Made by a program: the position numbers and the translations under genes
In this document: one piece after another, positions 1 through 64,000 of the stretch
Layout of the letters: the number at the start of each line of letters is the position of its first letter
Numbering within the stretch: the stretch's first letter is position 1
The notes under the pieces: model-generated
Database searches by the model: none
What the model saw: only the letters and a program-made list of their open reading frames with translations
What the model was told of the DNA's origin: nothing
Assembly (NCBI GenBank): GCA_029891345.1
Contig: CM056994.1
Location: 60,419,251-60,483,250, forward strand
Reading direction: 5' to 3'
Source: Dryococelus australis
Lineage: Eukaryota; Arthropoda; Insecta; Phasmatodea; Phasmatidae
Length of the DNA stretch: 64,000 nt

Positions 1-960
1 GTAGTGTATGAGATAAGTCTATAGCTGAGGGAGCGATTGGGTGGGTAACTTCATTTAGTGATTTGTAATTTACACAAAATCGTAATTTCCCATCTTTCTT
101 AGGCATGAGGACCATGTGTGAGTTGTATGGGAAATTTAATGGCTCAATGATCCCTGGTCCTTCATGTCATTGACCTGTTCCGTAATGAGGTCACAGCGGT
201 GGACTGACCCTCAGTATAGCCGGTTGTAAACCGGTACGTCGGTGGTTGGCCATATTTTGTGTTGACTAGAACTTGTTTGTCGTAACAGTCCTCCTTGCCT
301 GAACGCTCTGGTGTGCTCGTCTAGTACAGCGTTTAATTGGCAGAATTCTGGTTCTTCAAGTTCGTGGTTAATGCACATTGGACCAATGGGCATTGACGGG
401 ATGTCATTTGGGTTTTGAACCTGGTTAACTGTTATCCAGCTGGTTTCTCCTAGATAGGCTCTACGTTGTCAGTGATCTATAATACATTGATTGTGGATGA
501 GCCAGGGGCATCCTAGTATTATCGATTGGGACGGGGTTAGAGGCACAATAAATTCTGTCGGCGTAGCAATACTTTGTATTTTCACGGTCAGGGTAATTTG
601 TCCGGTTATGACTAGGGTGGAATCAGGTTGCGCCATTCATACTGTTCTGGTTTACGGTCTTGTTTCGGCGAGTTGGCTTGGTGTTAATAAATTACTCCAG
701 ATGAAATTGCCTGTGGCCGCTAAGACTAGCAAGGTGAGCACCCTGTCTTCGTTTACCTCTACTTCTATATGTGGGGCTATAGCAACCGGTACTTCTTCCT
801 TTAGTCCCTGGAGGGTGGGCCCTTGTGAACCGGGGGTGGTGGCATGCTTCGTGCCCTGGCATCGGCGTTTCCTGACTTGCTATTGGGAGTCGGTTTTCCA
901 GTCAGTCTGGCTGGTATATTGACTGCGATTTGTCAACTCGATTGGGTGGAATTGCGGTCC
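1..960 (-). pseudogene. Gypsy protease and start of reverse transcriptase (relic A)
   Basis: On the minus strand, 740-500 aligns with the protease of relic D: here AATGNFIWSNLLT, there MGNFKWSDLLT. The position of the catalytic Asp-Thr reads Val-Leu, so the protease is dead. An ILGCPWL-like flap/core motif follows near 500. The segment 393-211 is a linker ORF. At about 190-1 the frame reads PKKDGKLRFCVNYKSLNEV, which matches the finger motif of Gypsy reverse transcriptases. The catalytic palm lies beyond the left edge. Several stops and frame changes occur between these parts. Confidence 0.65.
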
Positions 961-961
961 C

Positions 962-1900
962 CTATGGTTTTCGCGGGCAGTCCTTGTTCCAGTGGTTTTC
1001 TGGGCAGAACCAGCATTTGGGTACGAATGCCATGCGGGGAGTTGGAGCTGGTGCACTTTTATGAGGTGCCACCGGTGAAGCTCGAACTTCAGGGGTCTTG
1101 GTTGATACTGGTTTTTCGAGACTAGCCTGTGCTGCAAAATTTTGTTCTGCCTCTCGGGCTCGGTTAACCAGTTCGTCCAAAGTGGTCTGTCTAGTGGCAA
1201 GGAGGACGTTCCTAAGGCTGGGTAGTAGCATTCGACTGATGGAGCGAACGGCAGTAGCTTCCTCAACGACGGGGAACAATTGTCTGAAGATCTGTTCTTT
1301 CCTCCGTATGAAGATTTCCGCTTCGTCGTCGGGTACCTGGGTCTGGCTATAAAAATGGGTTGTCAACCTAGCCAACACCTCCTCGCCCATGAATTCCTCG
1401 GCTAGCCTATTACCGAACTGCTTCCAGTCCATTAGGAATTCACCATATCTTTCCCACCAGGTAAGGGTAAGGCCCTTTAAATGTAGTTGGGTCCTGTTCA
1501 CTCATTGTTTCGGTGGCAGGTCCGTCTCTATGAATTCTTTTTCGCATTTCTGTGTGAATGCCATTGGGTCTTCATGGGGTTGGCCTGCGAAATCGGTAAT
1601 TTGAATATCGTCATCCCTTTCGGTTGCCGGATGACCAGATACCGTTCCCGGTTGTATATAGATTTGGGAAGGCTTGGATCTGCGGGAATCGGAATGAGAG
1701 ATATGCTTTCTTCGGCATCTCTCGTACTGGCAGGCCATTCCTGGCATGTAGACGCGCTCAAGTGGCCACCCTATACGTAAATGGTGATAGGGTTTGCTAC
1801 ATGTTGTGCACCTGATACGATTTATGCCTCGGCTGGGACATGTGATTTTATTGCAAATGCTCGTGGGTTGTTGGCTGCAAAAGGCACAGCGGTATTCTAA
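962..1900 (-). pseudogene. Gypsy gag (relic A)
   Basis: The capsid-like part reads GLTLTWWERYGEFLMDWKQF and continues through LPSLRNVLLATRQTTLDELV, a pattern typical of arthropod Gypsy gag proteins. The C-terminal end carries a zinc knuckle, CWFCPENHWNKDC, with spacing C-x2-C-x3-H-x4-C, one residue shorter than the usual CCHC box. Upstream, about 1894-1800 reads as an uninterrupted Cys/His-rich module including C-x4-C-x9-C-x2-C-x4-H. A stop near 1502 and frame changes split the gene. Relic D (48.7-49.7 kb) aligns along the whole length, including both Cys motifs. The product would have been the nucleocapsid/capsid polyprotein of a retrotransposon. Confidence 0.8.
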
Positions 1901-2194
1901 TCAGTCAGTATCACATGCCTCTTCAGGCCAGCCTATGCAGGCATAATGAAACAACTTAGCGCAGTATGCACATTCTATTTTCAGTGTGCACCTTCCGGTA
2001 CAATCGGCCTGGCTACATTGTACATCGGGCTCACTGTCATGGTTCTCGCCGGAGTCCGACATTTACGTGGTTAAGGGTGCCACGGGGTGTTTTGTGGACT
2101 CCCCGAAGTCCGCTTGAATGCTCGTTTTCGACCCATAGTCCTCAGGGTATGGTTGGTCTAGTTTGTGCCGTTCACTGTGCACAGCTACTTGTCT

Positions 2195-2215
2195 GACGTC
2201 CCACGTTGGGTGCCA
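2195..2215 (-). other. Retroviral primer-binding site (relic A)
   Basis: The minus strand reads TGGCACCCAACGTGGGACG, the classic form of a tRNA primer-binding site immediately downstream of a 5' LTR. It lies upstream of the gag of relic A in the expected orientation. Confidence 0.7.
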
Positions 2216-2960
2216 GAAAATCTATTTGCACATGTCCGGTTAAGTCTGACTGACACATATGTCGAGGATTTTCCCGCTAGATCAAACAAAAGCGGGGTGG
2301 TTTACTCTGGTTATACGGTACAAGGCGAGTGGTGTTGGCTATCGCTTACTTATACTGTCGTCTTGGGTGTTGTGGTTGATGCGGGTTTCACCCAATAGTG
2401 GCGAGCTTGGTCTCCTCCGAAGCAGCGATTCCAGTCGTAGGCTTCATGGCTCCAGAAGTTTGGGTTTGCCCAGTGTATCTTTTCTCCGTACGGTTTAGCA
2501 ACCTTCTTACCACCGGGTGGCACGATGGGTGACTGTGTAAGTGAGGCGACAAGAAGATTACTGTTTTCAAAGCAGGCGCTACTGCTTGGCGTCTAAGTTG
2601 GGTGGCGTGGTCCCGTTCCTCCTGCCTGTCCTGCATAGGATGTGGTAATACTATCCATGGTTTGATAGCAGTGTGAGCTAGGTATAGTTCTCTAAGTCTC
2701 TTGCCACTCCGTATCTTGTAAGGCGTAGAGCACAATGGTCTGACAGCCTGCGCAATGCACTTAGACAGGAACGGTAATTACAGTATAACCCAATAGTGAC
2801 TTGCTGGCACGAGCTTGATAGGAGTCCCCACTGATCCCCACACATGCGGGCTGATCAGGGACGTGGGCCACCAAGCCTCTACTGGTTGTGCGTTTGCACC
2901 GGGTTGGGTGGCAATCCCCAGGAAGTAGGAACATTTAGCTATGATTGTAAGTGTGGTTAA
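2216..2960 (-). repeat. Probable LTR of relic A (outer end unresolved)
   Basis: By position, right of the primer-binding site on the minus strand, this stretch should be the 5' LTR. No partner LTR is in the window, so length and termini cannot be checked. No convincing coding sequence was found. A minus ORF at 2735-2388 has no recognisable domain and is Arg/His/Pro-rich. Confidence 0.35.
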
Positions 2961-3890
2961 TTGGTAGGTTGAGCGGCAGGCGTCAACTTTTGATGGAGAA
3001 TTTTTTCTTATTTGTAAACAGTTTTGTTTTTATTAGTTTGTAGCAGTGAACTTACGATGGACGTACAAAATTTGTTTGTAAATTACTTGGCTGGGAGACG
3101 GATGAATGTATGATGGAGGGGTGGATGATGGACGGACGTGACGGGCTGTTGTAAATCTTGCCTGAGTATTTGAAAATGAAGACAGAAAAATTAATAAGTA
3201 TCGCTTTCTGGAGATGTTTGTGGGACCAATAAAGTAACCACTACCAAACAAAATATATTTTTAAAAACTAATGAATACAACATTTCATTGTAAAGACCAG
3301 AAAATAAACCTTCTTAAATATAACATATAGAGGATGAAAATAAAAATGAAAGAAGATATTAGTGGATTGATAGTATCTGTATATGTTCGCTGAACGTGAC
3401 TATCGTAATACATGTACTTTAATGTATTCCAGAATATAGAGAAGGACCATTTAACATTCTGCAATTTGTTTTAATTTCCACAACAAAAACATTTTCTGTG
3501 ACATGTATTTCGATACCGTGCCTACTTTATAATGGTTTGTTTGTTATTCAAGGGTTGTTAACAAAATAATAATTGAATACATCTCTAATAGCATAAGACC
3601 TTTTAACGCCATTGTTTTCACCTATACTGCCCATTCTGTGTACAGATGTTGATGGATTGCTTTCTTTTGAGGGTGAAATGCTAACATCTATATGCTCTTT
3701 ATCATTACTATGTTACGAAGTAATTTCAATGGCGTTAGTAGCTGCCACATGCTAGTCATTATAAGGAACGCACACTCTACGACTTGTCGTGCTTTTGTTA
3801 AATATTTATTAAAAATATTGTCTTCCTGCCCTAATCTCCACTAGGGATATGGACGCATTAAATATGGTTTTCAATGGTACCTGGTAATCA
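2961..3890. other. AT-rich non-coding stretch
   Basis: About 930 bases of AT-rich sequence with only short ORFs. No coding pattern, RNA gene or repeat boundary was recognised. Part may be the unrecognised end of the Harbinger element that follows. Confidence 0.5.
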
Positions 3891-3893
3891 TTT

Positions 3894-4322
3894 CTATGAA
3901 TTTACATTGAGAGCACCATTATCTATTTGGTTGGCCAGATTTGAATTCACAAATATGCTACCATCGTTCTCTTTACCACAGGCCCGACATCTATTGTTAT
4001 AAATTTGTAGTAGTTTGGGTCTGCGACAGCTTGCAGTACGAGTGAAAAAAAAAGAGTTTATAGTTATACAACATGCTACCAGATTTTGAGGGACCTTTGA
4101 TTTGGACATGTTTTCTGCCTATGCAACCTATGCAGTTTGGAAACCTCCATTTCGTCTCAAACTCATCTGTGATGCAGATCAATTCTTCGTTTGTTGGAAA
4201 TTTGAAGTGTATCTTTTGTAATTTGTCCAAAATCACTCAGCAGGTGTCATGTACGATATCGCCAACTGTGTTGTCAGCCATCCTGAATGAAAATCCCAAA
4301 GGCCTGGCCCGTAGCCAAGTAT
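3894..4322 (-). pseudogene. PIF/Harbinger transposase fragment (DDE_Tnp_4 type)
   Basis: Minus-strand ORFs contain FPNCIGCIGRKHVQI, then SGSMLYNYKLFF and, in another frame, DGSIFVNSNLANQI. These are the signature blocks around the first and second catalytic acids of PIF/Harbinger DDE transposases (usual FPNCIGCIDGKHV, SGS.YYNYK, DGG.F.NS). The catalytic Asp of CIDGKH is Gly-Arg here (CIGRKH). An upstream block, RYLATGQAF, begins right after a splice-acceptor-like TGTTTCAG at 4323-4330 on the minus strand. At least one frameshift and two stops break it, and the rest of the gene was not found. It is therefore a dead fragment. Confidence 0.75.
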
Positions 4323-4368
4323 CTGAAACAGTAAGATCATACGTTTCATTTCGTTTCATTTGTTTCAG

Positions 4369-4912
4369 CTAAAGAATTGAAGAAAAAATGGAGAGGGTTG
4401 AGGGATATATTCAGAAGGGAGTTGCAAAAATTCAATTCAACACATTCTGGGGATCCTGCTCAAGATCGCACCTCTAAATGCTCTTACGTCAATTCTTGAG
4501 TGTTTTTCACTGATACGATGACACCAACGGATCCCTCCGCTAACAAATACTGGACTTGATACAACCATAGACAGTTGTGTTTCCCGAAAACACGCCCAAC
4601 CTAGCACACCACAACAGACCACTCCAAGTCAGCAAACAATGTCAACATGTATATTCAAATTCATGTCTCCACAGAAGAAACAAAGACAAAATACTTATAT
4701 GTGGAAAGAAGATAAATACGATGAAAGATTATTTTAAATTGATGAAGAAGGGAAATAAAAATATTTTAAACACAATTCCCAGGACAGTGACATGCAATTT
4801 TTAATGATTTTATTGCCATTTCTTCAGCAGATATCCCAATCTCGTCAACTGGTCGTTTGGACAAAGTTGATGCAAGTACTCATTGAAGAACAAATTACAT
4901 CTACAAATGTGC
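4369..4912 (+). pseudogene. MADF-BESS protein fragment, Harbinger ORF1-like
   Basis: After a plus-strand acceptor (TGTTTCAG ending 4368) the frame reads ELKKKWRGLRDIFRREL, the core of a MADF (Myb/SANT-like) DNA-binding domain. A stop follows near 4497. At about 4786-4900 another frame reads DSDMQFLMILLPFLQQI and continues with Arg-rich sequence to LIEEQ, a good BESS motif. MADF-BESS proteins are abundant in insects and also serve as the DNA-binding partner of PIF/Harbinger transposases. Its location beside a Harbinger transposase exon supports that second role. The N-terminal half of MADF is not visible, so an upstream exon is missing or lost. Confidence 0.65.
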
Positions 4913-5276
4913 AGCATTTGTCTCCAAACCCCAAGAACAAGGACACCAGCAACCGGAATAGCAGATCCTTGAGTCACCAGCTTCTGTGTATTACGACGAC
5001 AGCTACTTTGAACATGAGTGTACTAAACAACTGCAAGTATCATGTGTTTGTACACCAACTGTCCAGCTATGTGCATCTTAGTATTTATGTCATTACAACT
5101 CATGAGATACCATGGAAATTACGTAACAAACATTTTTGTAGGAATTTCTGCCAACTCTCTTTTTTTGTTTAGTTTCAAACAATACTTTTGAATGTAGCAA
5201 CGTTATATTAATCTATATTATTCAAATAGGTTTCATTAATATACATAGCATTATATGCTGATATACTGTTTATTTT
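4913..5276. other. AT-rich flank of the Polinton insertion
   Basis: Short AT-rich segment between the BESS motif and the Polinton target site. It holds low-complexity coding-like codons up to about 5172 and nothing recognisable beyond. It may be the 3' UTR or tail of the Harbinger element. Confidence 0.4.
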
Positions 5277-5282
5277 AAATAT
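5277..5282. repeat. Left target-site duplication of the Polinton
   Basis: AAATAT immediately before the terminal AGTAGTAT. It is repeated exactly at 18380-18385. A 6-bp target duplication is diagnostic of Polinton/Maverick insertion. Confidence 0.9.
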
Positions 5283-5580
5283 AGTAGTATAAAAATTCCG
5301 ATTCGAGCGCAATCCCCAGTTATCAGAAAAACAACGGCAAATTAAATGCTCGAGCCATCAGAAAACCATCAGAAAAAATTACTCTTAATTTTCTGATCCA
5401 AAACATCAAATGACGATTCGAGCGCAACCGCAAAAAAGTAGCTCAAAAAGTTACGTTTGGTTAGATCGTAGTCTTTAAAAAAAAAGTTGCGTTAAACTTC
5501 GCGTTTGAGTGCATCTGCCAAAATACGCGTAAAAAGTTGCGTTTGGGTGCAGTTGCAAAAAAAGTGGCTCAAAAAATTGG
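5283..5580. repeat. Left terminal inverted repeat of the Polinton
   Basis: About 300 bp beginning AGTAGTATAAAAATTCCGA and containing ATTCGAGCGCAA blocks and GTTGCGTTTGGGTGCA-type sub-repeats. It pairs with 18379-17925 on the other strand. It holds one copy of an internal unit that is present twice at the right end. Confidence 0.92.
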
Positions 5581-5615
5581 AAAACGTAAAAAATAAAATA
5601 TTTTATATAATAAAG

Positions 5616-5909
5616 ATGGATCAGTTGTTAAATGTATTAAACGGAACCAAACAATTTAAGAAACTTTCTGAACTTACAATTGGGCTGTCCTATTCCATAA
5701 ACCATGCTGAAATAAATGTTACACGGTATGGATACAAAGTGATAATTACTTCTGGAAATTTTAAATTAACCTTACCAGACAGATATGTTCAGATTTTCAG
5801 TGAAAAAGTTTTAAATGATGTTAGTTATGGAGGTATAAGTTTTGCAGATGATGGAATGGTGGATTGTGGTGCTACGCAAATGCATTCTATTCGGTTTTTT
5901 AAAGAGTAA
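5616..5909 (+). CDS. Small Polinton accessory protein, 97 aa, function unknown
   Basis: This is one of the few open frames in the element without a visible break. The ATG at 5616 is preferred over upstream in-frame codons because those lie inside the terminal repeat and are Lys-rich junk. The protein starts MDQLLNVLNGTKQF and has alternating hydrophobic strands (SINHAEINVTRYGYKVIITS), suggesting a small beta-rich fold. It lacks a signal peptide or membrane segment. It sits just inside the left repeat, transcribed inwards, a position where Polintons often keep small ORFs. The family was not recognised, so no function is assigned. Confidence 0.6.
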   Translation: MDQLLNVLNGTKQFKKLSELTIGLSYSINHAEINVTRYGYKVIITSGNFKLTLPDRYVQIFSEKVLNDVSYGGISFADDGMVDCGATQMHSIRFFKE

Positions 5910-5926
5910 ATGATCATCGCCATGTA

Positions 5927-5955
5927 ATTAGACATCAGTTGATTTTTATTTGTGC
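5927..5955 (+). repeat. Internal 29-bp direct repeat, left copy
   Basis: ATTAGACATCAGTTGATTTTTATTTGTG, nearly identical to 17852-17880. It is internal to the terminal repeats and in direct orientation, so it is not part of the inverted repeat. Confidence 0.75.
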
Positions 5956-6271
5956 TCATATATCTATAAAGTTTTAATGGTTATCCAATCATTAAAATAC
6001 AATTATCGCACTGACTTCGGCAGTGTGCTACAACATAGTCTAATTAAAAATTTAGATACCCATCTCCAAATTCGGCATATTAAAATAGCCAAAACATTGA
6101 ATTCTTTTTCTAAATCTTTCATAGTATTTCTGTAGAAACATTATTCATCTTTATCACATGAAACTTTAATTGTTTTTAAAATACTAAAGTTATTATATAT
6201 AGAATACGACTACTTCCAACCCAAAAAATATCTATGATGTCATCTCTAATACCACTGTTCTTTCGGACAAA

Positions 6272-6956
6272 TCAAAGTTTTAACTTACCTTTTTCATCCT
6301 TAATTTCAACTGCTATTTCATTAACTTGATTTGTTTGCACAGGAAACAATAATGGATAAGCTGGTTTGTAATAGATCGTTTCGCCAAATCCAAATGTTGT
6401 TCTTGTTTTAAAAGTGGTAATTATATTAGTTTCTCTATGATTATATTCATCATGTTTTAATATCATACCATTTACTATATTACAGTGTATATTTATTGTT
6501 TCAAATGGAGCAAATTTTGGAATTGTATCACCATAATGGTCCACATTTGCTTTCAGAGTTTTATTTTCTACGAAACCCAAAAGTTTTCCTATTGAACCCC
6601 GTTTTCCAAACTGTAATTTAAGCGCACATTTTACTTTCACTCTGTTTGTTATTTATCCAGCTCGAAAGATACATCATTTTCTTACCCATCCATTGAATTT
6701 ACACTAAATGAAAAAATGTCTTTTGTAGTTTTTTCAAGATCTTTTAAGCTAAATTGACCAACTGGAATATCAATTGCTGATTCCATATCATTCTGGCCAA
6801 CAACATATAGCTTATTTTCCCAGAGATAATGTCATGTGTTAGATAAGTAGTATAGAACTGAACTAAATCCAATGACTGCCCCTATATCTCTAAAGGGTAA
6901 TGTAGTCTTTTCTTCAACACTGATTTGTTATCTGTTAGCTTGAATACTTCACTCAT
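6272..6956 (-). pseudogene. Polinton minor capsid (penton-like) protein, broken
   Basis: The C-terminal ORF (6640-6272) contains GKLLGF, then INIHCNIVNGMILKHDEYNH, a Pro-rich YYKPAYPLLFPV segment and EIAVEIKDEKGKL. This is the pattern of the minor jelly-roll capsid protein of Polintons, where a NIHCNI-type strand is followed by a Pro-rich turn and an I-x-DxxG strand. The N-terminus starts MSEVFKLTDN at 6956 but is shifted out of frame and interrupted before 6650. The gene is divergent from the packaging ATPase, with 31 bp between start codons. Assignment rests on family pattern; PY/PW naming is avoided because it is not certain. Confidence 0.65.
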
Positions 6957-6987
6957 TTATTATACTATTTAAAAAATCTATTAATAA

Positions 6988-7653
6988 ATGAGCAAGAAAA
7001 ACATGAAACATGTAGACTGGGATATTAAAATAAGAATACCAGACAAGACTGTATCAACAAAGCGTCATGGAGAATTCTTACCTAATAATATTAGATGTTT
7101 GATTGTGGGTCCTAGTAACTGTGGAAAAATTACACTTATGATAGATAATTTTATATATACCCAGGGATGGTTGGACTTTGGTACTCTCTATGTGTGTTTA
7201 AAAAGTCTGGACCAACCAAAATATATCCATTTAAAGAATGATATAGATGTAGCATCAAAATTATTTAATGAACCAATAGCATACTTCTTTCCATCAAATA
7301 TCAGAAATGGTTGATGTAAATGAATATCATAGAGAGACTAGTTGTTTTCGATTATATCATTTTTGAAAATCAAAATATGGTAAGGATTACTTTACTCGTG
7401 GTAGACACAAAGATATTGATTGTTTCTATTCAGCCCAAACATACTCAGAAGTACCTAACCACCTTATAGGGACGATGCCAATTTTCTTTGCATATTCAGA
7501 CAAGATGATACAAATCTTAAACATATTCATAGTGATTTTGTTGGTTCTGATATATCATTTGAGAAATTTAGAGAGACTAACACAACTGATATGACTCGTA
7601 AGTTAAATAATGGTAAGTACCGTAATAAAATTAAAGACTTATTAAATTCTTAG
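6988..7653 (+). pseudogene. Polinton FtsK/HerA-type packaging ATPase, broken
   Basis: The open part (6988-7314) contains the Walker A region GPSNCGKITLM; the Thr/Ser after the key Lys is Ile, which would impair Mg/ATP binding. The reading then shifts frame: about 7385-7460 reads YFTRGRHKDIDCFYSAQTYS, and 7467-7600 contains QDDTNLKHIHSDFVGSDISF in another frame. These downstream blocks match the Walker B/sensor part of Polinton and adenovirus-like genome-packaging ATPases. At least two frameshifts lie between 7314 and 7500. In the intact family the protein pumps DNA into the capsid. Confidence 0.8.
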
Positions 7654-7880
7654 ATTATAAGTAAGTTTTGTTTGTAATGGAAGTGTTTCCATTAAAAACC
7701 AACATAATCTGATATTTTTAAATGTATTGGTATACCATAACTATTCCAATAAACAAAATTGTACCTTCGGGTACATTGTGGGCTTTTAGTATTTTAAAAT
7801 ATATCATGCCATAAGGGTAAACTTCAAAAATTTTATACATGTCAATTTTTTTCCGTTCATGTTATAAGTTGATAACACTT

Positions 7881-8303
7881 TTATATTTTTCTGGTTATTA
7901 TTATTTTTACAACTATAGTTCCGTCTCTCATAAAAAAATATTCTATTCGATTAAAGTAAAATACTTTTTCTTTTGGACTGTATTTTCCAACTAAATGAAT
8001 AACGTTAATTCTGTTTTTCTGATAGTACTCTAAATTGTTTGCATCCATTGGTGCAATGGGATCTCCCACATGTCTTAGTCTTTTTTGTTCAAAATCTATA
8101 TTATTATCTACTTCCAAGTAAGTAAGATAGGCTTTAGCCAATGATCTTTTATTTCTTGTCAGTGTAGCTATAAAGTCATTGAACTGTGTGTAGGAAACAA
8201 AATCATTAGGATTGATCTTCTCAGTAGTTGTATCATTGTCCGTGTGTTCTTTAATTTGATCTTCAATCCAAGAGCTCATTAATGCATTTCCACATATATC
8301 CAT
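7881..8303 (-). CDS. Conserved-type Polinton protein, 140 aa, function unknown
   Basis: An open frame starting MDICGNALMSSWIEDQ. The central part is Lys/Arg-rich, and the block KRLRHVGDPIAPMDANNLEY recalls the short motif of fibre-like proteins (VG.P....DA..K.Y), which is also common in Polinton and adintovirus small proteins. No signal peptide is visible. It is co-directional with, and just downstream of, the protease relic, so it may have shared a transcript. Function is unassigned; a virion-associated role is a guess. Confidence 0.55.
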   Translation of the reverse strand: MDICGNALMSSWIEDQIKEHTDNDTTTEKINPNDFVSYTQFNDFIATLTRNKRSLAKAYLTYLEVDNNIDFEQKRLRHVGDPIAPMDANNLEYYQKNRINVIHLVGKYSPKEKVFYFNRIEYFFMRDGTIVVKIIITRKI

Positions 8304-8670
8304 TGTTTATTAATAGTGAAATAATTTTTGGTAATTTAAAATTATATGACCAGTGATTTAGCACAATTACACAAAAATGACCAAAGTTACGTGATTGAAA
8401 TTTTAAATTCTATCATTGTTATAAAAAATATTACTTCCGAGATATGCTATTAATTGTCGGGGTGGATTTCCACCAAATTAATCAAAATAATATTTGTTTG
8501 CTTTTTTCCAATAGCATACCCAGTGTGTACCAGAGTTTGTTGAAACATCTAGATTAACAATCCCACATTCATTATCGAGTGGCGTGTTAAGTAGCTCATC
8601 GATCATAAATACACCTCAAAAATTTTTAATGATTTTTTTTTTAAACCATTTTATCAATATCAAAGTTACT
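8290..8670 (-). pseudogene. Adenain-like cysteine protease (PRO), broken
   Basis: On the minus strand one frame reads MIDELLN, then NECGIVNLD and GTHWVCYWKK, followed by YYFD, a stop, and FGGNPP. GTHW carries the catalytic His of adenovirus-type maturation proteases, and the FD-x-FG block carries the acidic residue; the stop replaces the residue usually found between them. Further on, in another frame, GHFCVIVL supplies the catalytic Cys block. So the triad positions are recognisable but lie in different frames. In living Polintons this protease processes capsid proteins. The end overlaps the start of the next minus ORF. Confidence 0.75.
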
Positions 8671-8679
8671 GAGTGGAGT

Positions 8680-9087
8680 TACTTTTTTTTAACATTCTTA
8701 CCCCAATTAACATTCTTCAATCCATTGCTGTGTTCATCCATAGCTAAATTATGTCTGTGTTGTTCTTCCAATTCTTGGTTTTTCTTCTTAGCATTAATTA
8801 CTTATGTACCAATAGATGATGCACCGCCAGTTAACGCTCCTAGAGCTCCCAATGCTGCGAAAATTAAAGGTAAAAATCCACCCTTGTGAACTGTCAAACC
8901 ATTTCCAGCTTTCATTTCTTTGGACATTTTCTTAAGTTGTGGAACTGAAATTGTGATAGTCATCCCTTTGTCCTCCTTTAATTTCTTGTTTTTACGTTCC
9001 AGTTGGTCTTTTGTTAGGAAAGAATCAATATTCAAACCCTTCAACTCCTTGTTAGGAACTTGAAATACAATGTTTTTTAATTTCCAT
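8680..9087 (-). pseudogene. Polinton hydrophobic virion-type protein (pX/pVI-like), one stop and one frameshift
   Basis: The open part (9044-8802) contains GMTITISVPQLKKM, GNGLTVHKGG and a hydrophobic Gly/Ala-rich stretch, FLPLIFAALGALGALTGGAS. The frame then meets one stop at 8802 but continues VINAKKKNQELEEQHRHN to a second stop at 8680. The start is ATG at 9087, with a one-base frame change soon after. The mix of a basic tail and a membrane-active-looking Gly/Ala segment is typical of Polinton accessory virion proteins. A membrane role is inferred only from hydrophobicity. Confidence 0.65.
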
Positions 9088-9104
9088 TTATTATGACAAA
9101 TATA

Positions 9105-10510
9105 TTATTTCATTTTAATTCCCCAGCCAAGCTTACGTTTAATATGCATCGCAGATCCAGTAACACCAGCCCACAATCTCTCATTGAGATCAGCATCTGA
9201 ATTTAACAATCTTTTGAACACTTTCTTTTCTAGTTCTTTGTCAGCTACATGTCTTTCAGCTAGATCTTTATGATGATAAGCCGCATCTAGTGGATTAATG
9301 GGTTTATCACCACACTCAATTCTCTCTTTTAGTCTGGTACCCAGACTTAAGTACTGATAACCGGGTGCATGCAACTCAAAAGGAAGTGAATTTATTATAT
9401 CATTGAGTAATCCTTTTCCATGATGCTCCGACTCCCAAAAAGTATGTGGTATTATTTTTAACATTCGTATCAGATATGGTATACCTTTTGGGTTATTCAC
9501 AACATAGTCACTAAACTTGCTGTTGAGCATATTCATTATTCCAACTTTTTCATTGTAATAGTTATCATTTCCAGCATTCTCTTCGCCATAAATAACGAGA
9601 AGTCGATCAACAAGCATCCTAACATCATCCATCCATATGTGTTCTTTGGGATAGTTTGTATATTTCTTTATATCTTTCCCCTTTTTAGGTGAGAGACGTT
9701 TCTTTTTGATCGAATCGTAAATAGGTTTAACAATAATTTTCCATTTATTCCCTTTACTCGATTTTGGCGTTCCCAATTTTGGATCATTGTTTTGAAAAAC
9801 TGTATTTGTATCTGCTAGGATACAACTATAGTGTTCATAGTCGGTTGCAGTGTAGTCCCTTTCTGTTACTTTCTTACTAGTTAGTAATTTCATCAAACCA
9901 CCAGTTCCATTGTATGTTCTGCCTTTTACAGAAAATTTGTCATTGTTGAATGTTACTTCACTATCACCAATATACAATCTACCTTTATCAGCCTTTAGTC
10001 CAAAAACATCGTCTTTGCAGTCAGTTAAGAAATCGGCGACTTTCTTATCAATAAATGTTGTTTTGTAGTTGATTAACTGTGAAATATCAGTTTGCAAACA
10101 CTTCAACGCTTCGTCATAATGTTCATCGTCATTGTCATAGCGTACATTGTCATCGCCAATGCGTTTAACGCCATCATCATAGCGTTCATTGTCAATGCAT
10201 TCATCGGCATTGTCAATGCATTCATCGGTGTCTGTTTTACCAAACAGTTTTCTTTCAAAAGATGTTTCTGTTGGTCTCTGGGGGTATTCTAAACTCTTAA
10301 CAGCAAATGGAACAAGTTCTTTTATTAAGTTCTTAATCTCATTTGTTATGTGACCAATTTTTATCCCAAATTTTCAATCTCATCTATCAATGGTTTAACA
10401 TGTTTTTTATTTTTATCATATTCATTTTGGCGAAATTTTCTTAAAGTTTTAAACTTTTCAATTAGCTGTCTTCTTCTCTCTATATTGTTTAAAATTTTTT
10501 GTTGTCTCAT
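9105..10510 (-). pseudogene. Polinton protein with coiled-coil N-terminus and degenerate phospholipase-A2-like C-terminus
   Basis: The start is ATG at 10510. The first about 45 residues (MRQQKILNNIERRRQLIEKF onward) are charged and helical. One frameshift lies near 10365. An acidic region with tandem DDECIDN-like units follows (about 10250-10110). Then a 333-residue open stretch ends with LPFELHAPGYQYLSLGTRL, INPLDAAYHHKDL and ERHVADKEL. This is the Polinton/parvovirus-like PLA2 region, where family members have a YxxCGPGT loop and DAAC...HD...Y. Here the Cys-Gly-Pro loop is Leu-Ser-Leu, and the stretch carrying the His-Asp pair is missing by a short in-frame deletion. Catalysis is therefore not expected. 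Confidence 0.75.
10110..10250 (-). repeat. Acidic-coding tandem mini-repeat
   Basis: The minus strand has repeated GATGAATGCATTGACAATG units of 21 bases and degenerate relatives. They encode Asp/Glu-rich repeats inside the PLA2-like protein. The frame is kept throughout. Confidence 0.7.
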
Positions 10511-10706
10511 TTATTATATTAATAAATAAAATGAATAATGATAACTTAAATGTATACTGTCTCAAATGTATGAAAAATACACTAAGTGATAAAAATATAA
10601 TATGAACTTACAAATAATAACAAAGTAAGAATTAAATGTGTTTATAGATGTTGTGTTACCAATAACTCGATATTCACTGGTGGGGAATAAAAAAACTATA
10701 TTGTAA

Positions 10707-11139
10707 ATGAAATTCATAAAAAAAATGCGGAAAAACTTCCCCAGAAGAACTGTTCTATCTTTTGGCATCGATGATCTTTGGCAAGCTGATTTAGTTGAAA
10801 TGAATTCTGGCTCTTTAAAAGGTATACACAGAATTAACAAAGGGATTAAATATATGTTAACCGTGATAGATGTTTTTTCCAAATACACCAAATTGGTCCA
10901 CTGAAGTATTTGAGGTGTTTGAAGTATTGTGCACAAACCCCCACGACATACAGAATAAAAGATTTCAAAAGTGAACCTATTAAAGGTATTTTTTATGAGC
11001 CAGAGATGTATAAGACCAAATATGATAAAGACTACTTAGTGGAAAAAGTTTTGTGAAGAAAAGGATATAAGCTACTAATTAAATGGATAGGTTTTGGTAG
11101 TAGTCACAATTTTGGGTTGATAAGAAAAATGTAGTTTAA
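10707..11139 (+). pseudogene. Polinton rve integrase, catalytic core mostly deleted, chromodomain left
   Basis: The open part (10707-10904) reads FPRRTVLSFGIDDLWQADLV, then GIKYMLTVIDVFSKYTKLVH. WQADLV holds the first catalytic Asp of the retroviral-type integrase fold of Polintons. The sequence then jumps straight to PTTYRIKDF and KGIFYEPEMYKTKYD, followed by GYKLLIKWIGFGSSHNFWV, the chromodomain at the C-terminus, with frame changes. The second Asp and the Glu regions are absent, so several hundred bases were deleted. In active elements this enzyme inserts the element and makes the 6-bp duplication. Confidence 0.8.
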
Positions 11140-11161
11140 GAAATTTCTTTCTATATTTAAA

Positions 11162-12425
11162 ATGGATTAACAAAAAATTGAAAGTTATGAACGTCAGTCG
11201 TTTCTGCCAAATGACCAAACAAAAAATAATTTGAATGAATACAACAAGCACATTGACTTTTATATTCCTATTGGCGATGCATTTTTACATCCGAATGAAG
11301 CTTATGTATACCAACAGTGTAAGCTAACTCAAAGAGATACAAATGTAGATTATGAAAAAAACTTCAACTATTGATCTTTGTGAGAATTTCTTCCCATTCC
11401 AGTTCTCAATATTAGAGATCTCAATACATGGTTGTTTAATCGAAATTATTGACAACCCTGGCATCAATCCAACACTGATGCATACATTGCTAGGTTCGGA
11501 ATCAGAATCAGCATACTTCCAAATGTCGGGGATAGAACTATGTTAATATGTTAGGAAAGACAAGCATAACGAAATTACTTATCCATTAATAAATTTGTTT
11601 GGGTTTATAAGAGATTGCAATTAAATATTCTGGAAAGGTGGATACAAGATCACATTTTATGCGTTATTCTAATGATGGTGCTTCTTTTTACAGAAGACCC
11701 CCAAAGAAAGCAGATGGCTCTGATGATGAAGATAATATACCAGATGCTGCTAAAATTGTTATTGAGAAAATGAAAATTCTGTGGCCAATATTGAATACGA
11801 TCCTATTTGTGGAGGGGAAATTAAAGCGGAATTATACAAACATCCCAAAATTCAAATTGGTTTTAATTATTGACAATGTCTTGAAAAACCAGTACCTACT
11901 AATCCAAACTCATTTCAGTTTGATATAAAATATCAGTTCAATTAAATCCAATTCGATATGCCAAACTTTGTCATTGTTGGTTTTCAGCAAAACAGAAAAT
12001 AATATCCTGGGCAATTCACACACAGTTCAACGTTTGACTCTTGTTTTGTCAAAAATATTTCTATTAAGAATGGACAGAATGAAGTATTTCCCAAAGAGAA
12101 TTGGAATTTAAACATTGATGATAAAATTTTTGATAAGATGTATATTGCTTACACTGATTTGAGAAATTCAAAGACTAAACTAGATACCCATTATTGTAAT
12201 AATGAACTGTGCTTCAGCTCTGGGTCATTTATTGGGAGAAGACCATTGTATGTTATTGATTGTTCTTACAGAAAAACCGCTATTGTAAAAGATCGAACTA
12301 ATCTGAAACTTACAGTTGATTTAAATAAACCAATATCGGCTACAACTATTTGTAACGTGGTACTAGTAAGCCAAAGAAACCTAATTTATGATGTTAAAAG
12401 TGAAAGAATCACCGATGTCCAATAG
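11162..12425 (+). pseudogene. Polinton major capsid protein (double jelly-roll), broken
   Basis: The start ATG at 11162 is followed at once by a stop in codon 3; the frame then reads DFYIPIGDAFLHPNEAYVYQ. Another frame (11352-11546) has NFFPFQFSILEI and IDNPGINPTLMHTLLG. A further ORF (11638-11928) and the end (12138-12425, PLYVIDCSYRKTAIVK) complete the pattern of the hexon-like major capsid protein of Polintons. At least four frame changes or stops are visible. Length is roughly 420 codons, short for the family, so some internal sequence is probably missing. It converges with the metalloproteinase gene, 130 bp away. Confidence 0.7.
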
Positions 12426-12557
12426 TGCGTAAACATGTATGGTTATTAGTTTTTAATGGATGGTTATCCATTAAAAACATTTACTGTTATGAAATTTTTT
12501 CTTTAAAATTATATAAGAGTGTTTTTTAAATGATACACAATAATATTCAAGTATAAT

Positions 12558-14062
12558 TTAATGTACGGGGATCGTCTTCATTTGCATCACAAGTTTTTTG
12601 AACTGATTAAGAATATCTGAGTATGAAGATGGTAATGTAAGACACTGTACATTGACTACTGAAAGATCAAATCTGTCAGCTCTGGTCAACATGTTCGTAA
12701 ACTCACTGAAATCATAGAATGTTGTGTTCTTGTATAAGAATAATAATCCATTGGTGTATCTAAAAGCAGAATCTAACCCAGCTGGTAAGCCCGGAAATTT
12801 CTTTGAAATTAAACCGAAAAATTTAGATCTAATTTAGCACTCGTCCAGTTCCATAAAATACATTTCATCGTAAAATTCAAAAGTGCGACCAGAGTAGGTG
12901 TTTGCAACTGCTTTTATTTTGGAATTATGTGGTATACCCTTATCGTAAATAACCTTTGGATATCCAGACATGAGTTGCAGACTAGGGTATTCCAATATAT
13001 ATTAACATTTGACTCAATAAATATTACAATTTCCCCTGATGGTCTCTGATAAATCAATGTAAAGCTTTCAAAATTAGCGTGTATGAAAAAAAACCAGTTA
13101 GTGATAAGCTCTGGTTTACTAAATATTTTATCTACTATGTCATATGTCCAAACATATTTTTTATAAAAAATATACAGCACTTGGTTGACTGCCAAAAATG
13201 TGTTGATGTTTTTTAAGTTGCATAAATCTACTTCTTTTGTAGGGAATAATATGTTTGGTTTAAAAGGGAATAATGAATGCATAGATCTTTTAGGTTTACC
13301 ATATAGATTCTGTATAGCCAAAATATCGTCAGTTTGTAATGTTAGTCGATCTGAGACATAAATTGGATACATAACAGACTCGTAGACATTCGAATGATGT
13401 ATTCCTAATGCATGTCCTATTTCATGCAATAGCACAACGAAAAGATTTATTTTTCCTTGAGATTTGTTGTCATGTTTAAGATGACAATCTTCTTCAGTAT
13501 CAATATGAATATCAACTAGTGAGTTATCTGATTTCGGAAAAAAATCATGACCAAATATTCCCTCTTTCCCATCTTATTTACTATTACATAAATTCCGAGA
13601 CTTTTGAAATGTGTGGATACTACATTTGTTTGATATTATTATGTGCGGGTTTTGAGTATCGTGTTTAAACATAATGTCATTATGTTTGGCCCACGTATGA
13701 AACACTTCTTGAGTTAGTTGTAGTATGTCATGATTGGCTAACGCATAATGCCATTTTATTACTTTCGTTGTCCATTTGGTAATAGATGTAGAAAAGCCAA
13801 ATATATAATCTGGTACCCCACATCTAGGAGCTTTGATTAGTGTTAGTGTTTCTTTACTTATTTCACCACTAATTGTTATGTTGTGATACTCTTGAAAAAG
13901 TCGAAGAGCATTTGAAACTGCTGATGAATTTACATGTGTAATATCTTTGTCATATACTTTTAAGTACCCAAAATCATTTAAATATTTTATTGTGGAAAGT
14001 GTTTGATTTTCACCTCTGCTGGAGGTTATCAAAATTAATATGATAATTGTAAAGGTAATCAT
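12558..14062 (-). pseudogene. Matrix metalloproteinase (matrixin) carried by the Polinton, lightly broken
   Basis: The start at 14062 gives a signal peptide (MITFTIIILILITSSRG). A peptidoglycan-binding-like prodomain follows (SNALRLFQEYHNITISGE) with the cysteine switch PRCGVPD. The catalytic domain has GIFGHDFFP, the zinc site HEIGHALGIHH and the Met-turn SVMYP. Hemopexin repeats follow, including LPAGLDSAFRYTNGLLFLYK. Breaks are few: one in-frame stop at 13574-13576, a frameshift near 12965 and a stop near 12836. The gene begins 33 bp after the polymerase stop, same strand, inside the element. Matrixins cleave extracellular matrix; some insect viruses carry them, but they are not standard Polinton genes. 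It could instead be a host copy captured by the element. Confidence 0.88.
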
Positions 14063-14094
14063 TTTATTATAATTTTTAAAAAATATTTCATAGT

Positions 14095-17000
14095 ATCACT
14101 CTTTTTCAATTTTGTTGTGCCCCCATGGTGGTGTATTAATGCCATCTTTAAGAATAAATCTTTTATCATCTTCGGAACTTAATGCTTTTTTTCTCAACTC
14201 AATCGTATACAGTTCATGTTTCTAACTTTTAATAAGAGTCACACTTTTGTACAACACTTTCTTACCAAAAAAAATACTATTTGTAGTCACCAAAACTAAT
14301 ATCATTTCTGACTACTGTGTTTTTCACATTCTTTACTCTTTTCTTTACACCACCTTCCACATTTATTGCATACATTTTCTATTTCAATCCAATAAATTCT
14401 TCCATTATTTTTCCATTACGATCATCTTTCATTTTGCCAATAATTGTTTTGTTAACTAACTGTATACCATGTGGATTATCTTTTTTATAGTCAGAAGTAT
14501 CAAAATGATCGAACATTTATTTCATGTCAGTGTAGAAGTCTGATGTTTTTATATAATAGATGTATGAATCAGTATCTTGGTAGCACAGTTCAATATTTTT
14601 CCCGTACTTTGGTTTCATTATATTATAGTGAAAATCGTACATTAAGACTTTCGATAGATCAAGTATGCTCATTCCAACATAAATGGGTTAGTTAAAGCAC
14701 AGTTTTGTTTTAATCATATGAACTGCAACCAAAGAGTTAGTAAATATAGTCCTATCTTTAAAGTTTGGCTTAGCTACCAGTTTATCCATTTGCTTAGAAC
14801 TTGTGCACAACCGTATATCCACTCTGTTTCTAATATTTCCCATTGTTTTTCCAAAAACAGAATTGTTCATTAATTTGTAGAAATCTTTTTCAAAGTAATT
14901 TTTAGACTTTTTTCGCATATTTGTGTTTAGATTAATTAAAGGAAAGCCAATCTGATTGCTCAAACTCCAGAACTCTATGAATTTTTTTCAACTTCATTCC
15001 GAGCCCTAGATATTGCTTAAGATTTACGTAGTGTAATACGTATTTTTTTTTATCATACAGAGTAGTTAAGAGTTTGGGATTTTTTGAACTTTCTGGTGTT
15101 TTATTCTCTGGTGCCAATGGTAGATCTTTGTGGAGATCGTGTAGTTCATGTGGGTATTCCAAATCAACTTCCAATATATAACTTTTTCTAGAATCATCTT
15201 GTAGTTTTGATACATTTATATTTGTATTTCTCCACTTAAACCCACCATAGGGTAAATACTGGCTCATAGCCCATCCGTATAAGTCATTGGTGTCTATATA
15301 TGTAAGATAAAAGATTTCCTTTGTACTATCATAATCATTCATACATTTATTATTTGCTTTAGCATATCGCTTACAACATTGTGAAATTCCACCACGAACA
15401 CCTTTTTCTATCATTTAAATCATGTCGTAATCTGTTAATAATTCTAGGTCTATTTTAGTATGTTTGAGCATAGCATCCCATGCTAATCCTGGAGCTGTGA
15501 AATACCATGCTGGATCTAGTTTATATGTTTTGAGACATACATCTCTAAAATTTTCTATTATATCAGACAATATCAATACATCAGATTTGTTATAGAGTTC
15601 TGTGTACTCTCTTAGAGGTTTTATGTGGAATTTTTCCCACACATTTCTCGCAAATTCGTAATCTTCGTCTGTAATGTCACATTAATTGAGTTTGTTGTAA
15701 AATGCATCTATGGATGGAAGTGATGTCTCACAAAATTTTTCAGCACTATCCATATAGTCATATGGACAAACACCATTTCTTATAACAAACTCAAGAAGTT
15801 CATTGAAAAAATGCTTACACGTTTCTCGGAATTGGCTTCTGGAAAGGTTGCTAGAGAGTTTGTCAATACTACTAGCCATAAATTTAAATGAGTCTATAAA
15901 TCTGAGATTTACACTTTCACATACATGTTTCGTAAAAGAAATATATTTATCTTTGTTGTTGGGAATTAGATCAATTTTATTTTCATCGATGCCAAGATCT
16001 CTTATGAATAAATGTGTGTCATTACCAGATAGATTGTGTATAAACACTGGGACAAAACGTGTATTTCTATACGATAAGTTACAATCTCTATGTGCAGCTT
16101 CCCTAAATTTCCCGTAAGATGATCATGATCACTCACAGAATCACCATTCAAAGAATTTTAACATATATGACAATGGGTAGCTGTATCATAAACAATTTGT
16201 TCTTCCTGAGTTAGTGGAAGAATTGGTTTTTCATTTGTGTATATATCACCAATAGGCTTTGCTTCTTCCATTAGCATTTTTAAGGAAACACTAGATGCAT
16301 CAGATCCTTAATAAGTTACTGGTGGTTTATAGTATCCATGTTCGTATTTTACATAGTAACAGAAGCTAATAGGCTCGTGTTTTTGGTATGGTTTCGTGTA
16401 GGATTCATTGGGGTTTGGTTGGCAAGTTTCAATTTTAGTCGACAAACATTCAAAATCAGCATATATCACAAACGGAACTCTCAAAGAATGATTTTTGTTT
16501 TTAAATCTTAATATGTCATTTTTTCCTTTATATGGTAGTTCAACTCTAACACCATCGTGATCTCGGCAGTCTTGCTCGTGATCTTTTAGCTTACTTACAG
16601 AGTAGAAATATTGCAAACATCTATCGCATATATATGTTTTGTGACCATTATTTGTTACTTGTGATGTGATAAGTCTCGAAAGACTTTTTATCCAGCAGTA
16701 GTGGTCGTTCTTTTCGTCTTTGATATAGAGTTGGTTAATGTGCTTCTCCGTCTTATTTTTTGTTGTTTTTAATGGGGAGATTATATATTTCTTATTACCA
16801 TATTTTTCTTCGTATGTGTATACATTAATAGAAATACCATTTCTTTTCTCAAAGGTTGGTATGCTATCCAATTTCATTGGAAATTTCAAACCCCTAAGTG
16901 CATCATCAAACTCATATTTGTAAGCTATGTATTTATTCACTCTTTGAGGGTCTTTTTGTACTTGATGCAATGCAGATAGAACAGACCACAAAAAACATTT

Positions 17001-17850
17001 TTGATCATTATTCTTAACATTAATTACCGCCTGCTTAGCTTTAATTTTTTCTGGGAGATCAACATAAGAACTGCCTTTGAATGGTACATATTAATTTATT
17101 CGCACTTCTAGTTTAAATATTCTGTTGAGTACCCACTGAGATCCCTTTGCTTCAAAAGCCCCCATCTCAGCTATGATTTTCGATATGCTGTTGGCATAAT
17201 ATTGTTCCAGATTAGTCAATTTCAGTATAATTTTGTTCTTTGTTCTAAAGGAGCTTTTTACATATTCAATATTCTCACCAATTCCTTTTTTGTGCTCAGT
17301 GAAGAGTTTCATGTTCACTTTGAGTGATTTTAAATGTTTATTAATTAGTCCCGTACAGTTTCTTTTACATAGTTTAGGAAATGTTTTGGGTCTAAGTATG
17401 CATTCACATTCTTTACAGCATAAGTCTTGATCCTACTTTGAAATGCTGTTTCGACTTCTTCTACACTGAATCTGAGTGTGTACTTATGAATTTTTTCTTC
17501 TCAAGTGACTTCTTATGAGAAATGGTTTGTGAAAGTGATTACAAGTTTCAAATTTCACTTGTTTCTCTCGTGTGAACTTCTGTTTTGATATTAAATGTGA
17601 TATCTTAAAAGTTTCCCATGCATTTCTTGGGTCATGTGATTTATTATGTATTGGTGTAAGACCTTTGGGCAATTTACTTTTAAGATGACTTATTATGAGA
17701 GATTGTTTGTAAAAGTGATTACAACACACTTGACATACTTCTCTTGAGATTTTTTCTTCTTTCTTTTCGCAAAAACATCTTTCTTAAATTTATATTCTTT
17801 TCAAACATTACCAGTTGCATTAGCCTTTTTCATTGCCATGGTCGTCATCA
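14095..17850 (-). pseudogene. Protein-primed family B DNA polymerase of the Polinton, broken
   Basis: In order on the minus strand: Cys/His finger-like repeats (17729-17484); an N-terminal part with GAFEAKGSQWVLNRIFKLEV and, after an in-frame stop at 17091, the block LWSVLSALHQ; the exonuclease motif I PFVIYADFECLS (about 16460); motif II HNLSGNDTHLFI (about 16040); motif [15 protein letters not shown] (about 15590); polymerase motif A YIDTNDLYGWAMSQYLP (about 15290); motif B FYKLMNNSVFGKTMGN (about 14870); motif [13 protein letters not shown] (about 14575); and the tail KALSSEDDKRFILKDG before the stop at 14095. At least six stops or frameshifts separate the blocks. The motif residues themselves are mostly kept. 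It would have replicated the element. Confidence 0.93.
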
Positions 17851-17851
17851 T

Positions 17852-17880
17852 ATTAGACATCAGTTGATGTTTATTTGTGT
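17852..17880 (+). repeat. Internal 29-bp direct repeat, right copy
   Basis: ATTAGACATCAGTTGATGTTTATTTGTG, matching 5927-5955. Here it lies just upstream of the polymerase start on the minus strand. Confidence 0.75.
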
Positions 17881-17924
17881 CCATTTATTATATACACAAT
17901 TTTTTTTTTTTACATATTCAAATT

Positions 17925-18379
17925 TTTTGAGCCAATTTTTTTTGAAACTGCGCCCAAACGCAACTTTTTATGTGTATTTTGGCAGATGCACTCAAACGCA
18001 AAGTTAACACAACTTTTGTTTTTCTAAAGACTACGATCTGACCAAACGCAACTTGAGCCACATTTTTTGCGGTTGTGCTCAAATGCAACTTTTTGAGTCA
18101 CATTTTTGCCACTGCGCCCAATTGCAACTTTTTACTCGTATTTTTGCAGATGTACTCAAATGCAAAGTTTAACTCAACTTTTTTCTAAAAACTACGATCT
18201 AACCAAATGCAACTTTTTGAGCCACTTTTTTGCGGTTGCTCTCGAATCATCATTTGATGTTTTGAATCAAAAAATTAAGAGTAATTTTTTCTGATGGTTT
18301 TCTGATGGCTCGAGCATTTAATTTGCCGTTGTTTTTCTGATAACTGGGGCTGCGCTCGAATCAGCATTTATATACTACT
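17925..18379. repeat. Right terminal inverted repeat of the Polinton
   Basis: About 455 bp, inverted relative to the left end and finishing ATATACTACT. It is roughly 155 bp longer than the left repeat because the unit containing GCGCCCAA(A/T)(C/T)GCAACTTTTTA, the block ACTCAAA(C/T)GCAAAGTT and the block ACTACGATCT occurs twice (about 17925-18060 and 18095-18225). The copies differ by point changes. Confidence 0.9.
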
Positions 18380-18385
18380 AAATAT
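18380..18385. repeat. Right target-site duplication of the Polinton
   Basis: AAATAT directly after the terminal ACTACT, identical to 5277-5282. Confidence 0.9.
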
Positions 18386-19863
18386 ATATGTTTTTGTTGG
18401 ATTGGACAAAGTTTTTTAGACAGGATTATTACTTCATTACATTAAAAAATCAAAACTCTAAAACATTTATTGTATAGTTCTACATTTTATCATTTATGTA
18501 ACAATATTTAAGCTACTACATTCCTTTAATAAAGGTATTTTGTATTCATTAATTATTTTTATTGACTCTCATACCTCAGTGTCACAGCCAAACGTTCTTC
18601 TGGAGATATTGTCTGGCGAAAATTACTCTCTCTTGTTAACATTGGCTTTATACTGTCCAATATGTAGTAAAAGGTTAGTATCCCCATACAGAAATAATTA
18701 AAGAACCAAGTGGAATTGTTCTTGTGGTACTGAACAAATGGTGGAACTCTCCAAGTTCTTCACGCTTCAAGTATATTTGTTTGACCCACTCACTCCTCCT
18801 CTGACGTCTTATGCTTTGTTGTCTCAATGTATTGTTTTAAAGAAAATACAGTAGGGTGTTCATTGTCACTAATAAGTAATAACTTCTGTTTAGAACAACA
18901 CTAAATTATAATGCACCTCTCATTGGTAACTTCAGGTACAATGGCAGGTTGCAGGTTGCATCTGTTGAAGTCGGTCTCAATGTGCGGAATCAAGTCGTAT
19001 GACCACGTCATGCATAGTCGGGTGTTCACCCTCGTCATACGTAGTCTGTTCCAATGTGTGAGTAGCCTTAATGAATCTATGCACCCCCAAATTTTGAGTT
19101 TTAAAATGTGTTTAGTTGAAAATGTGAGAAACCACTTGTGATTAAGCAACAAATGTGTGAATGGTGTTTTGTATAAAGGAGATCTTGCACCTCTAAAAAT
19201 ACGGTTGGTAATATTGTCCCTCTTCATTTTGGAAATGTCTGTTGGCACCCTTTGTTCGTATCAAACCTTGTAACACTATATTCCAAGCCATTTTTAATGA
19301 TAATCTGTGAATCAGCATGTCTAAATTTACAGAAATTGTTGTCTTGTCGAAACACTCTTCAGTGAACTGTTTGTGAGATACTACATGTAATTCATGTTGA
19401 ACATTCAAAACAGAATGTGGTAGGCAAACCACAATACAGAGTAAGGCAATTTGAATGAGAATTTTCTAGGGGCACACAGCTCCCTTTATAATCACTTGAT
19501 GAGAAAAGTGGTTCTTATTTTCATCAGGAATACACTGCCAAAGTTTGTCCCCATGTTTTAGAAACACCTTGTTTATGACAATGCCAAAGAACAAAATGGG
19601 AATAAACAGTGTTGCTCCAAAATACAGTGAGTGAGTAAAGAAATTTGGGTGGCTTTTAACAGCGAGGTCTTGAGAGCCAATGAGGGTGATTGAGGTGAGT
19701 ATGGAGCAGTGCCAGAATTAAAGAGCATGGGAAACGGGAGATCCCTGAGAAAACCTGCCGACCAGCATCATCGTCTGGCATGATTCCCACATGTGAAAAT
19801 GTAGGAGAACCTGGCTGGCCAAAAATATTTATCGCACTTACCTGCATTGAATTAGCGTTCTGT

Positions 19864-19870
<7 letters not shown>
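18386..19870. other. Non-coding stretch right of the Polinton
   Basis: No recognisable gene. Minus ORFs at 19248-18901 and 19432-19193 are open but show no domain; they overlap one another in different frames and look like noise or an unidentified repeat. Confidence 0.5.

Positions 19871-19917
<47 letters not shown>
19871..19917 (+). repeat. Poly(A) tract, 47 A
   Basis: An uninterrupted run of 47 A. It may be the tail of a short retroposon lying to its left, but no RNA polymerase III boxes or flanking duplication were found. Confidence 0.9.
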
Positions 19918-19919
<2 letters not shown>

Positions 19920-20251
19920 GTAATTTTTGCATGCAATGTTTCTCAACAGGTTGTTTAAATTTGTGAGTATCTCGGATAAACCTTGGGCTGGGATCCAAAT
20001 ATTTCCAGAGATTATGTTTTAAATGCATTTGCAATTTTCAAAAGGTGGTTTTTCCATTATCTGTCATGGTAAGAGAAGTTGCTCAGAATTGTCTGCATTA
20101 AGTGTATCCGTGGTGGGGGCTAAACTAACATATGTACTTCCATGGGCTAATGTATTTTGCACTTGTTTCATATTTGGTGAAGATTGAGTATAGATTTGTA
20201 ATAAAATAAAAAATTATATATTGTAATATATCTAGGCTCTTCTTTAAAGTG

Positions 20252-20359
20252 ACATTAATATTACTTAATGTAGTCAGTGATTCATTCAATAATTTGTTGA
20301 GGTGGACATTAATATTACTTAATGTAGTCAGTGATGCATTCAATAATTTGTTGAGGTGG
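20252..20359 (+). repeat. 54-bp tandem duplication, two copies
   Basis: ACATTAATATTACTTAATGT and the following 34 bases occur twice head to tail with period 54 and one mismatch. A diverged relative of about 40 bases occurs at 22076-22115. Confidence 0.9.
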
Positions 20360-22760
20360 ACAGGTTGCTTTTTTTTTTAAAGATTATAACTGTAACTTTT
20401 TTGATAAGGTATTTAGACATAGAATAACTTTTTGTAATTTTCTTGGGGATTAGCTCAAGCAAGAGTGAAATAGATAAAAGAGACAACATTGCACAAGAAA
20501 CAGAGAAAGTTCACAATTCTTATACCTTAACACAAGGGTATTTCTGCCTCAGTGCAGGTCCTACATGAATGGGAGGAGACAGGATTAGGGAGTACATATA
20601 AGAAGTCAAGCACTAAAAACCATAGAAGAGGAATAGTCTGTCGCATTATTGAAATTATTCTTGAAGTAGGTGTAAGGAAATGTGAGGAAAACTATTTTAA
20701 CCATACACCATTACAAATAATATGATATCAAAACATACACAAATTGAAAACAAGCCAAGGTTAGCTGTTAACATTTCTTGAATAATTTGAAATAGATCAA
20801 GGAAACCTAAAAAAATAAGGGATGTACATGCTGGTGCCTGGAAATTGTAATCTAAAATAGGCCTACATGGGCAATAATGTTTTCTCTGTAAAATCTGATA
20901 AAGTTCTACTCTTTAATTTACAAGTTCTGAAAGTTCTAAGAAATTGACTCTTAAATTCTTTGCACTTATTAAATCAATTGTGACTTTGATTTTGATCAAT
21001 TTTGTTTCCCTTCCCAGTGTCCAAAAGTTGTGTTGAAAATGGAATTCTCATGTGAATTTGTTGCTTTGAAAAATCATACACACAATGTTTATAAAGTATT
21101 AGTAATGTATTTGTATAGGTAGACATCTTGTGAATACAATAATACCCTAGAAGAGCATGTACTACTTCCCCTTGTTGCAAACAACCATAAAGAGTTTAGT
21201 AAGAAGGAAAGGAGTGGAGGGTTATAAACACTGTTGATGGTCTGTTCTGTGTCGTAACATGTAAACATATATCAAATATGATGGAAGGATTTGAGTTAGA
21301 GTTTCAGCATTACGCAGTAGGATCCTTTTATGCTTATAAGTTTATAACTTTTAAAGGTTAGCATCACATTACCTTCGATTTAAATTACTTTTTTTTACAT
21401 CAAATTGAAGTAAGACTCATGCATTTGTAACAAAAGCAACAAAAACATTTTACTTAAATAATTTTTTTTACAATTGAATTTTACAGCAAGATTTAGACAT
21501 TCCTATTCCATTGTAAAATATAGAACTAGCATGACCATGACGGTTTGCCACCATTTGGATTAATAAGCAGTTTGACTGCCTATTCTGTAGTTATGTCCAT
21601 GGTACTGAATTAATATTATTGTTATAGGCTGTTCTCTGTAAAATGAGCACTTTTGGCGCCCAAGTTACTTTTTCCTTTCAGCCATTTTTTATCATTTAAC
21701 CACCTATTTAATTTGTAGGTATTCCACCGCACTCAGAAGTTAATGTCTAAGGTTAAAATAAAATATATTTATTGACTATTATTTCAAATGACAGGGCTTT
21801 CAAAAGTGCTCACTTTACTAGAAGAAGTGTTTGGGTGTGGCCAGGTATTTGAGGAATGGAGATCTTAATTAAATAAAAAAGCAAAATTTAATTTCCTAAT
21901 TAATTTACAATACTAAAAACATTCTATTCGCTTCCTCGTTTACATTGTAATATTGCTCGTTATATTACAGCCTTTAGTGCAAATAACAAACTATACTCAG
22001 CATTTTATTAATCATTTAAATAAATTATCGATACTAACAAAATTGAAAAAAAACAAATTGCCAATAACAGATATGCTCTTTAAAATCACATTAGTATTGC
22101 TGAATGTAGTCCAATACTGTATATCAGAGTACATTAGCCATATCAAGTCTCTGGTGAACTGCTTCAATGCCTGGGGGATCACACACACTGTTGCACTCGT
22201 ACAGGAGTACTTTGATGATTCCCTGCAGTCACCTTAGGCAATCAGGTTGCTGTCTGTGTGTGGCCAGTAACCATCATCTCTTGCCAACTACACAGGAACA
22301 CTTGCTAGTTATCGTCATTCACACACTCTCAAGAACTCCTTTGGTGTGATAAAAGTCTGTTTTTATATCTATAGTTATATTTTCTGGACTATTACATACT
22401 TAAACATGGCCAGAGGTGACCTAATTCAACATTGAGATGTTTGTCAGAAGGTTACCTTCTGGAAGGTATTAGTTGCTGCCAGGTGTGAGCTGTCAATCAA
22501 CCACATATGCCCACCTCCACATCACAACATCTTGTACTTGACTCTTCTCCTTTCGGATGCATGAGTCATGCAGCTGGCAGGCAACGGGGTCAAGAGGGGA
22601 GGAGGAATTTACAGTTGAGCCACAATAGTATTTCTTATGGTTCATATTGACACGTGATGTCTTTCTCAACATTATTAAATCAATTTCTACTCATCAGTGC
22701 ACATCACTCAGCCACATATTTAAACGGAGTTTGATTAGCTGTACAACCTACTTGACGTAA
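20360..22760. other. AT-rich non-coding stretch
   Basis: No gene recognised. It contains a MITE-like inverted-repeat pair at 21625-21822. The rest is AT-rich with short ORFs only. Confidence 0.5.
21625..21822. mobile_element. MITE-like inverted-repeat element, copy 1
   Basis: The left side, GTAAAATGAGCACTTTTG, is inverted at the right as CAAAAGTGCTCACTTTAC. The right side also contains CAGGGCTTTCAAAAGTGCT, found again at 59989-60008 in a second copy. TA borders the left end. It has no coding capacity. Confidence 0.45.
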
Positions 22761-22899
22761 AGAACTGTACTGTTTATCCTAACGGTAAAGATGTATGCCA
22801 CAGCCCGAAGATTGTACTGTTCACCAGTCGAGCCGCCGGGACTATGCATCAAAGTCACCTAGTAATATAGCATGCTGCTGGATTGCTCTACTAGTATGA

Positions 22900-24400
22900 T
22901 TCGCCTAGACATGTAGCACCTGGTTCCAGAGCCGGCCAGTGATGTCACATGCCCAGAGGATCAAGCAGTCACACCCCCTTCACACCTGACCAAGGGCGAG
23001 CCAGGAAGAGTATAAGTACTAGGGCCCGGCACCGCACTCCTGGTGCTGAAGTCCAGGTCTTGAAAACCCCTCTTCACTTTGAAGATCATCGCCAATCTTA
23101 GTTATCAAACACGTAGACACTTCCCATCCCCTTCAGGGCAGCACTGTATGTTAGGATTAAGTTGAGCTATTTTCATAGCCACTTCTCTACCTACCCCACT
23201 AGCCTAGGCACAGTCATCTTCTGTTAAGATCTTGTTGATAGGAGGTAGTGCAGAACCCCCTGATTTATTTTCGTACTGAAATAAATATGTTTTATTCCAC
23301 TAAGGGATATCATTCCCTTAGCTATAGAACCCTCCCTCCTAGACATCTGGTCCATCGAGGGACAGCAGGTGACCAGAAATTGTATTCTTACTGCCAGCAC
23401 TCTCCAATAGAAACCCACAAGCCCCTTGGATGGCCACCCTATCTATGCACCCTGGTGTATAGAACGGCAGACCCCGACACTAGGTACTCATCCTTTTGGG
23501 GGTTAGCTTGTCAGTCTGGTGTTTCCCCTTTCCACTGTGCTTCTAGTATCAGAAGGAGTATTTTCCTGTGTCTGAGGAGACTGAACATTCGGGGGAATTC
23601 ACCCAAGTATTGGGACAGTTGAACCTTCGGGGGAATTCACCCACGTATTGGGACAGTCAGCCAGTGATACCTGACTCTCAGTATCCACCGCACTTCTGGT
23701 GCCGGGTCCTGAGATAGGGGTACAACATTGGGGTGGTAGATACATGTACGTGGAAGTACATCTGAGTAGGACCACCACGTCGCCTGCTCCACCTCTGTGG
23801 GATCTGTTCGTAGTAATTCTGTCCTCATTCTCTTCTCCCGTCCAATTGGTATCCGCAAGAGAGTAAAAAGGGCGGAGACTATCTCTAAGTACCAACAGGA
23901 GTTTAGCAACATCCCCAACATAACTCCAGCACCTCAGTCTCCGGGAGCAAGCAGAAGCTATCCGCTGCCTAGAGAGACCTGCCTCACCAGCCTACGAACC
24001 AGCTCTCTTCACACCACCTACCAAGCTCGATTGCTTTGCACACCCAGTATTATTGGCCTGTCTGAGTGGATGAGACACGTTTCATGGCCTATCCAACCTG
24101 TGGTTTTGGGGGACCCCAATAAATCAGCGTACCTCGACGCCAACCAGTACCCATGCACGTTTGCTGACCAGCACACCAGATTCAGGGGCCAATCCCGGTG
24201 CACCCAGGTCTGAACCACAGCAGGTCCAGCGAACTCCACAGGTCACGCGTTACCCAGGTATCACTGTGAGAGTGGTCCTGCAGAAGTGTAAGATAATACT
24301 AGCTGTCCCAGATTTTATGCCCTGTCAGAAAGCCAGACGGCATGTTCTGTACACTGGTCGAGCCCCAGTTCCGCGCAAGTACTAGAGATCCAATCCATCC
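22900..24400 (+). repeat. LTR/leader-like sequence of an unidentified retroelement
   Basis: GC-rich relative to its flanks. It has a TATA-like GAGTATAAGTACTAGG at about 23008, AATAAA-type signals near 23280, and a block TTAGGATTAAGTTGAGCTATTTTCATAGCC (in parts) that recurs at about 50725-50755 in another LTR-like region. Open frames across 23.2-24.4 kb show no domain and occur on both strands. An LTR plus leader is the best reading, but termini and a second LTR were not found. Confidence 0.35.
23582..23657 (+). repeat. 38-bp tandem duplication, two copies
   Basis: TGAAC(A/C)TTCGGGGGAATTC and the next bases up to GGGACAGT occur twice with period 38 and two mismatches, within the LTR-like region. 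Confidence 0.9.
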
Positions 24401-26260
24401 TTGGGTGCTTGTACCCTAGCACCCACCAAAAACACTTGAACCCGTGACGTTCCTCTTGTACCTGTAGGACGTCATGCATCAATATTGATAAATATTAGTT
24501 TTACCAAACTGTTTTTATCTTGCTTTGTAAATATGACTGACCTATAAATTATTAAATGAAACTATTTGGGACAGACACTATTGTGATGGGTCTCGTAGCA
24601 AACCAGTGCAATGTGTGGAAAATAATAACAGAGGCACAGTATAGGAGCCAAAGTTGGGCTTTCATTAACACAGAGAATCCCAAACAAAGAATTTGGTCAG
24701 GCAGCAACAAGAAACTGCAACATGTGGACATTGTAATAGTGCTGTTAATATTAATTTCAAAGCAACAATAAATTTTGTTTTTGTGAGGGAATGTAATTGT
24801 TATTCAGTATTTCAGATGTTTTGGCAGTGTTTGTTTGTGTACTTGTCATGAGTGTGTTTTTTCTAAATTCGTAATTTGATGTTGCATCAATCAGTTATAA
24901 GGGCTGTTAAGGTTTTCGATGGTGATCATTCTTTTCAAGTACATTCTGAAAATACAATTGTTTGTTTATTCACTGCAGTTTGCTTCATGTGGGAAAGTTG
25001 TTGCTATGGGGTTCACACCATTTTCCGAAGGGATGCTGTGTACCACGCTATGTTTTTGGTAGCGATCAGGAGGCACGACAATGGTAGCACTACGTGATGT
25101 CCTTATCTGGGTGTGTGTGGTACAGTAGATGTGAGGGGTGGAGGTGGAATGCTGTAGCATAATTAGCTGTGAGCACCTGCTGCCACCAGAGAAGACAACA
25201 AACCATCAGAGAAGAAGCTTCAGGTGTGATGAATGTAACCCACACTGGCAAGCACCCGTAACCCTCTCTTCTTTTCATCATATTAGGTGGAACATTTCTA
25301 CAAAATTTCTTCCGCTTATGTGGGAGGTCGTTATGGTGCCATGAGGGGAAGATCCCTCCTGCCTTTCTAAATTTCTTGCGATGCGAGGTTTTTAGTAATA
25401 TGAATTTATAATGGTTCTCCGAAACTGTTCTCATACTCTGTCTGGCTCGTATCGCAAACTGTTTCATGTCTCTGCTGTGTAAAGTATGTGAAGTGTATAG
25501 ACTTCAATAAATCTCAAAGCAAAATTTATGACTTTAGATTTGTTTTTCATAAAGAACCTTTATTTACTAAGTTTTCTCGTGCTTGTACCAAGTGAGTGAA
25601 CAGATCTCAGATTCAGTCATCTCTTGTTTGTGACTGTTGCAACATTATAAAAATGGGGCCCAACATGCGGAAAAGGTTTTCTACACACCTGAAGAATTAA
25701 CGTCGGCCACAACAAAACAACAGTGTCACTGCAGTTTCAGACGAGGCAGTGAGCAAGGCAGTGACGAGACAGCAGTTACAGATGACAACAAAGGATCCAG
25801 GGACCAGACAGTGGTATCCAGTCACCAGAATGCTTGTTCCAGCATTTTACCATGGTAAACATCAACAGTCAATACCGAGGGATTCACCAATGAAGCCATC
25901 AAAGTACAAGTAGATTTGTCATTGGTTGTTTTGTTTATGTTTTTGTTTAGTTTATGTATTAATAGTAATTATTTCAATGTTTATGTAATGTTGAATCAAG
26001 TTTCACTGTGAGAGGCTAGGACTATGACCAAAACATTCTTGAAACAATAACTCAAGAAATTTAATTTACTCAAAGATGGAAGTGCACAAGTCCAATAGCC
26101 TGTGGCATTGCAAAGGTGGCTAATTAATTGCCTCACCACCTGACAGGTTAGTTCAGTTTACTTCAGTTGGTAGAGTATAATATAAGGTGCCATGTTAAAA
26201 AAATTAAAAGTAAAAAATTCCAGTTTGGAATAATTCTGTTTTATTGAACTTTTAAAATTC
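24401..26260. other. Non-coding stretch
   Basis: Only short ORFs without recognisable domains on either strand. No RNA gene or repeat border was recognised. Confidence 0.5.
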
Positions 26261-26399
26261 AATCACAGGCTCACAAACACGAACAGTTTGACGAAGAAAA
26301 AGAAAAAAATACTTGGAACAGCGTCACAGTCCTTCAAAGAACTTGCAGTGCATCAACTTTCCCGGAAGATATTCCACCTTCAACGAGTACCGCAAAAGG

Positions 26400-26827
26400 A
26401 GAATTCTCATTCGCTATAACCTTGCCGAGAACATATCAGTCAGGTTTTTCTTGAAAATTGGCACCAACGGCTTATGATCTGTATGCACGGTGACAGCTTT
26501 CCCATAAATATAATGATGGAATTTTTTGACTGCAAAAACTATACTTAACATTTATTTTTCGACTTGTGCATAGTTCTGCTCTGTTGGTGACAAACTGTGA
26601 AATGCGAAACTGACAGGCTGTCCATCACACATCAAGCAACAGGCAAGCCTATCTTTCGAGGCATCACATTGCAGGAAAACAGCTTTATCAGGGTCGAAAA
26701 TTCCCAATATAGGTGCCGTGCTGACTAAGGCTTTCACTTTTGACAATACTTCCGGGTTAACTGACGACCACAGCCACTCACTGGATTTCTTTAAGAGGTC
26801 TCTTAATGGAGCAACGGTAGTAGCCAA
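26400..26827 (-). pseudogene. Gypsy RNase H (relic B)
   Basis: Contains VFLQCDASKDRLACCLMCDG and FAFHSLSPTEQNYAQVEK. After a stop, the frame continues with FHHYIYGKAVTVHTDHKPL to about 26430, covering the catalytic Asp and Glu blocks of the RT-linked RNase H. The element fades out by about 26270, before any integrase. Confidence 0.8.
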
Positions 26828-26994
26828 ATTTGGTAGAAATTTCCTCAGGTAACTAATAAACCTCAGGACCCGTTGCAGTTCCTCTTTATTGTTAGATGTT
26901 TTGATGGCGTGTACTGCCTGTACCGGTCTGGGTCTGGTCTCACTCCTTCCTTTGAGAACACATGCCCAAAATACTTCACCTCACTCTTCTTGAA

Positions 26995-27450
26995 TTACAT
27001 TTTATTCACATTGAATTTCACATTTAAGTCTGTAGCTCTTTCAGCAACCTTTTTTACTATCTCATCATGCTTCTGCTCATCTTCTCCTGAGACTAGTAAA
27101 TCGTCAAAATAAACAATGATGCCAGGGATGTCTCCAAAGTTTTCTTCATTTACACGTTGAAAAATTTCAGGAGCACAGGACCATCCAAACGGAAGCCTTA
27201 AGAATCTGTATGTGCCAAATGAAGTGCTGAATGTACAAATGTGGCTTGATTCCTCATCAAGAGGCAACTGATAAAATCCATCTTTTAGATCTAACACAGT
27301 AAACACAGACTTTTTTTTCATGTTACTGCTCATGTCTTCCAGAGTTGGAATTATGTGAAACTCTCTACAGATGGCATTATTTAGTGCTGTCGGATCTAGA
27401 CACAGTCTCAGAGAACCGTCCATTTCTTCCACAATTGTCAAATTGCTCAC
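26995..27450 (-). pseudogene. Gypsy reverse transcriptase palm (relic B)
   Basis: Contains LRLCLDPTALNNAI, SVFTVLDLKDGFYQLPLDEE, FLRLPFGWSCAPEIFQ and the catalytic VYFDDLLVSGED (YxDD intact). A stop at 26995 ends the frame, and the thumb region is lost before RNase H resumes. Confidence 0.85.
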
Positions 27451-27989
27451 TCAGCCAGAGGTTGATCCACTTTTGCGATTACTCCTAATGATGCCAGTTC
27501 TACTAATTTTTTCTGAAGCCTCTCCCTCAGAGCTATTGGTACTCTCTTCGGTGGTTTTACTACTTGCTTTGCTAACTGATTTGTTTGCAGATGACATTCA
27601 GCTTCTATACAGCATGTCCCTTTGAAGATGCCATGGTACATTGACCTGAAGCTGTCCTCTGTCAAACCCCGTGCCTGTACACTATCTACACATCCCCGAG
27701 ACACAAGACCCAGAGATGCACACCCAGTTAATCCCATAATGGGCACTTTGCAATGTTCGTTATCTACAACAACAAATTCCAGATTACAAGGTTGTGTTTC
27801 CGATTTATTTACTGAACACCTCAGAGTCGCTACACCTATTGATTTCACTTTTGTAGCACCAAAACCGTCAAGTGTCATTTCTTTCGTCTTTGCTTCACTC
27901 AACTCGCCCACAGACTGCAAAATTCTTTGTGGAATGATATTAATTTCTGAACCTGTGTCCACCTTAAAAGCTATTTGTTCGTCCACCAC
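27447..27989 (-). pseudogene. Gypsy aspartyl protease (relic B)
   Basis: The frame reads MVDEQIAFKVDTGSEINIIP, an intact DTGS active site of a retropepsin, then VPIMGLTGCASLGL, the second half of the fold, and KRVPIALRERLQKKLVELAS, the linker into reverse transcriptase. It runs directly into the next ORF with a short frame change near 27447. Confidence 0.8.
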
Positions 27990-28112
27990 GGTTATTGCCT
28001 ACATCCACTCTTGATGCACCTGTTTAACAGTGTCTACCTCCACGGTCGTTTTACTATTTCTTTCAGATTTTGGTTTGACCAGCACAGATTCCACTGTCAA
28101 CAGAGAACTCTT

Positions 28113-28517
28113 CTAGGTTATCCTGTACCCTAATCTCCGCAACAGATTGGTCCTTAAACTCACAGCTTTTTTCAAATCAGTCAGAAACGATTTGAACAAC
28201 TCGTCCTCCTCCTGCAATCTACTATGAAACTTAAACCTTTCCACCACTATGTTCTTTACAGGATCGCAATAGTCCACAAATGCCTTCAACACTTTTTCGT
28301 AGTCATGTCTGTGTTCTGCCATTAATTCAAATGTATTATTCAATTCCACCGCCTCATCACCTATCACGTTTAACAGCATGGCCACTTTTACCTGAGACGG
28401 TTTTGATACAAAACCTGTCGCCAGCATAAATATCTCAAAGTTCTGTTTAAATTTTCTGAAATTTTCACACAGACTCCCTTCTAGAATCAATGGCGATGGT
28501 GACTTGAACAATTCCAT
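28113..28517 (-). pseudogene. Gypsy gag, N-terminal part (relic B)
   Basis: The ORF begins MELFKSPSPLILEGSLCENF and continues FKQNFEIFMLATGF, KVAMLLNVIGDEAVELNNTF. This is a typical capsid-type gag start of arthropod Gypsy elements (LEG....NW..F...F). It ends after about 134 codons and lacks the downstream zinc knuckle region, which is deleted or shifted out of frame before the protease at 27989. Confidence 0.75.
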
Positions 28518-29700
28518 TTTCTATGTTGTCGCTCGTATCCACAAACAATTGTAACCATTAACCTTTGTTTGACTCATTCTTAATTACTTATCCCACCGAC
28601 TGCGCCATGTGTTTTTCTGTACTTCTTTATTTCATTATTATCACTCATTATTACAGGACCATATCTTAACATCAACACTACTACTGTTTATGCTACGTCA
28701 TGACTGCCAATGTTGTAACAGTAATTCACACATTCCGACTATACTCACAATACTATCTCCTGCGGTTTTACATCTATCCTTCTTTTTCCTTTCCTTTTTC
28801 CTTCCTACCTTGTTCACTTTGTATTTCAATTTTTTCTTTTGTCTTACAAACATTCTTCTGGAAAATACATTACATTGTATCCCTTGAGAGTACTCCCCAT
28901 TTTCTCAACAATCTTTTATTACCTGTACTGTACTCTCAATAAATTCTGGTTGGTACCAAACAATATCTGTCCCTAATCTTAACTTTAATTCCTTATCATT
29001 TTGTCTAATCCCCCATACCTGAAATCTCCCTTCATTTACTACCTTTCTCATTACCACATTTACTTTTGAACCATTAGGTATACTTTTTTCATAATTATTT
29101 ATTTGCCACAGCAATTTAATTTTAGGTACTTAAAAGGAACTGAATTCCCTAAAATGTCTCTACATCCATTATTGCACTCTTCACTTTCATCATCATCAGT
29201 AATACCATTTATTCTTCTACTCTCTTTATTACCATTTTCACGTACATCGTCACCATCAATAAAAAAATTCTACATCTCCACACAATTTAATCTCATTATG
29301 ACAACCATTCATAACCTTAACCTCTTTGTTTACATTCTTACAGTCTGTAACTCTAAACTCATTCTGAAAAATATAATTTGACCTATCCTCATTACCTGGG
29401 GCATTTAATGCGTTCAAATTTTCTAACTTATTCTTTCATTTTCACATTCCCAGTTCTCTACCCTATTATTAATCCATCAATTTTTTTAATGCCTTATTTC
29501 TACCACTTGCCTCAATTTTCCTAACTTGTTTAGTTTCCTGTACAAAGGTCCTACTTTCCTGTTTAAACTCCTGTTTAAGCTCCTGTGTAAGCTCCTGTAT
29601 TCCTTGTTCAGTTGCCCTAATTCCATGTAGTATTCCCTGTTCGGTATTCTTACTTTGTTGTTATAATCTCCTGAATCTCAATTTTTTGTTCAGTCAACAT
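28518..29700. other. Pyrimidine-rich, AT-rich non-coding stretch
   Basis: Rich in TTTTC, CTT and CCT runs on the plus strand. Several domain-free ORFs occur. It may be the leader of relic B, which would lie here on the minus strand, but no LTR was recognised. Confidence 0.4.
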
Positions 29701-31500
29701 TTTGATGCCGGCTAACAGCCAGCGGCGCTAGAGCCCATGGCGGTGCTCACCACGCACGTGTCACATGTGCATGCATGTGTGCAAAGAGGCCAATATTTTT
29801 GAACTTTCACATGAAGAATATTATTTTGCAGTGTAAAATGTATCTTTTTTTTTTTTTTCAGGGTTTGATATGTCTTACAGTGTTTAAAAATGTTTGTTGT
29901 TATTTTTTAAATGTTTGGTAATGAAATTCAAAGTGCGCGCTGTACGAAGATTAAGAACAGTAATATTCCGGCGTGAACGCCGTCATAAAGAGACACTGAG
30001 ATAGTACAGAAAATTCACAAGAAAATTATAAAATGTAAAACAATATTTAATTTATTTGTGCCACTTTTATTTTCAAAGTATATAAAAGTTTACTCGGCGT
30101 GCATAGCACTTCCGCTTATGTGAACCCCATAGGCAGCCATGGTAAGTCCGTGCAATGCTTGCCTCTGGGCAGTCTGTCTAGGAGAGCGGGCGAGGTAAGA
30201 CACTGTCACGTACGCACTACAACTTTTTGTTCGCTGATGTAGATTTCAATAGCACTTTTAGTATACCGGTTAACCTTTGCTTCCATATTTTTTGCCAAAT
30301 ATTTCCCCAGCATTATGCTTCCGCTTAACTAATTAATTTTACCCTTGTGCTATTTTCAACTTAATCAAGGAGAAGGAGGCGAAATATGTTGGAGAGGTCA
30401 CGTGACCCGCAAAATTTGAATCAGATGCCATCCGCTTCTGCTAAAGGTGTTCCATTGTAATTTCTGTATTATTGCTGCTTGCAATTTTAAGGACTTTAAT
30501 TCTATGTATGTATTTGAGGGTATTTTTCATGTTTGAATATTTAACGGCAACATCACGTACAACAACGTTGCTAATCGCCGCCAAGTCCATGTCTGTGCCA
30601 TCATTGTGTTTTGAGAGTTTATTTGTGTAAAATCATGTGCGCCATAATTTATTTCTGGGTTCTATGTCAATTTTATTTCAGGGTTGTATGTATTTTTCAT
30701 GTCATTGATGCTTTTTGTGTTTGATCACGCGGTCACGATAATGTTTGCTTTTTCCGCCATCAGGCATGCTACATGCCTGTAACTACTGTAATCGGAAAGA
30801 GAATAATATTCTCTACCAGAATAATATTTTGTTGGAATTTAATTTGCAGTTCCCAGTAAGGAATATTGCAATTTCACCTGCACCACGTGGTCCGCTACGA
30901 ACTTTATCCAGCGGCATCTGCTCCATATGAACTTGTTTTCACACATGTGTGTTTATTGTGACTACTCATCTCGTGCCCCATCATCTTTTAAGGGTCTTTG
31001 TGCAATTGATGTAATTTTGTAATTTGTGTACAGTGATATTACTTCCGTCCTTGCCGGCTCTGTGTATAGACCGTCACCACACTACCCATGTGCTGGCGGG
31101 CGAGCCCAGATGAGTTTGCGTTAGTGATACCAAGTAATCACACGTGTTAATATATCATCAAGTGTTTCATTTAGTAATTCACAGTGTCCTATCTTCAGGG
31201 AAAATCCTCAGTCCACCCTAGCGGCTGTCGACTCTCTTCCCTTGTGAAGATTGTGTTTTCATACACCGCTGTGAGATCATCCATCTAGGTGTGCACTAGA
31301 GTAATTGAGGACTGGTGTGCACTCAAGCGGAGTTAGTTAGACACGACTGAGTGTATCATTAATTTCAAGGCACGTTGATTTGTACGACTGGTATAAATAA
31401 AACAGTTATCACAGTGAACCGTCTTCTTTCATTTGTAGTGACAGTGTCCTAGCCACATGTGTTTCTTTTTCAAAGTGTTAAAATGTTTAGTAAAATTTTA
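29701..31500. other. Stretch without recognised gene; one promoter-like site
   Basis: Mixed composition. It contains a TATA-like TATATAAAAG at about 30078-30087, followed about 60 bases later by CAGCCATGGTAAGT (30136-30150), an initiation codon fused to a 5' splice-site consensus. It also holds short hydrophobic ORFs. It could be the 5' LTR and leader of relic C or a host first exon. Confidence 0.35.
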
Positions 31501-31673
31501 GTATTGCCAACGTGTTTGTAAGTACACTCGGGTGAGATGGACACACAGAATCCACAGTATCCCTGAGAACCCTGAGTCTCAACAGTGCTGTGATTGGGAA
31601 GCACTACTGGCACCCATATCATCAGTAAGTAATTGTGTCATCGTTCGTCTCGTGTCTCACCCGACAGCGTCAA

Positions 31674-31693
31674 TTGGCGTTCCCAAGTGGGGC
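31674..31693 (+). other. Primer-binding-site-like sequence (relic C)
   Basis: TGGCGTTCCCAAGTGGGGCC, a degenerate form of the common Gypsy primer site TGGCGCCCAACGTGGGGC. It lies 47 bases upstream of the gag start of relic C. Confidence 0.5.
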
Positions 31694-31740
31694 CAAGTGT
31701 GTTCATCTGCGTTGCGTCATCTGCATCAACCGCGAGAAAA

Positions 31741-32866
31741 TGGCGGACACCACGCCTGATCAACTACGAGAAGTCCTCAAGACATCCGCTTCGGCAACCG
31801 TGACACCCGTGGCACCCGTGAACGTGAGTGTGAGTTATTTAGACATACAGATCGATCAATGCGTGCATTGTGGGAGATTGAGTGAAATTAACTTGTTCGA
31901 GGGAAGTATATGGGAGCAACCCTTGTGTCAATGTACATCCGACAATGTTTACATGCCATCAGAGCAACGCCTGTGCACATGCACCGGATGTGACGGGGCA
32001 GGAACGAAGTGGGCGCAGTGCCAACAGTGTATGAAGGACTCACATTTATGATGCATAGGGCGTGCGGAGTTTATCACCTACCGCGATGGTGTTATAAACT
32101 GTGACGAGTGCCGTAAGGCACACTGCTCTGAGATTTCGCCACAGCCAACACCAGAGGTAAAACCCACGCCGCTAGTAGTTATTACGTACACGTCAAAGGG
32201 CTTAACCGGGCCAGATCACAATGTATTACTTTCAACTTTTGTGGGACATGACTTAGAAGACCCGGGAACATTCCTAATGGTTTGTGAGGAGAAATTGCAT
32301 ATGCATTGTATGCATTGAGACAATTGGACTGAAGTAACTGCCAACAGGTTAAGGGGAACCGCTGCTACAAGGTGGAACTTGGTCAGGAATTATCGAGTTA
32401 TGTGGGAAGAGTTTTGTGAGAGATTGCTAGGTCGGTTCAACACTGACCGAGATGCTATACAGGCACAAGTGCGACTGTATCACGAACAACAGAGAGAGTG
32501 CGAGGGAATTGAAGAGTTCATACAACACAAATTAGGCTTGTATAAGCAGCTTCACCTGGGACAGGCAACCCGAGAGGTATTAGAGATAACTATGACGTTA
32601 TCAACACCTGGCCATATCTACGGAGGGTGACACGTACCAATGTAGAACAGGTCACAAGAGAAGTGTGTTTGTATAAGACGGACATATGCGCAAACCAAGA
32701 ATATCAGTCACCGTGGCAAAACCACCGCACGTCAACACCTACCATGTTGCCAGATGTCATGAGACCACCGCCGCTGTTTACACCAGTGAGAGCGAACCGC
32801 AGACACACAAATTTTCGCAACAGTCATCGCAAAAACTACTGCCAGGACAACAGGTTGGGTAACTAA
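31741..32866 (+). pseudogene. Gypsy gag with Cys-rich N-terminal module (relic C)
   Basis: Starts MADTTPDQLREVLKTSASA. It has QCVHCGRLSE, then LCTCTGCDGAGTKWAQCQQC and His four residues later: C-x4-C-x9-C-x2-C-x4-H. A stop follows at about 32049. Capsid-like sequence resumes (WEEFCERLLGRFNTDRDAIQ, then YKQLHLGQATREVLEITM) to a stop near 32628, and a short basic tail to 32866. No canonical zinc knuckle was seen before the protease. Confidence 0.65.
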
Positions 32867-32892
32867 GTAGGGAGGTTGGCGAACCAGCACCT

Positions 32893-33440
32893 GTGCCAAT
32901 CTCACTGCCAGGTCGTGACAATCCGCCTATTGAAGGTGCAAAAGTGTTTCATGTGACTTACAGTACCGTGAAAGCATTAAGGATCTGTGTTGAACTTGAA
33001 GGGAAAAATGTCACAGCTGTAATTGACACTACCGCTAGTCACAATTTTGTGCATGAGGGTTTGATACAAACTACAACAACTAGAGTGCCACCGCGACTTG
33101 TGCAATTCGCTACCACACACCAACAGAGAGATGCAAAGAGTTTTATGCACATCACTGTAGGGATCCGAGAACTGCATACCAGGTGCAATGTTTACATTGT
33201 GCCAGACTTGTGCGAGGAAGTGATTCTGGGACTGCCATTGCTTATTGACAACCAAGCCATGATAGAATTGTATCTGATTCGTCTGCACGTGGGGACACGT
33301 GGCCGGTGGTCTGTATCTGCCATGGGAGCAACACCGCTGACAGCAACAACTACTGTGCCGCTTGTTTTCTTCGAGCACGAGGTACCCTCTACACATCAGC
33401 AATGTCTGCAACATCTGCTGGACCAGTATGCCAGTGTGTT
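32893..33440 (+). pseudogene. Gypsy aspartyl protease (relic C)
   Basis: Contains GKNVTAVIDTTASHNFVHEG, where the usual active site DTGA/S reads Asp-Thr-Thr-Ala, and EEVILGLPLLIDNQAMIEL, the second half of the retropepsin fold. The Gly to Thr change in the active-site turn would inactivate it. It is in frame with the start of reverse transcriptase. Confidence 0.75.
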
Positions 33441-34160
33441 CCACACTGAGGGGAAGCTGCAGCGCACCGATGTCACAGAACATGCAATCATCACAACACA
33501 CAAGGACCCGGTGTACTCCAAGCCACGAGACCCAGGTATTTTCTTTCGCTGCATCATCAACCAGCAGGTATGTGAGATGCTAAACGACAACGTAATTGAA
33601 CCTACGCAGAGTGTCTATAATTCATTTATTATCCTTGCTCCAAAGAAATATGGCGAATTGCAATACTGTGTTGATTTCCGCCCTTTGAATAAAATCACTG
33701 TAAACATGCCACCACCAGTCATTAATATGAAAGACATTTTATCAACATGAGTACCAGCTACCATTTTCATATCACTTGATTTAAAGTCCGGATATTGGCA
33801 AGTGCTTATCCGCCCACAAGACAAATGGACATAGATTTCAATTTGTTGCCATGCCATTTGGTTTAAAGTGTGTCCCATGCAACGTTTCAAAACTTAATGG
33901 TTAATCTACTGGATGGATTCATTGGAGACTTTGCGATGGCTTACTTGGATTATGTACTTGTTTGGTCTAACAGCTGGGAGGAGCACTTGCACCATTTGAG
34001 CCTTGTGTTTGAATGCCACAAATGTAACAAACTTACATGCAAAGTGGAAAAGTGTAAGTTGGGTATGAGTAGAATGGAGTTTTTGGGACACTATGTAACA
34101 GGGGAGGGACATGAACCAGAACAGCAACATGTACAGGAAATTCAAAACAAATCCTCACCC
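33441..34160 (+). pseudogene. Gypsy reverse transcriptase (relic C)
   Basis: Contains GELQYCVDFRPLNKIT, then a stop at 33750, ISLDLKSGYWQV in a continuing frame, and a frame change to FGLKC-like sequence near 33860. FAMAYLDYVLVWSNSWEEHL follows: the catalytic YxDD box is Tyr-Leu-Asp-Tyr, so the second catalytic Asp is lost. Thumb-like sequence runs to about 34160. Confidence 0.8.
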
Positions 34161-34745
34161 AGATCACGTAAACAAGTCAGGAAATTTTTTGGCTTAATTA
34201 AATGGTTAAAGGAATTTGTCCCAAACTTTTCTGTGATTACTGCACCATTAACTGCTTTGTTGTGTGAAAAATGTACATTTGTCTGGACACCTCCTGCGGA
34301 TCAAGCCTTTAAAGAAATCAAACTTGGATTTCAGAACTGTAATCTGCTATCTATGTTCAATCTAGAGTTACCCAATGTTGTACAAACAGATGCCAGTCAA
34401 GAAGGCATCGGGGCCATTTTGTATCAGGTGGAAACACACGGGGAAAAGCACATAATCAGTTATCTCAGTGCGAAGTTCGGGGAAACAGAATGCAAGTATC
34501 ACATCAATGAACAGGAATGTTAAGCAATTATACATGCATTGTGAAAGTACCGGCCGTAATTGCTAGGAAGACAGTTTACTCACAAAACTGACAACCAATG
34601 TCTTGTGTGGTTAGAGAGCATGCATAAAGGGAAGAGCAAACTTGCCTGCTGGGCGCTGTTACTTCAGGAGTATGATTTCAAGGTAGAACATGTGGCGGGG
34701 AAAACCAACGAGCTCACCGACACTTTGTCCTGGAATCCTTGTCTG
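34161..34745 (+). pseudogene. Gypsy connection and RNase H (relic C)
   Basis: VRKFFGLIKWLKEFVPNFSV is the connection. LPNVVQTDASQEGIGAILYQ holds the first RNase H Asp, and ECKYHINEQEC a Glu block; a stop lies at 34521. KTDNQCLVWLESMHKGKSKL follows, and FKVEHVAGKTNELTDTLSW ends the domain. Confidence 0.8.
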
Positions 34746-35099
34746 AATCCAACGGTAACTGACGATGCAGAGTGGGAAGAAGCTCTACCACCGTACCATG
34801 CAATACCAACTGCAGCAACACAAACTCTTGTTGTACAAAACATTGTTTGCCACACCACCCAGCGAACTTTTTTCATTGAATGTACGGGGCATGTTAAGAG
34901 AGGTACACACTGCGCAAGAAAATTCCCTAGATGCTGCGCAACGCTGACAACACTACGCCACACAGTACACAGAACACTGGAGGTAGTGGACCGAGAATAC
35001 AAACCAAACCACCTGGTAATTGCGCACTATGGCGAACATATGTCCTAAAGGAGAAACGGAAACTTGTATTTAAGTATGCACACGACAGTGTGGAGCATT

Positions 35100-36075
35100 G
35101 ACACCCGGGATCCGAGCAAACACGAATAAACGTGCAGAAATGTTTTCACTGCCCAGAGATTCGGGGAGCTGTAAGGAAGCATTTACAAAGTTGTATCATG
35201 TGTAACACCTGGAAGCCGTGGAGAACATACGGCGATGCTCCACAGCAACCAAGGCTGTCAACTGAGACATTTAAGACAGTAGCGATTGACATCATGGGCC
35301 CGTACCCGCATACCAAAACTGGTAAAAGATTTTTTATTGTTGCCACGGATTTGTTTTCCCATTGGACCGAGGCATTTCTCGTCAGCAATATTCGTACGCA
35401 TACGGTCGCACAGGTGATGCAAAATGAGTTCTTTCCAAAATGGGGACATACCGAGTATTTCCCGACTGATAACGGTACGCAATTTGTAGGGTAAAAGTGG
35501 AGAGAATATTGTACCAGGTGGAGAATAGAACACTGTACCACCCCAGCATACCACCCCAGGGCTAACCCAACCGAACTACGTAACCAAGACTTCAAAATCC
35601 AGTTACGCGTCCGCTTAGGAGAAGATCACAGTAGGTGGGCCGAATTGATCCCGGAGGTAATGTTTTGCCTAAGGAACAGAGTAAATGCGGCAACCGGGAA
35701 GACACCCGCTGAAATGGTACGAAGTTACGAACTCCATGTCCCCAGAGCACCCTGCGAAAACTCGCCAATACCACCTGAGCAGACTGTAGAACACCTGGCA
35801 CAAATCTACGAGGAAGCAAGAGCAAATCAAATAAGTTATTGCAATGTGTGGGTACCGGAGAGCAAAAGGCTGTCACCTGAACTTGTACCGGAATTTATGT
35901 TTACGTGTGAGAGAACCCGCTATCGGCCGGGATGAAAAAATACTGTGCTGGGCTGGCACCTAGATGGACAGGGCCAGTAAGAGTGGTAGAGAAGATGGGG
36001 AATTCCTCATATTTAGTGAAGTTGGGACCAAGACGTGTCACTAAACTGCACCGTACTCAAGCAAAGGCTGTAGTC
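35100..36075 (+). pseudogene. Gypsy integrase with C-terminal GPY/F-like domain (relic C)
   Basis: The zinc region is partial (LQSCIMCNTWKP). The core has TVAIDIMGPYPHTKTGKRFF with the first Asp and FPTDNGTQFVG with the second. After one in-frame stop at 35492-35494 comes TTPAYHPRANPTEL, where the third acidic residue lies, then FCLRNRVNAATGKTPAEMV. The tail LAPRWTGPVRVVEKMGNSSY resembles the GPY/F module. The order and the D, D, E positions are intact apart from the stop. Confidence 0.8.
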
Positions 36076-36080
36076 CTAAT

Positions 36081-36711
36081 CTTTTTCATGCCCAGATGTG
36101 GAACTATTTTGCCTCCATTGTTACCAATCTTTCCTGGTCGTATTCCAATCTGTGTGCCTGTTAAAATATATGCTGTTAGGAGCAGTGACATTTTCCAAAG
36201 GTTGATTTCAAAAGTGCCCAAATAACAATGAACAGCATTCACTTACTACAGTATTGTCTGCCTTGTGATCATTTTGCAGTCACAGTACATGACTACTAAT
36301 TGTTTACGTGATTGAGAGTGTTCTGACAAGTTGACCTTTTCTGTTAATTTAGATTTGTTGGTTCTGTATTTGTCTTAATAAAGAGATGTTGGGATGAGAC
36401 AGTAAAATAATATGGACTGAATACAGTAGGTTTCCTACTGCAAAACAGTAACATTTCAAGTATCGGTATCTCTTTCATTGTTCAGGTACACATACAGACT
36501 GGAATATGGACATGCTGAATTGCCTATTTCTTGTTGTTAACTGGAATGGTTACAGCATTCTCATTGAAGTAGCTGTTTCTTTACAGTGGTTGTATTATGA
36601 CATCATTGTTTTTCAGAATGGCGGTTTTGTCAAAGTACCCAAACAAATACTGTACACAAAAATCTCTGACTTTCTAAAAATTGATGGTATGTTGCCTTGC
36701 ATGTGTTTTAG
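36081..36711 (+). other. Intronic or flanking sequence before the first Nup358 exon seen
   Basis: No LTR for relic C recognised. It ends with a clear splice acceptor, ATGTGTTTTAG, at 36701-36711. Confidence 0.5.
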
Positions 36712-37157
36712 ATGCAGCTTCCCAAGTCAGCCCCTACGGCACCTGTGAATGTAGTGATTTCCTCTTCGAACACATTGACCATGTCTGGCTCTGAGGTACA
36801 GCCTGCTCTTAGCATTATCATTCCTTCCCAACACCACGTCTCTGTTGTTCCTAACCCTGTCCCATTTGCCTTTCATATTTCACTGCCTACCCAGACCCCG
36901 CACCCCAAACCCTTTGGTCTGACAAAGGAGAGGGAAGTCGTCCCCTCAGAGGAGCGGCTGCTGTCGAATGTGCCCATGTCGACATTCTCAGCCATCTCCC
37001 GGGGCAAGCAGTGGCTCCAGAGGAGCCAAGCAGGGTCCAAGGATAACAAGTGTAACTCCAACTTTAAATCAGTTATCTCCTTTCCCATGAAGGTGGAGCT
37101 CACTACAGGCGAGGAGGATGAGACCTTAGTGTTCAAGATGAGGGCCAAGCTGTACAG
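36712..37157 (+). CDS. Nup358: RanBP2/Nup358 exon: linker and start of Ran-binding domain 1
   Basis: An exon bounded by acceptor TGTTTTAG (ends 36711) and donor CAG|GTGAGT (37158). It begins in phase 0 with ATG, but this need not be the gene start. It encodes a Ser/Thr/Pro-rich linker and ends with GEEDETLVFKMRAKLYR, the first strand of a Ran-binding domain. Two bases of the Arg codon are completed by the next exon. RanBP2/Nup358 forms the cytoplasmic filaments of the nuclear pore and binds Ran-GTP. The large N-terminal part with TPR repeats was not found in the 36 kb upstream. Confidence 0.85.
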
Positions 37158-40033
37158 GTGAGTGGCCAGCTGCATTTATATCAAGTCTGTCGTGGTCTGG
37201 TTGTGGGCATTTGGAGGTAATTAACATGGTATTGAGAAGTTGTTGAATTTTTCTTCACTGATGTTCACTATAATTTAAGGTATCATGCTCATGTGACAAA
37301 AAACTTGACGCGTGACCCTTTCCTTCGCTTTTATGACACGGACTCTACTAAACGACTTTGCCCCATCTTGGAGCAGAATATTCCTTATGGGGCAGGTCAA
37401 GCATTACCAGCAGTACTTGAAGCGGGACACGTGCCTACAGGGTACATTGGCGTGGTCAAAGCTACTACAGACACGTGCACCTAGATTGTACTGTTCACCT
37501 AGATTAGCCCAGAAGCTGACACGTCAACACCCTTCTCTGAAAGTTGTACTGTTTACTGTGCCACTAGGACCCTCCAGCAATGGTCATGTCAGTTCCACAG
37601 CATGCCACTGGAGGGCAACACACATTCTACTGGAGCAGCTCCGCCTCCAGAGCCAGATAAGAAATGTCAATGCCTCCATCATAGGAGATAAGAAATGAAA
37701 GGCACCCGATTAGAAGCAAGAATTTTCAACACCCTAGGAGCGAGGCTAGCTTTCCCCTCACCCTCCTGAGACCCTACAAGCTCCAAAAATTTGATGTAAA
37801 AGGGCCACCAAAACCAAGCCTCAAGGCAGTCGACTACACTTCCACCACTGTAATGGCCAGAGGTGTCAGCCACGTAAGTGTTCGCAAACCCTCCTCCACT
37901 GCTGTAAAGGTCGGAGACTATCTTCAGTGTGCGCCAGCCTCTAAACCCCAGAGACCCACCGCTGTAATGGCGGGAATCTCCGTGTCAGTAACATCATCAA
38001 CCAGAGGTCCGCAACCTCTTCAGCAGCCTCCAGCACTGCAGAACCAGCAGTTCCTGGTTGTCGACGCCATCCAGAGGGTCCTTCTGACAGCGTCGCTCGT
38101 CGACCTCCCTTTCCCCTCCTTGGTGAACACCAAGAGGTGACAGGTGATGATGATGGCCCCTCCGAAAGACCTCTTTCTGCTCACCTTATGAAGCAACAAT
38201 TGTCCTTTTAGTAATTGTCTCCTTGTATAGGTTTCTTCAGAACACCCAAAATAGTATGGTGGAATAATTAATATTTTTAAATGAATCTTTTTCTGTCAGT
38301 TTCATTTTGCCCATGTAATAATTAGCTTTTGCACCCAGGTCGCATTCGCCTGGTTTATTAAAATAGGGTTAGCTTCCGTTAATCTTTATTTCTTCATTCA
38401 TATTAGGAGAGTACGGAACCGTACGTTATTCAATAACGGCTGGGCACCCAAACCTTCATAAGGCCCCTGCCTTACTTATATTCCCCTTCGCTATTCTGGA
38501 TCCACGATGGTTGAAGTCCATCAAAGTCATCAAAGCTAAACTGTTCTGTCAAAAGACCTACAGTGTTAAATTTGTCCTACAGATCCATGTCTCTAGTTGG
38601 TCAACTGAGGACTCAAACAAACCCTAAGTGTAGATTTCAGCCCTCAATGTGGAGAACCCATCCTAGTCTGGTTTTTGTGTTAAATTCAAGTGCATTGAGT
38701 TATCCCACTCGAGACGTGTAACTCTCTGTTAACCTAAGGGCTTGCGTTCGACCCTGCGTTCGACCCTCCGACGGTAGTTAGCTTACTTTGAAGAGATAGG
38801 AATCTCACTTCAGTCAGTAGATTCCAATCCGCCGAAATGACAAGCTTCAAACTTAACTGTTAATGGTTTGAGATTGTCATGCTACATGAGGTGCATTTTA
38901 TGAGCACATAGTTAACACACAGGTGGTCCAGAATCCACTACAATCAGGATGTGTGTGCCGTTTATCATTCCTTTGCATCTAGCATAAAACATGAACTTGC
39001 AGACTTAATTATCTCACGGGCACTTGACAGGGAGTTGAAAATTGTTAAACCTCTATGATTTTAGTGTCAAGCATGTAGAAAAAAAATGCAAGTAAGTGCA
39101 TAACAATTAAATATGTATTTTTAAGATTGTCAATTACTTGTAGTATATAAATTAACCTAAAATATTGACTTAAAACATTGATATATGGGAAATTCTGGTG
39201 CATCTTAGTGACAGAATTGAGCTTGTTACCTATATATCATCGTAGATTAACTAATTAAAACACAAAACAATATTTTTGTTATAATTAACTGTGAAGCTCT
39301 GTGTGTGGGTTACCATTGGCCTTTAGATTTTCGGTTGGCTTATCAGACACTTGACTTAACAAATGAGCAGAAAGAGAGGTACAGTTCATGTGTGGTGCAT
39401 GTGAATTGTGAATTTGTTTTTGAATTATTTCATGCTGATCTTGAGAATGCAGACATGGTTGCTTCTCCTTCACTTGTGTCCAAATATTTTGATAGAATAA
39501 TGTTGTGTTCACAGCAGAGATGGATTCCATGAGTATAAAAGCTAACTTACGACATGCATGCATCCTATATGTATTTTCGAAACTTCATTATTTGCATAAC
39601 TAACAGCTGAATATTAAAAAATATTTATTTCCATTAATTATTTCTTATACTGTAATAATTTTACATAACTGTTGGATTTTAGCCTGAAAGTAATAGTAAA
39701 CAATAAATTAGTGTGCACTTTTTAACAATACTTTTTCATTTATTGAGACATGATGCAGGTAGCGATGAACGGGTTATAAAATTGTCGAAATTAGTGGTTC
39801 TGTATCATGTTTGAACAACTATCAAGAAAATTTATTTGAGGCACTGAACCTTATATGTACAAGCTACATATATGCTTTTTAATGTAACTGTAAAGTGTTA
39901 CCATGCGCACAATTTGTGGAATGGTTACAGGCTAGTTGGTATCTAACCATCTGTAGTTGGAATTTTTGCTGCAGTTAACACATTTATCTACGGTAGCGTT
40001 AAATAATTTTTTTCTGCATTGATCTTGATTCAG
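37158..40033 (+). other. Nup358 intron (about 2.9 kb)
   Basis: Contains a somewhat GC-richer block (37.3-38.2 kb) with domain-free ORFs, paired mini-hairpins at 38411-38438, and AT-rich sequence up to a pyrimidine-rich acceptor TTGATTCAG at 40025-40033. Nothing else was recognised. Confidence 0.7.
38411..38438. other. Two adjoining perfect mini-hairpins
   Basis: GTACGGAACCGTAC (6-bp arms, 2-nt loop) is immediately followed, sharing one base, by CGTTATTCAATAACG (7-bp arms, 1-nt loop). Confidence 0.6.
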
Positions 40034-42489
40034 GTTTGTGGAGAAGGAATGGAAAGAAAGAGGAGTTGGACAGCTGAAGCTGCTGTTTAATACTGTGACA
40101 AAGAAGGGACGTGTGCTGATGCGTCGAGAGCAGGTTCTGAAAGTGTGTGCTAACCACCACATCACTCCAGACATTCAGCTCATAGCAATGAATGACCGTG
40201 CCTGGATGTGGGCTGCCAATGACTTCGCTGATGAGGAGGTTCGACTGGAGAAATTGTGTGCCCGTTTTAAGACTGCAGAGGAGGCTTGTAAGTTCAAGAC
40301 TGCTTTTGAGAAAGTGAAGGGTATGGTCGTGGTCACTCCAGGCAAGTGTAAAGAAAATAATAGTTTGGTTTTGAAGAAGTCTGGGGAGAAAATGGTCAAC
40401 AATGCCACCATAAGTGAAAATAACTCTCTCATACAACCAGCATCAGGAAGTCAAACATCTACCATTTCAGAGTCAGTTTTAAATCCAGCAAAATTAAAGT
40501 TTGTTTCTTTTTCAAATTTTAAGTCTGAGAATAAAACTGATGATTCTAAGAATTCTTCTAAAACCAAACAAACTGCTGCAGAGTCTGAGATCAAAAATTT
40601 ATTGTTTAAATTTACCTTTTCATCTGCTTCTGAAACTTCTCCAGTTTCTGTTGCATCATTTCCATCCTCAAACAAAAAAAAGCAATTTTCATCTGAAACA
40701 GATACTGAGAAGGAAAGCAAATCTACCAGTGTGTTTGTGTTTGGAGTGCCAGAGATGGGACTGAATTTCACTAGTCTTGCTCAACAAGCTGGAAAGTTTC
40801 GATTTAAGAAAGATTACACTGCCCCAGTCAAGGCTGATGATCATGTTGAAGACTTTGTTTCTGTCGCACAGTCCCAGCCTATTGTGCCACCGACCAAACT
40901 GGTGGTTGAAGTGAAAACGGGGCAGGAAGAACTAGAAACTTTGTACCAGCATGAAGTGAAACTGTTTCGCTTTGATAAAGATGCAAAACAATGGAAGGAG
41001 CGTGGTGTTGGCCAGATGAAAGTGATTTTTTATCCAACATCTGGTCGCACACGACTGCTGATGTGTCTGGAACAAGTTTTGAAGGTGTGCTGCAATCACT
41101 ATGTTGTAAAAGATATGAAGTTCAGTTCTGTGTCTTCATCAGACAGAGCTTGGATGTGGTATGCCCTGGATTATTCTGAGGGAGAGCTGAAGCCTGATTT
41201 GTTTGCCATAAAATTCATATCTGTAAAAGCAGCACAAGATTTCAAAGCAGTCATTGACCGGGTACAGTCTGAAATGAAAACTGCAAACTCTTCACGTGTT
41301 GCTAGCCCATATCGAGGTGGCTCCATTAAACGGTCATCATTTTGGACGCGAGAATTTGTTTCTCCCCGTCTGAACCTTTGGAAGTATATTTCCTACAAGA
41401 AGGAAAGGCCTCCAAAACACATGGCGACTATATTTTCATTTTCCAGAAACAGACAAAGAAAGCTGTCTGAAATTTGCAAACCAACAGAAGGGTTCTGGAG
41501 TTGTGACAGTAGCTACATCAGTGGTGTTGCAGACAGAGAGCAATGTGGTGCCTGGGAAACCAAGAAGCCTGAAGAAAAGTACCCATCCAATGGCAGCAAC
41601 TTAGCTGATTTGTTGAAAACAAAGGATGATTTGGGGTATTGTAATTCATGCTCTTTATTTAATGATGTTGGAAAAGATAAGTGCACTGCCTGTGGTAGTA
41701 ATAGGTCAGCGACTAATAAACCTCCCAAACCCGCAAAACCTTTTAGGGAGATGTCCAAGCTGAGTGCAGACAGTTGGGAGTGTAAGATGTGTTATATCAG
41801 GAACAACAGTTGCACTGCTTTGTTGAATAATGCTGCAGAAAATAAATGTATTGGTTGTGGTAGTATCAAGCCAGTTACAGTAGCCAAGAAACTTTGCGAA
41901 CATGTTAAACCAGCCAGTAAGATGTTAAAACCAATTTCAGACCATTGTGAGTGCAACGTGTGTTGCATTAGTAATAAAAGTAACATCACTTTGTTGAGTA
42001 ATGTTGTACTTAATGAATGCTGTTCTTGCCTCAGTAATAGTGTGACCACAACAGCCCAGGAACCTCCAGAACCCACCAAGTCACTGTCAGAGATGTTCAA
42101 GCCAAGTGCAGACACCTGGGTGTGCAGGATGTGTTACGTTAGGAATAACAACATTGATGAAATGTGTGTGTGCTGTGGGACTGTGAATTCAAGTGATCCG
42201 GCCACAGATGGGAAGCAAGAGAGCCAGCAGCAACCACCTTTACAATTCGACACAAGATCACAGAACTCTAGTTTTAAGATGAACTCAGTTTCTGGCTCCA
42301 GTCAAGTTGGCTGTGCCAGTGGTGTAGAGTGGAAATTCAGCATCCAGCCAGAGATGAAGACTAGTAGCAGTGCATCACAAATTGGAAACAACATTTCTGA
42401 TAAACATTTCAAGTTCAGCTCAAGCACTGAACTTCCAGTTTTTCCGTTTGGTGTGAAGTCTTCGGATGGTTCAGCAAAAATTATACAAG
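40034..42489 (+). CDS. Nup358: RanBP2/Nup358 large exon: Ran-binding domains 1 and 2, RanBP2-type zinc fingers
   Basis: The exon of 2,456 bp has acceptor ...TTCAG at 40033 and donor AAG|GTTAGT at 42490, and is fully open. It completes Ran-binding domain 1 (KEWKERGVGQLKLL, MRREQVLKVCANHHITP, WMWAANDFAD). A linker with few FG-type motifs (FVFGVPEMGLNF) follows. Ran-binding domain 2 is about 40930-41280 (QWKERGVGQMKVIF, WMWYALDYSEGEL). A zinc-finger block is at about 41490-42190: the first finger is degenerate, the second and last are canonical C-x2-C-x3-N-x6-C-x2-C, and the third and fourth have a 14-residue loop instead of six. It ends FPFGVKSSDGSAKIIQ. Exon phases fit the neighbours on both sides. 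Confidence 0.93.
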
Positions 42490-45400
42490 GTTAGTGCTTT
42501 CTACTATAATTTGTACACTACAGTGGGTTATTTTTCAGGGTTCCATATCTAGTATGCAAATATAAATTGATGAGAGCAAATTGTTGCATGCATGTATTTA
42601 CATTTATTTGTGTGTACAGCCCTGGAAGCATAGTGTAATTCTCAGTAAATTAACCTGTTTTATGCAGTTTTGTTACTTGACTGTTGTTTTCATTTTCAGT
42701 ATCATCTACTGAACTTTCATGACATTTCTGCACGAATAATTTTACTTAGTTATGTATCTGCCTCAAGATGTTCATACTGCTTGCATAATCTGTGAACATG
42801 TATGTAGACATCAAAGACCTTGATCCTGAGACAGAAAGTTTGAATTTAATAATTTATATAACCAAACTATTTATAAATGTACTACTAAAGTCTTAAGATT
42901 TGAAACTTGCCAAATTAATAGTGTTCAGTATAAAAGTCACAGCACGTGGACTTATTTTACAGATCTCGTTGACCATATCAATACATTATTGAAGGAGACA
43001 GAATGCACACATACTCACAAGGCAGTATTCGTAGATAGACACACCACAAACAAAAGACAGGCAAACACATTTTCCATGCGAATGCAGTCACACTATTAGT
43101 GTTAGTCCTGCCAGTTTGACCAGAAATGCTGTGGAAGGTTTGCTGTTAGAGGGGGGTCTTTGATTGATTTAGAATTCTATTGCAGACAGTCCTGATGGAT
43201 AGGGACTATTGGAGTACAGTGAAGTGACATCTGTGGTAACGAGGTAAGCATTTCGAGGGATGGAGTCAAGATTTTTCGGGCATTCCAAGAAGTGGCCGAT
43301 GTCTTTGATATACCAATGGAGCATCCTGGAGATGGCTGATGTTCTTTGTGGATTTTCGGAAGCAAGTGTGGGACAGATGTGGTGTGTTTCTCTGGTGTTA
43401 GAAGTTGGATCAATTTGTGAGAAAGACCCTGGAGGAGGCCTTGAAATGCAAGAAACTGTTTGATGTGGTCACAGAATTTGGCGGTGGGTTCTTCTGACAG
43501 GGTTGCGAGGTGGATGAGTCCTTCAGCTGGTTTTCTGCTTCAAGTATGTAATCATGTATGTTAAGGATTGCTATGGTGGAGCTTTTTTTTTTGTAATATT
43601 GTGACAAACCTGCCACAAATAAATGTAAGAAGACTTTTTCTTTCAATATGAAATATATATTTTGACTTTGACTTTATTACAATTATATTGCTGGTAACAC
43701 CACATGAATTATGTTGAAACACACTTAAACTTGGAAAACAAATTAGTTAAAAACATTTTTTGCTGAATTCAAATACAGTGGAAACTCAAACCATCAAACT
43801 TGGTTTGACCGAAAGTCAGTGTCCACAGAGCATTTCCTGTGGTCCTGACAAAATTCCTATGTAAATAATACTAAAAAAAGTCAGTTTTTGCCAAACTCAA
43901 AGTTTAATTTTTACCGCATCGATGAAACAAAAATTTCTGTAGCATCACCAAAAATTACGAAGTACTAACAAAAAAGTATAAGTATCAACTGTATTCACCA
44001 AGTCATATGAAGTCAATATACAGTACATTATGTACACATGCCCAAGTAATATTAATAGATGAAGCACTATAGTATTTATAGCAGCTGAGGGATGAAGCTC
44101 GAGAGAGTCATACTTCCCCCAACATTTAAACCACCCGGTACGTACCTGGCTTGTTGGCGGAGCACCTTACCGGTAATGGTAGGTGAGGTGAGGATTAAAA
44201 CCTGGTACGCCAACTTCTGTATTACACAAAGGATGTACACTAATTACAAACCACTCATCTACGGAGTTACCTGAGGGATGCACACAAGTCCCAGGCTAGC
44301 TGTGTGGGGGTCTTCCCATGTCGAAAAGGGAGGAAACGAGGTGCGGCATCTTGTGGCGTGTGAGAGATAAGTGACTTGGGGATAGAGACCCCGATGAAAA
44401 CAACTTGAACTTAAGTGTACGCTCGTACAGGGTTCGTATACGAGTGGCTTGGGCGACTTTTAACTTCTTGAATGTGAGTGTTGCATAGAGCATGCCCAGG
44501 AGATTAATCCGTCTTGAGCAAGGTACCAGCATATATCGTGGGACGTGAAGGTTTGCGTGTTGGGACAAAGTTAGTAACAATGGGCAACACACCCCGCCGA
44601 CGTATTACTTGTGGATTCGCAGGCAGCGGAGTTCTCTTCTGCTCCGGTGGTGGTGCTGCGGAGGCGGCTGAGGAACAGTAGCCAACTCTGGTTGCGGCTG
44701 AGTGGTGCTTGTACTGCTGGGTAGGGTATAGGTAGGTCATGGAGGGATAGCAGTATATTCTGGGGAGAGTGCTGATGGCTCTATGCCTAATATGTCTGTG
44801 CCACTATGTAATATTATTAAATATTCAAAATGCTCTTGTCCCGGTGTCCTTGTTAGTAAAGCAAATAAGGAACTGTTTGCTTGTGACTCAGGAATTGAAT
44901 TGCTATTAATCGCAGCTTCTAGAATGTGCAGTTCCTATTTAAGTTGGTTCTTGACAACTGTCTTGTAGTTCAGCATTAGGCCGATTTACTGATATTAATT
45001 CTGATTTAAATATGACTAGCCACACAAAGAAATGTACGTGACGTGAAGCCCTGTATACTTAGCGGTCCTATAGTGTATGTCCGGGCACACTGCTAGACCC
45101 TACGTATCTCACAGTTTAACCACCTCTGGCCATTCACTAGCCCGAAGTGTTATACAGCAGATCACGTGAGCAGCCGTAATACCAAGGTATATTGAGTTCC
45201 TAGTGAAGGGCTCCCCTGAAGATTAGCCAATGCAGTACCCTGATCATTACCTTGGCCAAACTCGGAATACCGCTTGGTATTATTTGTATTTACCCATTGG
45301 CTGATACGCATAGCTGGCGTTACTTCACGTACACAAAAGAATCAATGAGGATTTCAACTGTGGTCTACACTCAACTTCACAAGGGACATAAAGGTTATTA

Positions 45401-47073
45401 AAGCTAGTAGAAATAAGTCTCTGTATATTCAATGGGTTTATGGCTTTAATACATCCACGTAAGCAATACAGTAAAGTGAAAATTTAATTATAAATATGAT
45501 AATTACTTTTACCATGGAATATTTTACTGTTGATAATAAAATATATTGAGTACAAATCAACTGCAGAAGTTAAAGAGCATAATAAATGCAGGTTAGGTGG
45601 AGGCTACCTGTTAAATTTTTGTTGTGTTCAAGTACTTGGTTAATAATTAAATTTAACGATGAAATTTAGTTAATATTTTCTAGTCCAGGAATCCTAACTG
45701 AACTTTAAGCGGAATATCCGGACGGGACCTTGTAAAGAGTATACGGGATCTCTACTCGAGTGGCAGACTTAACTGGACTAAGGCCTTAAGGGGACTACGT
45801 CGCTGACCTTGGGTTGCCTGGAAGGTGCAGGATTGTAGGACAGGTTAGGTCAACGTAGGAGGTGCTTGAGGCAACGACGACTGGAGGCGCTGCTGAAGTA
45901 ACGTCTTTCAGAGGAAGATGGCCTCTTGGAGAGCGTCGTCGTCGTTATGGAGCGGGCATAGGACTACCAGTCTTTAAGTCAGGATACCCTCAGTCTTCAC
46001 AGCCAGAGGACGTTGCAAGACTATCACCGCCACAGTTTATAGTGATCTCTGGTGATCTTAGGAGCTTCGAGGCATGCGGGGGGCTTGGCCCCGACTCGTA
46101 GGGGGGGGGCTTGTGTCGTCACATGCATGGACAATGGATGCTTATCTCGCCTGTCTGCTCAGCGCCTGGTTTGCAAAATTTCAACTCAGGGCACTGGAGT
46201 AAGGTAGTGACCCTTTGGTGATTGACCCGTTTCTCTCACGGCGCCAAATTAAAACTGGTGCGCTCTTCTGCTAGCGAGTACAATGAAGTAAAATAACTTT
46301 GGTTGGGGAAGGGTGATGACATGACAGTTTTCTGTGGATTCTTGTTGACAGTACTAGCTAGGAGCATGGGGTCGGAGGTGTGTTGAGGCGCTTTCAACTT
46401 CTTGGAGTTCCAATGCCCTGCCTCCAGTTCTGTTGGGAGACTTGCCCATGTGGCTTGCCGTATTCAGATGGGGCAAAGTTGTGTTTCTGTAATGCGCCTT
46501 TTATAGCGCAAAATATGTCATGCATCAATCAGCCCCCTTTCTTCCGACAAGACCCATCTGGCCATAGAATGTGGAAAAGTAGGTTGGGATCGTCCAGGTC
46601 AGGTCCATGTGACTATACACAGCTTTGGGTTCCGTACTGGTAGCTACTCTGTGCTACAAGGATGAGCGGGTTGGAAGTGTGGCTGAGAAGATGCCGTTAC
46701 TTCACCTTCCACTGCTCGAGAAGGATGCATCTGCTTTTCATCTGTCGGCATGTCTGGTAGCTCTGTCTCACTCTCATGCACACGCTCATTCTCTGATCGC
46801 TACTCTTCTATTCCTTTCATCTCCACTCTCTGGCTGCCGCTCGTCTCTGCCACAGTAAATGTTCGCCATGTTTAGTGTCCAGTCCTTATTCTATATGTAC
46901 ATGTGACTGTTTATTTCTTGTAAGACAAAGTTCTGGGTTTCGACGTACTACCTCCCCTGTGGTGGATGGTGTGTTTTCCACTGAGTTGGTGCCCGTAGTC
47001 TGTTTATTTTATTTGCTGCACCAGTGTTCATGCAACCTGTGAGTGAGTAATTGGGACAGTCTTAGTTTTTCAC
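42490..47073 (+). other. Nup358 intron 2, left part, no recognised gene
   Basis: The start of a 13.4-kb intron (42490-55868). This part has domain-free ORFs (for example 44740-44296 minus), a GC-richer zone at 45.7-46.9 kb with G-rich runs near 46080-46112, and a pogo-like terminal motif TACAGTGGAAACTC at about 43778. No gene was identified. Confidence 0.55.
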
Positions 47074-47865
47074 TTACCATTCTGCTCTTTTCTTCTGACC
47101 CTTCTGCTGCGGCTGGCCTCGCTTACGCAGTGGATGATGTGGCAATGTCGGCCACCCGTAATTGTATGTGGGCAGCCACGGGGTCTCACGGCAGAACCCT
47201 GGAAACCTGAGAAATTGACGGGTTTGTATGGGTTCTGGACTCATGGTGCCGGGTTCGATCGTGGCCGTCTCGGGCACTGCAGAGATGCTGACTACTCGTT
47301 CACGGGTGTCGCGGGTGGGGCACTCCTCTGGGGGATGTGCTTTAGCTTTTCCTGTGGTAGATAAGCCTTTTGGAGAGGTTGCTGGCTTACTGCTTGAGCT
47401 TTGTGTGGGTTGTGACTTGGAGATAGTCCTGGTACGCACTGGTACCCAGGCTTGCTCTGCCGCTGGAGAGATCTCTCTGGAGGCTTGCTCGCCTCCGCCC
47501 TGGGTTCGAGCTCTGCTGGCGGAAACTCTGACTGCAGATGTGCTGGCAGCTGCTGAGGCAATGTCTAATGCCTCTTGGAGAGTAGGTTGAGCCACTCCTG
47601 CCGACATGGGACAAGGAGGCTGTGGTGTGGTTGGCCTTGGTAAATCTGAGGGCCCAGCTTCTCTGAAAGGTGGACCTCCTGCCATAGGTGAGGATGATGG
47701 CGGGGCGTCTGCGACGTCATCTTGTCTGGCGGTTATTGTTCTCTGTGGGGGCGGTGTCGATGGCACCGACCCACCAGGCAATTGGAGGCGAAGTTCATCG
47801 ATTTCCTCCACCTGCTGGTTGTCCGTTATCTGCCCACAATTTTCCACAAGCGAGACAATGGACAA
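47074..47865 (-). CDS. Pro/Ser/Ala-rich open frame, 263 aa, unknown (retroelement-associated)
   Basis: A long minus frame starting MSIVSLVENCGQ with a short helical EEIDELRLQLPGG segment, then low-complexity Pro/Ser/Thr/Ala sequence and a basic end (RKRGQPQQKGQKKR). It lies downstream of the protease of Gypsy relic D, where reverse transcriptase would be expected, so relic D is rearranged here. The composition resembles a disordered gag segment, but no domain was recognised. It is long for this AT-rich region; GC content is higher than in neighbours. Confidence 0.35.
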   Translation of the reverse strand: MSIVSLVENCGQITDNQQVEEIDELRLQLPGGSVPSTPPPQRTITARQDDVADAPPSSSPMAGGPPFREAGPSDLPRPTTPQPPCPMSAGVAQPTLQEALDIASAAASTSAVRVSASRARTQGGGEQASREISPAAEQAWVPVRTRTISKSQPTQSSSSKPATSPKGLSTTGKAKAHPPEECPTRDTRERVVSISAVPETATIEPGTMSPEPIQTRQFLRFPGFCRETPWLPTYNYGWPTLPHHPLRKRGQPQQKGQKKRAEW

Positions 47866-48233
47866 AATTGAATGTGGAACAACATGGCTGTCCGGGATCT
47901 GCGCAGATCCGTGGATAGGCTACACTCATAATAAGGGTGAGGGACTGTGTGCCACCCCTGCCCTGTGTGGTGTAATGAGGCTGTCGGCCTTGGTAATATC
48001 TTTCAGAACGCTAGGTTTCTTAATTGTGGGTTCTATCATGTTGGCTTTACCATGAAAGTTCGGAGCGGGAGTGGTCAGGCATTCTACTCCTTCCTACCAT
48101 TGAAAGGGGTAGATATGAACTGGGAGTTCTCGGGAGGCTCCGACGTGATCCCCTATTTATTCTGGTGCTGGTTCTCAGCACTGGGGTGTTGGGACGGGCT
48201 TAACGGCACTTATGGGGCATTTATCCCAAGGAA

Positions 48234-48518
48234 TTATTGAGGGTGGCTCCAATCCGAGATGAGCTGTATGTAGCATTGTTGGGTCAGCCAAGGCTGGCCT
48301 AGGATAACCGCCTCGTCAATCATGGAGGTTACCGTGAAACGGGTAATATGTTGTAGATGACGGACCTTAACTTTGAGGTCCATGGTTCCATCTACAGATA
48401 GGATTTGACCTGGTTGGGCCATTTGAACCACTTTAACTTCTGGTCGGAGGTTAGCACGCTGGTTCTGCGTCAGTAGGTCACTCCATTTGAAGTTTCCCAT
48501 AGCTGCAGTATCCAGCAA
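48234..48518 (-). pseudogene. Gypsy protease (relic D)
   Basis: Starts MLDTAAMGNFKWSDLL, with Asp-Thr-Ala at the active site, then VDGTMDLKVKVRHLQHITRF and the second-half motif AVILGQPWLTQQ. The open frame spans nearly the whole domain, making this the best-kept part of relic D. Confidence 0.7.
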
Positions 48519-48745
48519 TGCTAAGCGGGCACATCAATTAATTTAAGTTATGATGTGGGATACTTTTAGATCAGGGGAACCTTCAGTCCCCCTATCTATT
48601 TGCGAGATTTGGAGGAGCTGGGCGCACCCGAGGGTTGGCATTCCCTGGCTGGGCTGATCCCTTAACCTGCGAGTGAGACTGAGCACTCGGGGGTCGTGTG
48701 TTGTGTTTCCCTTCTCCACTGTAGTGCAGCTGGTTCGGGCAATCT

Positions 48746-49690
48746 TTGTTTAGATGTCTCCCCAGACAGTGCCACCAGCGAGGAGGGAGCGTGGGTCAGG
48801 GTGTCGACTGGTGGTCGACCGCATGGCGCGAGGGAGAGAGAGGAGGTGCTGTGACCATGGAGGCACGCTCCAGGTTATCCCACCACATCTGTTCGGTATT
48901 ATTCTTCTCAATTTCCCTGGCTCTCTCAACCAGGTCTTCAATGTTTTGGGGTTTTGGCACAATTAGAAGATTATGCAATGAGGGGAGTAAAGTGCGTATT
49001 ATGTTGCACACGCAAATGCTACAACGCTTCGGTTTCATTCGGGTACAAACGCTTGTACATTTGCACTTTTCTCCTAGTGAATATTTCTACTTCCTTTGTT
49101 TCCCCTTGGGTTTTGGAATGGAAGTCGGTGATCAGCTGAGCTACCACTTCCTCCCCAGTGAATTGGGCCATGAGCTGGTGGCTCAGTTGCTCCCAATCGG
49201 TAATGAATTCTCTGTACTTGTCCCACCAAGTTCTGGCTTTACCTTTGAACTGCAGATGGGTCCTCTGTACTCATAGTTTCAGCGGGATATTGTTATCGTG
49301 GAACTCTTGGTCACTCTCTCACAAGAATTCCACTGGATCCTCATGTAGACGGTCCCTGAACTCCGGGGGTTGAAATTCAGAGCCGTAGTATGTCAGCTCG
49401 GGGTTGCACGTTGAGTCTAGGTTAGGAAGGCGATATGTCAAACCTCATTGCCATATCTGGCAATGGTATACGAGACTTGGTCTCGTATACATTGCATACA
49501 GCAATATTCTAGGCCCTTATTGCTTGAAGCGGATCTTCCCACCAAAGACCGGTGTAATGGAAGTTGTTCCTACAACTAGTACAGCGAAGGCGAAACCTTC
49601 CTGTTCCGGGACAGGTTTCTACCCTGCATTTTGCTACCTGTTCCTGGGTTCTATGTCCAGCAGCCATAGCAGCGGTTACCTCGTGGTCTT
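48746..49690 (-). pseudogene. Gypsy gag (relic D)
   Basis: The N-terminal module reads AKCRVETCPGTGRFRLRCTS followed by C and, four residues on, H: C-x4-C-x9-C-x2-C-x4-H. The capsid part reads ARTWWDKYREFITDWEQLSH and FTGEEVVAQLITDFHSKTQG, clearly homologous to relic A. LLPSLHNLLIVPKPQNIEDL follows. The knuckle reads WWHCLGRHLNKDC, with the first Cys lost but the short C-x3-H-x4-C spacing as in relic A. Several stops are visible. Confidence 0.75.
49466..49490. other. Strong palindrome (11-bp arms, 3-nt loop)
   Basis: GTATACGAGAC TTG GTCTCGTATAC. With one bulged base the stem extends to GCAATG on both sides, giving about 17 bp. Confidence 0.8.
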
Positions 49691-49878
49691 TCTCTCCTGA
49701 TTTGGTTATAGCGTATTAGGTTAGGCGCCGTAGGATTTTTATTGGGACTCCCTGAAGTCCTCTGGAAAGTACACTTATTATTTAGCAACTACTAAATACG
49801 TGTTGGGGGTAGGGGTAGGTAGGTTGGTTTTACCAATAATTTTCCTTGGTTACTTGGGGCACACTTTGCCTTATGCTA

Positions 49879-49889
49879 TTGGGTGCCAA
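49879..49889 (-). other. Primer-binding-site core (relic D)
   Basis: The minus strand reads TTGGCACCCAA, the same core as the site of relic A, in the expected position upstream of gag. Confidence 0.5.
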
Positions 49890-49899
49890 AGAATTGTGC

Positions 49900-51810
49900 A
49901 CTTCGTCCCAATATTGACCCACGTGAATGCTATACGTAATCCGTACACAATTGTTAGGGGGGATTTCTGGTGAGACAGTGCCCCACACTAGAACAAAAAG
50001 GATTCCTAGGGAATTGGTGGCTTGGTGCGTACTAAGTCAGTACTATTGGTTGTTATGTCCCACGTTACAAAATTGGTTCTCAGGGAGTGGCTGAGCTACT
50101 TGCCACTTACACTCTTGTTGACAACCAATGGAGTTACGCCCCATGTTGACAACTATTGAAGTTACGCCCCCCGTTGGCAGCTTCCCCGAAGTGTGATATT
50201 GTACTATTGACTGAGACAGCCTCCCAAGGTCACGTAGTTATGTGGCTCACCAAGGGTTGACTCTAGCAGTGCTAGCAGACGACTCCAGCAGATAGCTTTG
50301 CTCAAGGGGCAGCGCTCACCACCCAACCTCACCCCTGCATCTCAGAGGGCCCGTAAACAAGGAGAATATAAGTGTGTGCGCTGCCTGAAGATGCCAGTTG
50401 TTCTTCAGCTCCAACAGTTTGCTTCACCGTTCTTGCGCTTGAGCTCTCTGCAGAGCTCAATGTCGTAGTGATCTACCAGAAGTTCTTCAGCGACCTTCCA
50501 GATGCTCTTCAGCACTGCTCCAGCAGCTCCCAAAGATACAGTCAACACTCCTGCCTTACCTGCTGATAACTGCAATGGCTCCACCACTACTACTTCTGGT
50601 AGTGGCACACGAAGGTCCCTTCTGGACACACCACTGTTGCCTTACCTGCTGGTAACAGCAATCGCACCGCCACTACCTCCTCTGGTAGTCGCCCTCACGG
50701 TCCCTTCTGGACAATGGTTAGAATTAGTTAGGATCAGTTATTTTCATAGCTACCTAGTCGGATTGCCTTGTTCAGTTAAGGACTGGCTTACGTAGAGTTA
50801 CTTCTGTTCAACTCTAGGATTATTATGAAGTAGTACGGGCCACCATATTTGTTCTTCACAGACTAAATACATATTTTCGCTTACTTCTGAGTATTCGTTT
50901 CCTGTGTAACTGTGCTAATCCTATGAATACTATGTAAACACCATGCCCGTCTTAGTGAAGCAGGAGACAGCAAACTTACCTCAACCTGTATGAACCATAG
51001 TGTAGGACTACAGGCTCCCTTCACTGGGATGCACGTACATCAAAACACACCCATTAGGTGGCCACCTGTACTGTACACCTGATGTACAGTATGGTAGAAC
51101 CTCCACTGCTCGTAAGACAATCTATAAGGTAGCTAATCAGCCAGCCCAGCTTGTACTCCATCCACCATGCTGAACTGTGCCGGAGGTAGTATGAGTCTTG
51201 TGCTGGAGGTCTGACCCCCTTTGGATCCACACCCAAGTGTCGTTGATGGGCAGCCTGAGGAAACCCACCACTCTATATCCACCGCACTGAACTGTGCCGG
51301 GATAAAAAGCACTAAGTATGCCTCTTGCCTGTTCAGCTTCGGCCTTGACCTTACACATAGCTAGGGACCATCATTACCTGCTTCCCTCTTGCGAGGCCGG
51401 TATTTGTTTGTTTCCGTATGCCATACACAGAGAGGAGTGGTGCTCAGTGGCAGGTCATAAAGGCAGCTAATACCTACAAAGCTAACCAGAGTTGCAACCC
51501 AACTCCAACTGCACTTTGCAGCATAACCCCACAGGAACGAGCTCAGACTGCCCGCCAGTTGGAGAGGCCTCACTGGAAGGACTCTTCTTCTGCAGCGCCT
51601 CCAATCCCCTGGATCGTCTTCACCGCCAGCAGCTATTGCACGTCGACCTACCCTACTTACCCCTTAACTCTCCAGGTAAACTAAGGTCATGTCGACATTG
51701 TCCCTGAAGGACATCCTTGTAAGGCCTTAGCTTGGCCATCTCTACCAGTTGGGTAGAGAACCTTGTACACTACAAGGTACCTTCTGGACACCTTCTAATT
51801 AAGGTTAGGA
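49900..51810. repeat. LTR/leader-like stretch in Nup358 intron 2
   Basis: Includes three degenerate primer-site-like motifs (about 50057-50184, minus sense), a TATA-like GAGAATATAAGTG at about 50361, tandem Ala/Ser/Thr-type codons at 50.5-50.7 kb and the block TTATTTTCATAGCTACC shared with the LTR-like region at 23.1 kb. Probably the LTR of relic D plus other retroelement debris in plus orientation. Termini are not resolved. Confidence 0.35.
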
Positions 51811-51814
51811 CTCG

Positions 51815-52164
51815 CAGAGCTATTAAGATTTTAAATAATTTATTAGTTATTGTTATTAATTTTTGCTACTACAAAAGTGACAGCCAAATAAAGGTCTTTT
51901 GTGATGCTGACTTCGCCAATGACAAAGTTGGCCGAATATCATGCAATGGGCATGTAATTTCATTAGCAGGAGGAGCAATGGCATGGTTTTCCAAGAAACG
52001 AGGTGTTGTTGCACAATCCACTGTTGAAGCAGAGTTTTCATCCATGGCAGAGGTCCCTAGGAAGTAGCATGGATGAAAGGTCTGGTAGGCGAGCTAGCCA
52101 ATCAAGATTCATTGACATGTCATTTACTGTATGATGTGACAACCAAGGGGCTACCAGTTAAGGT
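51815..52164 (+). pseudogene. Copia RNase H, N-terminal part
   Basis: Reads AIKILNNLLV, IKVFCDADFANDKVGRISCN, GGAMAWFSKKRGVVAQSTVE and AEFSSMAEV. These are the first Asp (CDADFA) and Glu (EAEF) blocks of Copia RNase H. After a stop at 52065 it continues out of frame (MKGLVGELANQDS) until it is cut by a foldback element at 52165. Confidence 0.85.
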
Positions 52165-52896
52165 TGAAGTAAAGCAACTGCCTATGGAGCACTGCATCTG
52201 ACTATACAATGTGAAGAACTCATAAAAAAGTAGTACAGATACCATAAAAATGGTCAGAAATGTTTTTCAACATTATAAAATATTTTACCAAAATATACTT
52301 TTTAAATGTAAAGAAATAATTGGTGAAAATAGTCTGTATTTTTTAACAAAATTTAAGCGTATTGCACTCTGGATGCTTCAGAAAGCAGAATTTGCAAAAA
52401 AAAATCTTCAAGAACGATTGTAATAATATTTACTGTGATCATATGTAGTAAAATCATAGTAATAATGTATCGTAGCAATTTTGTAATTAACTTTATTAAA
52501 ATGTTTGCGACAAATGGATGCACATAAAAATAATCATAGAAATTATTTCCTACACTATTATGACCATTATCTTACATACAATCATAGTAAACATTATGAC
52601 AATATTCCATGACAAAGATTTTCTTGCAAATTCTGCTTTTTGAAGCATCCAGAATGGAAATGCGCTTAAATTTAGTTAAAAATACAGACTATTTTATTCA
52701 ATTATTTTTTTACATTTAAAAAGAGTATTTTGGTAAAATAATGTATAATGTTTCAAAATAATGAATATACATTCTTCTTTCAGATACAGCATAAAGCACA
52801 TTTTTCTGACAATTTTTATGGTGTCTGTACTACTTTTTTTTTGAGTTCTTCACGTATAGTCGGGTACAGTGCACCATAGGCAGTTGCTTTACTTCA
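52165..52896. mobile_element. Foldback/MITE element (732 bp) inserted in the Copia RNase H
   Basis: The arms start TGAAGTAAAGCAACTGCCTA and extend about 285 bp inwards (left about 52165-52450, right about 52577-52896), inverted and about 80-85% similar by eye. The central spacer is about 130 bp. There is no coding capacity. No clear target duplication was found. Confidence 0.85.
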
Positions 52897-53102
52897 TTCT
52901 TAAACACAAAATTATGTAATGTCTGAAATGGTTAAACATGTTAGTGTAAAGTTCTGCTATGTGAGAGAATGTGTAATGCAAAATCTGGTTAAATTTGACT
53001 GTTTCCACTAAACTTAACCTAGCAGACATGTTCACTAAAGCGGTGAATGGTGTTACGACACAAAAGTTGTCTTGTAAGATAAGGCTAACTTCTCTATCAT
53101 GA
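52897..53102 (+). pseudogene. Copia RNase H, C-terminal part
   Basis: Reads SEMVKHVSVKFCYVRECVMQ and, after a stop/frame change, TKLNLADMFTKAVNGV to a stop at 53102. These match the C-terminal end of Copia polyproteins (KH..V...F.RE and LAD.FTK). Together with 51815-52164 it forms one gene end split by the foldback. Confidence 0.85.
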
Positions 53103-53319
53103 TTGTACAAACAAAAATTCAAGAAGGGTAGGTGTTATGAGTTAGCAACAATTGTTTGGTGTTGAAATTTTTGTTGCCTATGCTTTGTGGGTTGGCACCA
53201 TGTTTCATTTTGCATCTTGTTATAAAATAAATTATGGTGTGTCGTAATGGCAAATGGTGCAATGTCTTGTGTTTGTCAAACAAACAAGGAAAGTAAACTT
53301 TGGTGTTTTAATTTACTTC

Positions 53320-54610
53320 ACCCATAACTGCACGAACTGAATAACATGTTGAACCTGGTGAGACACACTGAATGAATGATGACCAGCTTCTGAAGCTGTA
53401 GGAGGAAGAGTAGCTTAATTAATTGTGCATGAACTGGCTGTTTAGTTATACCGTGAATATAATTATAGTACCACAAGATATGCAAATTGTTGTTTGGCTT
53501 CTCCCCATAAAGGACAAAAACTTTCCTGTATTGCCAAATATTCTGGCATTGCATAGTATTTGTTAAATATCTGCATTTCCTCTCTAAAATTTGTAGTACT
53601 TTGTAATTTCTTGAATGATTTCTTTCTTTCTTTTTCGATAGTGGGAGGCTGTCGTATGCACTCTGTAACTGCATGCAGAAACAGCAGATACTGTCTCATA
53701 TCTCCAATACTCTCCTGCAGAGTTTGATATTGAAAAAAATTTTCTTGGGAGACTTCTTTATACTAGTCATTAACATTTTCAAATCTGTGCTAGATGGAAC
53801 TAGGTTAATAAGAAGAATCAATAGGTGTTTATCTTCTGAATCTATAATGGTCTGAATTCCACTTATGCTTAATTGATTGTTCTTATCACTAAAAGCATGT
53901 CAGCATCTGCATGTGCCTACAAGATATGGCATTCTGCAGCCTGTAAGTAACTGCTCGGAAGAGATATGAGAGCCATATTGTTGCTGCTGTTGGACAATAA
54001 TTACAATTGACTTAATGTACCATGAATTGGAGTTTAATACAACCACCTCTAGGGGGCAAGCTTTACCTATACATTGCAAATGTCCTTTGTACATGTTTCT
54101 AGGACCTCTACCATAGCCATCTAATACGATATGATCTTTCCCATACTGCACTTTGAGGTAATAAGTGTATTGTGTGCATGATGCTCATTTCACAGGATAT
54201 TGTCATCCAACATAATGAAGAAGGTGAGGTGGTTACCATCAATTATATGTCGATGTGTTCCTATGACAGTGGAGAGGCAAAAGTTTCAAAAGTAAGCAAT
54301 ATTGACAGTTGTTTACCTTTCCACATAAAACAATCTTCAAACAGTGCCCGAGGTTAAAAACAAAGCTTGAATTTAAGGTAGGCAGCTAGTTCTTCGTTAC
54401 TTACAATGCACACCATATACACAAAAAGTTGATTTGGTTCACACAAATTACTTAGTTCTAGAACTTCACAAGTTCTCTTCAGGTTCACAAGAGCATTCAC
54501 AGCTGTCTTGCATTTGAAATTAATTTCATTGAAGGGTTTCCTCACCATTGCTTTCATGGATTTACCAATCTGAAATACCTTGTCCTAGTTAACTGTTTCA
54601 TCTGTTGAAG
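53320..54610 (-). pseudogene. Relic of an uncharacterised arthropod repeat-family protein
   Basis: On the minus strand 54151-54105 reads QYGKDHIVLDGYGRGPRNMY, and near 53408-53330 the same strand reads LPPTASEAGHHSFSVSHQVQ. Between them YLLFLHAVTECIRQPP occurs in another frame. A VFDGYG block near the middle and an LPPT...HS.RV..QV block at the end are hallmarks of a widespread, repetitive, uncharacterised protein family in arthropod genomes. Upstream, around 54600-54360, weak similarity continues. Several stops and frame changes are present. Function is unknown to me. Confidence 0.5.
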
Positions 54611-55868
54611 TGCCAATGGACACATATCCCAGATTCAAGAATTTCTTATAAATGGGGAAGCCAGTTAAGGAAGAGCTTCGTATCTTTGCTGTGTCAGTGT
54701 AAGATTCTCACAGTCAATGTGTTGTTCAGAGGTTGCACTGACAATATCACTAAATTATTCAGTGGCTTCCATTACTCTCGAAGTTGCAGGTATTGATTGA
54801 ACCCATGTGGCAGTTGTTGATTTTGAGATGCCACGGTCACGAGTCAAGCCACCACTTGTCTTCATGGCTCTCATGCTGGATGGTCATGTCAATCCACATA
54901 CCAGACCAAACGTTGTCAATTATTCTAATAGTAAAATACCCCTTACTAACACACTAATCAAATTCCTGTGTAGGCAAGATATTTTCCAGCTTCAGCATTT
55001 GCTGCAAGTAAATATGGGCGGATTTGGCATAATTAAGATGTCCAGCTGCATGTGGATAGAGTAGCATAATGTTCTGTCCCATCCTGGCTGCAGGATCGGG
55101 CAGACAATATAAATATTCTGGTGGCTAGTACAGGCAACTCCGCCTGTGCAATATGAGCCGGTTAAGAATGGGTGGTGTGCTGAAGACAAAGATGTTTTTT
55201 CCTTAATCGTCTTTATATAAAACTCAACAACTCACAAGAGTACAACACTTTACAATCGTTACATTATATAAAACGGGAGAGCAGTTATGTTTACTGCTAT
55301 TCATTTATGCAAAGGCCACTTTGTTAAATTTTAAGGTAATATCTCTTCGATGTAAACCTTTGGGACAAGTTCACCTTAATCCTTGTTGCCGAAGGCTGCG
55401 TCTCTTCGTGTATCGGCAGCGGCAGTCCCCTACACCCCTCTCATGGCCCTTCTTGAGAGGTCGGTCACTGGCCGACATCCCGACGGCATCATGCTGGCGT
55501 CTGGCCCCGCAACGAACCTCGTGCTGGCCTATATCGGCTCATTATTTGATGTATCGCCATACTGTTTACTGGCTTCAGTTTGTTGCAATCACTGGCATCC
55601 TGATTCCCCGCTGAATGTGTTGCTAGGTTCACGCGAGCGTCAATTAATGGTTCTCTCTCACCACATCAATAAGCTAAACACAATGTAGATTTTTCCATTC
55701 TCCATTGTAATGTGCTTGCACAAACATTCTCATTATTTCTAAAAAGTTAATGTATTGTGTCTACAAACTTGTTTCTTGTGAGGAGGTACAAGTGTCCCAT
55801 GTTGTATTCTTAGAATATAGGTATTTTGGATTGTAATAGTGTGTGTATTTGCATTGTATTTGTGCCAG
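54611..55868 (+). other. Remainder of Nup358 intron 2
   Basis: Contains a GC-richer block at 55.37-55.68 kb with overlapping domain-free ORFs, probably repeat debris. It ends in the acceptor TTTGTGCCAG at 55868. Confidence 0.5.
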
Positions 55869-56087
55869 ATGAAGTGCAGCTTGTGGGGGAAGTACAGGCA
55901 ACGGCTGAAGAACAACAGGAGGCTCAGCGCTTGATGCTGCCTCCCAACTTCTATTTGTATCGAAGAAACCCTTCCTGTCCAGGTTGCCGTGGCTGTGAGC
56001 CTGACACTGACCAGGAGGTGAATTGTGCTGAAGTCTCTCTGATTACAAAGACTGTGACATTCTGTGAAGGGAATATCAATATGATGG
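55869..56087 (+). CDS. Nup358: RanBP2/Nup358 exon: LPPNFYLY / Cys-rich linker
   Basis: The acceptor CCAG ends at 55868; the first two bases (AT) complete the codon begun by the G at 42489, giving Asp. The exon reads DEVQLVGEVQATAEEQQEAQ, LMLPPNFYLYRRNPSCPGCR and GCEPDTDQEVNC. The LPP-x-F(Y)-x-Y motif followed by CxGCRGC is characteristic of the segment preceding Ran-binding domains in RanBP2. The donor GG|GTTAAT at 56088 is weak, but it is the only one before the stop at 56090-56092, and its phase fits the next exon. Confidence 0.8.
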
Positions 56088-57894
56088 GTTAATGGTATGT
56101 GTACTCAGGATTTGCTGTTGCCACGATTGTGAAGGCTACATGCTCGTTTGGCAGGAAGACTTAATCAGTGATTGTTTTAATCATACGTGTCTAAGATTTT
56201 TACAGGTATGGAAAGCCTGGAAAAGTCAGGAAAGTGAAAAGGGTGACTGAAAACCTGGCAAAGTTCAGGGATTAGGATGACTTTGACTGTTGCTGGAAGT
56301 TTAAATATAATATAACAGCAAAACAACATATTTTCTGTACAGCCATACAGTCTCTATGACAGCCCAAGAAATGTTTTAAAACTATTGGGTTTTGAAAAAT
56401 AATTTGCGTTACGAGAGTAATAGCCTACCAACTAAAGAATTATATTGCTTGTACTGTTGACTATTGTCAAGTCAAGGTTAGGGTTTTTGTGGGGACATAC
56501 TTAGATCACTCCTTTCACTTTATATACCACACACTCTATATTACCTCCACATGGATCCTCTCTTCAGGAGTGACTATTTAATTAGTTTGAGAGGGCAGAA
56601 GTTCAAGTCCTTTACAGGACTAGGGGCAATATAAACATGGTTGCATTCAATATAAGGGGCGATATCATAAGCACCTAAGGAAGGTTTCATTATAAATTAA
56701 ATTAATTGTAAAAATGAACACAATTAACTGTAAAATCAATAGTCTACAGACTAGATTGGGAACAAACATTCAATAAAAAAAATTAATTAGTTAATAACCA
56801 TTTAACGTGAAGCAAAATGAGCTAAAGTTAATAACTTACCTGAGATACAAGAGGCAGTCCTTTTCACAATAAGGGTTCTTCAATTATTTTCCAGGTTTAA
56901 ATATTTAACAAATAAAATTTTTGAGATAGTTTGCTCCACAAACTCTCTCAAATGTGTGAAGTGCGACCTCACTTTCTTGAAGTCGTAAATCCGTACAAGA
57001 TAAAAAAAATGGCGTCGGTTATCAACAAATGTCCATAAAAACAAGTCAAAAATGTAACCAATTCTAAATCCAAAATAATTGCGTGGATTGTCAACAGTCG
57101 TTCATTAAATCAAGCCAAAAACTTAACCAAATCGGAGTCCAAAATAAATGCATGGGTCGTCAACAAACAGTCATAAAAATCAAGAGACATCCAAAAACCG
57201 TGCACATATCAGATTCGTAATAAGACAAACAAAGAGAGAGAGTAGCGTATCCATGAATAAGCGAGAGATAACAATGACAAAACAGACAGCTGCCATGCGT
57301 GCACGGAAAACATTCCAATGCTTGAGGAGAAGGGGGTGAGCATTGGCTGGTGCTGACAGCCGAGAAGGGGAGGTATCTATTTTTAGAAGTGTCTCAAATT
57401 TTCAACTCTTTGAACCCAAACTTTTCATTGTTCCTAGGGATTGGGTCGTAATAGAGAGGTGGTCATAATTAATGGGGTCGTAATAGAGGGGTTTTACTGT
57501 ATATGCAACCATTTAGGTTTTTACGAAGTGAATTCATTCACAATTTGAATTTCTTGTGATAGTAAGACAGTATGTTGGTTAGTCCATTTATTCCATAAAT
57601 GCAGCAGATTTGGTTTGTTACCTACAACTGTAAACCTAATTTTTAAAATTTTTTTTTTTATTTTCAGTTTTCTCTGTTATTCTGGGAGCCTAATCAAGTC
57701 AGGTTTGCATGCTAAACTAACCGCAGCTTAACATTTAAAAATTACATACATATCCATCCTTAGTATTCAGGCTGTGAAGCTCATGTTCTAAAGGAAACAT
57801 GCTAGTGACCTCAGTGTAACATATTGTCATGTTCCTTGTTAGGGGTCAGTTATTGTGACTAATAACTCAGAGTTTACTTTTATGCAATTTCCAG
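56088..57894 (+). other. Nup358 intron 3
   Basis: AT-rich. It contains a pogo/Tigger-like end, TAGAGGGGTTTTACTGTA, at about 57486-57503. The opposite end of that element was not found. It ends in acceptor ATTTCCAG at 57894. Confidence 0.6.
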
Positions 57895-58074
57895 ACACCA
57901 TTTTCGTACTTGGATCTGCCACCACGTTGGTTAGTGATGCTATGGCATCCCCTGTACATGTCCCTTTACTGACTATTCCAGTAATAAACTCTGCTGGTTC
58001 AAAAGGCATGTCCAAACCAGATGAGCGGACATTGGGTACTCCACTTCTGGAAGCTTTGATATTGGATTGTGAAA
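57895..58074 (+). CDS. Nup358: Probable RanBP2/Nup358 exon: Ser/Thr-rich linker
   Basis: The acceptor ATGCAATTTCCAG ends at 57894; the first two bases complete Asp with the preceding exon. It encodes IFVLGSATTLVSDAMASPVH and a Ser/Thr/Pro-rich linker. The likely donor is GAAA|GTACGA at 58075, phase 1; a second GT at 58184 is phase 2. There is no recognisable domain, so support is the phase match and a composition like the neighbouring linkers. Confidence 0.55.
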
Positions 58075-58690
58075 GTACGAAGTCAGCCTACGCATTCTGC
58101 AGAATAACCTTCTTTATGAGTCTGTGCAGAATTGAATACAAATTCTTATTTTCTGTTCAAACCGTTAAAGAGGGCAGAAAAAGGTACACAAACTGCGGAA
58201 GTCTTGGGAGTGGAATGTAGAACTATCATTGTGTAGACACCTTCAAGGGAAGAAGGTCCCTGCTAGATAACTCCTTAATACAAGGTTTAAGGGAATAAGT
58301 TAGCATAACAGTCAGCATAACAGAGGTACATTAATATGTAATGTACCGGTGTGCTTAAGTTGTTGTGCTTAAAGGCACCCAAAGAAGATATAGCTTGGGA
58401 CAACCGTATGTAGGCAACAGCTTGAATGCAGTGTACCTTTTGATGCGTCTGCCCTTCAATAAAATGGGTTTTTCTGATAGGATACAGTGCTAGGAAATGG
58501 TTCTGGTAAGTTTTTATGCCCTGATATTAAATTTAATTTATAAAATTTGGCTAGTAAGTTGTTTGTTTTGTGTTGGATTTAAATGTCTAAAGATAGTTGT
58601 GACTAGAGAATTAGTCTGTTATATAATTTGAATTGTTCTCATACTATTGTCAGTTGTTTAAATGTGTTTTTTTTCTGAAGGTTGCCCCAG

Positions 58691-59494
58691 AGAGTGAAGA
58701 AGATAGTAGCAACAGTATTGTTGCTAGTACACCTCAACATGCGTCCAGTTTGAATGGTGCCGTTTCAGACACCTCTTTGGTTACCGAAGCTACATCTTCT
58801 GCGACTGCCTCCTCCGTATTTGATTCTTCTCATACTTCTCATGTGGAGTCAGATAATATGGTATCGGATGTACTGTCTGTGGTTTCCAGTACTTCATTGG
58901 TAGCTAGCTGCAGTAATTCAGTCACAGCCACCCAGTCTTCATACTCGTATGCTGCCTTCCAGGCTGTCAGTTGTAACACAGCACCATCATGTACTGCAGT
59001 CAGCAAAACCATACAGCATAGCATAGTAGTTGGGAGAAGAGCAGAGGTCATGTTTGATGATGGATGTACAGACACCCAAGAGTGCGCTGCTTGTGTTTTT
59101 GGTAGCTCAATCAGTGTTCTGTCATCTAGTAAGACTGCCTGTATCACTACCATCATCCCCACAGAGCCAACGTCTACAGAGATAGTCAACTCGGGAACTA
59201 GTACACCTTCCACTGAAAATGCTTGTGTCTTTGTCGATGACTATGAAAGTGCAACAGCTGGAAAAACACATCCTAACAAGCCAGAAGTGTTGTCTGTTCC
59301 ATACACCAGCAATCAGAAGCAACCCTATGATGAGCAGAATTCCAGCCCAACATTTTGCATTCCAGTTTTGAACCAGAATAAGACTAACTTCACCATGCCT
59401 CCACCCAAATTGTCTGATAGCCATTCTAAAAGTTTTTTGTCAAACGTGCAGGAAACTGAACCGTGTACTCAAGATGATGCTAGACACAAGGAAG
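58691..59494 (+). CDS. Nup358: RanBP2/Nup358 exon: long Ser/Thr-rich linker
   Basis: A long open frame of Ser/Thr/Val-rich sequence (SEEDSSNSIVASTPQHASSL onward; VFVDDYESATAGKTHPNKPE later) ending DDARHKEG with donor GAAG|GTAATA at 59495. Two acceptors are possible, CTGAAG at 58680 and CCCCAG at 58690. Only the second is in phase with the preceding exon, so it is chosen. It has no folded domain and only sparse FG dipeptides, as expected for an inter-domain linker. The C-terminal Ran-binding domains would lie beyond the window. Confidence 0.7.
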
Positions 59495-60879
59495 GTAATA
59501 GAAACATGTCTTTTCCCATTGATTATATCAATTGTGACTTTATATTATTTTTATATCACATACTGTACATACATTTTTGTGTCATATAATGCATGTGGAG
59601 TAAGCACAACTAAAGGCTGATCACAATAAAGTGAGCACTCTTTAAGTCAACCTTAAAGAAATGTCACTGCCCCTACCTGCATATATTTTAATGGGTGCAT
59701 CGAGTGACATGCATTCAGTAAAGTTGGTAGGATGGCAAGTAGTTCCACATCTTAACGTCGAATAAAAAGTGTTAAGTAACCATGTGTGATAACGTAAATT
59801 ATTTCTTTTGCTATCCAGTTTTTTTTTAATGCGTCTAAGTTAAAAATGAGCAGATTTGTAAAATATTTACTTGTATAATAATTTGACAGTTTCACTTGAC
59901 AGACGCATGAATAAAGTAGTGAGGTCCACAGCAATGTTAATTCTACATAAGGCGGAAGAACACAACATGCATGCAATTAGATCTTAAGCAGGGCTTTCAA
60001 AAGTGCTAATTTTACCATGAACAGCCTATAATGGTAATTTTTATCAATATTAATTGGTACTCTATTTACTCAAATACGTATACAGTGAACTCATGTTTTT
60101 TCTTTGGGTATGGATTTATTCTACTCAGGTTATTAACTAACAAAATTCTTTGTGGAAGAGTTTAGCATGGAAAATTTCCACCACAAGTTCCGCTTTTGTG
60201 CCAAAGAAGATTCTTTTAAGTTGGTGGTAAATTGAGAAATTGTATTTATTTGTGTGAAAAAATTTGTGTTTTACTCAAATTGTGATATATACTTACTCCT
60301 TCAAAATGTTAGGTATTAAGTTTCTTTGTAACAGTTATTCATGCCCTCCAATGCTCTTTACAAGAGTAAACAGTACAAATACAATTGTTTATTGTTGTTT
60401 AAGAGCAGAATAAATAGAGTAGCTGTCATCAAAAGGAATTTTTTTGATTTTTTCACATTTAATAAAAGTAATTGTATAATACAATGTTTTGCTAAACCAA
60501 CCTTCATGACAGAATATTACACAACATGTGGACATATTTAGTTGATTTACCACTCTAGTGTGAAGAACAAAGTTTATTATTTATTTAGGTTCCAACACAA
60601 TACAAATCTGAAGATTTATAAATTTGTATTTATTTTATAGAAATTGCAACTATCCCATTTGTTTGTATGTAAAATGAAGAGAATCCAATACAGAGGCAGC
60701 ACCAGTGCCACCAGGTGGCAAACATCTCTAGGTGTTGTCGCTCTCGTACTAGCACAGAGAGCATCCCAACTCAGAGTAGAGTAAATCTTATTTTGGTTTA
60801 CAGGAAACCTTTATTTGACCAAAAATTATTTGGACATGGTATTTAGCAAAATTGTTTTACCTTGGTACTTGAGTTTAAC
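59495..60879 (+). other. Intron or downstream sequence; holds a MITE-like copy
   Basis: Coding ends at 59494; a MITE-like element lies at 59611-60029. The remainder is AT-rich, with no gene recognised. Confidence 0.5.
59611..60029. mobile_element. MITE-like inverted-repeat element, copy 2
   Basis: The left end TAAAGGCTGATCACAATAAA and GTGAGCACTCTTTAA are inverted at the right as CAAAAGTGCTAATTTTACC and ATGAACAGCCTA. CAGGGCTTTCAAAAGTGCT is shared with copy 1 at 21625-21822. TA borders both ends. Confidence 0.5.
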
Positions 60880-61080
60880 ATGCGTAGCTATTTTACTGTA
60901 ACCAATGAAGTTAATATTTACGGCAGGCGAAGGCAACACGCAAAAAAGGGATTACTAGTTTATAAGAATGTATTTTTATTTTTTTTGTAAGATTCCAAAA
61001 ACACAATGGGATGCGTAGCTATTTTACAATAACCAATGCAGTTAATATTTATGGCAGGCGAAGGCAACCTGCATAAAAGA
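60880..61080 (+). repeat. Near-tandem duplication, about 70 bp, period 131
   Basis: ATGCGTAGCTATTTTAC and the following sequence through GGCAGGCGAAGGCAAC, about 70 bases, occurs at 60880 and again at 61011 with few changes. About 60 unrelated bases lie between. Confidence 0.85.
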
Positions 61081-61129
61081 GAAGAAAACGCAAATTATAT
61101 AGTAGTTAGAATTTTATGTGATTCTATTT

Positions 61130-61147
61130 GGGGGGGGGGGGGGGGGG
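61130..61147 (+). repeat. G18 homopolymer
   Basis: Eighteen consecutive G, able to form a G-quadruplex, at the sharp border between AT-rich DNA and a GC-richer block (61.15-61.98 kb). It is also a place where assembly length is unreliable. Confidence 0.85.
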
Positions 61148-62339
61148 CAGTCCAGAAGAGACGTCTACACAACCTGCTACCGCAGGGATTAACTTGGCGG
61201 GTAAAGAATGGGTGAGGATGTCGAGATACCTCTGGCTGATGCAGTGATGGCGTCCTCTGCTGCGGACGGCTTTGGCAGGCATCGCTGGAGACCATCGCGA
61301 TTAACTACTGCGGAGACTTCACTGAGTATGACTTTGGCGCATTTGGCCTAGTGGTCATGAACAACCCTGATAAGATCTGCTCAAGTCTTTACAGACTGCG
61401 AGGTCAGTGTGATAGCCACTTCCCCTGCTGGTGCCCTCAGCCTTGTACAAGCTGGAGGGCCGGCAACTGTCCTGAACTGCGGTTTGGCACCTCCTTATAT
61501 ATGAAAAATTTTAACTTGTAGGCTGTTAGAGGGGTGCAAGGATGGCTAGCCTTGCCCTACATGGGTAGTTTTAATTATTATTGTGGGCCACGCCACCCCT
61601 TTCTTATCTCCTTACCAGGAGGCTGATGACATATCTATCACCTCTTGGCGAGGCTCTGGCGGCAGTGGCGACCTTGTAGGCTGGGAGCTGCTCTCCTGCA
61701 GCATCCCTTCAAACTAGCTTATTTGAGTTTGGCGTGTCGGTACATGTTGACAGTACAAATTTTCAGGCGGGAACTGGACGACTGGATGCCAGCTTTTGGG
61801 TGTACAGTATAATTTAAAACAATTACCATGTGTCTGTAATTGCTCACTAGGCTGGGAGCAATCCTGTAGGCACGGGATTAATTGTCTGCCACGGCATGAC
61901 TTGCCCATATGAGTGTAGTGACTCGATGATGGGGCGGAGTAGTCAAGTAGTGTGTGCATATCCAATGCGCAAGAATGCTTCATGCATAAAAATAATGAAA
62001 TAAGCAGGTTAATAGTAGCAATTATCTCTCAACATTTTATTACAATTATTATTAAGATATTTTCATGCAAGCAAAAATATAAACACCACTTAAATGCCCA
62101 AGAAAGAAATTAAGATTTTATTAAACCTATTATTTTAAAATTCTGTTAAATGATAAAAAAAATAACAATACAGGAGATACTTGTGTAAAATTTACTTTAC
62201 ATCCAATTAATACATAATACTGTATATGTATAATGATAGATTTTACAGTACAAAAGTTAAACCTTATTCAATAAGTTTTTTAGTTTTTCTGTAAGACATA
62301 TCATATATTTTTTGGTTCTGGTAGTATTGTCAAAATGAG
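61148..62339. other. GC-richer block then AT-rich DNA, no gene recognised
   Basis: 61.15-61.98 kb has unusual composition and broken ORFs on both strands, likely an unrecognised repeat. The rest is AT-rich. Confidence 0.4.
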
Positions 62340-62474
62340 TACAGTAGAACTCTGTTATAACATTTTTCAAGGGGTCAGTAAAATAAAATATTATATTGCG
62401 AGAAAATGTTATAAGCAGGAAAAATTATTATTATCCTTGCAGGGACACATCAAGTGAAACAAAATTCTACTGTA
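62340..62474. mobile_element. Short pogo/mariner-type MITE, 135 bp
   Basis: The left end TACAGTAGAACTCTG and the right end CAAAATTCTACTGTA are inverted repeats with two mismatches, bounded by TA. Internal GTTATAAC and ATGTTATAAGCAGG are typical of pogo-like MITEs. It is non-coding. Confidence 0.65.
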
Positions 62475-64000
62475 ATAACTTTTCTATGTAAATAGTTATA
62501 GTCCATTTACGACTGGAACATACTTTCTCGGAACCCTGCTAAATATTTACTTGCAGGCTCATTTCATTTCCTTCCGCCAAATGTAAACAAACATTGCCAT
62601 GTGATTGCCATGTAGTATCTGTCAAAATCAATGTTTACATTCCATTTTGTGTTTGTGTGTACATGTGTTCGTATACTTTGCTACACTTAAACATAAACAT
62701 TGAAATGTGAATTCTACTTTTATACCTATCAAATGCATTATTTACTGTTTACAGCTTTTCAAAAAATTCTGTCATATTCCAAAAACCATTCCATACCAAT
62801 ATTCACAATTTAGGCCTATATCATTATTTAATTCAGCCTTATGATGTTTTAAAAATGCCTGAATAGATGATAGTTCTTATGGTTATTTTACATTGTTAAC
62901 ATATTTGTTTTCCACGACAGCACATTACATGTAATGCATGTTAATATTTTTCCGTGATTGTTTTCAACAGTTACAACTGTAGTTTTTAACCTTTTGTTAA
63001 TGATATGTGTTGGGTCATTTCTTTAAAAGGATGGCCTCAGTTGGAATGAATATCAAAACGAAGGAACAACCAGTCCAATGAAAAAGACAGATTAAATTCA
63101 AGCATGCAACTCGTGTTGCTTATTTTTTGTCATACAAACTTAAAAGATAGCGGTGAACGTGCACACAAATAAGCCTTCCGTAATTTTTATTCTGCTCATA
63201 TTTCTATGTATTGCTGCTTACTATTTATTAGGTTTATTGAAATTTTTTGGGCTGGGCTTAGTATTTTGTTGGGATTGTGGCAAATCATGTTATACAACTG
63301 TATTTCAAACACCCAGGGAAAAGGTACAATGTTGTAATAAATAAACAGACGTGGATGTAAATAATTAACTTTGTCATAAAACACAGTTAAAATGTATAAA
63401 TAGTGCACATCAAATATTTGAAATCATGCACACACACAAGGCCAATGTAATAATGGCCATCTCGCAGCAACACCATGCCATTTCACACTCAGCGGTTAAT
63501 GAAACACACGTTAACAGTATATTTATTACTGCTGTGGAAACACAGATTTATAACATCATAACTTGCCTAGGTAGGTTTAAAAAACACGTCTACAAACGTG
63601 ATGTAATTTGAAGTATTTTTTGGAGTAAGTATAATTTACGCCCATGTTCTATGATTTACGCTTTGTTTGGCAAAAAGCAACACGCCATGTCATGGCTCGC
63701 CACGTCTGCCAACTTCATAGATGGAAATCGTCCCGCCATCATTATCTAAATGTATTAAAATAAGTATTCAAACATTAAAGATTCTTTCAGTTGTAAATTA
63801 CAAATTCAAAAATCATTATTTTGCTGTAATAAGTATGAAATTTGCTAACATTTTACACATGTATATTTTGTTTACTACTTAATGATGCAAAATTTCCTGA
63901 GGGGGAGAGAAAAAGAGAGAGTGAGCGACAAGTCTTGCCCAGCCGACAGTTGCTTTCTCAGTCGATAAAACAAACACCGTGTCACTAGGACCTATGTACA
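62475..64000. other. AT-rich non-coding end of the window
   Basis: No gene recognised. A purine-rich GAGAGAAAAAGAGAGAG run lies near 63905. Confidence 0.5.

What the first reader, a model, noticed from the sequence alone, without database searches (positions are those of the whole stretch)
12558..14062. A matrix metalloproteinase carried as cargo inside a Polinton
The sequence shows a signal peptide, prodomain, cysteine switch PRCGVPD, zinc site HEIGHALGIHH, Met-turn and hemopexin repeats, all between the polymerase and the major capsid gene of an element with exact ends. Matrixins are not part of the standard Polinton gene set. Insect large DNA viruses (baculoviruses, entomopoxviruses) are known to carry them, supposedly to breach basement membranes. 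A virion-forming element with its own secreted matrixin could be a transmissible agent with a tissue-escape factor. This is the best candidate here for an undescribed system.
Basis: partly seen in the sequence, partly recalled or inferred. Interest (0 to 1): 0.88.

Follow-up and report, generated by a model that had tools for sequence, protein, structure and literature searches.

The report
Virus-like transposon family carrying a metalloproteinase
In a stick-insect genome, a family of virus-like mobile elements (Polintons) carries its own gene for what looks like a secreted tissue-dissolving enzyme (a matrix metalloproteinase), apparently kept intact by natural selection, which suggests that the elements may once have behaved like viruses that cross tissue barriers.

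Summary
At 14062-12561 (minus) lies an intronless pro-matrixin-hemopexin gene inside a complete Polinton insertion, 5283-18379, with target duplication AAATAT. This copy is dead: stop, frameshift, stop.

It is no lone accident. The genome, Dryococelus australis by scaffold sizes, gave 151 matches. Of 35 copies fetched, 30 show polymerase and matrixin on one strand and the capsid gene facing them. Of 150 polymerase hits, 18 have a listed matrixin at that place; chance gives 0.07. Twelve listed copies keep a 524-aa open frame. Net dN/dS between two subfamilies is 0.16 for the matrixin, 0.18 for the capsid gene: an element gene under purifying selection. Some elements lack it (0 of 4 sampled), probably by loss.

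Relatives occur in ants, fireflies and a locust; their context could not be read. Best reading: a Polinton-encoded secreted protease, probably for crossing extracellular matrix, as proposed for insect-virus matrixins. The function is inferred. Searches of a partial paper library showed no Polinton matrixin.

The parts
5283..18379 (.). whole Polinton insertion, ends AGTAGTATA...TATACTACT
5277..5282 (+). target-site duplication AAATAT, left copy
18380..18385 (+). target-site duplication AAATAT, right copy
5283..5484 (+). left terminal inverted repeat (ungapped core 5314-5484, 95% complementary to 18179-18349)
18179..18379 (-). right terminal inverted repeat
12561..14062 (-). matrixin gene, intronless, broken
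13577..14062 (-). leader, prodomain, cysteine switch (13808-13828), first part of the catalytic domain; ends at an in-frame TAA 13574-13576
12917..13573 (-). rest of the catalytic domain (zinc site 13394-13426, Met-turn 13364-13378) and start of the hemopexin part
12561..13001 (-). hemopexin part in another frame after a frameshift, with a stop at 12834-12836
12500..14075 (-). stretch that is absent from matrixin-less elements L049 and L052 (both share one junction)
11171..12422 (+). double-jelly-roll major capsid gene, broken here (one window piece scores 26.3 bits, cut-off 27; open 418-aa relative in L026: PF21738 E=5e-27)
10707..10901 (+). fragment of retrovirus-like integrase (369-aa relative in L026: rve E=2e-11; chromo E=1e-4, below cut-off)
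14520..17432 (-). family-B DNA polymerase, broken here; motifs DANNLYG, KLMNNSVFGK, DTDS in order in the L026 relative (motif names recalled)
9108..10373 (-). 422-aa open stretch with a sub-threshold PLA2-like match (E=0.016)
6988..7311 (+). open frame with a Walker-A-like stretch GPSNCGKI, read by eye as a possible packaging ATPase; no Pfam match

Best explanation
The gene is a standing part of a Polinton lineage of this stick insect: a pro-matrixin with a four-bladed hemopexin domain and a leader, encoded just downstream of the polymerase in the gap between two converging genes. Shown here: sequence identity, place, copy number, selection, absence from some elements. Inferred: when an element is expressed and particles form, the zymogen goes through the secretory pathway, is activated by removal of the cysteine-switch prodomain, and cuts basement membrane or other extracellular matrix around producing cells, so that particles leave or enter tissues, perhaps including the germ line. 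The window copy is one dead insertion of this lineage. My estimates: element gene kept for the element's benefit 0.93; extracellular-matrix passage as its role 0.55.
For: Matrixin in the same slot and orientation between polymerase and capsid gene in 30 of 35 fetched copies, 20 from the top of the ranking and 15 from its lower end (one of them, L011, is probably a duplicate of the window copy). 18 of 150 polymerase hits have a listed matrixin 1.36-1.78 kb downstream, 18 of 18 on the same strand, 0.07 expected by chance (the window and L011 are 2 of the 18, and both probes come from the window). 12 of 150 listed copies have a 524-aa open frame. The recent subfamily (9 fetched copies) differs by a median of 1.0% in the matrixin; 5 of the 9 have the 524-aa frame, and L026 and L027 have open capsid, integrase and polymerase frames beside it as far as the stretch reaches. 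Net between-subfamily dN/dS: matrixin 0.16, capsid 0.18, integrase 0.12, polymerase 0.07; within the old subfamily 0.60, 0.76, 0.71, 0.61, as for decaying copies. Catalytic residues kept, decayed copies included: zinc His 34, 32, 32 of 36, Glu 33 of 36, switch Cys 33 of 36, Met 35 of 36. Model mean pLDDT 86 with prodomain, catalytic domain and four-bladed propeller; best PDB match by E-value human proMMP-1, E=3e-31, though domains match (TM 0.83 and 0.82 to 1slm and 1rtg, by target) better than the whole (0.39-0.47). The best viral fold matches are matrixins of nudivirus, granuloviruses, iridovirus, ascoviruses and entomopoxvirus. Granulovirus mp-nase is proposed to degrade basement membrane (passage in PMC4500397).
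Against: No expression, particle or activity data. Some elements lack the gene: of 4 hand-picked polymerase copies off the matrixin list, 0 had it in the 1.3 kb tested, so spread in the germ line does not require it in cis. Most fetched copies are broken: 7 of 36 rows have no in-frame stop in the aligned matrixin codons. Within the recent subfamily dN/dS is 0.48 for the matrixin, 0.87 for the capsid gene, so recent copies show little constraint. Pfam recognises the polymerase only weakly (E=0.0011, below cut-off, on one piece; no polymerase family on the 892-aa frame), and no maturation protease, ATPase or minor capsid protein was identified by family search in the frames tested. Linkage outside this genome was not observed: the capsid search found no ant or firefly protein, and six viral-contig scans gave no such element.
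Confidence: 0.7

Rival explanations
1. A host Mmp copy captured by chance and carried along without function.
For: Elements without it exist, with the capsid gene next to the polymerase; the window copy is dead.
Against: Two separately amplified subfamilies carry it, net dN/dS 0.16 between them, catalytic residues kept; far from the one host Mmp exon found.
Confidence: 0.05
2. The enzyme serves the particle rather than the tissue: it processes a virion or cell-surface protein, or helps release or entry, instead of opening basement membrane.
For: Most Polintons encode a maturation protease (PMC4642659, passage), and none was identified here by family search.
Against: Leader, cysteine-switch prodomain and hemopexin propeller are those of secreted matrix enzymes; the Polinton maturation protease is an Ulp1-like cysteine protease.
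Confidence: 0.2
3. The gene gives the host a benefit, or a selfish advantage such as drive, and the element is its vehicle.
For: Large copy number with some open frames.
Against: Copies decay at weakly constrained rates once inserted (within-old dN/dS 0.60); the stronger constraint is seen between element lineages.
Confidence: 0.07
4. An insect mobile-matrixin gene moves between several kinds of element or virus; only the D. australis members ride Polintons.
For: The clade of 29 insect and metagenome rows (support 100/99) spans phasmid, locust, fireflies and ants; no capsid relative was found in ants or fireflies.
Against: Context outside D. australis was not read, so this is untested. It would not change the reading of this genome.
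Confidence: 0.3

Closest known systems
Polinton/Maverick elements (pPolB, RVE integrase, DJR capsid; passages of PMC10175614 and PMC4642659)
   Same: terminal inverted repeats, 6-bp duplication, integrase, jelly-roll capsid gene, PolB motifs, dispersed copies
   Different: carries a matrixin between polymerase and capsid gene; no matrixin among the Polinton genes named in those passages
Matrixins of insect large DNA viruses: nudivirus, granulovirus (mp-nase), iridovirus, ascovirus and entomopoxvirus MMPs (PMC4500397, passage)
   Same: catalytic fold, in some also the hemopexin part; insect hosts
   Different: carried by an integrating transposon-like element; kinship to the viral genes not tested (no viral row in the tree)
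Animal MMPs with hemopexin domain (proMMP-1, MMP-28, MMP-19)
   Same: domain order, zinc site, cysteine switch
   Different: 25-28% identity to the four vertebrate rows, intronless, C-terminal helix in the model, separate insect clade
Nematode Mavericks with captured genes (recalled; paper not held)
   Same: Polinton-type element carrying non-core genes
   Different: other genes; no matrixin that I recall

Membership tests
Polinton/Maverick | terminal inverted repeats and 6-bp target duplication | tested here: met
   (that 6 bp is typical is recalled)
Polinton/Maverick | retrovirus-like integrase | tested here: met
   rve 44.4 bits against cut-off 32.6 in L026; fragment in the window below cut-off
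Polinton/Maverick | protein-primed family-B DNA polymerase | tested here: inconclusive
   motifs A, B and C in order; Pfam DNA_pol_B_2 E=0.0011 below cut-off on one piece; no polymerase family on the 892-aa frame in Pfam, NCBIfam or PHROGs and no polymerase in PDB
Polinton/Maverick | double-jelly-roll major capsid protein | tested here: met
   PF21738 95.4 bits against 27 in L026
Polinton/Maverick | packaging ATPase, maturation protease, minor capsid protein | tested here: inconclusive
   no Pfam match in the decayed frames tested; Walker-A-like stretch by eye only
Matrixin (peptidase family M10A) | HExxHxxGxxH zinc site and Met-turn | tested here: met
Matrixin (peptidase family M10A) | cysteine-switch prodomain PRCGxPD | tested here: met
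Matrixin (peptidase family M10A) | C-terminal hemopexin-like propeller | tested here: met
   Pfam 26.8 bits against 21.3 in L026; model; sub-threshold in the window copy
Matrixin (peptidase family M10A) | zinc-dependent proteolysis of matrix proteins | not testable with these tools
   needs an enzyme assay
Adintovirus | capsid and polymerase grouping with adintoviruses | not tested
   the paper is not held; no reference sequences at hand
Insect-virus MMPs (as one evolutionary family) | common clade with granulovirus or entomopoxvirus MMPs | not tested
   fold matches only; no viral rows in the tree

The most novel reading that the evidence does not exclude
Insect Polintons of this lineage are, or were until very recently, tissue-crossing viruses that carry their own matrix-dissolving enzyme and use it to reach or re-enter the germ line, and the related ant, firefly and locust matrixins mark the same kind of agent in three other insect orders.
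Probability: 0.3. Interest if true: 0.88.

Novelty: new variant of a known kind. Interest (0 to 1): 0.74.

Why it matters
Whether Polintons are still infectious viruses is, as far as I know, an open question. A gene that makes most sense outside the cell, kept by purifying selection between element lineages about as strictly as the capsid gene, points to an extracellular phase at some time in the life of this lineage. It also adds a transposon-like carrier to the insect viruses known for matrixins, and gives a concrete marker (polymerase, matrixin, capsid order) to look for in other insect genomes.

Tried and rejected
Chance capture of a host exon array: rejected. L001 and L002, the two viral contigs found with the matrixin profile: L001 carries bacteriophage-like genes by eye; L002 was not looked at beyond its frame lengths; neither is used. 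Pattern hits L047 and L048 are not matrixins by eye. Six viral-contig scans with polymerase, matrixin, capsid and a locust piece gave nothing useful. Locus-tag adjacency in Lamprigera and Pogonomyrmex, meant as a linkage test outside D. australis, failed because the capsid search returned no protein from them. P0038 of Schistocerca nitens begins with about 97 residues that reminded me of a Polinton polymerase zinc-finger region (recall); no convincing match to this element, none in viral contigs, a weak IBR match in Pfam, own-genome search did not complete; left open. Polymerase family: not supported by NCBIfam, PHROGs or PDB. L011 is probably not an independent copy: it shares 3 of 3 window stops in the matrixin alignment (one lies before the ATG) and 6 of 6 in the capsid gene, but only 1 of 3 in the integrase and 5 of 10 in the polymerase; it was left out of the old group. 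Loci L015, L020 and L031 dropped out of the tree for lack of the capsid region. The tree uses 42 rows that I chose. Paper searches; none of the listings shows a Polinton with a matrixin. The listings were capped (20 of 10,022, 15 of 220), and most subscription papers are not held. The one paper with both Polinton and metalloproteinase uses the latter word for poxviruses (passage of PMC4981718).

Full report
What is there. The window comes from scaffold C2 of a 3.415-Gb genome. A protein named from Dryococelus australis lies on a contig of 373,004,769 bases, the length of C3, and the published scaffold N50 of 262,277,254 is the length of C4 (abstract and passages of PMC10268593 seen). That paper reports 63% repeats, mostly unclassified; a word search of its main text found no Maverick, Polinton or virus.

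The element. Inverted repeats at 5314-5484 and 18179-18349 (95%) extend with small gaps to AGTAGTATA at 5283 and TATACTACT at 18379, flanked on both sides by AAATAT. That is one complete insertion with a 6-bp duplication. Inside, the genes are mostly broken. Open relatives in a sister copy (L026) identify the neighbours: a 418-aa double-jelly-roll capsid protein (PF21738, E=5e-27) and a 369-aa integrase (rve E=2e-11; chromo below cut-off). The polymerase is named from motifs A, B and C in order (motif names recalled) and a sub-threshold Pfam match; family searches of the 892-aa frame did not name a polymerase. The element is AT-rich (31% GC against 41% outside).

The matrixin. The gene starts at ATG 14062 on the minus strand and holds leader, prodomain, PRCGVPD, HEIGHALGIHH, SVMYP and hemopexin part, without introns. 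The frame is broken by a stop at 13574-13576, a frameshift near 13001 and a stop at 12834-12836. A copy 78 kb away (L011) is 98.5% identical in the matrixin (1534 of 1557 compared bases). It shares 3 of 3 window stops in the matrixin alignment (one lies before the ATG) and 6 of 6 in the capsid gene, but 1 of 3 in the integrase and 5 of 10 in the polymerase. The simplest reading is that both descend from one dead insertion; the partial sharing leaves this open. The genome paper mentions indel errors from long reads, so single frameshifts may be assembly errors.

Copies. The catalytic piece finds 151 matches in the genome; only about 150 of 2457 candidates were scored. Twelve listed copies have the same 524-aa open frame. 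With pieces of the window's genes as probes, a capsid gene is found in 32 of 35, polymerase in 32 of 35, both in 30 of 35, at least one in 34 of 35. In those 30, by the strands printed there, matrixin and polymerase share a strand and the capsid gene faces them. A second check used the polymerase C-terminus as probe: 18 of 150 scored hits have a listed matrixin within 6 kb, 18 of 18 on the same strand, 1.36-1.78 kb downstream; random places give 0.07. The window and L011 are two of the 18. Since the matrixin list is cut short, 18 is a lower bound; the true share of polymerases with a matrixin is not known.

Presence and absence. Four polymerase copies without a listed matrixin were picked by hand: 0 of 4 have one in the 1.3 kb tested, which begins 500 bp after the probe; in three the capsid gene follows directly, in the fourth (L050) other sequence. 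L049 and L052 share one junction, so that window 12500-14075 is missing; L051 has its own junction with an 85-bp filler. On the capsid-region tree (36 rows) L051 falls inside the recent subfamily and L049 and L052 inside the old one. The simplest reading is that the matrixin was present in the common ancestor of both subfamilies and was lost at least twice. Branching within the subfamilies is poorly resolved (2 starred branches of 33), and recombination between copies was not excluded.

Selection. Two groups are visible: a recent one (9 of the fetched copies; median difference 1.0% in the matrixin, 0.6% in the capsid gene; 5 of the 9 keep the 524-aa frame) and an older one. Net between-group dN/dS is 0.16 (matrixin), 0.18 (capsid), 0.12 (integrase), 0.07 (polymerase); within the old group 0.60, 0.76, 0.71, 0.61, and within the recent group 0.48, 0.87, 0.47, 0.72, as expected for mostly neutral decay after insertion. 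The matrixin is thus kept about as strictly as the capsid gene between element lineages. The counts use a simple method (Nei-Gojobori) on codons set in the register of one copy, with stops skipped. The polymerase has a synonymous distance about twice that of its neighbours, which suggests gene exchange between element lineages.

Structure. An open natural copy (L026, 500 aa from ATG) with 31 further rows gives mean pLDDT 86, pTM 0.54: prodomain, catalytic domain, four-bladed propeller and a C-terminal helix. Best solved match by E-value: human proMMP-1 (3e-31); the whole-chain TM-score is low (0.39-0.47), while single domains match well (1slm 0.83, 1rtg 0.82, by target). Best viral matches: matrixins of Helicoverpa zea nudivirus 2, granuloviruses, Wiseana iridescent virus, ascoviruses and Amsacta entomopoxvirus.

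Relatives. A profile search lists 100 proteins, with many Lamprigera yunnana copies, ants (Solenopsis, Pogonomyrmex, Temnothorax, Polyergus, Vollenhovia, Cataglyphis, Wasmannia, Pseudomyrmex), the firefly Aquatica leii, the locust Schistocerca nitens and unnamed metagenome contigs; then nematode, vertebrate and other matrixins. In a tree of 42 chosen rows, 29 insect and metagenome rows form one clade (100/99), with the D. australis copies beside Schistocerca (90/91). It holds no viral matrixin and no insect Mmp1 or Mmp2. The many Lamprigera copies on separate contigs fit a mobile carrier, but their surroundings could not be read, and no ant or firefly capsid relative was found. An exon that looks like a host Mmp (L053) is nearer to lungfish MMP28 (89 bits, 42%) than to the element matrixin (51 bits, 33%).

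Mechanism and novelty. Position, selection and domain make-up point to a protein that works for the element outside the cell. In granuloviruses a matrixin gene is proposed to degrade basement membrane for systemic spread (passage of PMC4500397). I infer the same kind of work here: secretion as zymogen, activation, local opening of matrix, passage of particles. The passages that I saw on the Polinton gene set name no matrixin, and ten paper searches of a partial library showed none in their listings. I call it a new variant of a known kind: a Polinton lineage with a new standing gene. If linkage is confirmed in ants and fireflies, it would be a widespread class of matrixin-bearing Polintons.

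Noticed in passing
L011 (G000:C2:60351131-60358070) and window 5283-18379: A near-identical broken copy lies 78 kb away in opposite orientation and shares the stops of matrixin and capsid gene but only part of those of polymerase and integrase; probably a duplicated dead element.
   Followed up: partly
L012-L045, polymerase against matrixin and capsid genes: Synonymous distance between the two subfamilies is about 0.8 for the polymerase but 0.34-0.46 for matrixin, capsid and integrase, which suggests exchange of genes between element lineages.
   Followed up: no
G000: First-look candidates for the two polymerase pieces number 14,174 and 11,974 against 2,457 for the matrixin piece, so such polymerases may be very numerous; the share with a matrixin is not known.
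   Followed up: partly
P0038, residues 1-97: The Schistocerca nitens relative has an N-terminal cysteine-rich stretch before its prodomain, possibly a gene-model fusion with a neighbouring element gene.
   Followed up: partly
P0104: A capsid relative (41%) sits on a 17,287-base metagenome contig, about the length of a whole Polinton; the contig was not available.
   Followed up: no
window 9108-10373: A 422-aa open stretch with a weak PLA2-like match; PLA2-like lipases have been reported in some Polintons (PMC4642659, passage).
   Followed up: no
window 26995-28517 (minus) and 33145-35048 (plus): Retrotransposon-like open frames outside the element, judged by eye from the ORF list.
   Followed up: no
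window 52158-52903: Nested inverted repeat arms (50, 37 and 140 nt) around a short spacer, perhaps a small inverted-repeat transposon.
   Followed up: no
G000:C11:34140828-34141148 (L053): Exon of an apparent host Mmp gene.
   Followed up: partly
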